DNA of 41,910 nucleotides from Candidatus Thalassarchaeum sp. (GTDB lineage Archaea; Thermoplasmatota; Poseidoniia; Poseidoniales; Thalassarchaeaceae): NCBI GenBank assembly GCA_022449345.1, contig JAKURL010000016.1, positions 1 through 41,910 of the forward strand. Reading direction: 5' to 3'. This document shows positions 1-41,910 of the stretch, in pieces. Position 1 is the first letter of the stretch. Every line of letters begins with the position of its first letter. The notes beneath the pieces were generated by a model. The model was not told where the DNA came from and did not search any database. It was given only the letters and a program-made list of their open reading frames with translations. A program made the position numbers and the translations under genes.

Positions 1-1783
1 CTCGCAGATTAACTACTTTGTCAGGCCCACGAATCTTCCAAGAACCGGTTCGACCACCTGCTCCACACTCAAGAACCGAATCTGCATCTATTCCATTGCC
101 TAGTGATTTAGACATCTTTCGACCCCATGGGTCCATCCCCAAACCATCAATCCAGACGTGTTGGAATCCAGGTGAGTCCAACAATAGTGCACTCTTGAGT
201 AATGTGTAATACAACCACGTTCTGACAATCTCTTTACCCTGAGGGCGTATTCCAGTTGGGAAAGCATTCTCGAATAAATCCGGATCAGAAAGATAACCCG
301 ATACGTATAGGTTTGAGTTAGAAGAATCCATCCAAGTATCGAATACTTTTTCTTCCCCTAATACATCTCCTAAGGTCGAAGATAAATCATCCCAACTACC
401 GACATCTTCTCTGGTATCGCGTTGCAAAACTCGACTCCCTTTTGGAGGGGAATCCCTCCATGGTTGGACGTATACTCCTGCGGGAGGGGTGATGATTTTG
501 CTGCCATCTTCAGAGTACCATATTGGCACCTCAGTGTGATACCACCTTCTGCGACTAATAGGCCAATCAATGCTGATATTATCCATCCAATCCAACAAGA
601 ATTGTTTATTTCTGACTGGATGGAATTGCATCTGGTCAATCAATTCGCGCATTCTTTCCTGAATGTGGGTTTGTCTAACATACCATTCAGTGAGTAAGAT
701 TATTTCAACAGGATTTTTACCCCTTTCACTGACTGGAACCTCCTGCTCTTTATCGATCATATTTACAATCCTATCAGAGGCTTCTAAGTCCTCAATCACC
801 CTTTCTCTCGCCTCTATTACTTTCATTCCAACATAAGGACCGGAAACTTCTGTCATGTTACCTTCCAAATCAATTGCTTGAAAAGGAGTCAGTCCAAGTT
901 CCCTGAATACTGCGACATCGTTTTGGTCTCCGAAGGAACATGCCATGAGAACTCCCGAACCAAAGTCGGATTTTACAGAGGGATGTGTGGTGATTTCTAC
1001 AGACTTAGTCCTACCACTTGTTTCGACTGGTAAATCAATCTGTTTGCCGACTAAATTTTGGTATCTATCATCATCTGGATGAACTACTACGACTCCACAG
1101 GCACAAATCAATTCTGGTCTTGTGGTGGAAATAACCACATCAGTTCCGTCTTCCGTTGTCCACCTTACATCGATTAACTTGGTTTTTCTTTGGAGTCTTT
1201 CAACCTCAGCGTCAGCGATTGTTGTACCTTCGACAGGATCGTAGATATTTGGTCTGAGATCTTCTACAATATCTCCTCTTTTGAATAAGTCAACGAATAT
1301 CGCTTGAGATACTGCTCTGTACTCATCGGAATCAGTGAGGTATTCCTTTTCAAAATCACAAGATAACCCTACTCTAGCTGCGGTCTCTCTCATTGCTTGA
1401 GTATATTCTTCAATAGTATTTCGACAAAGGTCAAGGAATTCAGCTCGCTCAAATGTTTTCATTTTTCGGCCTGTGATTTTTTCGACAGTAAATTCGATGT
1501 TTATTCCATTCCGATCGACACCCCACGGAAAGAAAACTTCCTTGCCCAACAACCTCTGACTTCGAGCAATCACATCAATCATAGAATATTGTGCAACTGC
1601 ACCAATGTGCCATGTACCACTGGGATATGGTGGTGGTGTATCTACTACGAATATCTCCTTACCAGATGCAGGGTTGAATCCATATCTTTGATTGTACATT
1701 TCAGAATCTGCGTAGTGCTCTTCCTGAATCCGCTTCTCTAAATCGATTGACCAGCGTTTATCCTCTATCAAAGGGCCAACCAT
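1..1783 (-). CDS. valS: Valyl-tRNA synthetase, 3' end beyond left edge
   Basis: Class I aminoacyl-tRNA synthetase that charges tRNA-Val in the cytoplasm. Read on the minus strand, the frame is open from 1783 to the left edge, about 594 codons. Near the N-terminus it has PPPYPSGTWHIGAV, the HIGH-type ATP site written HIGA, followed by a GVDRNGINIE segment. This resembles the valyl enzymes I remember from Thermoplasma relatives. A long editing domain (TTRPELICACGVVVVHPDD) follows, and KMSKSLGN lies close to the window edge. The tRNA-binding C-terminal part is outside the window. ATG 1783 is preferred because GGAGG lies a few bases upstream; an in-frame GTG at 1807 would add eight residues. It is divergent from the RND exporter. 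LeuRS or IleRS are less likely on motif wording. Confidence 0.85.
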   Translation of the reverse strand, partial: MVGPLIEDKRWSIDLEKRIQEEHYADSEMYNQRYGFNPASGKEIFVVDTPPPYPSGTWHIGAVAQYSMIDVIARSQRLLGKEVFFPWGVDRNGINIEFTVEKITGRKMKTFERAEFLDLCRNTIEEYTQAMRETAARVGLSCDFEKEYLTDSDEYRAVSQAIFVDLFKRGDIVEDLRPNIYDPVEGTTIADAEVERLQRKTKLIDVRWTTEDGTDVVISTTRPELICACGVVVVHPDDDRYQNLVGKQIDLPVETSGRTKSVEITTHPSVKSDFGSGVLMACSFGDQNDVAVFRELGLTPFQAIDLEGNMTEVSGPYVGMKVIEARERVIEDLEASDRIVNMIDKEQEVPVSERGKNPVEIILLTEWYVRQTHIQERMRELIDQMQFHPVRNKQFLLDWMDNISIDWPISRRRWYHTEVPIWYSEDGSKIITPPAGVYVQPWRDSPPKGSRVLQRDTREDVGSWDDLSSTLGDVLGEEKVFDTWMDSSNSNLYVSGYLSDPDLFENAFPTGIRPQGKEIVRTWLYYTLLKSALLLDSPGFQHVWIDGLGMDPWGRKMSKSLGNGIDADSVLECGAGGRTGSWKIRGPDKVVNLR

Positions 1784-1857
1784 ATACTCATCCTCCGCAA
1801 ATTCCACCCCTTCCTAGAACATCTCATTCTTGACCGTTCCCAAACTATCACTATCAT

Positions 1858-1876
1858 ACAGAATGTTACATTCTGT
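1858..1876. promoter_or_regulatory. 19-bp perfect dyad between divergent valS and RND genes
   Basis: ACAGAATG, three bases (TTA), then CATTCTGT: 8-bp arms with perfect symmetry. It lies 75 bases upstream of the valS ATG and 69 bases upstream of the exporter start. The size and symmetry suit a dimeric helix-turn-helix repressor operator. No regulator gene is adjacent, so the binding protein is unknown. Confidence 0.45.
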
Positions 1877-1887
1877 CTAGCCAATAG

Positions 1888-1926
1888 CCGTCGGGTTCAA
1901 GCACCTTCGTTCGCGACGGTGAACCC
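1888..1926 (+). promoter_or_regulatory. Pseudoknot-like leader element before the RND exporter
   Basis: Two stems interleave. CCGTCG (1888-1893) pairs with CGACGG (1914-1919), and GGGTTCA (1893-1899) pairs with TGAACCC (1920-1926). The order 5'a-5'b-3'a-3'b is that of an H-type pseudoknot, or of two mutually exclusive hairpins because base 1893 is shared. It ends 13 bases before GGTGAGG (1938-1944 region) and the TTG start at 1946. Whether it is transcribed is unknown. Confidence 0.35.
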
Positions 1927-1945
1927 ATATTGGAGTTGGTGAGGC

Positions 1946-4882
1946 TTGCCGGATGACGATAATCAGGGCAATATTGCTTCACGTGTTGCCCAAAAGGCAA
2001 CGGAAAAAGGGAGAGAAGTTCTATCCAATGTAGATCTAAAAAAATCCACTCTAGAAAGCTATGGAAGACGTTCTAGAAATCAATTCCGAAGGATTACTTC
2101 AGACCTAAATTTCACCAATATTCTAACAAAATTCCCAGTTGTTACGGTTGTAGTTTGTCTATTAGTTACTGGATTTTTCTCTTGGGAATCGGGATTAGTC
2201 GATTGTAGAGACGGATTCTGTCCCATTGAAGGAAAATCATCGATGAATGTAAATGGAGACTTAGAGGTATATCTTCCAGGAGACTCCGAAGTTACTGCCT
2301 TAATTGCTGAAGTTGAAAAAAATTGGACCACCAACGTAATGGTAATCTATGTCGAATCATACGCTATTGAAGATGAGCCGCTTTCTGGCAGAAATATTAC
2401 CAGTGTTCCTGTATTGGAGGAAATAGAGCAATTAGAAAACCTACTGAACCCAGAACAAAATGATGGAGGTGCTGATAACGTAATCTATGTTCTCTCGATT
2501 TCTACAGTCATAAAAGAAGTTAATTCCTCTGCCGGAAGAGTCGTGAAATCATTCTTCTCGGGTGTTTCCCAAGCGATTGGGAACGAGGAACTTTCAGAAC
2601 AAGTTAACCAAACTATAGACGAAAATCAGGACGCATTGGGTAACTATGCAATACCAGATGAACAAGATCGTGTAGACCGGATTTTACAGGAAATGCCACC
2701 CAATGCACTTGACAAATTGGTTAGAGATGTAGGAATCTGGCAAAAAGATCAGCAAACAGACATTAAGTCAGATTTCGGATGGAATAGAGGAGTAATTATC
2801 ATAGGAATATCTGACGAATTGAGGGATGAAAATGGAAATAACATTACAGTTTCTCAATTCATTGAAGATACACAAGACCAAATTAATCAGTTAGCAGAGG
2901 ACAACGGTTGGGAGTCTAAAGGTCTGGTAATGACGCTTACTGGCCCAGTACCTATTACAAATGCAGTTACAGAAGAATCATTCAATTTATTTTGGAGCGT
3001 ATTTCCTAGAGGTGTAGCGTTTGTTGCATTTGGTCTGTTTATTTTCCATTGCGATTTATTGCAGACCGGAAGGATTAGGTTTGTCCAAGGAATTAAGGTG
3101 CTGGTGATAACAGGATTGCCAACTCTCTGTTCGGTATTCATAACCATGGGAATTATCGGTTGGACGAATTATGAAGTCACAATGACAGTAATCATTGTTG
3201 GACCGATTATTCTTGCACTGGGTGTTTCCTATGGATTACATATTACTAATCGATATGCGGAATCTAATGGAACGCCACAAGAAAAAATGGCCGAAGCCCT
3301 AGAATCAACCGGTAGGGCGGTACTGCTATCGGCAATTACAACGATTATTGGATTTATTTCGTTAACATTTGTAGAGATGAAACCGATACAAACCGTGGGG
3401 TGGTCATTAGCTGGTGGAATATTAGTTGTTTACATTATGACAATGGTCATGGTGCCTAACCTTACGATGATGCTTGATTTGAAGAAACCTTCACACCCTC
3501 CCCCCAAAGCCTTCGTGGCTGTTGTTAGCGTTCCAATAAACTGGACCAAGTTGACATTGGCGGTTTTCCTAACATTGATAATAATTTCAGCAGGATATAG
3601 TAGACCGAATGTCGAAGAAAATGTTGACCTGTTAGAGATGGCTCCTCAAGATATCGGGGCAGTTAAGAAAATGGGCACTTATTCCAATGAATTTGAGGCA
3701 GGCCAACCCGGATTCCTATTGATTGATGGTGATCTTAGTGCTTCTGCAGATCTTTTCAGTACAGATTTTAATCAAAACGACCCCTATGATAATCTCAAAG
3801 GAATAGAAGAATTAGAAGGAAAATGTAACTTGGTTAATCAAACAACAGCTGTATCAATTGTTTTCTTAATGAAAGCGATAGCAGTTGGTGAAACTCTAGA
3901 TGGAGATCCTATCTTAGATCTTTTACCTGACGACACACCCCCACAAATAAGGGATGTCGCTGAACTAATATTTGACCGAGAAGTTTCAGGAAACGGTTCT
4001 TTTTGGTGGAGTTTAGCTGTTCTAGATCAACAACAAGGCGGCACCGAATCCCAAAATTTCCTAATCTATGTATTCTATAACAGTCTGACAAAAGAAATGA
4101 GGGAATTATTCATTTCAGATGACTACAAGAGGAGTCTGATCTATATCGATATGCCCTTTTTGGATGTAAAGAGTACAGAGGCTGCTGTTTCACAAATTGA
4201 TAATTATGCTTCACAAGATACCAGTGGTGGTATCACTTCCACAAGACTCGTCGGAGTTGCTTCAGTAACTATTGAGGTGAATAATCTCATAGTAAGTACC
4301 CAATGGACATCGCTGGGAGTTGCCTTGCTATTTACAATCCTAACTTTGGGCCTAGTATTCAGAGACGCCCGCTACGCCATTCTTACAACAATGCCAGTAG
4401 CGTTTACAGTGTTTATGCAATGGTTGGTTATGGATCAAGAGAATGTGACATTATCACTAGTTACGGTGATGATAGGGTCGATTCTTGTTGGTGTCGGAGT
4501 AGACTTCTCAATTCATATTGCAAACCGGGTTAAGGAGTTAGGCGGATCTCTTGATGCAATACGGATTGCATGTGCAAGCACTGGTATGAGTTTGACTGAG
4601 GCGGTTACTGTTACGGTACTTGGATTGTGCTGTGCATTCTATATTCCTATTCCTGCGATTATACCATTCGTAAAGGTGATTATTATTCTACTAATCCTAG
4701 CCGCGATTTCAGCATTGATTTTGCTACCTGCAATCTATACATTACTGGTTAAGGCCAACATCACGTTAACCGGGGGTTCCAACACTATGGCAAAAGCAGC
4801 AGGACTTCGGAGGACTTTAACTAAGGAAGAAGGAAACATCATGGATTCTACTCTGGTAATGAGTTCTGAGGATGCTTGGTGA
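1946..4882 (+). CDS. RND/MMPL-family exporter with two SSD-like halves
   Basis: Predicted proton-driven inner-membrane exporter or lipid transporter of the RND superfamily, 978 residues. TM1 is at about 63-80. A large extracytoplasmic loop follows (about 85-345), then a cluster of five TM segments at about 351-505. TM7 is at about 536-551, followed by a second outer loop and a second TM cluster at about 780-945. The internal duplication shows in GVSYGLHITNRYAE (about 426-439) and GVGVDFSIHIANRVKE (about 850), the paired TM4 signature of sterol-sensing/MMPL proteins. The start is TTG at 1946; the first internal Met lies after TM1, so a later start would lose it. GGTGAGG precedes the TTG closely. 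The substrate cannot be read from sequence. The stop lies 4 bases before the EVE gene start. Confidence 0.85.
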   Translation: MPDDDNQGNIASRVAQKATEKGREVLSNVDLKKSTLESYGRRSRNQFRRITSDLNFTNILTKFPVVTVVVCLLVTGFFSWESGLVDCRDGFCPIEGKSSMNVNGDLEVYLPGDSEVTALIAEVEKNWTTNVMVIYVESYAIEDEPLSGRNITSVPVLEEIEQLENLLNPEQNDGGADNVIYVLSISTVIKEVNSSAGRVVKSFFSGVSQAIGNEELSEQVNQTIDENQDALGNYAIPDEQDRVDRILQEMPPNALDKLVRDVGIWQKDQQTDIKSDFGWNRGVIIIGISDELRDENGNNITVSQFIEDTQDQINQLAEDNGWESKGLVMTLTGPVPITNAVTEESFNLFWSVFPRGVAFVAFGLFIFHCDLLQTGRIRFVQGIKVLVITGLPTLCSVFITMGIIGWTNYEVTMTVIIVGPIILALGVSYGLHITNRYAESNGTPQEKMAEALESTGRAVLLSAITTIIGFISLTFVEMKPIQTVGWSLAGGILVVYIMTMVMVPNLTMMLDLKKPSHPPPKAFVAVVSVPINWTKLTLAVFLTLIIISAGYSRPNVEENVDLLEMAPQDIGAVKKMGTYSNEFEAGQPGFLLIDGDLSASADLFSTDFNQNDPYDNLKGIEELEGKCNLVNQTTAVSIVFLMKAIAVGETLDGDPILDLLPDDTPPQIRDVAELIFDREVSGNGSFWWSLAVLDQQQGGTESQNFLIYVFYNSLTKEMRELFISDDYKRSLIYIDMPFLDVKSTEAAVSQIDNYASQDTSGGITSTRLVGVASVTIEVNNLIVSTQWTSLGVALLFTILTLGLVFRDARYAILTTMPVAFTVFMQWLVMDQENVTLSLVTVMIGSILVGVGVDFSIHIANRVKELGGSLDAIRIACASTGMSLTEAVTVTVLGLCCAFYIPIPAIIPFVKVIIILLILAAISALILLPAIYTLLVKANITLTGGSNTMAKAAGLRRTLTKEEGNIMDSTLVMSSEDAW

Positions 4883-4886
4883 TTTC

Positions 4887-5360
4887 ATGGTAAATTATTG
4901 GTTGATGAAAAGTGAACCACACGTATATCCTTGGTCACAATTAGTGGAAGATAAATCTACTCATTGGGATGGAGTAAGGAATTATCAAGCACGTAATATA
5001 ATGCGTGATGATATGAAAATTGGAGACTGGGTTTTGTTCTATCATTCAAATTGCAAACCTCCTCATGTTGCGGGCGTCGCGAAGGTTTGCAAAGAAGGAT
5101 ATCCTGATTTTACCGCACAAGATCCAAATTCAAAATATTTCGATGAGAAAGCATCACCAGATAATCCTCGTTGGATAATGGTTGACATCGAAGCTATCTC
5201 AGAGATGGAATCAGTTGGGCTTCCTGAACTGAGGGCTAATCCTAGTTTGGAGGGGATGCCATTACTACAACGAGGACAGCGTCTATCGGTGCAACCAGTC
5301 TCAGCAGAACATTTTGCCATAGTTTGCCAAATGGGTGGACTAGACGATTCTACTCTTTGA
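4887..5360 (+). CDS. EVE-domain (PUA-like, YTH-related) protein
   Basis: A protein of 157 residues that is almost entirely one EVE domain. It opens with MVNYWLMKSEP, the family's usual N-terminus (YWLxKSEP). Then come a WDGVRNYQARN segment, a GDWVLFYHSN strand and a DIEAI segment. EVE domains are PUA-like folds that bind modified bases in DNA or RNA, and relatives occur in RNA-modification and restriction contexts. The start is ATG 4887, with GGTGA four bases upstream. A longer in-frame start at 4872 would overlap the exporter and is less likely. It follows the RND gene by 4 bases, so the two are probably co-transcribed, although no functional link is evident. Confidence 0.85.
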   Translation: MVNYWLMKSEPHVYPWSQLVEDKSTHWDGVRNYQARNIMRDDMKIGDWVLFYHSNCKPPHVAGVAKVCKEGYPDFTAQDPNSKYFDEKASPDNPRWIMVDIEAISEMESVGLPELRANPSLEGMPLLQRGQRLSVQPVSAEHFAIVCQMGGLDDSTL

Positions 5361-5394
5361 GTGGGCATGTCTTCGGTGGACGATCGTCACCAGC

Positions 5395-5690
5395 GATGAA
5401 AATTCCACGATCTCCTCAGCCCCGCTATCCCAAGGCATCCAGCATCCCCGGTCGGGCTGCTCGCTTCCGCGCCTGACCTGATTCCCGGGCGTGAGACGGT
5501 CGACGCTTCCCTTCGGAAGCGCTCTCCGACAACCTGGATCTCTTGGGGGCGAGGCGTCGACGTCAACCGCAGGGTCATCGTCGGCTCGTATTCGCCGCCC
5601 TCAGACTTCAGGCCACCATTCTCGACGATTTGTGGATGATAGAACACGTCAACGCTCCCCCTAGCCCAATTCACGCGGGTAGCACTCACC
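5395..5690 (-). ncRNA. Signal recognition particle RNA (7S)
   Basis: RNA scaffold of the signal recognition particle, which binds SRP54 and SRP19. The minus strand of this markedly GC-rich stretch carries the helix 8 core: GTCAGG, a GGAA tetraloop closed by CGC/GCG (loop at 5465-5468), then AGCAG at 5455-5478. It also has helix 6, CGCTTCC-GAAG-GGAAGCG at 5504-5521, whose GAAG loop fits the GNAR rule for SRP19 binding. The 5' part has GGGCTAGGGGG, resembling the archaeal Alu domain. The 5' end is placed from a TATA-like box at 5709-5716; the 3' end is placed at a short T run near 5398. Both ends are good to about 10 bases. An apparent 100-residue frame here is not a gene. Confidence 0.88.
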
Positions 5691-5708
5691 TATGAACGAA
5701 ACGATTGT

Positions 5709-5716
5709 CTATATTT
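5709..5716 (-). promoter_or_regulatory. TATA box of the SRP RNA
   Basis: On the minus strand the sequence reads AAATATAG inside an AT-rich stretch. It lies about 25 bases before the inferred RNA 5' end at 5690, which begins GGTGAGTGC. This is normal spacing for an archaeal TATA element and its transcription start. Confidence 0.5.
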
Positions 5717-5747
5717 GTCTAAATGTGCCGAAAATCGCAGGAACATG

Positions 5748-6131
5748 TCATTCAGTTTCATATTTTGAGGGACAACCGGTTTGAATCTCATGTGCGTCTA
5801 GATTCCACACTCCATCTTCTTGATGTAAATCTCCTTTCACTGCAATCATACGCCCTTCTTCGAATCCGTCTGGAACAGCAATTGTGGCGAATGATACTTG
5901 AATTTGTGAATCAATTCCTTCAAGGATAAATGTCGAAGATGAATTATCAATAGATTGGATTTGTACTATTCCCCGAACATGAACCTGCCCCGAATCATGG
6001 TCCTCTGGATAATCCATAACTTCGTCGACTGTGTATTGTAATTGAGGGTCTACAGACAAAAACATCAATCCCAGAAGGCCGAGCATAATTGCTCCGACAT
6101 ACATAAGACGTGCCCCTCGACTTGTGTTCAC
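5748..6131 (-). CDS. ccmE: CcmE-like haem chaperone, CxxxY type
   Basis: Cytochrome c maturation protein E holds haem on the outer face of the membrane for transfer to apocytochrome c. This copy has 127 residues: one N-terminal TM anchor (about 9-26) and an OB-fold-like beta domain (HVRGIVQ, IQVSFATIAVPDGFEEGRMIAVKG). The C-terminal GCPSKYE gives C120 and Y124. Classical CcmE binds haem with the His of HxxxY. A CxxxY version is known from Desulfovibrio and several archaea (System I*), and this sequence fits it. No other ccm gene lies in the window. The SRP RNA follows about 60 bases downstream on the same strand. Confidence 0.75.
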   Translation of the reverse strand: MNTSRGARLMYVGAIMLGLLGLMFLSVDPQLQYTVDEVMDYPEDHDSGQVHVRGIVQIQSIDNSSSTFILEGIDSQIQVSFATIAVPDGFEEGRMIAVKGDLHQEDGVWNLDAHEIQTGCPSKYETE

Positions 6132-6188
6132 AGTACTTCGTCCCGTATGATATTGAATAGGCTTACCCTAAGGCATTGAACTATGATT

Positions 6189-7292
6189 TCAGCTCCTATT
6201 GTACCCTACAGCTTCCTGCAGGTCACTAAATCCTTCTTTCTCAATTTTCGATTTCAACCCTTTAGTGACCTTACCCACTACTGATGGGCCTTGGAATACC
6301 ATTGCGGAATACAGTTGTATTAGTGAAGATCCATTTTTTATCGCGTTCCATGCTGTCTCTCCAGATTCGATGCCACCACAACCCACTATCGGGACTTTGC
6401 CACCTATGGTGTCGTACAAGTCACCAATCATCTGAATTGATTTATCATGTAGAGGTCGGCCAGATAAGCCGCCTTGTTCAGCGAAGAAGTTTCGAGAACT
6501 AGTATTCTTAGGTGGTGGCCTACTAATCGTTGTATTTGTTGCAACAAAACCATCGATTCCAGCAGATAATGCCGCCCCCGCACAAGATAGTAAGTCGTCT
6601 CTTTCTAAATCCGGAGAGAATTTCAGAAGCATGGGTTTCAATCCTGACCTTCTTTCTCTTACTGATGAACAGGCTCTAACTACATCCCGAATGTGGGAGT
6701 CCTCTTGTAATTCCCTTAATCCGGGAGTATTTGGTGAAGATACGTTCAGCACGAATATATCAGCAAAGTCGTACAATAAATCGAATGTCTCGGCATAATC
6801 ATTGGGAGCCCGATCATTGTTAACAGTCTTTGAACGACCAATATTTGCAGCAATCGGAGCGTTGGGCCACTTTCCCGCGTTTTGTCTTTTGGAGAGAACT
6901 TCGCGTACCTTTTGGGCACCGGGATTATTGAATCCCATTCTATTGATCAATGCATTATCCTGATTCAATCTGAACATTCGAGGTTTTGGATTACCCTCTT
7001 GTGGATAACGAGTTATTCCACCATACTCAACCCAGGAAAAACCTAGAGCTGGCCAGGCACCAAGCGCTTGAGCTGATTTGTCAAATCCAGCGGCTAAACC
7101 TAGTGGGTGTCGAAAAAGTCGTCCGAATACTGTTATTGGTAGGTTAGGAGTCCGATATACGGAGTTGAGAATTTTTTGTGCAGCACGATTTTCTGCTAAT
7201 TTGGTGAGTGTGTTTACACTTAGATTGTGAGCCTTTTCTGAATCTATAAATCGCAAAGAGGGACGCACTAGTAAGCGATATGGCAAGCCCAT
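6189..7292 (-). CDS. pyrD: Dihydroorotate dehydrogenase, class 2 (quinone)
   Basis: Oxidises dihydroorotate to orotate in pyrimidine synthesis and passes electrons to membrane quinone. The 367-residue form from ATG 7292 begins MGLPYRLLVRPSLRF, the amphipathic N-terminus typical of class 2. Visible family motifs are PLGLAAGFDKS, NRMGFNNPG, the catalytic Ser segment NVSSPNTPGLRELQ, the FMN segment KFSPDL, FVATNTT, GGLSGRPL and GCGGIESG. A TTG at 7322 would add ten residues and crowd the divergent neighbour, so ATG is preferred. Class 2 use of quinone fits the menaquinone gene mqnC elsewhere in the window. Confidence 0.93.
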   Translation of the reverse strand: MGLPYRLLVRPSLRFIDSEKAHNLSVNTLTKLAENRAAQKILNSVYRTPNLPITVFGRLFRHPLGLAAGFDKSAQALGAWPALGFSWVEYGGITRYPQEGNPKPRMFRLNQDNALINRMGFNNPGAQKVREVLSKRQNAGKWPNAPIAANIGRSKTVNNDRAPNDYAETFDLLYDFADIFVLNVSSPNTPGLRELQEDSHIRDVVRACSSVRERRSGLKPMLLKFSPDLERDDLLSCAGAALSAGIDGFVATNTTISRPPPKNTSSRNFFAEQGGLSGRPLHDKSIQMIGDLYDTIGGKVPIVGCGGIESGETAWNAIKNGSSLIQLYSAMVFQGPSVVGKVTKGLKSKIEKEGFSDLQEAVGYNRS

Positions 7293-7345
7293 CCTGCAGT
7301 CGGCGGATGAGGCATCCTTCAAGTCTTGTGTCCATTACGCGAAGC

Positions 7346-7765
7346 ATGAGCGTAGAATTGTGTAGCCGGTCCTTGAGGGAACTTGCTCGCAGGATGCTCC
7401 GTTCAAGGGGAGTAATTATTAGATTGCCAATGGAAATTGTTGCTGATGAAAATCTGGCAATTCAAATTTCAGACCTAGCACCGAATTTGTATTTTGGTAT
7501 TGAGTTCAAATTCAACCCCGAGGAAGAAATTATTGTAACGAACATAGGTGGATTTGGCGGCGTTATTGGGCCTAATATCCCAGATGAGTCCGAAGTTTGG
7601 ATACCAATGGATTTGCAAATTGGATTTGATCAATTGAATTCTCAATTAATGAAACTCGCATCTGCAGGATATCCAGGTTGCACCGGTTGTGGTGGGCCAG
7701 ACGCTGAAACACCTTGGGATGAAATATCGATAAGGAAATTATTCGGAAAACAGTCAGATGATTGA
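7346..7765 (+). CDS. Unrecognised protein with C-terminal CxxC
   Basis: I do not recognise this family. From ATG 7346 it has 139 residues. There is an Arg-rich start (SRSLRELARRMLRSRG), then an acidic, beta-rich middle with several hydrophobic strands, and a tail with GYPGCTGCGG that could bind a metal or form a disulfide. No signal peptide or TM segment is visible. A longer frame from 7280 would overlap pyrD; starts at 7394 or 7430 are also possible, and no clear ribosome binding site decides between them. It is divergent from pyrD and upstream of topA, separated from topA by the CG-rich hairpin. Confidence 0.6.
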   Translation: MSVELCSRSLRELARRMLRSRGVIIRLPMEIVADENLAIQISDLAPNLYFGIEFKFNPEEEIIVTNIGGFGGVIGPNIPDESEVWIPMDLQIGFDQLNSQLMKLASAGYPGCTGCGGPDAETPWDEISIRKLFGKQSDD

Positions 7766-7787
7766 GGAGATTTTCCAGTATTCCCTC

Positions 7788-7835
7788 GCGCGCGTACACA
7801 TGACGCGCGCGCCACAGGCACGCGTGTACGCGCGC
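7788..7835. repeat. CG-rich 12-bp inverted repeat before topA
   Basis: GCGCGCGTACAC (7788-7799) is the exact reverse complement of GTGTACGCGCGC (7824-7835). The 24-base spacer itself contains another run of CG steps. The alternating CG composition is strikingly unlike the AT-leaning surroundings. It lies 23 bases after the preceding stop and about 105 bases before the topA start. It could be a terminator-like hairpin, a Z-DNA or supercoil-sensitive element, or a protein site. Confidence 0.6.
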
Positions 7836-7860
7836 CTTGCATCGCCCTAAGTTTACTCAC

Positions 7861-7868
7861 GTTTATAC
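7861..7868 (+). promoter_or_regulatory. Candidate TATA element of topA
   Basis: GTTTATAC lies 73 bases before the TTG start and downstream of the CG-rich inverted repeat. If used, transcription would start near 7888-7892 and leave a leader of about 50 bases. No other good TATA-like stretch is seen between the repeat and the gene. Confidence 0.35.
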
Positions 7869-7940
7869 AGGGTTCATGTCGCCACCGCGAAACGTGGTAC
7901 GCCAACATCGCGTAGTGAGACTAGAAATGAGAGTGATTAA

Positions 7941-10226
7941 TTGAAGTTCATGATTTTAGAGTCCGGAGCAAAGGCTCGTACCATTAAGAAATACCTAGGA
8001 AAGGGTTGGATTGTTGATGCTTGTAACGGGCACGTTCAGGATTTACCAAACCGTGGTGGCTCTAAGCAAGATAACAAAGCAATGTGGTCATCCAAGGAAG
8101 GAGAATTGCCTGAACCTCCTTGGAGTTGGACAGATAGAGCAGAGAATACTATTTCCAAACTCAAACAGAAAGCAGAATCCAATTCCGTAGAGGAGATTTA
8201 CATTGCAACTGACCCAGATAGAGAAGGGGAATTCATTGCTTGGCGGTTGAAAGAAATCTTCAGCGACTTCGAAATTATCCATCGAGTTTCTTTCAATGAA
8301 ATCACTAATTCCGCTGTTCAGGAGGCAATTTCCTCTCCAAGGGATGTTGACATGGATTTAGTTGACGCCGCCAAGGTTCGTAGATTCATGGATCGATTGG
8401 TAGGATTTCGATGTTCAAGATTTAGTCGCTCATGGAATCTCGCTTCAATGGGCCGAGTTCAAACACCTACTCTCGGATTCATCGTGGACCGAGAATTAGA
8501 GAGAGAGGCGCATGTACCAATTCCTTACCATTCAATCAAAGGCGATTCTAATGGAGTTTCTTTCAAAGTCAGATTTCATGAAAAGGATGAAGAAAACGCT
8601 TGGAAAGATGATGACGGTAAGCACCACCCAGACAGAACTTTCGACAAAGAGTTAGCCGAATCGACCTTAGATCGGATAAAAAACGCAGGTCAATTAACGA
8701 TTGCTTCGGTGAACGAAGGGAAGAATCACAGGAAACCTCAACCTCCGTTTACCACGGAATCTATGCTCAGAGCAGCTAATGGTCGCATGGGCTGGTCAAT
8801 CGGTCGCACTAACCGAGTGGCAACTGCACTCTACCAATCTGGCCATATCACATACATTAGGACCGATTCGACCCGTACGAGTAAAGCAGCAAGAGACCGT
8901 ATTCGTTCGTTAATTGAAAAAGAGTATGGAACTAACCATCTTGGATTAGGAGTATTAGGCTCAGATGTCAAAAAGGGTGCAGGCAATGTGCAAGATGCAC
9001 ACGAAGCGATTCGACCTACTCAACCAGAAGTAAAGACTCTGACAGGGACCAATGCAGATCAGCAATCACTTTATCGATTGATTTGGGGAAGATTTGCTGC
9101 AAGTCAAATGTCTGATTCGATTAGGGAAAGAAGGGACATAGTTGCAACAGTTGAAAATGTCGAAATGCCGCTATATGGCACAAGTTCATGGCGAATTCAT
9201 ACTGGATGGGAGGCGGTATATTCTGAAGAGAAAGAGGTTAGAACAGAGCCACCACAAGTTGGATTTGAAATAGGTTCAAATTGGTTATTCAGCAAATCGG
9301 AGGAGAATCCATCACTAACTTCAGATCAAACTAAACCACCTAGAAGATTCACTGAAAGTTCGATTATTCGAGAGATGAAAAACGCTGATATTGGTAGACC
9401 CTCGACATATCTTACTACGGTTGGCAAACTTGTCGACCGAGATTATGTCAACAAGGATGGAGCATCCTTAATCCCTACAGAGCAAGGGCGTACATTGTGG
9501 ATAGATGTGGTCCCGTTCTATGGTTCCGATGAGAATTCTTCAGGGACAATAGCCGAGGGTTTGTTCACTCCGAGGTTTACGGCTCTCATGGAGGCGAATT
9601 TAGATCAAGTCGAGGAAGGAGATACCAGTGGAGCAATTGTTTGGCATCAATTTGTATCGGGTTTTCGAAATATGCACAACAATGCACTAGAATTACGCAA
9701 ACAAAAACCTACAATCAAACAAATGAATTTCATTAAGAGTAGACTATCCCGTATGCCAGAAGAAACTGTGTCTCAGTTGCTCAATGGAAAAGAGTATGAA
9801 AACCTCACTGGCGAGGATGCAAGAAGAATAATTGAAGAACTCAACAATTCAGATAATGGAGATATTCCACCCAGTGAAAAGCAGATGGCATTGATTCTAA
9901 GATTGGTAGACAAAAACAAGGTAGATTTAGATCGACTCCTAGCTTCTAAAGACCTTCAAGATCTAGAAGAGCTAACCGGCGGAAGGGATGGAACTGCTAG
10001 TGCAGTCATCAATGAATTGATTCAAATTGACAAAAATTCTCCTGCAACTGAAAAGCAAGTTGCTACAATTCAATCCATGGCTAAAAACTTGCAAATCAGT
10101 ATTGAAGACGCAATGGCATTAGCAGATACCACTACGATTGAAGAAATCACAAAGGATGAGGCTAGCGGCTTGATTGACCGAATGAAGAAGATGATTCAAT
10201 CACGAAAGCGACAACAAAAGAAATGA
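7941..10226 (+). CDS. topA: DNA topoisomerase I (type IA) with tandem C-terminal modules
   Basis: Relaxes negative supercoils through a transient tyrosine-DNA bond. The 761-residue protein begins with a Toprim domain (FMILESGAKARTIKKYLG, E7; the DPDREGE acidic cluster D91/D93/E95). The catalytic Tyr305 lies in GHITYIRTDS, and GRPSTY further on also matches the family. Instead of the usual C-terminal zinc ribbons there are three related helical modules at about 590-635, 643-695 and 699-755. Each starts with a P-x-x-(E)KQ pattern (PTIKQ, PPSEKQ, PATEKQ). The protein ends with a basic tail. The start is TTG 7941, with GAGTGAT upstream; ATG at codon 4 is an alternative. The long spacing to the preceding gene and its own TATA candidate suggest a separate promoter. 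Confidence 0.93.
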   Translation: MKFMILESGAKARTIKKYLGKGWIVDACNGHVQDLPNRGGSKQDNKAMWSSKEGELPEPPWSWTDRAENTISKLKQKAESNSVEEIYIATDPDREGEFIAWRLKEIFSDFEIIHRVSFNEITNSAVQEAISSPRDVDMDLVDAAKVRRFMDRLVGFRCSRFSRSWNLASMGRVQTPTLGFIVDRELEREAHVPIPYHSIKGDSNGVSFKVRFHEKDEENAWKDDDGKHHPDRTFDKELAESTLDRIKNAGQLTIASVNEGKNHRKPQPPFTTESMLRAANGRMGWSIGRTNRVATALYQSGHITYIRTDSTRTSKAARDRIRSLIEKEYGTNHLGLGVLGSDVKKGAGNVQDAHEAIRPTQPEVKTLTGTNADQQSLYRLIWGRFAASQMSDSIRERRDIVATVENVEMPLYGTSSWRIHTGWEAVYSEEKEVRTEPPQVGFEIGSNWLFSKSEENPSLTSDQTKPPRRFTESSIIREMKNADIGRPSTYLTTVGKLVDRDYVNKDGASLIPTEQGRTLWIDVVPFYGSDENSSGTIAEGLFTPRFTALMEANLDQVEEGDTSGAIVWHQFVSGFRNMHNNALELRKQKPTIKQMNFIKSRLSRMPEETVSQLLNGKEYENLTGEDARRIIEELNNSDNGDIPPSEKQMALILRLVDKNKVDLDRLLASKDLQDLEELTGGRDGTASAVINELIQIDKNSPATEKQVATIQSMAKNLQISIEDAMALADTTTIEEITKDEASGLIDRMKKMIQSRKRQQKK

Positions 10227-10275
10227 TATTGTAAGTTCGACACGACGCTATAATCTTGAGTCCAAGACTAAGGCG

Positions 10276-11493
10276 GTGTGGAGATTGGTAAACGACAATT
10301 ACGATGTGATTGTAATTGGTGCGGGACCGATTGGTGGATATCTTGCTTGGAAGTTAAAAACTCATGGATTAACCGTACTTTTATTAGAAGAACATTCAGA
10401 AATTGGGAGACCATTTCAATGTGCTGGAATGGTAAATCCATCGGCAATGGAGAGAGTAGGCGCGCTAGATACTGTTCTGACTAGAATTTGGGGTGCTAGA
10501 ATGTATAGCCCATCTGGGACTGAAATCCAAATCGGTAAACCTGAGACAACAAGAACCTGGTCTGTATGTCGCAAGTTGTTCGATGAACGTGTGGTTAAAC
10601 TCTCATTGGATTCGGGTGTCGATTTACTACTATCCTCTAAACCAATAAATGCAAATGTAAAGAATTCCGGCGTCGAGATTTCGATAGATGTCGATGGCGA
10701 AATAAAACAATTTGAATGCCGTTTACTATGTGGAGCCGATGGAGCGCATTCATGGGTTCGCCGTACGTTCAAAATGGGGCGACCTAAGGAATTGATGATT
10801 GGATTCCAAATTGAAGTTACAGGATATCAGGGGGAGGAAGGGAGATTGGATCTATTTACAGGTGAGGATATAGCCCCTGGATTTTTTGCTTGGGCGATTC
10901 CATCTGGGACAACTACTAGAATTGGAAATTGGACTTTGCCCGACAAATTAGGTGAGAGATCCTGTGAGGATTTGCTAGAAACACTCATGACATCTCCACT
11001 TTGGAGCGACAGATTTTCTAATTGTCGAGAAATTGGTAGGTATTGTGGACCTGTACCATCTGGTTTGGTTCACAAACCTGTGATCAATAGAGTTGCAGTA
11101 TTTGGTGATGCAGCAGGGTTGTGCAAACCAACTACTGGAGGAGGGATTGGCAAAGGTTTCGACCAAGTAGATTTGATGTTGGAGAGATTGGTTGAAGCTG
11201 TCAAAACTAACGATTTCAGCCCAACTACAATACAGGAGTTGAATACAACAATTTCCAGTCTCAGAAGGAGTCAAAACAAGTCTAGGGCGTTGCGAAATGT
11301 GTTCCTAACCGAATCAACTGACGAGGATTTGGATGAGTTGTTTGAGGTTTGGGCACAACCAGATGTAATTGAATTAATCAATGAAATTGGAGAAATAGAT
11401 AACCCCATTCCTCTCGGAATAAAAATGCTGAAAGAGGTGCCTGAATTTCGACGTTTGGCCTCAAAAGTAGCTACTGCATTAATATGGGGTTGA
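10276..11493 (+). CDS. Geranylgeranyl-reductase-family FAD flavoprotein
   Basis: Likely saturates isoprenoid chains of archaeal ether lipids (digeranylgeranylglycerophospholipid reductase type). A role on menaquinone or another prenyl chain cannot be excluded. In 405 residues it shows an N-terminal Rossmann FAD motif (VIVIGAGPIGG, about 11-21). The middle has CGADGAHSWVRR and a PGFFAWAIPSG strand like the family's YxWxFP motif. A second FAD motif is GDAAGLCKPTTGGGIGKG at about 277-294. The chosen start is GTG 10276; TTG 10285 is possible. It overlaps the next gene by about 10 bases, so they are probably co-transcribed. It follows topA by 49 bases. Confidence 0.82.
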   Translation: MWRLVNDNYDVIVIGAGPIGGYLAWKLKTHGLTVLLLEEHSEIGRPFQCAGMVNPSAMERVGALDTVLTRIWGARMYSPSGTEIQIGKPETTRTWSVCRKLFDERVVKLSLDSGVDLLLSSKPINANVKNSGVEISIDVDGEIKQFECRLLCGADGAHSWVRRTFKMGRPKELMIGFQIEVTGYQGEEGRLDLFTGEDIAPGFFAWAIPSGTTTRIGNWTLPDKLGERSCEDLLETLMTSPLWSDRFSNCREIGRYCGPVPSGLVHKPVINRVAVFGDAAGLCKPTTGGGIGKGFDQVDLMLERLVEAVKTNDFSPTTIQELNTTISSLRRSQNKSRALRNVFLTESTDEDLDELFEVWAQPDVIELINEIGEIDNPIPLGIKMLKEVPEFRRLASKVATALIWG

Positions 11494-12572
11494 ATGAAAT
11501 GGACTCGGTTCAAAGAATTAGATATCCTCCATTCGATCACACAAATATTGACCCCGGTTCGTTGCCGATTACAGAAATAATTGTTGAATCCAATTCCCCA
11601 CCACCTACGCCTTTCAAAATTGGAACGGAATCAGGTTGGCTAGTTGAATGGAGAAACCTTACCGAAGATGACGCACATCTTCCGAGAATTCAATCAGTAA
11701 CCACTACGGCGACATTGCCTTTCTTAATGCGCACCAGAAATGGTTGGTATATTGAGCCAGATCCGTTACACACTTTAGCGAGGAAATTAATCGCCCCAAC
11801 GGTGATTTTACTCATTTTTTCTTTATTTCTACACGCAATTGCGCCAGCGTTAGAAAAGGTTCCAGTTCTTTCTTGGCTTACCCAAGGGACGTATCAAATC
11901 GGACCTTTGGATTATCCTAAATTACTTTTCATAACATTCCCAATTTTTGTACTGCCGATTGTTATTCGAATAATTGCAAATTCAAGAGATATTAACCGAC
12001 AGAACACCTACATTAATTCTCCAATATCTGACCCAGAAATTGACTTAACGATAGGAGATGGATGGGTGGATATCGAAAGTTTGCAATTACCTGAGAGTGT
12101 CAAATTTATCGGGACTAGGATTCAAACTGGGGTAGCAATTCCAGAGAGGAAAACTATGCTCAACTCCGCAAACCGACCAGAGACAGGGCAACCTCCGCCC
12201 GGCATGTCAACTGCATTACCAGAAAAGAGATTGACCAGTGGAGAAGAACATGGAACAGGTGTTGGAGAAGCTACTCCTTTGCCTGTTGATTACTCTCGTA
12301 TCCTATTGCTAGAGCCAATGAGAGTACGAGCCAGAGGACAATACGAAACTAGCTCGGACATCCCAATTAGACTCAACGGGCCGGAAGAAAGGTGGCCCGG
12401 TACAATTTATTCATCTGTTATTGCATTGCACTGGGAAATTCATATACATGCACTTTGGAAAGGAATGAGGTTGAGATGGGTCAATCCCATCATTATACCA
12501 CAAACTGATGAGCAAATAATAATCAGCAAATTACCACTCAGAGCTGCTAGATCTGAGGAATCTGGAGACTAA
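11484..12572 (+). CDS. Uncharacterised two-TM membrane protein
   Basis: I do not recognise the family. The 362 residues comprise a soluble N-terminal segment of about 105 residues, two TM helices at about 108-126 and 147-167, and a long soluble C-terminal domain rich in Pro and Gly (TGQPPPGMSTALP). Both soluble parts would lie on the same side of the membrane. The first ATG overlaps the end of the reductase gene. ATG 11499 has GGGGTTGA upstream and may be the real start. The overlap argues for co-expression with the reductase and hence perhaps a membrane-lipid role, but that is only context. Confidence 0.65.
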   Translation: MGLNEMDSVQRIRYPPFDHTNIDPGSLPITEIIVESNSPPPTPFKIGTESGWLVEWRNLTEDDAHLPRIQSVTTTATLPFLMRTRNGWYIEPDPLHTLARKLIAPTVILLIFSLFLHAIAPALEKVPVLSWLTQGTYQIGPLDYPKLLFITFPIFVLPIVIRIIANSRDINRQNTYINSPISDPEIDLTIGDGWVDIESLQLPESVKFIGTRIQTGVAIPERKTMLNSANRPETGQPPPGMSTALPEKRLTSGEEHGTGVGEATPLPVDYSRILLLEPMRVRARGQYETSSDIPIRLNGPEERWPGTIYSSVIALHWEIHIHALWKGMRLRWVNPIIIPQTDEQIIISKLPLRAARSEESGD

Positions 12573-13790
12573 TTAAACAGGTTGTATAGGTGGAGCGCAA
12601 GGTAAAAGCCCTTCCTCAATTATTTGAGTTCGAAGATTATTGTAATCTGAATCCCGTTTTTGAGGGACAAAACCGGCCCGTATTATTGTTCGTTGCAATT
12701 CGTCTTCTCCTGCCAAGGTTTTGGTTGTTCCGGATGCCGAAACCACATTCTCCTCCATCATGGTTGAACCAGCATCGTCTGCGCCAGCGAAGAGTGCTAA
12801 TTGGGCAACCCCCATACCCATTGTTGGCCAAGATGCTTGTATGTGTGGAATATTATCGAAGAATAATCTGGCAATAGCCACATGACGAAGATATTCATGA
12901 ACCCCAGTACCCAATTCTATTCTATTTTGACCCTTATTTCTCTTTCCAAATGAATTGTTTTCTAATTGCACTGGCCATGCAATGAAGGAAGTAAAGCCAG
13001 TTAGACCCCTTTGCAAACTTCTGTCCTGTAGTTGTCTTACTCCCTCCATATGTTGAACACGATGAAAATTGCTCTCCCCAAAACCGATTACATTTGTAGC
13101 GGAAGTAGTTAATCCAAGTTCCTGTGCTTCTTCCATTACCCTAAGCCAATTATCTGAGCTACCTTTCTTTGGTGAAACATCGAGGCGAATCTCATCCACC
13201 AACATCTCCGCCCCACCTCCAGGTAATCCATGCATTCCAGCCTGTTTCAATCGCCTGAGCACTTCCTTGGTTGAAATTTTACAGACATCGGCAATTCCTT
13301 CAATTTCAATTGGGGAAAAACAATCCAAAGCGAGAGAAGGATGCCGAGCCCTAAGTTCTGCAATTAGCGACAAATACCAATCCAACGGCAAATCTGGATT
13401 TACTCCACCTTGCATCAAAACCCTAGTCCCACCAATTGCTTCTAACTCTGAAAATCTGGCGCTTATTTGATCGGTAGATTGAGTGTAAGTTTCCTCGTGT
13501 CCTGGTGGACGATAGAATGAACAAAATTGGCAATTAATTGTGCATACATTGGTGTAGTTGACATTACGGTCTACGAGGTAGGTAACTTTGTTTCCGGGAA
13601 CCCGTTTCCTGCGCATCATCAATCCAGCATGCAACAATTCGTTTTGGTCCGCATCATCGTAAAGTATTGCGGCTTCCTCTAGAGAGAGCCTAGGTGGATA
13701 TTCACTCAACTGTCTCTCGATAATATTTCGCCAATCGGCCAAGCAATCACACTCCGGAGCCAACCAATGATTCGATTTCTGAAATTTCAT
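12573..13790 (-). CDS. mqnC: Radical SAM enzyme, MqnC-like (menaquinone, futalosine route)
   Basis: Cyclic dehypoxanthinyl futalosine synthase makes the cyclic intermediate in the futalosine route to menaquinone. The 405-residue protein has the radical SAM triad C83-x3-C87-x2-C90 in NVCTINCQFCSFYRPPGHEETY, then a VLMQGGVNPDLP segment. GLPGGGAEML, WLRVMEEAQELGL, an ATNVIGFGES stretch and GFTSFIAWPVQ are arranged as in MqnC/MqnE/CofH relatives. MqnC is favoured by QGGxNP plus PGGGAE; CofH (F420) is the main alternative. Its start lies inside the end of the upstream peptidase gene (44-base overlap), so translation is probably coupled. Confidence 0.78.
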   Translation of the reverse strand: MKFQKSNHWLAPECDCLADWRNIIERQLSEYPPRLSLEEAAILYDDADQNELLHAGLMMRRKRVPGNKVTYLVDRNVNYTNVCTINCQFCSFYRPPGHEETYTQSTDQISARFSELEAIGGTRVLMQGGVNPDLPLDWYLSLIAELRARHPSLALDCFSPIEIEGIADVCKISTKEVLRRLKQAGMHGLPGGGAEMLVDEIRLDVSPKKGSSDNWLRVMEEAQELGLTTSATNVIGFGESNFHRVQHMEGVRQLQDRSLQRGLTGFTSFIAWPVQLENNSFGKRNKGQNRIELGTGVHEYLRHVAIARLFFDNIPHIQASWPTMGMGVAQLALFAGADDAGSTMMEENVVSASGTTKTLAGEDELQRTIIRAGFVPQKRDSDYNNLRTQIIEEGLLPCAPPIQPV

Positions 13791-15093
13791 TAGGGCACTT
13801 GGAAGTCAAAACAATCGGACCATCTTTAGTGATAAGCACATCATCTTCAATTCGGATTCCGATGCCTGAATACTTCTCTGGGACTTCAATATCATCGCGC
13901 CAAGATGCGAAATACAGACCCGGTTCAACGGTTAACACCATACCCTCTTCTAGCAATTTTCCATCACCCTCACCACCAGGTCTGGTAACTCCAACATCAT
14001 GCACATCAAGTCCTAAAGAGTGGCTGGTTCCATGCATGAAGAATTGGCGTGTTTTTCCATCCAAATTCTCACCCATCGCTTCCTCAAAACTACAATCTAG
14101 AATGCCTAGTTCAATCAAACCCTTGGAAATAACTTCCATAGCAGCTTTGTGAGAGGCATTCCAAGGAACTCCGACTTTACAGGCCTCTATACCCGCTAAC
14201 TCAGCCTTGAGAACAAGATTGTAAATTTCCTTTTGTGAATCAGTAAACTTGCCATTAACCGGCCAAGTTCTGGTTAAATCCGATGCATATCCATCAACCT
14301 CACATCCTGCATCAACTAGAATTAATTCCCCATCAACAACGGTTTGGTTATTTGCATGGTAATGCAAAATTGTAGCATTATCGCCGCCGCCAACAATTGA
14401 AGGGTAACTCCATTGAAATCCTTGAGACAAGAAATATCCCTCGATTATGGCCTGAATCTCCCATTCGCCGACATCAACCTGAGTCTTTTGCATCGCTAGG
14501 ATATGGGCTTGTGAGGCGAGATCAGCGGACTTTTGCATTACTTCAATTTCAGCTGGTGATTTACACATTCTCATTTCATCTAGAATTGATGAAGGGTCAA
14601 CTATGCTAACTGGGCCCATCCCATAGGTATTCCTTTGCCTACTCTTTGAGGTCAATGCATCGTTTACTAAATCGTCAATTTCGTCATTTGATTTTTGAAT
14701 CAAGTATACTCCATTTGATTCATTCAAAGATTCTGTAACGACTTCCTTCAATTCCAATAAGGAATGTGCCGCATCAATCGGCCAGCCTGAAGCCGCATCG
14801 TCAACTCCAATTCGTCTTCCTTCCCAAATCTCTGAAGTTGTATCGTTGGGTTGGACAAAAAGTGAAATTATCCAATCATCTCCATTGTGTTTTGCCATCA
14901 TTACAGAGCCCGAGTCTGCCCAACCACAAAGGTAGAGCATGTATGAACTAGCACGGTAGGGATAGTGGACATCATTAGACCTCACGGAAGTTGGGTTTGT
15001 TGGAATTAAAACCAAATTATCCTGTGGAATCTGAGCAAGAAAACGAGACTGTCGTCCTCTATATTCAGACTCTTCAAAAGGCAGGCTAGCCAT
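13747..15093 (-). CDS. pepP: Xaa-Pro aminopeptidase (aminopeptidase P, M24)
   Basis: Removes N-terminal residues that precede proline. It has an N-terminal creatinase-like domain and a C-terminal pita-bread domain. The dinuclear metal ligands are visible (numbered on the longer form): D264 in ILVDAG, D275 in YASDLTRTW, H361 in HGTSHSLGLDVHD, E393 in TVEPGLYF and E419 in GIGIRIEDDVLI. The start is ATG 15093, with GGCGTGAG just upstream; GTG 15102 would add three residues. No signal peptide is seen, so it is probably cytoplasmic. Its 3' end overlaps mqnC by 44 bases. It fits peptide use in this protein-degrading organism. Confidence 0.9.
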   Translation of the reverse strand: MASLPFEESEYRGRQSRFLAQIPQDNLVLIPTNPTSVRSNDVHYPYRASSYMLYLCGWADSGSVMMAKHNGDDWIISLFVQPNDTTSEIWEGRRIGVDDAASGWPIDAAHSLLELKEVVTESLNESNGVYLIQKSNDEIDDLVNDALTSKSRQRNTYGMGPVSIVDPSSILDEMRMCKSPAEIEVMQKSADLASQAHILAMQKTQVDVGEWEIQAIIEGYFLSQGFQWSYPSIVGGGDNATILHYHANNQTVVDGELILVDAGCEVDGYASDLTRTWPVNGKFTDSQKEIYNLVLKAELAGIEACKVGVPWNASHKAAMEVISKGLIELGILDCSFEEAMGENLDGKTRQFFMHGTSHSLGLDVHDVGVTRPGGEGDGKLLEEGMVLTVEPGLYFASWRDDIEVPEKYSGIGIRIEDDVLITKDGPIVLTSKCPNEISEIESLVGSGV

Positions 15094-15171
15094 ACTACTC
15101 ACGCCTTTGCGACAAGCAAGGTGTTCTTAGGACTGTGGGATAGAAAAATCGGACAATATTTAGATGAGATT

Positions 15172-16677
15172 TTACGGCTTCCACTTCGGTATACGCTGTT
15201 CATTATCTCCGCGCATTCTACTGACCATAGCATAAGTTAGAAATAAAGCGCTTAATGCAAATATTACCAAAGCCATTGGAAATGGTTTGACTTCGTCAGG
15301 GTGAACTAATTCAACTGAAAGAGTCGCAAGCCCTCCATCATCATCAATCACTTCCAAAGTTAATATCGCTCGGTAATCATCACCTTCTACCCAAGAAAAA
15401 GAACGTTCACATCCTTCGTAAAGTGGTACGTTATCTAGTAGCCAAATACATCGCAAACCGGCTGCATCGTTGATAGTATCCGTACTGTCAGTGGCATCTA
15501 ATTGCGTATTCGATGGATTTGACAATCTTACCTCTTGGCCATCAATAATTGATTCCCCATCAATCATCAAGGATGCAACTGGAATTGTGTTTTCAATATC
15601 AAACTTGACTACTTGCTCGGAAGACAGTCCGCCTTTGTCATAAACCGTGAGGCTAAGAGTGTAACTTCCTGATTGAGTACCGGATATTGAATAGGTGTTC
15701 AAGTCATCACCCATTTGCACATCTATTGGTAAAGAGCCTGTGTGAGATGGCCGTCTAAGTGTCCAAACATAGTACATATCCGTTCGTCCCCAATAAGGAT
15801 CCTCTGTCAGTGTCGCATCGAAAGTATGCCATGTATCGTCTTCTATTGCAAAATCTATACCAGAGATTTTGATTACCGGTGGTTGATTGTTTACTCGGAT
15901 TGAAAATTTGTGTGATTTTCCGAAATCATCAAAATACTGATCCAATGAACAACCCAAAACCCGAACTTCCAACCAACCATCTAACTTTTCTGAGATGTCC
16001 CAATCCAATTCAAAATTTCCACCAGAATACCAAAGCTCTGAGGAAGTAGTAGATTGATCCCCGTCTAAGTCTAAGTATTCACATTGAAAATCTTGGGGAG
16101 TTTGAGGGGATTGAATTAATCCCTGAGTTAATGACCCAGAGATTTCTACACCTACTTCCCCCTCAGGATAAGTTCCCAGCCAACCGCTGATTGAAATCAT
16201 AGAATCTACTAGAGCTCCCGATTGATCTTCGTGGAGCAAAAATCCGATTAGTTCAGTTGTGTTTTCCTGGACCATAAAAACTACTCTGGTTTCAATTACT
16301 TCCATACCATCTTCATCGATAGTATGAACGCTAACATAACAAGCGCATTCACCTGTAGCTAAAAATGTCAACTCAAATGACCAGCTCCATTGTGGGCGAC
16401 TGCTCGTAGAAACGATTTCTTCGAGTGAAATGGTCAAATCGCCTCCATCAAACACTGTGCCATCCTTTGAGACTCGCCAAAAAACTTCATTTGGTTCGAC
16501 ATCCTCCTCAATAATTCCTGAAAAAATTATTGAATCCATAGAATATTCACCGTTTTCTATGTCTATACTGATTAGGGCGGGGTCACCACTGTTTGTGGGA
16601 CTAGATTGAACACCGTTGCAAACCAGCAACAATGCTGTCAGAGACAGCAAAATGGCCACCCAGTGCCGCTTCATCAT
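15172..16677 (-). CDS. Cell-surface protein with Ig/PKD-like domains
   Basis: Predicted exported, membrane-anchored protein of 501 residues. A signal peptide (KRHWVAILLSLTALLLVC) is followed by an extracellular part rich in acidic residues. That part contains beta-sandwich-like repeats: IKISGIDFAIEDDTWHTFDA, then DPYWGRTDMYYVWTL, and a later LDATDSTDTINDAAGLRCIW segment resembling PKD or Ig-like folds. A C-terminal TM helix (FPMALVIFALSALFLTYAMV) and a short basic tail end the protein. There is no catalytic motif. A role in adhesion or surface structure is inferred from architecture only. Confidence 0.75.
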   Translation of the reverse strand: MMKRHWVAILLSLTALLLVCNGVQSSPTNSGDPALISIDIENGEYSMDSIIFSGIIEEDVEPNEVFWRVSKDGTVFDGGDLTISLEEIVSTSSRPQWSWSFELTFLATGECACYVSVHTIDEDGMEVIETRVVFMVQENTTELIGFLLHEDQSGALVDSMISISGWLGTYPEGEVGVEISGSLTQGLIQSPQTPQDFQCEYLDLDGDQSTTSSELWYSGGNFELDWDISEKLDGWLEVRVLGCSLDQYFDDFGKSHKFSIRVNNQPPVIKISGIDFAIEDDTWHTFDATLTEDPYWGRTDMYYVWTLRRPSHTGSLPIDVQMGDDLNTYSISGTQSGSYTLSLTVYDKGGLSSEQVVKFDIENTIPVASLMIDGESIIDGQEVRLSNPSNTQLDATDSTDTINDAAGLRCIWLLDNVPLYEGCERSFSWVEGDDYRAILTLEVIDDDGGLATLSVELVHPDEVKPFPMALVIFALSALFLTYAMVSRMRGDNEQRIPKWKP

Positions 16678-16726
16678 TGGATTGGGTAAGCCAGACCGTC
16701 TTGAACCTCATGCAAGTGTGTTCAAG

Positions 16727-17785
16727 TCATCTTTCGGAAATTTGCATTTGCCAAGCCATTTCATCTAACCAAGTGCCTAATGTATCAATATCTACGAATT
16801 CTTGACTCGCTTCAGCGGTCAGAATGCAATCGCAAGCAGCCGCCGCAAGTAATCCTGCATCTTCCATCGACAAACCATTACCCAACGCTACTGCAAGAGC
16901 TGTTGCGGCTGCATCGTGTAACCCAATTTGTTGCTTAGGTGTGGATGCTGAGCAATCAAAATGCAGCGTCTCCCCCTCTGATTGATAGAGAGTAACTCCA
17001 TTGATACCTCCTAACACAACTAAAGCATCCCAATCGTAACTTGAGATAAGTTCGGATGCTGCAGTTGAGGAATCTGTAGCCTCCAATCGGCGACGCATCA
17101 ATTCCATGCCTCTCATTTCGACGAGTACAACCGTTGCTCCTCTAGAACGTTCTAAACCAGTCAATTTCGGATCAATTATCACCGGTATACCCTGTTTAGT
17201 TGCCGCAGAAATCAACGTTGATGCACTAGACACCGTAACCGCCCCATTATCGTAATCGGAGATTACTAAGGCGCAACTATTACCCAATGCTTTCATTGCA
17301 TTTTTTGTCAATTTCTCAGACATTGATTTGTCAATTGGTTCAAGGGGGCCTCTGTCTGCCTGTAGTAAAATTTGACTGTCATCGAGTAGGCTTTCCCTAC
17401 TCCCAAAGAAACGGATCTTCACAAGTGTGTGCCTATCAGAGACCGATTCTATCCCACTAGTTGAAATTCCGTCTTCGGTCAACATATCGACAATCGCTCT
17501 GCCTTCTCTATCGTCTCCCACAAAAGTGTGGAAATCGACATTCAAACCAATGGAGTTGAGACCACGTGCAATATGTGCCGCGGCACCTGGACTCTCGTCG
17601 GTTTGAAAGATCTTGAGAACTGGAACTGGTGCTATCGAATTCAGATTATTTGCATATCCATGGTGATATCTATCTAACATCACATCGCCCAAAAGTGTCA
17701 CTTGAGTCCCCTTCATAGCATCTAGAGAGGAGCGTAGTCGACGCAATTCTTCGGTGCGGGAGACTGTATCCTCGTCAATGGTCAT
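16727..17785 (-). CDS. PfkB/ribokinase-family sugar kinase, RfaE1-like
   Basis: The 352-residue protein resembles the kinase half of HldE/RfaE, which phosphorylates heptose-7-phosphate. It has GDVMLDRYHHG (RfaE: GDVMLDRYWYG type), SPGAAAHIARGLNSIGL, FVGDDREGR, ISDYDNGAV and PVIIDPKL. The C-terminal signature is altered: IGLHDAAATALAVAL replaces the usual GAGDTxxAAL, keeping the catalytic Asp but losing the Gly-Ala-Gly anion hole. It may therefore act on another sugar phosphate or have little kinase activity. It is divergent from endA. No heptose or LPS genes lie nearby. Confidence 0.75.
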   Translation of the reverse strand: MTIDEDTVSRTEELRRLRSSLDAMKGTQVTLLGDVMLDRYHHGYANNLNSIAPVPVLKIFQTDESPGAAAHIARGLNSIGLNVDFHTFVGDDREGRAIVDMLTEDGISTSGIESVSDRHTLVKIRFFGSRESLLDDSQILLQADRGPLEPIDKSMSEKLTKNAMKALGNSCALVISDYDNGAVTVSSASTLISAATKQGIPVIIDPKLTGLERSRGATVVLVEMRGMELMRRRLEATDSSTAASELISSYDWDALVVLGGINGVTLYQSEGETLHFDCSASTPKQQIGLHDAAATALAVALGNGLSMEDAGLLAAAACDCILTAEASQEFVDIDTLGTWLDEMAWQMQISER

Positions 17786-17881
17786 GTTCCTTCGTGGAAC
17801 AGGACACGAATGAGTTTTGGGGGTGTAGCAAAGTCAAATGATGACCGACGAACTCAAGCGAACTAGTTCACTCGGCAGGGT

Positions 17882-18880
17882 ATGGTCGGTATTGCTTCGA
17901 GTTGGATCTATGACGGCTCTGCCGCCGAAAGGCTGTGGCAAAAATCAGCTATTGGAAGACCTTTAAACGATGGTTCGCTAGAATTATCTCCTGTTGAAAC
18001 AATATTCGTTCATCACCATAGAAATTTGGATTTGCCCACTGGTGATTGGATGATAAATGCCCTTTCAGAGAACTCTTTGCTGTTGCAAGAATATTCTGTA
18101 CTAGAGGCCCTCAGAGTTCCAGGGAACAAAATTGTGCTTATGCGAAATATGGAACTGTTTCCCCATAATATTCAACCACAATCATGGGCTGCCAGATGGC
18201 CCTCAAATACTCATCCAAGAAATAGCGAAGCTATTGCTGAAGTAAGGTGGTTTCATGAGTCAGACAAACTGGATGCTACGGAACTACATAATTGGGCGAT
18301 TGAAGTTAGAAAATCTGCAAGGATACCAGAAGTATTGGTTGTAGATGAAGAATTGAGTGTAGTCACTTACCATCTATCTGATGAGTCGCCTAGCGGTTCG
18401 TTTCAAAGCAACCAAGCATTGGAATCTTTAGCAAGTTTATCAGGAGGTATATCATCAGCTGATGGAATGCTATTTACTTCCAAAAATTGGGATATTGAAC
18501 AGTTAGGAGTTCCAACAGAAGCAGGTATTCATCTGGATTCAATCGCTTGCGAAATTGTACAAGGATTAACTCCACTTTCGGAGGGTGCAATGATTCTCTC
18601 TGATTTACTAAATCGAGGTCTCGTCATGCGTCCTGGGTTCAAGTATGGAAGTCGATGGAGATGTTATGACAAGCCCCTAGGCGAAGATCATGCTCCTTTC
18701 CTCGTTGTTTTACCAGAAGACGCTCCAAGGGATTGGGCTGGGGCGTGTCTGGCCTCTAGGCTTGCTTCTGGGGTGAATAAAATTTGGCTACATCCTGTAA
18801 GACAAGGAGATTCTTGGAATTACCTAGCAATAACAAGACCGCCTGCTGATTTGCGTTGGTCAAACCCAAGTAAACGTTGA
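17882..18880 (+). CDS. endA: tRNA-splicing endonuclease, two-domain form
   Basis: Cuts the bulge-helix-bulge of pre-tRNA introns. The 332-residue protein is twice the usual archaeal subunit. The C-terminal repeat holds the catalytic triad: Tyr255 in GLVMRPGFKYGSRWRCY, His270 in EDHAPFLV and Lys300 in RLASGVNKIWL. The N-terminal half has a matching but degenerate layout (SPVETIFVHHHRNLDLP, LLLQEYSVLEALRVPGNKIV) without the triad and probably serves as the structural subunit, as in the alpha2 and epsilon2 enzymes. The start is ATG 17882 with GGCAGGG upstream. A GAACTAGTTC palindrome lies at 17860-17869. It is divergent from the PfkB gene. Confidence 0.88.
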   Translation: MVGIASSWIYDGSAAERLWQKSAIGRPLNDGSLELSPVETIFVHHHRNLDLPTGDWMINALSENSLLLQEYSVLEALRVPGNKIVLMRNMELFPHNIQPQSWAARWPSNTHPRNSEAIAEVRWFHESDKLDATELHNWAIEVRKSARIPEVLVVDEELSVVTYHLSDESPSGSFQSNQALESLASLSGGISSADGMLFTSKNWDIEQLGVPTEAGIHLDSIACEIVQGLTPLSEGAMILSDLLNRGLVMRPGFKYGSRWRCYDKPLGEDHAPFLVVLPEDAPRDWAGACLASRLASGVNKIWLHPVRQGDSWNYLAITRPPADLRWSNPSKR

Positions 18881-18894
18881 TTTATTCAACATAT

Positions 18895-20895
18895 TCAAAA
18901 TTCATCTTCATCCTTTACGGGTGAATTTTCTGTCTTTGGTTTAGGGGTAGATCCTGTTACCAATGAAATTGCAAGTAAGATGAGGATGAGCATGATCGCA
19001 TTACTAGGTTGCACTAACCAAGAAAGCGGACTGTCTCCGTTGAACGATGATTGGGCGGTAAGAGTCACCGGCACTCTCTGTTCAAGACCAAATGAGTCAA
19101 CAAAAACAAGTTCGCCATCGGCAATCATTCCAGGAGTCAATAATCCATCGGGGGCAATATCGAGAACAATATTAGGGCAAGACTGTAATTCTCCTTGAGT
19201 TGGAACACTAGCTATTCGGGAAAGAGCGCCTTCAACTGCGATTGAGTAAGAGCGTGAGCCCTCGCCAGAGCATGATGTTGAGAGAGTTACCTGAGAATTT
19301 TCATCCCATGGAATGATTGCAGTAAGGTGCTCGGAAGTAATTCTGTGCCCAATTGAATACCAATCGAGATCTATTTGCCATGTCTCTTCACCTTCACACC
19401 CAACTGAGCCCCTCAGGTAACCTGAACTTTGACCCATTTGGCTTGGGGAAACTAACTCGATTGTGGATACCCCCTCCTCGATTGAAATTACTCTTGGGGC
19501 AACACCATCAGAGTTAGACGAAGTATATACATCAACATTTAGCTGGCATGGGTTTTCTGCAACAACTGTGGCATAAACCGATTCAAGGCCAAGTATTTCC
19601 AATGGTCCTCGAGGAGGAAGAACTTCGACGGAGGTTGGGCTTTCTGGGAAATCAAAACTAATTGTTGCACTTTCAGAGTTCATTGAGACGATAGTAGCCG
19701 CCCATTGAACCAATCGGCCTCGGCTATCCCGAATTTCCATGCCATTGGCTCCTAATTGACCACCTTCTACAAAGGCATCAGCGGGGTCGCCACTGTCTCT
19801 CCCCCTTTCCAAAGCCGCATCTCCGTCGGCTTCGATAATCTTCAGCCAAGCGGTATCGGGATCTGTGTTGACGAGATTGTTACTCTCATCACCATTATTT
19901 CTGTCTTGAATTTCTACTAAAACACCATGACCAGGGAGGGCTGAGTCAAAACCTGAATCGACCCTAAGCGTGAAGCGTACCCACTCATTTGGCGCAATTG
20001 GCACCTCTAGATACGAACCACCATTGGTGATTCCAGTAATGTTATGTGTAGAATCGATATTTTGTGTGATTAAGATTCCCCTTTCAACTCCAATCAAATC
20101 CATTGTAGAAGAGGAAGGCATAGCTGGCATTGCACCATTGCCGTTCCAGTTGCCACTGGCCATTATTCCCCAATCACCGATTCCATTCCAATTACTCGTG
20201 GGCAAGTCACTATGGACATCATACAAGTCTAGTGCACCCATCTGATGTAGCATTTCATGGACAACCGTACCTAATCCCGAATGTACTGAGGCGATTGTGA
20301 AATGTTCAAAGGTCCAATCACCGATTTCTAACGGTTCTTGCATACTCGTGAAATGACTCCACAGGGAATTAGCTCCTCCATTTTTTTCCTGTGGTTGTGC
20401 AGAATGGAGAATGAGTATTCGGTCAATTACACCATCACCGTTCAAATCCCAATTTGACAGGTCTTCATTCTGTAATTGATCCTCGGCGATTTCTCGCATC
20501 AGAGTCTCAGCTCCATTACCATCTGCACCATGGTCCCTCTCATCTGCAACGTCTTCACCCCACTTTTTTACTCCGTGAGGGGCTTGCCAGACTTCATCAA
20601 ACAATGTAACAGATAGTGTGGATTCACCTGCTGTCATCTGGTCAATATATTCCTCAGCAGAACCGTCTCCAATTAGGAGGTTTGAAGCCATTGCAGATGA
20701 AAATGGGCTATTTGGAAATTCGACTTGCAATACTAACCATTTTTCTTCTGTCTGAATACCCAGAAGAGAAAGACCCTCATCGTCTCCACCGATTGCTTGA
20801 TTAGAGGCCCAATCGTCTACTTTATCGGAATTGAAATAGACTGACAGAGCACCTAGCAACAATAGCGCCGCGAGCACCGCTCTGAGGGCTCTCAT
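18895..20895 (-). CDS. M6-like secreted metalloprotease, membrane anchored
   Basis: Extracellular zinc peptidase of immune-inhibitor-A type (M6), 666 residues. An N-terminal signal or anchor (LRAVLAALLLLGALSVYF) is followed by the catalytic part with HEMLHQMGALDLYD, zinc ligands H213 and H217 and base E214. A SNWNGIGDWGIMASGNW segment after the zinc site is typical of M6. Beta-rich C-terminal regions follow, then a TM helix (NAIMLILILLAISLVTG) and an acidic cytoplasmic tail. It degrades proteins outside the cell while staying anchored. It follows tatC on the same strand, 79 bases downstream, and may share its transcript. Confidence 0.85.
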   Translation of the reverse strand: MRALRAVLAALLLLGALSVYFNSDKVDDWASNQAIGGDDEGLSLLGIQTEEKWLVLQVEFPNSPFSSAMASNLLIGDGSAEEYIDQMTAGESTLSVTLFDEVWQAPHGVKKWGEDVADERDHGADGNGAETLMREIAEDQLQNEDLSNWDLNGDGVIDRILILHSAQPQEKNGGANSLWSHFTSMQEPLEIGDWTFEHFTIASVHSGLGTVVHEMLHQMGALDLYDVHSDLPTSNWNGIGDWGIMASGNWNGNGAMPAMPSSSTMDLIGVERGILITQNIDSTHNITGITNGGSYLEVPIAPNEWVRFTLRVDSGFDSALPGHGVLVEIQDRNNGDESNNLVNTDPDTAWLKIIEADGDAALERGRDSGDPADAFVEGGQLGANGMEIRDSRGRLVQWAATIVSMNSESATISFDFPESPTSVEVLPPRGPLEILGLESVYATVVAENPCQLNVDVYTSSNSDGVAPRVISIEEGVSTIELVSPSQMGQSSGYLRGSVGCEGEETWQIDLDWYSIGHRITSEHLTAIIPWDENSQVTLSTSCSGEGSRSYSIAVEGALSRIASVPTQGELQSCPNIVLDIAPDGLLTPGMIADGELVFVDSFGLEQRVPVTLTAQSSFNGDSPLSWLVQPSNAIMLILILLAISLVTGSTPKPKTENSPVKDEDEF

Positions 20896-20974
20896 GACAA
20901 CAACGGGAATCTCCGTTCCCTTGAAGGGAACGGATTATTGAACTGTGAATGATTCAATTTCATAGTTTTCAATT

Positions 20975-22084
20975 TCATGGCAACTTTCGATAATCTGCTG
21001 AATAGAATTGCAGAGATTGCCTTCTCCAAGCATCTTCTCCCGAATTGGGTTCGTCCAACCAATTAAGTCCATCCAATTGAGTATTATTTGAATCTAGAAA
21101 AGTACGGACCTTAGACGGTAATGGATTGCCATTACATCCAGTAATTGTCAAACGGTTGACTCCATTACGTCTCATGAGCTCTATCAGTGCAATTTGCTCA
21201 TTTGTATCCAAGCACAGAGCACGCGGTTGTAAAACTGCAATTTCTTGGCCCAGCCAATCCCTGTTAAATGAAGGACAGGCGCCTTCACATGAGCAATCTA
21301 CTAAGGATATTCGTTGCCCTCGACCATCTCTATCAATCACCTGCTGAAACACAGGATTCCGTGAGCCCAGTGGTCCATCAGGTGCTGTTCGAGAAATTGC
21401 TTCAGTCGAAATCATAACCAGAATTGCAATCAAGATACGAAGACCTTCGAAGACCTCTGGCAAAGTCAGGATTAGTAGCCCTCCAACAATTGCTAGGGCC
21501 CTGTTTCGAAATCTGCTACGACCCTCTTCAACCAAACCAAATAATCTTGACAGAGATAGGAATAATGTTGAGGTGAATGAGAGTATCAATATCCATGAAA
21601 GGCCACTCGCCAAAGCAAAAATCTCTGATGCATCGTATCTTGGCGTTACCCCATAAATAGAATCAATTTGGAGGCCCGCTTCAATATAATTTGGAACCAT
21701 AATAAACCATACCCAATACAGAATAATTGGAACGAAGATTGCGTTCACAATCAAGTATGAATCTAGCCATCTTTTCTCAGCCGGAAGAAGGCCCGAACTA
21801 GCAAAAAATCGTAAATCTAGCGAGAAAAATGGTAGCGAAATTACCGATGCTATGATGATTACAGCAGCGAATCTCATCTCTATCCAATCGTATGGCCCAT
21901 ATACCGACAATGCGCCAGAAGGAGATTGAGACAGTGCCCATTCGATCAGGATAGTTTCAATCCAAATTGTAGAAATCCCTAAAGCAATTAGGAAGACAAA
22001 TGCAGTCCTGCGGATAATCACATGTAGGTCGTCTAAGTGGCTAGCGACCGGAACCTTCCGGTCAGCTAGGTTAGTGTTATCCAT
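20975..22084 (-). CDS. tatC: TatC with a Cys-bearing C-terminal extension
   Basis: Substrate receptor of the twin-arginine translocase, which exports folded proteins. The membrane part (about 1-230) has the N-terminal SHLDDLHVIIRR (the family HLxELR, with Asp for Glu) and several TM helices. The P2-loop motif PAEKRW keeps the conserved Glu at 103, followed by YLIVNAIFVPIILYWVWF and a PNYIEAG turn. Unusually, about 140 more residues follow. They carry Cys at about 264, 266, 270 (CSCEGAC), 291 and 317 in a soluble alpha/beta-looking domain. At 369 residues it is far longer than common TatC (about 240-260). Its start is one base after the stop of the upstream CTCH-protein gene, so the pair is probably coupled. 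No tatA is visible here. Confidence 0.85.
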   Translation of the reverse strand: MDNTNLADRKVPVASHLDDLHVIIRRTAFVFLIALGISTIWIETILIEWALSQSPSGALSVYGPYDWIEMRFAAVIIIASVISLPFFSLDLRFFASSGLLPAEKRWLDSYLIVNAIFVPIILYWVWFIMVPNYIEAGLQIDSIYGVTPRYDASEIFALASGLSWILILSFTSTLFLSLSRLFGLVEEGRSRFRNRALAIVGGLLILTLPEVFEGLRILIAILVMISTEAISRTAPDGPLGSRNPVFQQVIDRDGRGQRISLVDCSCEGACPSFNRDWLGQEIAVLQPRALCLDTNEQIALIELMRRNGVNRLTITGCNGNPLPSKVRTFLDSNNTQLDGLNWLDEPNSGEDAWRRQSLQFYSADYRKLP

Positions 22085-22085
22085 C

Positions 22086-23084
22086 TCACATCACGTCTTG
22101 GACGGTTGGTTCTGCTTGAGCGGAACGCACAGTTCGGTATACTCCGTATGAAGCCCAAGCGGCGATGAACCAAGCACAGCCAATCATGAAATCGTGCTGC
22201 CCCCCATTGGATATCCAATCAACTGCTAAGTAGAAGGCCAAAATTGCGACAACGCCGCGACGAATTGCCTGAGGGTATGCCAATTCCATAGCGAGATGTT
22301 CTGGGCCTGGTCCGTATCGTCTTTCCATAATCTCACGCTGGAATACAGCACCTACAATTAAAGCCGTCAAGGAGGTCCAGTAAAACAAATTACCACTCTC
22401 AAACACAGCATCAGAAAGGTGCTGTTGTCGCTCTTTTTCTTTCTCTGCCTCACTTTCTTCTAAGACGAAGAGTGTCTGGTAATCGCCAACAGCGATGGTT
22501 CGAGTTTGCAAAGTAGCATCACTATCACCTTCTACAATAGACCCTGGAGCATTAATCGAGAAACTGAGGATGTTCCAATAATCACCTTCGTCGGGAAGGC
22601 CGCTGTTATCTACAGAATTTCCGGCTAAACTGAAATGAACTGTTCCAATATCTTCTGAAGGTGCGGTCCATGTGAAAGTCCAGACACCGTTGCCAATAGC
22701 GCTGTGAGAAATAGCTGTGGGGTCATCATCAGCCTCCCTAATATCTTCAGTAGTAGCCCAAGAGAAAGACCCCCCGCCATTATCTGTAATCAAGAAGCCT
22801 GCTTTCGTGTTACCATCAGCATCGGCAAGGGTTACGGAGTCAGCTACTGTAACGACCATTTCGTAGGCAGTATCGGGTTCGTACATTACTGGAACTCCTG
22901 AGATCATCACTACCGCTCTATCACCTGGTGCCTCGTTACCATGGCAAGTGCAACCATACTTGGCGGTTTGAGTTCCATCCTCCTCTGAATTGAGATATGG
23001 TGGTCCACCACTATTAGCGAAAGCAGGTATGGCGAGTAAACCTACTAGTAATATCGCCACCAAAAGTCTCGTTGAGCGACCCAT
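22086..23084 (-). CDS. Exported CTCH-motif protein with C-terminal TM helices
   Basis: The 332-residue protein has a signal peptide (STRLLVAILLVGLLAIPAFA). A short region with KYGCTCHGNEAPG follows, then a beta-sandwich domain (about 60-180) resembling the Reeler-like or choice-of-anchor domains that follow a Cys/His motif. A charged linker (EESEAEKEKERQQ) leads to two or three TM helices in the last 100 residues. C-T-C-H is one residue short of a CXXCH haem site, so another metal or a disulfide is more likely. The start is ATG 23084, at the signal peptide; a longer frame to 23132 adds an unlikely N-terminus. It lies directly upstream of tatC. Confidence 0.7.
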   Translation of the reverse strand: MGRSTRLLVAILLVGLLAIPAFANSGGPPYLNSEEDGTQTAKYGCTCHGNEAPGDRAVVMISGVPVMYEPDTAYEMVVTVADSVTLADADGNTKAGFLITDNGGGSFSWATTEDIREADDDPTAISHSAIGNGVWTFTWTAPSEDIGTVHFSLAGNSVDNSGLPDEGDYWNILSFSINAPGSIVEGDSDATLQTRTIAVGDYQTLFVLEESEAEKEKERQQHLSDAVFESGNLFYWTSLTALIVGAVFQREIMERRYGPGPEHLAMELAYPQAIRRGVVAILAFYLAVDWISNGGQHDFMIGCAWFIAAWASYGVYRTVRSAQAEPTVQDVM

Positions 23085-23166
23085 CTTAATGACTTCCTGT
23101 ATTCTTTGCGGTCTCGTCAAACACATAACCATTGCTTGTTCGCCTCCCCTTGGGAGGCGTTGCTAC

Positions 23167-24594
23167 TTACAACTCCTTTACCGCCGTGTTGAGTTCATTC
23201 ATCATCTTCTTTCCGTCGCCGAAAAGCATCATGGTTTTGTCCATGTAAAATAAATCGTTATCCACACCTGCATAGCCAACAGATAGACTTCTCTTGATGA
23301 TTACAACAGTGCGGGCCACATCGGCATCGATAATCGGCATGCCTGCTAATGGACCTTCTCCAGTCCTTGCTGCAGGATTGCAAGTATCATTGGCTCCAAT
23401 AATCAAAACAATGTCTGCCTCTGGCATCTCTGGGTTGATTTCATCCATTTCGATTAATTGTTCATACGGGACATTTGCTTCGGCCAATAACACATTCATG
23501 TGACCCGGCATTCGTCCGGCAACAGGGTGTATTGCATACTTTACCTCAGTTTCAAACTTCTCCAAGACTAGGTCAGCAAATTCCTTCACCTGATGCTGGC
23601 ACTGACTAACCGCCATACCGTATCCAGGGACAATTATGATTTTCTGGGCACCATCGATCATCATAGCTACCTCGTCGGCATCGCTGCCTACCTTAGTGCG
23701 TGTTACCTGTTCCTTATCCGAGCCACCGAAGGCCTTGAACAGGACATCCTTGAGTTGTCGATTCATCGCCTTACACATGATGAAAGTCAAGATTAGACCG
23801 CTTGCGCCGACGAGTGAACCGGCTACGATGAGGACGCTGTTTGAGATAATGAAACCGGTGAATGCGGCGGCGATTCCAGACAGCGAGTTAAGCAGAGAGA
23901 CTACGACTGGCATATCAGCGCCGCCTATAGGCAGGACGAGGAGAATTCCTAGGAGACAAGAAATTCCAATTATCGCGTAGAGGTAATCGGTATTGGTAGG
24001 ATCATCAATCGCTAGGACGATTAGAACTAGAGTTCCTAAGAACAAGATGGCCTTGATTGGATTCAACCATTCAGGGCCCCAAGTAGGTGTACGAATCCAC
24101 TTACCGAAAATTTCCACGCCACCCTTGAGTTTGAGCATCGCTAGAAGAGAACCAGTCAGAGTCATCCAACCAACGAGGGCTGAGAGACCTGCAGCGACGA
24201 CCATAACCTCGAGTGCTAATCCAGTAGGCAACTCTAGTGTTTCATCTTCGATATATTTCCATGACTCAGAAAGCGCTACTAAAGCCGATGCTGCACCACC
24301 AAACCCGTTGAACAAAGCGACAAGTTCTGGCATTCCAGTCATCTCGACACGGACAGCCATAATCCAACCAATTAATCCGCCAATGAAAAGGCCGCTACCG
24401 ATTAGAATCCAACCTTCGATACCTTCTCCGAGTTCCATCTGAAGAATGGTTGTCAGAACTGCAACAAGCATTCCCATCGCACCGAGTTGGTTACCGCGTG
24501 GTGCGGTACGAGGATGTGAGAGATTCTTCAATCCAAAGATGAAGAGAGCAGCTGAGAAAAGATAGCCGATGGCAACCCATTCATCATTGATCAT
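23167..24594 (-). CDS. pntB: Proton-translocating NAD(P) transhydrogenase, beta subunit
   Basis: Membrane and NADP-binding subunit that uses the proton gradient to reduce NADP+ with NADH. It has 475 residues: about nine TM helices over the first 290 or so, then the NADP domain with VPGYGMAVSQCQHQV, AGRMPGHMNVLLAEANVPYEQ, GANDTCNPAA and SLSVGYAGVDNDLFY, all family landmarks. The start ATG overlaps the end of pntA2 by 4 bases. This is the last gene of a three-gene pnt operon. Confidence 0.95.
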   Translation of the reverse strand: MINDEWVAIGYLFSAALFIFGLKNLSHPRTAPRGNQLGAMGMLVAVLTTILQMELGEGIEGWILIGSGLFIGGLIGWIMAVRVEMTGMPELVALFNGFGGAASALVALSESWKYIEDETLELPTGLALEVMVVAAGLSALVGWMTLTGSLLAMLKLKGGVEIFGKWIRTPTWGPEWLNPIKAILFLGTLVLIVLAIDDPTNTDYLYAIIGISCLLGILLVLPIGGADMPVVVSLLNSLSGIAAAFTGFIISNSVLIVAGSLVGASGLILTFIMCKAMNRQLKDVLFKAFGGSDKEQVTRTKVGSDADEVAMMIDGAQKIIIVPGYGMAVSQCQHQVKEFADLVLEKFETEVKYAIHPVAGRMPGHMNVLLAEANVPYEQLIEMDEINPEMPEADIVLIIGANDTCNPAARTGEGPLAGMPIIDADVARTVVIIKRSLSVGYAGVDNDLFYMDKTMMLFGDGKKMMNELNTAVKEL

Positions 24595-24905
24595 CGATTA
24601 CCACCTCGCTTCTTTCCAGCGATCATGTTGAGCATACGATTCGTTACCGCAAAACCGCCGACCACATTGATCATTGCGAGGACAACTGCAACGAATGCCA
24701 GAATTCCGCTGACCAGAGTGTCGCCACCCGCGTAGGCAACATTAGCGCCGAGAAGAGCGCCGACGATACTGATTCCTGAAATCGCGTTAGCACCACTCAT
24801 CAGAGGAGTGTGCAGAGTTGCAGGCACTTTGGTGATGAGCTCGAAGCCAAGGAAAATCGAGAGCGCGAATAATGTGATTGAACCGAGAAGCATTGTTGGA
24901 TCCAT
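24591..24905 (-). CDS. pntA2: NAD(P) transhydrogenase, alpha-2 (membrane) subunit
   Basis: The small membrane part of the alpha subunit, 104 residues, encoded separately as in many bacteria with split PntA. Three TM helices are visible (about 3-20, 40-60 and 65-88). LHTPLMSGANAISGI is the conserved segment of this subunit. Its ATG shares one base with the pntA1 stop (TGATG), and its end overlaps pntB by 4 bases, a tight translationally coupled arrangement. Confidence 0.92.
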   Translation of the reverse strand: MDPTMLLGSITLFALSIFLGFELITKVPATLHTPLMSGANAISGISIVGALLGANVAYAGGDTLVSGILAFVAVVLAMINVVGGFAVTNRMLNMIAGKKRGGNR

Positions 24906-26065
24906 CAGAGAACACCTTCAAGTCGAGTCTGCTTAGGATGCATATTGCCCCCTGAGCAGATTAGAACGCCACCCATACCGGGGACGTGGAAATCATTGCC
25001 TTCTGGAGCGCCGACCAAGACATCATCATCTTCGGAAATCACCAATTCTCCCTCTTTGAAAATCGAGGTAATGAATGTCGTAAGGTTGTTTGAATAGAGG
25101 AATGAGGCAGTATTTGCTAGAGTTCCTGGGAGATTCTTGATGCCGATGATTGTTACTCCATTCGCAGTAACCACGGTCTCTCCTGCCACTGTGTCCTCAC
25201 AATTACCACCGACATCTGCGTTCATGTCGACAATGACTGCCCCCGGCTTGAATTCAGCCACTGCACTGCTTGGCACAGTGATTGGCGCGGGTCGGCCGAA
25301 AATACGAGCAGTGGTGACAATGATGTCGGCATCGCTCGCGACACCGCAAACGGTGTCGTTCACCTTTTGGATGAATTCAGCAGTCAACGGCTTAGCATAT
25401 CCTGATTCATCTTCGAAATCATCCATCCCATCGACTTCGATGAATCGACCGCCGACTGATTCAATCTGCTCAGCGGCAGACTTGCGTACATCAGAGGCGT
25501 AGACAACTGCGCCAAGACGCTTGGCGGTAGCGATGGCTTGCAAGCCAGCGACTCCACTACCCATGATTACGACCTTAGCAGGACGTATTGTACCAGCTGA
25601 AGTTGTCATCATCGGGATACCTTTCGGTACAGACGCAGCGCCGAGCAGGACTGCCTTGTATCCTGCTAGGTTGTCCTGACTCGAATTAACATCCATCGAT
25701 TGAGCTCGTGAAAGACGACGTGGAATCATATCCATCGAAAGCAATGTAATTCCCGCATCGAGGCAAGCCTGAACTTTCTCAGGGTTGCGAAAAGGATCAG
25801 CAACACAAGCGACTACCTGACCAGAGTGGAGGTCCGAGACATCAGGGAGGTGAATCGTGATGAGCAGAGGAGCACCAAACGCGTCGGAGCGAGAGCCAAC
25901 TGTAGCACCACTTTCGGCGTATTCTGAGTCGAGGTGATTCGCAGCAATTCCAGCACCTGATTCGATTACGATCTCGAAGCCAGCCTTGCCCAATTTACGC
26001 AGGGATTTCGGCACGATGGCAACCCTGTCTTCTCCTTCAGGTTCCTTCAACACACCAAGTCTCAT
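24905..26065 (-). CDS. pntA1: NAD(P) transhydrogenase, alpha-1 (NAD-binding) subunit
   Basis: Peripheral NAD(H)-binding subunit of the transhydrogenase, related to alanine dehydrogenase. The 386-residue form starts MRLGVLKEPEGEDRVAIVP, the family's N-terminus. The Rossmann site is VVIMGSGVAGLQAIATAKRLGAVVYASDVR, and further landmarks are LSMDMIPRRLSRAQSMDVNSSQ and VIVDMNADVGGN. The ATG at 26065 is preceded by GTGAT; a TTG at 26083 would add six residues. It is first in the pntA1-pntA2-pntB operon. A likely promoter lies in the AT-rich stretch near 26125-26135 (TCAATAATC on the minus strand). Confidence 0.94.
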   Translation of the reverse strand: MRLGVLKEPEGEDRVAIVPKSLRKLGKAGFEIVIESGAGIAANHLDSEYAESGATVGSRSDAFGAPLLITIHLPDVSDLHSGQVVACVADPFRNPEKVQACLDAGITLLSMDMIPRRLSRAQSMDVNSSQDNLAGYKAVLLGAASVPKGIPMMTTSAGTIRPAKVVIMGSGVAGLQAIATAKRLGAVVYASDVRKSAAEQIESVGGRFIEVDGMDDFEDESGYAKPLTAEFIQKVNDTVCGVASDADIIVTTARIFGRPAPITVPSSAVAEFKPGAVIVDMNADVGGNCEDTVAGETVVTANGVTIIGIKNLPGTLANTASFLYSNNLTTFITSIFKEGELVISEDDDVLVGAPEGNDFHVPGMGGVLICSGGNMHPKQTRLEGVL

Positions 26066-26224
26066 CGAGATCACGCTCTCCAAATGAGCCGTAGGCTCAA
26101 GTCAGACAGGCCAAGCGACCGGAAGTCGATTATTGAATCAAACGGATGGTTTGGTTTCAACACCATTCACGATTGTGTAGCATCGGATAATGACAATAAA
26201 GGGTCACAATGGGTCGGATGAAGA

Positions 26225-26923
26225 TCAAAAGAGGAGGAGATAGGCTACACCAAAGACTGCTACATCTGCTATCGCATGAGATATCCAACAGGCTGCGAGC
26301 GAACGGTGGCGTAGCCAGAGGATTGACCATATCGCACCTGCTCCGAGTATTGCGATTGTCGCTAGTGCGTTTTGCCAGAGTGCAAAATAATAGCTGAGTG
26401 CGATGGTGTGGTGCAGAGTGAATACAATTGCCGAACCGACGACCGAAGCGAAATTGCTACCAGTAAGTTCGAGTAAACGGTCGCCAACAAATTGCCTGAA
26501 AACGAATTCTTCGACGAGACTGTTGAGAGTTATCCAATAGATCGCGCCAAGGAAGAATGTTGTCGGATTCAACAACCCCGTCGCACCAATCTCCTCCTTC
26601 ATCAGTGTAATATCAACCGAATCGCCGAGCACAGCATAAGTTCCCGCAATAATCGCAAACATACCGAGCCCCGAGATTATCGCTTCATTGCGAGATGTCA
26701 AGTTAAGTGAATCAAGGCCGAGTAATTTTCGAATTGAGAAATTGTTAGCTTCGACGCGATACAGCCAATAGATTGGAATGGCGATTATCCACAACTTCGC
26801 GAAAACGAAGAAGACCTGCCCAGCGAGTTCTGAGTCACTCCACGAGTAAGCGAAGAGAATCGAAGTCGTCGGCATCAGAGACACTAGAAACAATGCTAGA
26901 AGGGCTTGCCCACGACGCTCCAT
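26225..26923 (-). CDS. CPBP-family intramembrane metalloprotease
   Basis: Predicted membrane peptidase of the CAAX-protease/Abi (CPBP) family, 232 residues. It has about six to seven TM helices and the family motifs in order: EEFVFRQ (E138 E139, EExxxR), FTLHH at about 170-173 and SHAIAD at about 217. The substrate is unknown. Members process prenylated proteins, bacteriocin precursors or signalling proteins. It lies upstream of the pnt operon on the same strand, with 141 bases between them, and is divergent from mdh. Confidence 0.85.
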   Translation of the reverse strand: MERRGQALLALFLVSLMPTTSILFAYSWSDSELAGQVFFVFAKLWIIAIPIYWLYRVEANNFSIRKLLGLDSLNLTSRNEAIISGLGMFAIIAGTYAVLGDSVDITLMKEEIGATGLLNPTTFFLGAIYWITLNSLVEEFVFRQFVGDRLLELTGSNFASVVGSAIVFTLHHTIALSYYFALWQNALATIAILGAGAIWSILWLRHRSLAACWISHAIADVAVFGVAYLLLF

Positions 26924-27032
26924 GCACTCTGGTCGAACACGGCATAATTGAGGCTTAGGGCGTCGTCAGTCGAACAAACGCCTCACCAAAGGCTAAGGGT
27001 TGAATTCTAACCCCACCAATTGAGGAGAACTA

Positions 27033-28007
27033 ATGCGAACACCGATACGAGTTGCTGTTACTGGAGCCGCAGGAAACATTGGATACGCCTTGTTGTGGCG
27101 AATCGCAAGTGGTGATTGCTTTGGAGCTAATCAGCCAGTAATTCTACAGTTACTCGAAATTCCCCCTGGAATGCAACGACTCGATGGTGTGATTATGGAA
27201 CTCAAGGACTCCGCGTTTCCGTTGGTACACGGCATTATCGGCACCGATAACCCAAAGATTGCGTTTAACGATTCTGAAGCGATATTCCTTGTTGGTTCAC
27301 GACCACGGACAAAAGACATGGATAGGGCTGACCTCGTTGCCGCCAACGGACCCATCTTTGTAGGTCAAGGTAAGGCAATCGATGCAGTGGCTTCACGCAA
27401 TGTCAAAGTGATCACGGTGGGCAACCCCTGCAATACCAATGCGCTCATCGCCTCCGCTAATGCACCGGGTATTTCCTCTCGGCAGTTTACCGCTATGACT
27501 CGTCTTGATCAGAACCGTGCAGTGGGTCAGATGGCAGAGCGTGCCGGCGTCCCAGCCTCAAAAGTTCTAGACGTATTCATCTGGGGTAACCACGCCAACA
27601 CGATGTACCCTGACCCGCGTTTTGGGACTGTGGACGGGCGCTCAGCGACCGATTTGTTCGATAGCGATTGGCTTCAGGGCTCCTTCCTCGATACCGTATC
27701 TACTCGTGGAAAGGCGGTCATAATGGCGCGCGGTGCCTCTTCCGCCGCATCTGCTGCATCGGCTGCTGTGGATCACATGCGCGACTGGTGGCAAGGCTCG
27801 AACGGACGCATCGTCTCCGTCGCTCTGCCTTCAGAGGGCTGGTATGGAGTTCCCGAGGGGCTTGTGTTTAGCTTCCCTTGTCGATGTGAGGGGGGAGAGG
27901 TGATTGTGGTGGATGACCTCCCCGTTGACGCGTTCGCGCAAGCGAAGATTGACGAAAATGTCGCAGCCCTCCTTGAGGAGCGAGATGCAGTGAGTGAACT
28001 TTTGTAG
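27033..28007 (+). CDS. mdh: Malate dehydrogenase (NAD-type, cytosolic-enzyme family)
   Basis: Interconverts malate and oxaloacetate in the TCA cycle. The 324-residue protein starts MRTPIRVAVTGAAGNIGYALLWRIASG with the Rossmann glycines GAAGNIG. It has substrate arginines in GSRPRTKDMDR, NPCNTNAL, MTRLDQNRA and the catalytic His in FIWGNHANTMYPD. This wording is that of the eukaryotic cytosolic/chloroplast branch, not of typical archaeal LDH-like MDH. A strong ribosome site (GAGGAGAAC) precedes ATG 27033. The base composition is higher in GC than the following Nudix gene (37 of 60 bases in 27601-27660, counted by hand). Confidence 0.94.
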   Translation: MRTPIRVAVTGAAGNIGYALLWRIASGDCFGANQPVILQLLEIPPGMQRLDGVIMELKDSAFPLVHGIIGTDNPKIAFNDSEAIFLVGSRPRTKDMDRADLVAANGPIFVGQGKAIDAVASRNVKVITVGNPCNTNALIASANAPGISSRQFTAMTRLDQNRAVGQMAERAGVPASKVLDVFIWGNHANTMYPDPRFGTVDGRSATDLFDSDWLQGSFLDTVSTRGKAVIMARGASSAASAASAAVDHMRDWWQGSNGRIVSVALPSEGWYGVPEGLVFSFPCRCEGGEVIVVDDLPVDAFAQAKIDENVAALLEERDAVSELL

Positions 28008-28097
28008 ACACGAGTGTCACGAAGCCACTCAAAAATATCGAATTGCTTGGATATTGAGCCGTCGGTTTCATCGGCTATAATACACCCACGAAGGTTG

Positions 28098-28859
28098 ATG
28101 AGCGACACCCGCCGGCACATTCACCTAGAACACGATGGCAAATTATTGCTTGTCGATTTGCAAGGTAATGGGCCCGCGATACCTCAAATGGGAAGAAAGG
28201 GAGAAGGGGGATTTTCGATTCGACTACCAACCCCAGAAGAAGCGGAAAACATGGGTTTGACATGGAAAGTTAAGAGAACTAATCGGTTTAGACTAGGTCA
28301 GGAAATGCACGAGGTAATCGTAGCAACCCCTGAGATTTCTTGGCCCGGAGAATGGGCTTGGAAAGATGCAGTAATCAGTGATAGTGAAGTTGACCCAGTG
28401 GCTAGAGAATCGGTTTATCGTACGCTTCACAGGGTAGTCAGCAAAGTCGTAGTGACAAATCCATCAAATGAAGTATTGATGGCAAAAGTTACTCGTGGAT
28501 TTTTCACAGGATGCTGGACATTACCGGGAGGATTTGTTGACTACGGAGAGCACCCTAGGGAAGGTGCCGAACGTGAAGCATTGGAAGAGTTAGGGATTAA
28601 TATCCAGATTCCTGACCCTATTGGAGAAACTAGTGATGGGTTCGGGACGGAATCTGATACAATAGTCAGGCAAGAAATTTTCACACCCGATGGAATATGT
28701 TGGCTTTCGTTCACCTACAAATGCGAAGCAGACATCCCGGCAGGAAAAATTGTACCGAAGGATGATGAAATTGAGGAGGCTAAATGGTTCAACAAAGAGG
28801 AGGCATTGTCGATTGCAGTTTCTTTGTTTGACATAGAAGCCATCCAGAAATTCCTCTGA
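28098..28859 (+). CDS. Nudix hydrolase with N-terminal extension
   Basis: A hydrolase of nucleoside-diphosphate derivatives, 253 residues from ATG 28098. An N-terminal domain of about 110 residues (HIHLEHDGKLLLVDLQG...) precedes the Nudix fold. The Nudix box is complete: GFVDYGEHPREGAEREALEELGI matches GX5EX7REUXEEXGU. After it comes a strand set with WLSFTYKCEADI and a EIEEAKWFNKEEAL tail common in ADP-ribose or NADH pyrophosphatases. A longer in-frame start at 28014 is unlikely because it would run through a TATA-like stretch (28075-28080). The substrate cannot be assigned. Confidence 0.88.
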   Translation: MSDTRRHIHLEHDGKLLLVDLQGNGPAIPQMGRKGEGGFSIRLPTPEEAENMGLTWKVKRTNRFRLGQEMHEVIVATPEISWPGEWAWKDAVISDSEVDPVARESVYRTLHRVVSKVVVTNPSNEVLMAKVTRGFFTGCWTLPGGFVDYGEHPREGAEREALEELGINIQIPDPIGETSDGFGTESDTIVRQEIFTPDGICWLSFTYKCEADIPAGKIVPKDDEIEEAKWFNKEEALSIAVSLFDIEAIQKFL

Positions 28860-28893
28860 AGAAAAATTTGCATTTGCTCTTGGAATCAATAGG

Positions 28894-28971
28894 TGGTGGG
28901 CCTGCCTGGATTCGAACCAGGGTCAAATGCTCCCAAAGCATCTAGCATAGGCCAGACTAACCCACAGGCCC
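28894..28971 (-). tRNA. tRNA-Pro (anticodon TGG)
   Basis: Minus-strand cloverleaf. The acceptor GGGCCTG (28971-28965) pairs with CAGGCCC. The D-arm holds GGTTAGTCTGG. The anticodon stem is GATGC/GCATT, with a loop reading TTTGGGA (anticodon TGG, G37). The T-arm is CCTGG-TTCGAAT-CCAGG. Discriminator A is followed by an encoded CCA (28896-28894). No intron is seen. The D-stem is weak, with wobbles, as in other archaeal tRNA-Pro. Confidence 0.95.
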
Positions 28972-29008
28972 GTGAGTAACTTGGCCACCTGAGCCGACTT
29001 TATGGAGT

Positions 29009-29446
29009 TCACGCTAGCCATTTCCACTCTTCTTGACTAAATCTTTGGACTACACCTTGCAATTCTGCCATGCCAATAATTTGCTCGGCCGAAGGCTCGC
29101 ATACTCCCTCTAAATCGAGAGAGTTTCGTAAAGACTCTAGTGTCAGTATGCCTCTTTCGTCAGTAGATTGTTTGAGAATCCTGTGAACCATAGCACTGCT
29201 TGCGCGATCTCTTGTAGTCAATTGTTTACGCTTTTTCTCACCCAATCTACTATTGATCTCATCCTTAATTTCAGATGGGAGATTCGCTTTTGCTACGGCC
29301 TCTGTGAGTTTGGCAGAGTCGGTAAATACCGCAGTGGTAGTTATTTGGCTAGTTTCACCACAGCGGCTACAAGATGCTGTGGCACCTTGTCGAGCTCCAA
29401 ATGACTGCCCACACTTACATCTAAGAAGCAGCCAGTTACTTTCCAT
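29009..29446 (-). CDS. Zinc-ribbon protein with winged-helix-like tail
   Basis: Small protein of 145 residues from ATG 29446 (GGAG just upstream). The N-terminus has a four-Cys zinc ribbon, RCKCGQSFGARQGATASCSRCG. A helical, basic middle follows (INSRLGEKKRKQLTTRDRA), then a C-terminal segment that looks like a small helical/winged-helix domain (GILTLESLRNSLD...GMAELQGVVQRFSQEEWKWL). It resembles archaeal DUF5817-type zinc-ribbon proteins of unknown role, a recollection and not a search result. A nucleic-acid binding role is plausible. A TTG at 29473 would add nine residues. Confidence 0.7.
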   Translation of the reverse strand: MESNWLLLRCKCGQSFGARQGATASCSRCGETSQITTTAVFTDSAKLTEAVAKANLPSEIKDEINSRLGEKKRKQLTTRDRASSAMVHRILKQSTDERGILTLESLRNSLDLEGVCEPSAEQIIGMAELQGVVQRFSQEEWKWLA

Positions 29447-29564
29447 CAACTCCGGTGAAAAGTCAGGGTACAAGATGTTGTCTTAGTCTGGGATATTGCG
29501 AAAATCTAGATTCTATGACTGAAATTAGGGTATTACTAATCAGATAGGACAATGACCAGATGGT

Positions 29565-29843
29565 GTGGAAAGGATACGTGTTATCGTCGGTTGGTTGTCT
29601 TTTTTGTTACTAATCGCCCTATCGATTAACGCTCTGATTGAAGAGGGGACTCTGACTCTCAAAGTTTGGATTTACCTACTTCTAACTCCAGCAGCACTGG
29701 CACTGGGAATGACTCGTAACCCTTGGTGGGAGAAAGAAACTCCTCAAGCCTCTGAGTTAGTAGAGGAAGATGAAGTAGAGGCCAGTTTGAGTAAAGAAGC
29801 TCCTGACCCAATAGAGGACGGGTTTGATATTCCAGTTTTGTGA
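29565..29843 (+). CDS. Small two-TM membrane protein
   Basis: 92 residues starting at GTG. Two hydrophobic helices (VIVGWLSFLLLIALSINAL and VWIYLLLTPAALALGM) are joined by a short loop. After them come NPWWEKE and a strongly acidic cytoplasmic or outer tail ending in DIPVL. I do not recognise it. It stands alone on the plus strand between two minus-strand genes, convergent with the subtilase (9 bases apart). The hydrophobic pattern and the lack of a good frame opposite support coding. Confidence 0.55.
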   Translation: MERIRVIVGWLSFLLLIALSINALIEEGTLTLKVWIYLLLTPAALALGMTRNPWWEKETPQASELVEEDEVEASLSKEAPDPIEDGFDIPVL

Positions 29844-29852
29844 GAAAGGGTG

Positions 29853-31070
29853 CTAACCACCCCAATATGCCTCTCTAATTGCTTGATTTGCTTCCATACA
29901 AGCGACAACATCGGTTGGCCTTTGAGGCATCGTTTCTAGGCCTGCTAGGTGGTCATGAATCGATTTAATGTTGGATAAATTCACAACTCCCCAGCCTACC
30001 TGCACGCACGGGGCAATGGGTGATATTGGCAGAGTTCCGGAAGTAGGATCCCATGTAGAAGAGCTAGGATACCATGCGGACAAGTTCAGGGCGTCTCTAA
30101 CGTCGTCATTTGAGATAGATAGATTTGTGCCGTTGACCAGTAAACCACCTCTTTCCTCCGATGCTCCGGTACTAACATCGCCTGAGCCTTGCCTAAGCAT
30201 CGTCAATACCTGACTTAGAACTCCTGCGGTTCGAGGGGTAGCAAAGGAGGTACCAGATGTTTGATGGTATCCATCGGTATCATCATGGTTAGGCAACATT
30301 TGAGTCCAATCAGCAGCAATATCTGGGTAGGAACCACTCATAGTTTCCTTTTGGTCATCATCTTCTTCCGCATAACCTGAAACTCCAATTGACCAAGGAG
30401 GGCCTGCAGTGGAATCTTGAACGGTGGGGGAAGGTGTGTTGTCGGCAGCTCCTGTGTGGATTTTCTTATTTTCAACCACTGCAACCCTAGTTGCGTCTTC
30501 TATTCCAGGAACAGGTATTGAGCCAATAGGCCCGAATGAAGTTGTGATTATATCAACGAGTGGTTGGTTGGCTGCGGCAAGAACCGCTGCGTCGCTAAAC
30601 CCTTCAACAAAGAAAATGATAGCATCGGGATTTGCATCTAGAACCGCACCGGTGACCGCAGTCCCATGACCATCGGAAGGATCATCGAGAATTGGAATAT
30701 CTGTCTCGTCGTCTGGTGTTGTACCAATAATTCTCGTACCTGGAAAGTATACTATGTCTGATGAATTAATGATGTCCCAACAAGATTCTCTATCTGCTTC
30801 GTATCTTTCTTGCCAAGTTCCTTCTGTAGTGATATTACACCACATCGTAACTCCAAGTCCTTCAAGCATCCAATTTGGAAGGGTTTCGTTAAGGACAAAG
30901 TGGTCATGGTAGACGTTGATTCCAGTATCAATTGGCGCAACTATACTGTACGCCTGGAAAGTCTCACCGCCTGTATCCTCAACTGATTCGGTGTTGTTTG
31001 TGTGTATACAACCCGCAAAAGATGAATATAGAATCATCAATGACATCACCGCACAGGATGCAATCCGCAT
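29853..31070 (-). CDS. Subtilisin-like serine protease, lipobox anchored
   Basis: Secreted S8-family peptidase, 405 residues. A signal peptide ends in the lipobox SFAG|C (Cys21), so it is probably tethered at the outer membrane face. The catalytic triad is visible: Asp48 in APIDTGINVYH, His135 in DGHGTAVTG and Ser275 in SGTSFATPRTAGVL. There is no obvious long propeptide, and the Asp motif comes very soon after the signal, which is short for the family. It fits protein degradation together with the M6 peptidase. It follows fttA on the same strand, 68 bases downstream. Confidence 0.88.
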   Translation of the reverse strand: MRIASCAVMSLMILYSSFAGCIHTNNTESVEDTGGETFQAYSIVAPIDTGINVYHDHFVLNETLPNWMLEGLGVTMWCNITTEGTWQERYEADRESCWDIINSSDIVYFPGTRIIGTTPDDETDIPILDDPSDGHGTAVTGAVLDANPDAIIFFVEGFSDAAVLAAANQPLVDIITTSFGPIGSIPVPGIEDATRVAVVENKKIHTGAADNTPSPTVQDSTAGPPWSIGVSGYAEEDDDQKETMSGSYPDIAADWTQMLPNHDDTDGYHQTSGTSFATPRTAGVLSQVLTMLRQGSGDVSTGASEERGGLLVNGTNLSISNDDVRDALNLSAWYPSSSTWDPTSGTLPISPIAPCVQVGWGVVNLSNIKSIHDHLAGLETMPQRPTDVVACMEANQAIREAYWGG

Positions 31071-31138
31071 GTTCCGCGACTAAGGCGAATATGTTTGAGT
31101 TTGATGTTCAATTGATATCCACGGCAAATCATTGTGGT

Positions 31139-33064
31139 CTACTTTAATCGAAGCGTCTCGAGATTCGCAGGTGCGTATGTCTGAACTCTGAATTCATCTC
31201 TCAGTCCTTGACGGAAAGCATTACAGGTCTTTGGATCGCCATGATGGCAAATGATTTTTCGAGGTGTTGGATTCAGTGCTTTGACGTAATCCATCAACTG
31301 TCGCCTATCGGAGTGCCCACTGAAGCCATCGATTGTCACCACATTACAAGTAACGGGCACCATGTGAGTCTGTCCTTTGTCCATCAATGGAACTTCAGCG
31401 TGCCCTTGTTGAAGACGTCTACCAAGTGTGCCAGAGGCTTGGTATCCGACAAAACACAGAGTATTGTTAATCTCAGGAGCCCAGTGTTTGAAGTACTCGA
31501 TAATTGGACCTCCTGTCATCATCCCAGAAGTTGCTAGAACAATGCAAGGAGATGGGTCATAGAGCAAAGATTCCCTTTGTTCCCGACTATCGACCTGCTT
31601 GAACCAACTGGAATTGAATGGATTTTTTTCTCCGCCTTTCAGCACCTTACTACGTAAGTCACGATTAAGGAAGTCTGGATGGCTGGCGTGAATGGCGGTA
31701 GCTTCAGAAATCATCCCATCCAGCCATACTGTTACTGGTTTCACCTCTCCGGATTTGAATAATTGATCGATTGCAATCATCACCTCTTGAGAACGGCCGA
31801 CTGCGAATACTGGACAGAATATCTTCCCACCGCGTGAGAGTGCTAATTTGATTAAATCTTGCAGTTCCTGTGTAGCATCTGCACGATTAGGTTGGAAGTC
31901 TTGCGGCCCACCATATGTCGATTCAATCACTAAAGTTTCAACCTTAGGGAATCGGACTGTTGCCGCATCAAATAACCATGAGCGTTCGTATTTGATATCA
32001 CCAGAAAATAGTAGTCTATGTTCGGAATTGCCCTCGCCAATTTGCATGTAAACACTAGATGAGCCAAGGATATGTCCTGCATTTTCGAGGGTGATTTTGA
32101 CATCTGGTGCGATATCGGTCTTATCACCCCAACGTATATCGACAACGTGTTTGATACATTCCTGGATATCTGCCTTTGAGTAAGGTGGATCAGAGCCTTC
32201 AGCTTGAGAGACCTTGATGTAATCCATTTGTAATAATGTCATCAAATCTCTAGTTGGTGGTGTACAGTACACTGGCCCTCGATATCCATAGTGGAATAAA
32301 ACCGGCAGCATTGCGATATGGTCGACGTGCGCGTGAGTAAGGACAATCGCATCGAGATTATCAAGAGGAAGTAATTCTGGAGCGTTGAAGAAAGGTTGAA
32401 CCTCATTACGATTCATAGTAGGTTTTGCACCACAATCTACGAGGACTCTGGATTCATTTGTGGTAACCAAATGCATTGCTCTTCCTACTTCACGATATGA
32501 GCCAAGAGCGGTGATACGAACCCATGGTTCTCCGGCTCTTTTCGGTCGATAAATTCGAGTGCCGAATTTACGCAGTAGTGCCTTTCTCTCCTCAGCTAAT
32601 TCCTTGCGATATCGGCGAATATCATGTTGTGTCCGACTCTCAAAGGCCGGAGCCCGCTCAACAGATACTAACCAGCCGATTTCGTCTCTGAGATTCTTGA
32701 TGTTAATTCCCTTAGGACCCACAGCTGCGGCGGGATCGTCACACTCCAAGGTGACTTCTGAAAGTGCTGGATCAAGCCAGATGTTCCTTACCTCAGCCTC
32801 CGGCGGGATAATCTCGTTCACCTTTTGACGGACTGTTTTTTCATCTGCAAGAATATCAGAGTGAGGCCTTACAATCACCCTTCGCTTAACATTTTTTGCG
32901 ATTTTAACAGTTAGAGACTGGCCAGCACCGCCAAAGGCTTCCGGTTGTTTGGTAATTATTGCAATCGAACCCGCCTCAACATCGACCTCATAGTCAATAT
33001 TTTGAGGTACTAACTTCGATACGCGTTGCTTTACTTCTGCCAATGTCAATCTCAATTTTCTCAC
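31139..33064 (-). CDS. fttA: aCPSF1/FttA, KH-domain beta-CASP ribonuclease
   Basis: Archaeal transcription-termination and mRNA 3'-end nuclease, 641 residues. Two N-terminal KH-like domains (about 1-150, with VGPKGINIKNL) precede a metallo-beta-lactamase domain whose HxHxDH is H244-A-H246-V-D248-H249. GHILGSSSVY, FSGDIKYERSW, VIESTYGG, SGMMTGGPI and GFSGHSDRRQL complete the zinc and beta-CASP motifs. The start is GTG 33064. TTG 33055 sits four bases after GGTGAG and could be the real start. The neighbour psmB lies upstream on the same strand. The enzyme works with RNA polymerase at U-rich sites. Confidence 0.95.
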   Translation of the reverse strand: MRKLRLTLAEVKQRVSKLVPQNIDYEVDVEAGSIAIITKQPEAFGGAGQSLTVKIAKNVKRRVIVRPHSDILADEKTVRQKVNEIIPPEAEVRNIWLDPALSEVTLECDDPAAAVGPKGINIKNLRDEIGWLVSVERAPAFESRTQHDIRRYRKELAEERKALLRKFGTRIYRPKRAGEPWVRITALGSYREVGRAMHLVTTNESRVLVDCGAKPTMNRNEVQPFFNAPELLPLDNLDAIVLTHAHVDHIAMLPVLFHYGYRGPVYCTPPTRDLMTLLQMDYIKVSQAEGSDPPYSKADIQECIKHVVDIRWGDKTDIAPDVKITLENAGHILGSSSVYMQIGEGNSEHRLLFSGDIKYERSWLFDAATVRFPKVETLVIESTYGGPQDFQPNRADATQELQDLIKLALSRGGKIFCPVFAVGRSQEVMIAIDQLFKSGEVKPVTVWLDGMISEATAIHASHPDFLNRDLRSKVLKGGEKNPFNSSWFKQVDSREQRESLLYDPSPCIVLATSGMMTGGPIIEYFKHWAPEINNTLCFVGYQASGTLGRRLQQGHAEVPLMDKGQTHMVPVTCNVVTIDGFSGHSDRRQLMDYVKALNPTPRKIICHHGDPKTCNAFRQGLRDEFRVQTYAPANLETLRLK

Positions 33065-33137
33065 CTCATTAGAGGAACTCCACCCTCGACCAAAAACCCC
33101 TAAACGGGATTTTGAGGCACAATGCCGTGGAAATTAA

Positions 33138-33764
33138 TCACAATTTAGAAAGTAGGTCAGAGACCTCTTTCTCACTTAATTGTCGGAAGCCTTCTTCTTT
33201 TGTAATTACTGCTAGGTCCATTCCATTTCCGCTTGCAGCATCTCGCTGAGCGGAAGCTAAGAGTGCTTTAGCAGCAACCTTGAGGGCTTGATTCTTATTC
33301 ATCCCATCCTTGTATTGATCCTCTAGAACACCATACATGAATGGGCTACCTGAGCCGGTGGCGCAGTATGCATCTGGAATTGAGCCGCCTGCGGAATCAA
33401 TAGAGTACACGCTTGGGCCATCTTCATCGGTTCCAACTATCAATAGTTGAACATAATGTGGTCGACCGACGAGAATATTGGCAGTCAAAGTGGCTGCACC
33501 TCGAACTGTCATTGGAGTATTACGCTTGAGCTCGTAGAGCCTTAATTCTGCAGCAAGTGTTCGCGATAGCGATTGTGCGTGTCCTACAAGTCCTGCAGTG
33601 GTTAGAGCAACATTATCTGAAATTTTGAACAGCTTCTTGACACTCTTGTTCGCGATAAAGTGACCCATAGTTGCTCTGTGATCTGCACCTACGACTACGC
33701 CTCCAACGAAAGTAATGCCAACTGTGCTGGTTCCTGTCTTGACGACGTCGGCTTCTGCGTTCAT
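33138..33764 (-). CDS. psmB: Proteasome beta subunit
   Basis: Catalytic subunit of the 20S proteasome. The 208-residue precursor from ATG 33764 has an 11-residue propeptide ending VVKTG, and is then cleaved before Thr12 (TSTVGITF). In mature numbering the active residues Thr1, Asp17 and Lys33 are all present (GADHRAT, SVKKLF). The ATGSGSPFMYGVLE and SAQRDAASGNGMDLAVI stretches match the Thermoplasma subunit closely. A GTG at 33779 would add five residues. GGTTGAT lies before the ATG. It is alone here, with no alpha subunit or second beta. A TATAAT-like stretch near 33866-33874 may be its promoter. Confidence 0.95.
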   Translation of the reverse strand: MNAEADVVKTGTSTVGITFVGGVVVGADHRATMGHFIANKSVKKLFKISDNVALTTAGLVGHAQSLSRTLAAELRLYELKRNTPMTVRGAATLTANILVGRPHYVQLLIVGTDEDGPSVYSIDSAGGSIPDAYCATGSGSPFMYGVLEDQYKDGMNKNQALKVAAKALLASAQRDAASGNGMDLAVITKEEGFRQLSEKEVSDLLSKL

Positions 33765-33973
33765 GAAAATCAACCGCACGGAGAGTTCCCTGCGGATTCG
33801 ACTCTAAACCGGCCCCTTATCAATCCGACGGGGTGGTATCGAGCCAAAGACCCCAATCTGGCGATTATAATGAATCACGACATATTCCCCAAAAGACTGT
33901 AGGGTGTGGAATTGGTTGAATTTACAATATCTTAACCGTATTGCTCAAAGAGCCAATTACTTACGATTGAGTC

Positions 33974-34381
33974 ATGGCGAAGCCGAATAGGTCGGAACCC
34001 AAGTGGATTGAGATGCCTAGCTTGCCTTCTCAATCAGCCACGGTGTCTATTGATCCAGGTCAAGATTATCATGATCTTGGGGAACTTTACGCAGATGCGC
34101 CAGTAGCCAGAGGAATAGGGGACATAATTGTCCATAGGGCAGTTTTAGATGACATAACAGGAATTCCTGCATTGTTAGATTGGTTATCTGATGGAGATAT
34201 TGTAATCCTAGAATTGTCGCGTTTACTTACTGCTGAAACCGAACTTAGGATGGCTGTCGATAGGATTCAATCGTTTGTGGAGGCTGACTTGGTGGGGGAA
34301 GTAATCAGGCTAGGAACCTCAAGACTTCTACTATTGCCTTCTACGTTTGCTATCTCTGAGGGGCAGAATCCTGCTTACTGA
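33974..34381 (+). CDS. sepF: SepF-like cell-division protein
   Basis: Membrane anchor for FtsZ in archaeal cell division. It has 135 residues with the compact SepF fold (about 45-130): GDIIVHRAVLDDITGIPALLDWLSDGDIVILELSRLL, then a helix and GEVIRLGTSRLLLLPSTFAI. The N-terminal 40 residues are a polar linker. The basic MAKPNRSEPKW start is less clearly an amphipathic membrane helix than in other SepF. It overlaps or abuts the ZPR1 gene downstream, so the two are likely co-transcribed. No ftsZ lies in the window. Confidence 0.82.
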   Translation: MAKPNRSEPKWIEMPSLPSQSATVSIDPGQDYHDLGELYADAPVARGIGDIIVHRAVLDDITGIPALLDWLSDGDIVILELSRLLTAETELRMAVDRIQSFVEADLVGEVIRLGTSRLLLLPSTFAISEGQNPAY

Positions 34382-34391
34382 GGTGGTATAT

Positions 34392-34997
34392 TTGGAAACT
34401 AGTATCCAATACCCCTGCCCAATTTGTAATTCAGAAAACGGACTAAGACTCAATGTTCATACCTCTGAAATAGCATACTTTGGCGAACATACTGAGATGA
34501 CACTAATCTGCAATGACTGTGGTTGGAGACATACTGATTTCATTCCATCAGAAGGAAAGAAGCCGAGTGTTTGTTCATTAGTCATCGATTCCTCTGAACT
34601 GATGAATACGCGGGTGGTTAGATCCTCCTCGTGTACCGTGAGGATTGTGGAATTGGGATTGGAAGTAGAACCAGGAGATAATGCCACAGGATATATCTCC
34701 AATGTAGAAGGTGTACTGGGTCGCTTTTCTGATGCAATTTCAGTGATTCTCCGAAGCGCAATGCAAGATGGAGATGAAGGGGTAGAACAAGTCAAAGCCT
34801 GCCAAGAATTGATAGAAAGAATTGGGCGGGTAAAAAAAGGAAAAGAATCTGTGAAATTGTTGTTGTTGGACCCTAATGGACATTCTCAAATTCTCCACGA
34901 ATCGGCAACATCTTCAGAATTATCTGAAGAAGAAATCGCAGCATTAGCAATAGGTCCACAAATACCTATTTTTGATTCGAGCGATTTTGGCGATTAA
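34392..34997 (+). CDS. ZPR1-type zinc-finger protein
   Basis: Archaeal relative of eukaryotic ZPR1, 201 residues from TTG 34392, with GGTGGT four bases upstream (an in-frame ATG at 34347 lies inside sepF and is less likely). The zinc ribbon is CPICNSEN...MTLICNDCGWRHTDF, CxxC-x(n)-CxxC. The rest carries the ZPR1 beta domain: SSSCTVRIVELGLEVEPGDNATGYISNVEGVLGRF. The eukaryotic protein binds translation factor eEF1A; an archaeal role is not settled. It lies 10 bases after sepF. Confidence 0.85.
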   Translation: METSIQYPCPICNSENGLRLNVHTSEIAYFGEHTEMTLICNDCGWRHTDFIPSEGKKPSVCSLVIDSSELMNTRVVRSSSCTVRIVELGLEVEPGDNATGYISNVEGVLGRFSDAISVILRSAMQDGDEGVEQVKACQELIERIGRVKKGKESVKLLLLDPNGHSQILHESATSSELSEEEIAALAIGPQIPIFDSSDFGD

Positions 34998-35000
34998 TGG

Positions 35001-36383
35001 TTACTTTGCGTCTGGGGCGAGGAATTCATCCAGTCGTCCTTCCCACATATCCCTCTTATCGGCTAATTCCGTAAGCCATTCAGCGGCTCTATCTATACAG
35101 ATTTGCTTTATTTCGCCAGCGAGAAGTTTTCCAGATTCGTATTCTCTAGCTACTCTAGATAATTCAGAATCATCGGGTTCAAAGAAGAATTGAAGATATT
35201 GAAATGCCACATCTTTGGAACAATCCCCTCCTAATCTGCGATGCTCCTCAACAGTTGGTTGGCCTCCACTAAATGCGCGTTTGACCTTCTTGCTCATTTC
35301 CTCAAGGCTATCATCCATGAAAATCGTAGTTTCCGGCTTAGAAGAAGACATCTTGTCACCGGTCATGCCAACCGCGAAGCGATGGTAGGTCGAACTTGGT
35401 GGCATCAGCCCCATTCCACCCAATTCCCGCTCAAGTCGAAGTACACACATTCTGACTTGTGCAATATCAGAAATATTGGCACCGGGAATATCCAAGGTGC
35501 CATGTTTAGGATTGGCTGTAAAATCAGAGTACCCCATTGTAGATAGTGAGGCCTTTAAGCGTTCGAAAATATTCTCTCTTACTTGGCGATCTACCTTGCC
35601 ATTTTCTGAAACACCCAAGGCTTCTGAATTTCCCTCCTGCAGGGAAAGTGAGACTGTTAATCCACCGGCTTTTCTTGCTTTGACATTGAACCAATGAGTC
35701 TTCCCCGCGATTCCACGGGTTAGTCGCAGATGTGGGTCCTGATCAAAACCCACTGGTACTACGATTGGGCGGAGTCCGCCAAATTCTTCCAATTGAGGGT
35801 GAATAATGTCACCTACCTGAACTAGTGGTGCTTGAACGTGGGCGAGATTTGTCTCTCCTTTAAATCCGTAAATTGCTTCAAATTCGGAGAGGTTTGTTCG
35901 GCGGCCTAAGGTGAATGCAAGCCTCTGGACCTCGGGTCTACCGCTTTGGAAATAGACATTAGTGGAACTAGGATCAAGCCCCAAAGCTGCATAATTGTGA
36001 ACATATTCCTTTAGTGCGGTTTCTCGACCTTGCCCTAGGCTAGTCCCTCTAGTGGCAAGTGCCTCAAGGTCAGCAACAGTCACGGTAATGTCTGCGCCTT
36101 GTTCCTGAAACCATCTGACTTGCTCAATCACCATTGAATGACCTAGGTGCATTCTACCACTTGGCATTAAACCGGTAAGTACTCCAAACGGATCAGACCG
36201 CTCCATGCAACCTACGATAACATCAAGGTCTCGATGAGCGAAAATAATACCTCTTCGATGTAGCATACTGGGATTCGGTACTCGCTTAAGATCCACGCTT
36301 TGTAGGCCGAATTGGTCTCGAATCCGAGCATAATCTGTAGATTGCTCAGAAGACCAAGGGTCGATGCGTACGGCGTCTTCCAC
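35001..36383 (-). CDS. trpS: Tryptophanyl-tRNA synthetase
   Basis: Class Ic aminoacyl-tRNA synthetase charging tRNA-Trp. It has 460 residues with the archaeal/eukaryotic N-terminal extension (RIDPWSSEQSTDYARIRDQFGL). The HIGH site is PSGRMHLGHSMVIEQ. Tryptophan-pocket segments and QVGDIIHPQ, PVGFDQDPHLRLTR precede the KMSKS site KMSSSKPETTIFMDD. Tyr versus Trp: GDKMSSSKP with IDPW favours Trp. It is convergent with the ZPR1 gene (3 bases apart) and divergent from the saccharopine-dehydrogenase-like gene. Confidence 0.94.
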   Translation of the reverse strand: MEDAVRIDPWSSEQSTDYARIRDQFGLQSVDLKRVPNPSMLHRRGIIFAHRDLDVIVGCMERSDPFGVLTGLMPSGRMHLGHSMVIEQVRWFQEQGADITVTVADLEALATRGTSLGQGRETALKEYVHNYAALGLDPSSTNVYFQSGRPEVQRLAFTLGRRTNLSEFEAIYGFKGETNLAHVQAPLVQVGDIIHPQLEEFGGLRPIVVPVGFDQDPHLRLTRGIAGKTHWFNVKARKAGGLTVSLSLQEGNSEALGVSENGKVDRQVRENIFERLKASLSTMGYSDFTANPKHGTLDIPGANISDIAQVRMCVLRLERELGGMGLMPPSSTYHRFAVGMTGDKMSSSKPETTIFMDDSLEEMSKKVKRAFSGGQPTVEEHRRLGGDCSKDVAFQYLQFFFEPDDSELSRVAREYESGKLLAGEIKQICIDRAAEWLTELADKRDMWEGRLDEFLAPDAK

Positions 36384-36482
36384 GACCTCACGCGAATGCT
36401 CTCCTCAATCAACTAATCGCCCGAAAATTACCACATATGCGCGACTGCAACCAATCAAGAACTATACCGACTTTGGATAATC

Positions 36483-37538
36483 ATGGCGGTTGTGCATTGT
36501 CTTGGCACAGGATTGGTCGGTGCTTGGGTAGCCAAACGATTAGCAGCAGCCGGACACGAAGTTCACGCCTACGACATCCAACCTCATCGAGTCATGGGCA
36601 TAGATGGAATTACAGTGCACCCCTGTGATGTCCTCGAAGAATTGATGTCTATGAGTCGAAATGGACCTGTGGACATGGTTGTGAATATGTTACCCGGTGA
36701 TATAGGACATATGGCAACCACCGACCTAGCTGAGAGTGGATATCGAGTTGTTGACCTGAGTTTTAGCAAATTTACGCCTGATAGGGATGATCAGAAGGCA
36801 CGAGATTACGGTGCCAGGATTCTTTGGGATGTTGGAATAGCACCTGGGTTGTCGAATATGTTACTGGCGGTTGCGGATAGAAGAATTGGGCCATTAGAGA
36901 AAGCGGAGGTTTGGGTTGGGGGAAATCCAACTGGACCTTATGGTGAATGGAAGTATATGGCCCCGTTCTCCCCGATTGATGTGATTGCAGAATATACTAG
37001 GCCCGCGAGAGTTATTCGGGATGGAGAAGAAGTGGTTCTGCCTGCATTAAGTCAACGCCATATGGTAGATACTGGAGAACATGGTGAAATGGAGGCTTTT
37101 CTGACCGATGGCTTACGTTCAGTATTGAAATCGATTCCGGCGGTTGAAATGTCAGAGTTCACGGTTCGTTGGCCTGGTCATATTCAGAAGTTCATCGACA
37201 CTAGAGAATCAGGAGATTTGGATGAAAACGAATTAATCTTTGAATGGAGTTACAACCACAAAATTCCTGAATTCACTTGGATGAAAGTCAGAGCTGAGGC
37301 CAGAGACGGGAAAGTGCTAGAGTGGGAAGTTGAAGACCATGGGGGTGATGATGGGCATTCGATGGCCCGTGCCACAGGAATGGTGACCGCTTGCTGTGTT
37401 GAAGCTTGGTTGGAAAACTCCAAAATGTTGCCTTTAGGAGTGCACGCTCCAGAAGTTTTGAGTGATAGAGTAATTGCAAAAATAGTGGATACTATGAAAT
37501 CTGATAGGGTTCGAATAGAGGGGCCAGAAATTCTTTGA
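36483..37538 (+). CDS. Saccharopine-dehydrogenase-like oxidoreductase
   Basis: The 351-residue protein has an N-terminal NAD(P) Rossmann domain: VHCLGTGLVGAWVAKRLAAAGHEVHAYD, then VNMLPGDIGHMATTDLAESGYRVVDLSF. These wordings match Lys9/saccharopine dehydrogenase relatives. The DVGIAPGLSNMLLA segment is also family-like. The second half has WVGGNPTGPYGEWKYMAPFSPIDVIAEYTRPA. It may act in lysine metabolism or on another amino-acid imine. Substrate specificity cannot be read. It is divergent from trpS (99 bases apart) and convergent with the next gene. Confidence 0.82.
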   Translation: MAVVHCLGTGLVGAWVAKRLAAAGHEVHAYDIQPHRVMGIDGITVHPCDVLEELMSMSRNGPVDMVVNMLPGDIGHMATTDLAESGYRVVDLSFSKFTPDRDDQKARDYGARILWDVGIAPGLSNMLLAVADRRIGPLEKAEVWVGGNPTGPYGEWKYMAPFSPIDVIAEYTRPARVIRDGEEVVLPALSQRHMVDTGEHGEMEAFLTDGLRSVLKSIPAVEMSEFTVRWPGHIQKFIDTRESGDLDENELIFEWSYNHKIPEFTWMKVRAEARDGKVLEWEVEDHGGDDGHSMARATGMVTACCVEAWLENSKMLPLGVHAPEVLSDRVIAKIVDTMKSDRVRIEGPEIL

Positions 37539-37547
37539 CCTGCGCGA

Positions 37548-38660
37548 TTATTCTTCCGACCTAGCCGCCTTATCCCTAGTAACCACCCATTTGATGGCAA
37601 TGGGAGTAGAAATGAGCACGGCGACCGCAAGAACTGGAAGGCGCCAGTCCATTTCCAATGCCGCTGGGCGTTCGATTAACCAAGTAAATCGAAGTGGTGA
37701 TTGATGAAAATCGGAGCTCCAATCATGCAAGTTTGTAACATGATGGCCGACCACGCTTACAGAATGGTGCAGTCCATTGAAGGTCGTTTGTGGAGTATGA
37801 GATATCGAAACATCCTGCGATTCGAATATGAAATCAATCATTGAACCAGGGGGTGCCGTGACGTAAGCGCCACCATCAACTGGACGAATACCTGTTATCA
37901 GGTGTCTTTGTGAACTTGGAATAATCAATGCCTCCTCTCCATCGAATTGTATGCTTGTCGGTGCTTCTGACCACTCAAACAAGGCAGTTCCAGGCACTGA
38001 CCATGATGAGTTTCCAAGAGTAGATATTCTGTACGTACTAACTTGTGGATCCACGGTTAATATTCTATCGAATGACTCCCCAGATATTTTGTGGCCGTGC
38101 CACTCTCCCCAAGTTGTAAACCAAACCTGTTGAGAGGTAAGCAAAGAAATTGCATCTTTATCCTCTCTAATGTTTACATCATGCCACCTTGCAATCCAGT
38201 ATATGCTAACCAGACTATCTTGTTCTGCATTTTCTAAGGCGGTCAGATTAGTTTGACCTTTCTCTAAGCTGGTTAACCGCTGAACTACGTGTAAACCGTT
38301 AGAATCTCCTTCAATCATATCTCCAACAATCGAAAATCCTGCATCGGAGATTGATTGGGCGGTATTTGCATCGATTGGGCCGTTCGGATGCCCGAATGAT
38401 ACTGGTTGAGATCCCCAGCGCGACGCGTCTGTGAATTCAGTAAGATAATCACGACATTGTTCGATTACCCAATTTTCCTCTCTCACATCAATCCCTTCAA
38501 ATCCATGACATCCAAATTCATCCCCCAGTTCGAGTCTTTCCGGTCCAATGATGTTCCAAAGCCAATTATCGTCATCCCATTCTGCAACAACTGGTGGTGC
38601 TGTAACAGGTAGCAAAATCATGCTACAAAGAACGATGCAGATGACCCTGCGAGTGAGCAC
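37548..38660 (-). CDS. Exported protein, weak polysaccharide-deacetylase likeness
   Basis: 370 residues: signal peptide (RVICIVLCSMILLPVTAPPVVA), a large outer domain and a C-terminal TM helix (LPVLAVAVLISTPIAIKWV) with a short basic and acidic tail. Part of the outer domain (HGFEGIDVREENW, SFGHPNGPIDANTAQSISDAGFSIVGD) recalls the NodB-like fold, in which a late strand reads P-x-G...d-x-x-T...l...Gf. The catalytic Asp and His pair is not clear. It is the only gene between two plus-strand genes. Function unassigned. Confidence 0.6.
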   Translation of the reverse strand: MLTRRVICIVLCSMILLPVTAPPVVAEWDDDNWLWNIIGPERLELGDEFGCHGFEGIDVREENWVIEQCRDYLTEFTDASRWGSQPVSFGHPNGPIDANTAQSISDAGFSIVGDMIEGDSNGLHVVQRLTSLEKGQTNLTALENAEQDSLVSIYWIARWHDVNIREDKDAISLLTSQQVWFTTWGEWHGHKISGESFDRILTVDPQVSTYRISTLGNSSWSVPGTALFEWSEAPTSIQFDGEEALIIPSSQRHLITGIRPVDGGAYVTAPPGSMIDFIFESQDVSISHTPQTTFNGLHHSVSVVGHHVTNLHDWSSDFHQSPLRFTWLIERPAALEMDWRLPVLAVAVLISTPIAIKWVVTRDKAARSEE

Positions 38661-38692
38661 GTCAAAAGGGCGGAGTATGTATCAGAAGAAGG

Positions 38693-38743
38693 CATCGCAC
38701 TTACGCAAAGCAATAATGCCTGTGAGTATTCGCAGGTGCGATG
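38693..38743 (+). repeat. Dyad covering the plsC-like start codon
   Basis: CATCGCAC (38693-38700) is the exact reverse complement of GTGCGATG (38736-38743), whose last three bases are the start ATG. Within the spacer CCTG and CAGG could form a second short stem. It could hide the start codon in mRNA or be an operator between divergent genes. Eight-base arms can arise by chance, so confidence is limited. Confidence 0.3.
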
Positions 38744-39517
38744 GCCGGACTATCTTCGGATTCTCTGAACAGTGTGTCAAAATTGACTGGACTAGAAGGT
38801 TCAGGCAATGCTCATTCAACTCCTATGTTTTACAAGGGCCTGATGCAAGTTGTCCCCGTATTGGTCAGGACAATCACTAATGTACGATACGAAGGGCTAG
38901 AAAGAATACCTGACAAAGGTCCTGTAATACTCGCCGGAAACCATACGTCACACATAGATCCAATCCTGAAAATCATGGGGGCTAGAAGACCTGTTCACTA
39001 TCTTGCAAAGGCAGAACATTTCGAGGATAAGAAGTTCCAGAAACTCATGATATCGACAGGTCAGATAGAAACATTTCGAGATTCCGGAGGAACCGATGCA
39101 TTGTCTAGTGCTGTCGATGTCCTTTCTAGTGGCAATGTCATGGGCATTTTTCCAGAAGGTACACGCTCTCGGAACAAAGAACCACCCTATCTTTCGCGGG
39201 GCAAAACCGGGGGCGCGCGGTTAGCCGCAAGATTCCCAGAAGTTCCAGTTGTACCAATTGCAATTATTGGAGCAAGAAACTTCATGGCGCCTGGATCGGC
39301 AATGGTAAATCCATTTGCAAAAGTGCAAGTCAATGTCGACAATCCAATTACCTTTGCAGATTGGTTAGCGGACCCAGATGGTGGTAATATGACGAATGAT
39401 GATATCGCCAACATGATTGAATTAGACGAGGACGGACAAAGGTCAATTATGAAATTACTATACAGACAATTCACCGACCAACTAATCGAGAATCTCAGGG
39501 TTTTGGGAGCACCGTAA
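38741..39517 (+). CDS. plsC: PlsC-type lysophosphatidate acyltransferase-like protein
   Basis: A member of the 1-acyl-sn-glycerol-3-phosphate acyltransferase superfamily, 258 residues. It has block I GNHTSHID (H68-x4-D73), a long middle, block III FPEGTRSRN (137-145) and block IV-like VPVVPIAIIGA. Such enzymes add a fatty acyl chain to sn-2 of glycerol phosphate, normal in bacterial lipids but not in classical archaeal ether lipids. A role on another acyl acceptor is possible. The start ATG lies inside the right arm of an 8-bp inverted repeat (38693-38700/38736-38743). It is divergent from the exported protein. Confidence 0.85.
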   Translation: MAGLSSDSLNSVSKLTGLEGSGNAHSTPMFYKGLMQVVPVLVRTITNVRYEGLERIPDKGPVILAGNHTSHIDPILKIMGARRPVHYLAKAEHFEDKKFQKLMISTGQIETFRDSGGTDALSSAVDVLSSGNVMGIFPEGTRSRNKEPPYLSRGKTGGARLAARFPEVPVVPIAIIGARNFMAPGSAMVNPFAKVQVNVDNPITFADWLADPDGGNMTNDDIANMIELDEDGQRSIMKLLYRQFTDQLIENLRVLGAP

Positions 39518-39598
39518 TAGTCATTGGTCGAACCAAATATTTGAGTGAACTTATCCGCATCCTTCATGGACTTACGATGTTCTGTCCAGTTAGTCGGC

Positions 39599-40393
39599 AT
39601 GGAGCAATACCTAGCATTCCTCAAGCGAATTCTCGATGAAGGGTTAGAGAAGTCTGATCGAACGGGTACTGGAACAATCTCGGTTTTCGGACATCAAATG
39701 CGCTTCGATCTATCAGAATCATTCCCAGCAGTGACGACAAAAAGACTTCATTGGCCGAGTATTATTCACGAATTACTTTGGTTTTTGTCTGGCGAAACAA
39801 ACGTTTCTTATCTTCAAGAAAATAAGGTCCGAATCTGGAATGAATGGGCGGATGAAGATGGAAATCTTGGGCCAGTTTATGGAAAACAATGGAGGAAATG
39901 GGAAACCAATGATGGAAAGGTTGTGGACCAAATTCAAAACGCTATTGAAATGATAAAAAATAACCCAAATTCACGTAGGATCATTGTGTCCGCTTGGAAT
40001 GTAGGTGAATTAGAAGATATGGCGCTAATGCCTTGTCACGCCTTTTTCCAATTCTATGTCAACGAAGGACGGTTATCTTGTCAATTATACCAACGAAGCG
40101 CCGATGCTTTCCTCGGAGTTCCTTTCAACATCTCATCATACAGCCTGTTGACTTGTATGATGGCTCAAGCTTGTGGCTTACAACCCGGTGAATTCGTTTG
40201 GACGGGGGGAGATTGCCACCTATATCTCAACCACCTAGAACAGGCAAAAGAACAAATTTCGCGTCAGCCGCTTGTACCACCTCAACTGAAGTTAGATGCA
40301 AACATTACTGATATTGACGATTTTACCGCAGAGAGTATTGAGATTCTCAATTATGTGTATCACCCCCATATCTCGGCCCCAATCTCAATTTGA
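39599..40393 (+). CDS. thyA: Thymidylate synthase (ThyA)
   Basis: Makes dTMP from dUMP using methylene-tetrahydrofolate. From ATG 39599 the protein has 264 residues, the Escherichia coli length, and starts [15 protein letters not shown] as in the family. The catalytic Cys146 is in [14 protein letters not shown], Arg166 is in [13 protein letters not shown], and NISSYSLL and a C-terminal PHISAPISI follow. A longer frame from 39545 is unlikely. Most archaea use ThyX or variant ThyA. Folate use is consistent with the adjacent folA, 9 bases downstream. Confidence 0.95.
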
Positions 40394-40402
40394 GGGAATA
40401 AT

Positions 40403-40912
40403 ATGCGTATGGCAATGATTGTGGCCATGGATGAGGATGGTTGTATCGGAAGAGGAGAAGGGTTGCCTTGGCGACTGGCTTCAGATATGGCCAGATTCAA
40501 ACAATTGACTGAAGGGGGTGGATTCAACGCCGTAATTATGGGAAGGAAAACTTGGGATTCACTTCCAGATTCTTTCCGCCCCCTCCCGGAGCGATTGAAT
40601 ATCGTGATGTCAAGAGATACGGGTTGGGAAGCGGATGGAGCAGAAACCGCCCTATACAGTGGTAGAGCCATCGAGATTTCCTATGCTGATGGTTGTGAGG
40701 AGTGCTGGATTATTGGAGGTGCTCAGATATACCAGATGTACCTCGATAGGGTAGACGAAATCCATGTTACTACCGTACATACGAAGGGGAGTGGAGAAGT
40801 TATTTTTCCCGACTGGGATAGATCACAATGGGATGAAAATGTGGTTGAACGATTACAATCGGATACAGAAAATGAATACAATACCACATACTCAATTTGG
40901 ACTAGGCGATGA
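40403..40912 (+). CDS. folA: Dihydrofolate reductase
   Basis: Reduces dihydrofolate, the by-product of ThyA, with NADPH. 169 residues with MIVAMDEDGCIGRGEGLPWRLASDMARFKQLT (LPW, catalytic Asp28), the NADPH-site IMGRKTWDSLP, and WIIGGAQIYQMYLDRVDEIHVT. The start codon is the first of three Met in frame; GAGGG is upstream. It is the second gene of a thyA-folA pair and only one base before the start of the next gene. Confidence 0.95.
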   Translation: MRMAMIVAMDEDGCIGRGEGLPWRLASDMARFKQLTEGGGFNAVIMGRKTWDSLPDSFRPLPERLNIVMSRDTGWEADGAETALYSGRAIEISYADGCEECWIIGGAQIYQMYLDRVDEIHVTTVHTKGSGEVIFPDWDRSQWDENVVERLQSDTENEYNTTYSIWTRR

Positions 40913-40913
40913 T

Positions 40914-41315
40914 ATGAATATTCGCGACTTGTTCGCAATATTGGGTGGAGGGTTTTTTGTCTATACAGGGGTTCTCCACTTCACTGATACAGAATGGTTT
41001 GAGCCGATTGTGCCAGCGATTTTTGGTTCGGCAGAGTTCTGGGTGTTAGCAAGTGGAGCGGTAGAAATTGTCGTTGGTATCTTACTGATTATCCCGTCCT
41101 TCAGAGGGATTGGTGGTTATGCGAGTGCCGCGTTATTGATTTGCCTCTATCCCGCTAATCTATACATGTGGATATACTCTGTTGAATTGGGTGACGGTGC
41201 AGCACTTTCACAAACTGGTAACCTAGTCAGACTTGTACTACAATTGAGTGGGATTTGGGTCAGTCTGTGGATTGCGGAATTTGAATTCGAAAAAGCCAGG
41301 AAAAACTTGCATTAA
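40914..41315 (+). CDS. DoxX-like membrane protein
   Basis: 133 residues from ATG 40914, immediately after folA; a longer frame from 40764 would overlap folA and is rejected. Four TM helices (about 6-22, 43-61, 64-82, 103-120). HFTDTEWFEPIVPAIF and a SGAVEIVVGILLIIPSFRG segment, then YPANLYMWIYS, fit the DoxX/SURF4-like family. The redox partner or substrate is unknown. Translational coupling to folA is likely from the one-base gap. Confidence 0.72.
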   Translation: MNIRDLFAILGGGFFVYTGVLHFTDTEWFEPIVPAIFGSAEFWVLASGAVEIVVGILLIIPSFRGIGGYASAALLICLYPANLYMWIYSVELGDGAALSQTGNLVRLVLQLSGIWVSLWIAEFEFEKARKNLH

Positions 41316-41373
41316 TCGATTTTTCACTAATGCCGGGTTAAGATTAATCTCCTTCTAGAGGCATGGGTTATCC

Positions 41374-41910
41374 ATGGTGAGTAATCCGGAGGTGCGATTC
41401 GGCGAAGGGGGAGGTTTTGATTTCACTCCCCCAAGCGGATTGGCGATTATCCCTTGGGGTTTTTCTTTACTGTTGGTAGCCTTTGGGCTAATTAGTAGCA
41501 TAGCAGGTCTGGTCACAAACGAATGGGAGGCTATGGTTGGCGGCGGGATTTTTGTGGTTCCTGGGTGCTTACTAGGTATGTGGCTAACTCCAACGAGGCT
41601 ACAGAAAGAATTTGATAAAATTAGAATGGAAGAGAAGCCCAGAGATTTCGTTCATCGCTCAGAAACTGGAGGAACCACTGGAAGTTTCTGGACTGGAAAA
41701 TATTCTCATATGCGAAAAAAGGATTATAGAGGATGGGTTTTCGAAGCCCCAGGTCCTGAATACTGGGACAAAATAGACCCATATGGGTCAGATGATATTG
41801 GTATTATTCCTGAACATCCTACTGTTGTGGGAACTCCAAAACCTGCAAGTTTCTCTCTTGATGGTGTATTGATGTGTATTCTCGCTCTATACTCAATCCC
41901 AGCCACAATG
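41374..41910 (+). CDS. Unrecognised membrane protein, 3' end beyond right edge
   Basis: An open frame of 179 codons from ATG 41374 to the edge, without a stop. It starts MVSNPEVRFGEGGGFDF. Two TM helices are visible (IPWGFSLLLVAFGLISSIAGLV and AMVGGGIFVVPGCLLGMWLT). A soluble segment with DFVHRSETGGTTGSFWTGKYSHMRK follows, and another hydrophobic stretch (VLMCILALYSIPATM) runs into the window end. I do not recognise the family; the missing end limits assignment. Upstream a 10-base palindrome AGATTAATCT lies at about 41341-41350. Confidence 0.65.
   Translation, partial: MVSNPEVRFGEGGGFDFTPPSGLAIIPWGFSLLLVAFGLISSIAGLVTNEWEAMVGGGIFVVPGCLLGMWLTPTRLQKEFDKIRMEEKPRDFVHRSETGGTTGSFWTGKYSHMRKKDYRGWVFEAPGPEYWDKIDPYGSDDIGIIPEHPTVVGTPKPASFSLDGVLMCILALYSIPATM

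Follow-up and report, generated by a model that had tools for sequence, protein, structure and literature searches.

The Tat receptor TatC, which serves the export of folded proteins, is a six-helix protein whose N- and C-termini both lie in the cytoplasm, and the cargo of the Tat system is often loaded with a cofactor. TatC isoforms of the Bacillus type serve separate translocases, and the tandem TatC of haloarchaea (TatCt) consists of two TatC units fused in one chain. In published structures, the signal peptide contacts H12, E15, F94, Y100, and E103 of TatC, and TatA/TatB packs at T208/Q215, flanked by TMH5 of one TatC and by TMH1 of its neighbor (PMC13323110, PMC5201420). In E. coli TatC, substrate interaction was blocked in the F94A/E103A variant, and variants of the polar cluster were transport-defective (PMC5201420). 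The N-terminal domain of heterodisulfide reductase HdrA holds an iron-sulfur cluster, the ligands of which are cysteines of the N-domain and Cys197 of the partner HdrA, and this cluster has been placed on a proposed electron path towards ferredoxin (PMC9012536).

Here, we describe an archaeal TatC paralog, TatC2, with a C-terminal tail that very probably belongs to the kin of the N-terminal domain of HdrA, subunit A of the CoB-CoM heterodisulfide reductase known from methanogens. The gene lies in a stretch of 41,910 nucleotides (hereafter the window), which is one entire contig of the 1.47-Mb genome of a Candidatus Thalassarchaeum sp. A match was present in 56 of 59 related genomes. In the comparisons below, f1 denotes the family of the window, f2 belongs to the same order, and f3 to the same class.

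The tatC2 gene and its neighborhood

The tatC2 gene (20975..22084, minus strand) has an ATG start and encodes 369 aa. The initial annotation had described a frame that extends beyond a TatC core ending near residue 230, and both statements were borne out, as the 369-aa ORF occupies exactly this interval and the six membrane helices predicted by AlphaFold2 stop near residue 231. A frameshift or a junction of two genes was also looked for and none was found, the frame being continuous across dozens of genomes with identical flanking genes. Within Candidatus Poseidoniales (Marine Group II), the order of the window, the fused frame recurs in both families, and its synteny is conserved. Searched in public genomes, the pattern CSCEGACP (11 close rows) retrieved no MAGs apart from those of Marine Group II and of further marine 'Euryarchaeota'. 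Some tatC2 matches cross a stop codon (loci L155, L162, and L163, and genome G024).

The TatC core comprises residues 1-235 (21380..22084, minus). The Pfam TatC family PF00902 matched residues 15-204 with an E-value of 6e-12 and 46.2 bits against a cut-off of 25.1. The NCBIfam TatC models matched weakly, and the equivalog TIGR01912 scored 24.8, far below its cut-off of 192.6. The AlphaFold2 model of TatC2, built from 46 relatives, reached a pLDDT of 90.2 and a pTM of 0.83, with the membrane helices extending up to residue 231, and Foldseek supported the TatC fold (4b4a, E 2.2e-5, prob 1.00).

Upstream, tatC2 is coupled to a gene for a choice-of-anchor V domain protein with a CTCH motif (22086..23132, minus; NCBIfam NF041895, E 3.3e-20), the stop codon of which is one base from the tatC2 ATG. 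The NAD(P) transhydrogenase genes pntB, 4TM subunit, and pntA-like lie beyond it (23167..26083, minus), and an M6-type peptidase gene follows downstream (18895..20895, minus; PF05547, E 4.3e-10). All of these genes are syntenic; the order pnt genes, choice-of-anchor V protein, tatC2, and M6 peptidase was found in essentially all loci with a long enough stretch, including those whose tatC2 has no tail. In the tail-less loci that were checked, the M6 peptidase gene comes immediately after tatC2. The pnt genes and the CTCH-motif protein (window 22086-26083) are thus fixed beside tatC2 throughout the order.

The C-terminal tail: kinship, cysteines, and distribution

The tail carries five cysteines at the residues given by the initial annotation (264, 266, 270, 291, and 317), and the protein has no other. 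C264-x-C266 (21287..21295, minus) and C291 (21212..21214, minus) were invariant in 46/46 aligned tails, as was C317, within a GC motif (21134..21136, minus), in the 45/45 tails that reach this position. C270 (21275..21277, minus) is dispensable; it occurred in 30 of the 46 tails, and the sister family has not conserved it. All tails (52/52), including decayed ones missed by the tail profile (e.g., locus L050), matched the pattern CxC-x(8-40)-C-x(18-32)-C. Invariant positions of the trimmed domain were G3, C13, C15, C40, G65, and C66, corresponding to G254, C264, C266, C291, G316, and C317. The alpha/beta character that had been suggested from the sequence pattern agrees with the AlphaFold2 model, which gives an alpha/beta domain at residues 248-362. 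As both termini of TatC are cytoplasmic, the tail was taken to be cytoplasmic as well. In f2, TatC2 has about 90 residues beyond the HdrA-N domain, with frames of 425-471 aa (L033, L035, L038, L040, L041, L045, and others), and a recurrent Cys pair occurs in its first extracytoplasmic loop (e.g., PCDEGCLNLYDP).

The HdrA N-terminal-like domain was delimited to residues 252-347 (21044..21331, minus) by profile search, hhalign, and Foldseek. No member of Pfam, NCBIfam, or the PDB sequences scored significantly with the tail, whether the tail was submitted as a single sequence or as a profile against the PDB. SIS, MCR D, and a de novo TIM barrel appeared in these searches as chance-level matches and were rejected. 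The profile search of the tail alone, which had been proposed as a check, was informative within the phylum: a profile of 42 tails, run against 293 genomes, retrieved mainly HdrA-type frames outside the order, mostly of about 390-1,670 aa, with E-values from 1.7e-5 to 0.01. Most frames at the 20 matched loci inspected contained an HdrA N-domain, in which CxC, C, and C align with the cysteines of the tail, and one representative matched the solved HdrA 5odc_A with an E-value of 7.8e-39. The tail profile additionally matched two short frames, a stand-alone protein of 130 aa (L089, described below) and a candidate frame of 85 aa (L091).

With hhalign, the tails aligned to 14 HdrA N-domains at 97% probability (E 5.9e-11, score 59.2, 80 columns). 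As controls, 60 shuffles of all columns gave no score above 18.1, and 60 that left the Cys columns in place gave none above 24.4, so that 0 of 120 reached 59.2. Because the Cys-fixed shuffles top out at 24.4, the match exceeds what mere Cys spacing would give. Structure prediction led to the same relative: with the tail-only AlphaFold2 model, Foldseek placed HdrA at ranks 1 to 6 in the PDB (prob 1.00, modest E-values of 3.9e-3 to 9.8e-3, TM-score about 0.5). With the full TatC2 model, TatC chains came on top and HdrA 5odi_A was ranked seventh (prob 1.00). A Cys-rich alpha/beta site is also a feature of MvhD/FlpD; FlpD matched the tail weakly (E 0.064, one member), and HdrA was preferred on profile search and fold.

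TatC2 is not a whole HdrA, as the frame stops 22 residues past the domain and contains no FAD or ferredoxin domains. An own-genome search with the HdrA N-domain found no HdrA in this genome; one weak match (L103, E 0.036) was discarded as a candidate HdrA-N gene, the gene being ParA-like by eye. We also looked for an equivalent of HdrA Cys197: TatC2 has no thioredoxin-reductase-like domain, the core encoded in the window has no Cys, and TatC1, the second TatC of these genomes, has none conserved. Because this counterpart is missing, the tail was regarded as a relative of HdrA-N without implying the same site. The four tail cysteines may suffice for a cluster, or a partner may supply a ligand. 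By analogy with HdrA, the tail probably binds an iron-sulfur cluster. The proposal of a metal-binding type of Cys domain on a translocase receptor thus stands through the HdrA kinship, whereas the part of it in which all five cysteines matter does not, four being conserved.

The expectation that related tatC genes would share the tail held in part: it was found in both families of the order and was missing from several genera of the window's own family. On a tree of 68 TatC2 cores, seven changes of the tail label were required, one of which is spurious, as a contig end truncates L046. When the tree is rooted on f3, the other six can be read as a single gain and as losses in five places (g10, g8, parts of g6 and g11, and, within f2, G243), a direction that depends on this outgroup and on a quick tree with open forks. 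The tail therefore seems to have arisen once and to have been lost some five times. In the tail-less genomes, the tail-profile search retrieved no separately encoded copy of the domain. Since the losses occurred without the loss of TatC2, the tail is accessory; this favors regulation or a specific cargo rather than a core mechanical function.

Reciprocal motif loss in two TatC paralogs

Nearly every genome of the order carries a second TatC, TatC1, located here on another contig (C23:29183-29839) and with a better Pfam score than TatC2. We compared the residues of both paralogs with E. coli TatC as the reference (9dzz). H12, P85, F94, L99, and E103 (E. coli numbers) were retained in 30/30 aligned TatC2 rows, and E15 in most of them. 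The signal-peptide pocket stretch P85-E103, with F94, L99, and E103 (21776..21832, minus), is thus kept in TatC2. The pocket residues are gone from TatC1, with the exception of L99, which is still Leu in 2 of 19. The converse holds for the region of TatA docking: TatC1 retains E/Q170, P172, T/S208, and P210 in 19/19 and D211 in the 18/18 readable sequences, whereas these residues are largely gone from the TatC2 of the order. Among the polar-cluster positions checked for TatA/TatB docking (M205, T208, and Q215), T208 and Q215 are mostly substituted in TatC2, commonly by L and R. In the window, the affected stretch comprises residues 165-220 (TMH5/TMH6; 21425..21592, minus), which no longer carries the canonical [EQ]xP...TPPD motif. 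As the polar cluster of TMH5/TMH6 and [EQ]xP are both absent, TatC2 was filed as a TatC-fold paralog and not as a complete TatC.

An alignment-free count gave the same picture. The pocket motif P-x8-F-x4-L-x3-E was found in 67 of 68 TatC2, 0 of 19 TatC1, and 29 of 30 single TatCs of the phylum. None of 65 TatC2 of the order had the TMH5 motif [FL][EQ]xP; it was present in all TatC2 of f3 (3/3) and in all TatC1 (19/19) and single TatCs (30/30). Single TatCs elsewhere in the phylum thus have both the pocket and the TMH5 motif. TatC1 (locus L108, G000:C23:29183-29839) and the TatC2 of the window were reciprocal in the genomes sampled from the class Poseidoniia.

Reciprocal motif loss between TatC1 and TatC2 is therefore shown at the level of the sequence. 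The simple reading is that the two have been subfunctionalized into an obligate heteromer, and we lean towards the formation of a TatC1-TatC2 heteromer. The likely order of events is that TatC1 lost its pocket before the split of f3, and that TatC2 lost the TMH5/TMH6 motif and gained the tail on the Poseidoniales branch. Because TatC2 keeps the pocket and TatC1 the TMH5/TMH6 motif, the tail would sit on the signal-peptide-reading half of a heteromeric receptor.

Possible roles of the tail and comparison with known systems

The genome contains one gene of the TatA family above the cut-off, with the start MALGSTELIII. PF10518 and TIGR01409 detected no Tat signals in this genome; the same models were positive in 12 of 14 controls. 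Among the ORFs of the window, a simple motif combined with a hydrophobicity filter detected no twin-arginine signal. Because the standard models are silent in this genome, its cargo would be few or carry divergent signals, and it is mainly for this reason that we word the function of TatC2 with caution. A Rieske protein was considered as a cargo that tracks the tail and was rejected, since its matches look like the soluble ring-hydroxylase type and are present with and without the tail.

The reading that we prefer, and to which we assign an even chance, is that TatC2 is the signal-reading half of a split, two-paralog Tat receptor whose HdrA-N tail tunes cargo acceptance through the state of its cluster. 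The TatC2 pocket would take twin-arginine signals, TMH5/TMH6 of TatC1 would dock TatA, and the TatC1-TatC2 hetero-interface alone would be competent. C264, C266, C291, and C317 of the cytoplasmic tail would hold an iron-sulfur cluster on the same side of the membrane as the pocket, and the presence or redox state of this cluster would tune acceptance by gating or proofreading pocket entry. Export may then be tied to the iron-sulfur or redox state of the cell, since the tail is related to the iron-sulfur domain of HdrA. That regulatory gating, over docking or structure, is the role of the tail is a possibility that we hold tentatively. The redox sensor and the factor for cofactor-loaded cargo that the initial annotation had suggested are both candidate roles. 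The full combination is doubtful; it would be a new kind of Tat receptor, with an obligate ring of two TatC paralogs, one reading signals only and the other docking TatA only, and with export gated by the HdrA-type domain. Several genera are without the tail, hence it is not required, and this was weighed against the mechanism, together with the insignificant family searches, the modest Foldseek values, the missing counterpart of Cys197, and the silence of the Tat-signal models.

The absence of the tail from some genera is also what would be expected of a cargo-specific part. It could be a docking or proofreading module at the cytoplasmic face, where cargo loaded with a cofactor, or the chaperone of that cargo, would be bound and inspected ahead of export, the cysteines being a fold or contact site with no redox signal. 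The frequent cofactor loading of Tat cargo and the position of the tail on the pocket-retaining subunit fit this account, but no cargo could be named, and the standard models detect no Tat signals. In addition, solved substrate-bound complexes hold their cargo by the signal peptide only (PMC13323110), and we regard such a module as unlikely.

The persistence of the four cysteines even in decayed tails, while much of the surface varies, is compatible with a structural metal domain, in which they would bind zinc or a static cluster and stabilize a tail that tethers TatC2 to TatC1 or TatA. The tail arose on the branch where TatC2 lost the TMH5/TMH6 motif and might compensate for a missing contact. 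However, the genera that lost the tail keep a TatC2 that is also without this motif, so compensation is unneeded, and the nearest family carries an Fe-S cluster; this account is quite unlikely.

TatC2 could also act outside the translocase, as a signal-peptide-binding membrane protein in another redox function beside the transhydrogenase genes. Loss of the docking motif, the fixed neighborhood with the pnt genes, and the lack of recognized Tat cargo in the genome would agree with such a role, which we nevertheless consider improbable: the pocket is invariant in TatC2 and absent in TatC1, so that without TatC2 no TatC would read signals by the known route, and TatA is retained.

A stand-alone 130-aa HdrA-N-like protein with the sequence CVCLGTCPSF, which weakly matches the HdrA models, is encoded in another archaeon (L089:1329-1718, minus) and just precedes an Fe-S transfer NTPase of the NUBPL/ApbC type and an RseC-like protein. 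The position of this same-domain protein would suit a tail that passes an Fe-S cluster to cargo or joins Fe-S assembly at the membrane, but this is a single locus and the locus of the window has no link to Fe-S assembly genes, making such a carrier highly improbable. Fusion of two genes by a sequencing or assembly error can practically be dismissed, as dozens of independent MAGs, drawn from two families, share the same unbroken frame.

If the losses mean what they appear to mean, the two jobs of TatC, signal reading and TatA docking, have been divided between two proteins in the split receptor that we prefer. If true, nature would provide a clean test of the trimer model now current, which places TatA/TatB between TMH5 of one TatC and TMH1 of its neighbor. 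In the surface ocean, the bearers of TatC2 (Marine Group II) count among the most abundant archaea, and we know of no characterization of their export biology. Open-access full texts contained no report of a TatC fused to an HdrA-type domain or of a reciprocal TatC pair, with subscription papers mostly outside this search. Within that open-access literature, TatC2, as a signal-reading subunit with a conserved domain of iron-sulfur type, would be the first Tat receptor to have a cofactor domain built in.

Compared with the HdrA N-domain (PDB 5odc, 7bkb, and 8rvu), the tail shares the fold, the CxC...C...C in register, and the helix-strand order around the GC motif, but it is C-terminal on a membrane protein, has a shorter first loop, and lacks the FAD and ferredoxin domains and the partner Cys197. 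With canonical TatC (E. coli and Aquifex; PF00902), TatC2 shares the six-helix fold and H12, P85, F94, L99, and E103; it differs in being without the TMH5/TMH6 polar-cluster motif, in its long cytoplasmic C-terminal domain, and in the presence of a second, complementary TatC. The atypical TatCs of Nitratifractor salsuginis and Myxococcus xanthus resemble TatC2 in their extra mass and similar total length; their inserts lie in periplasmic loops, whereas the addition in TatC2 is a cytoplasmic C-terminal domain (PMC13323110). Bacillus TatCd/TatCy also represent more than one TatC per genome (PMC3827258), but TatC1 and TatC2, in contrast to isoforms of this type, each lack what the other retains. 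Finally, the haloarchaeal TatCt has likewise two TatC units per archaeal system, whereas TatC1 and TatC2 are encoded by two unlinked genes.
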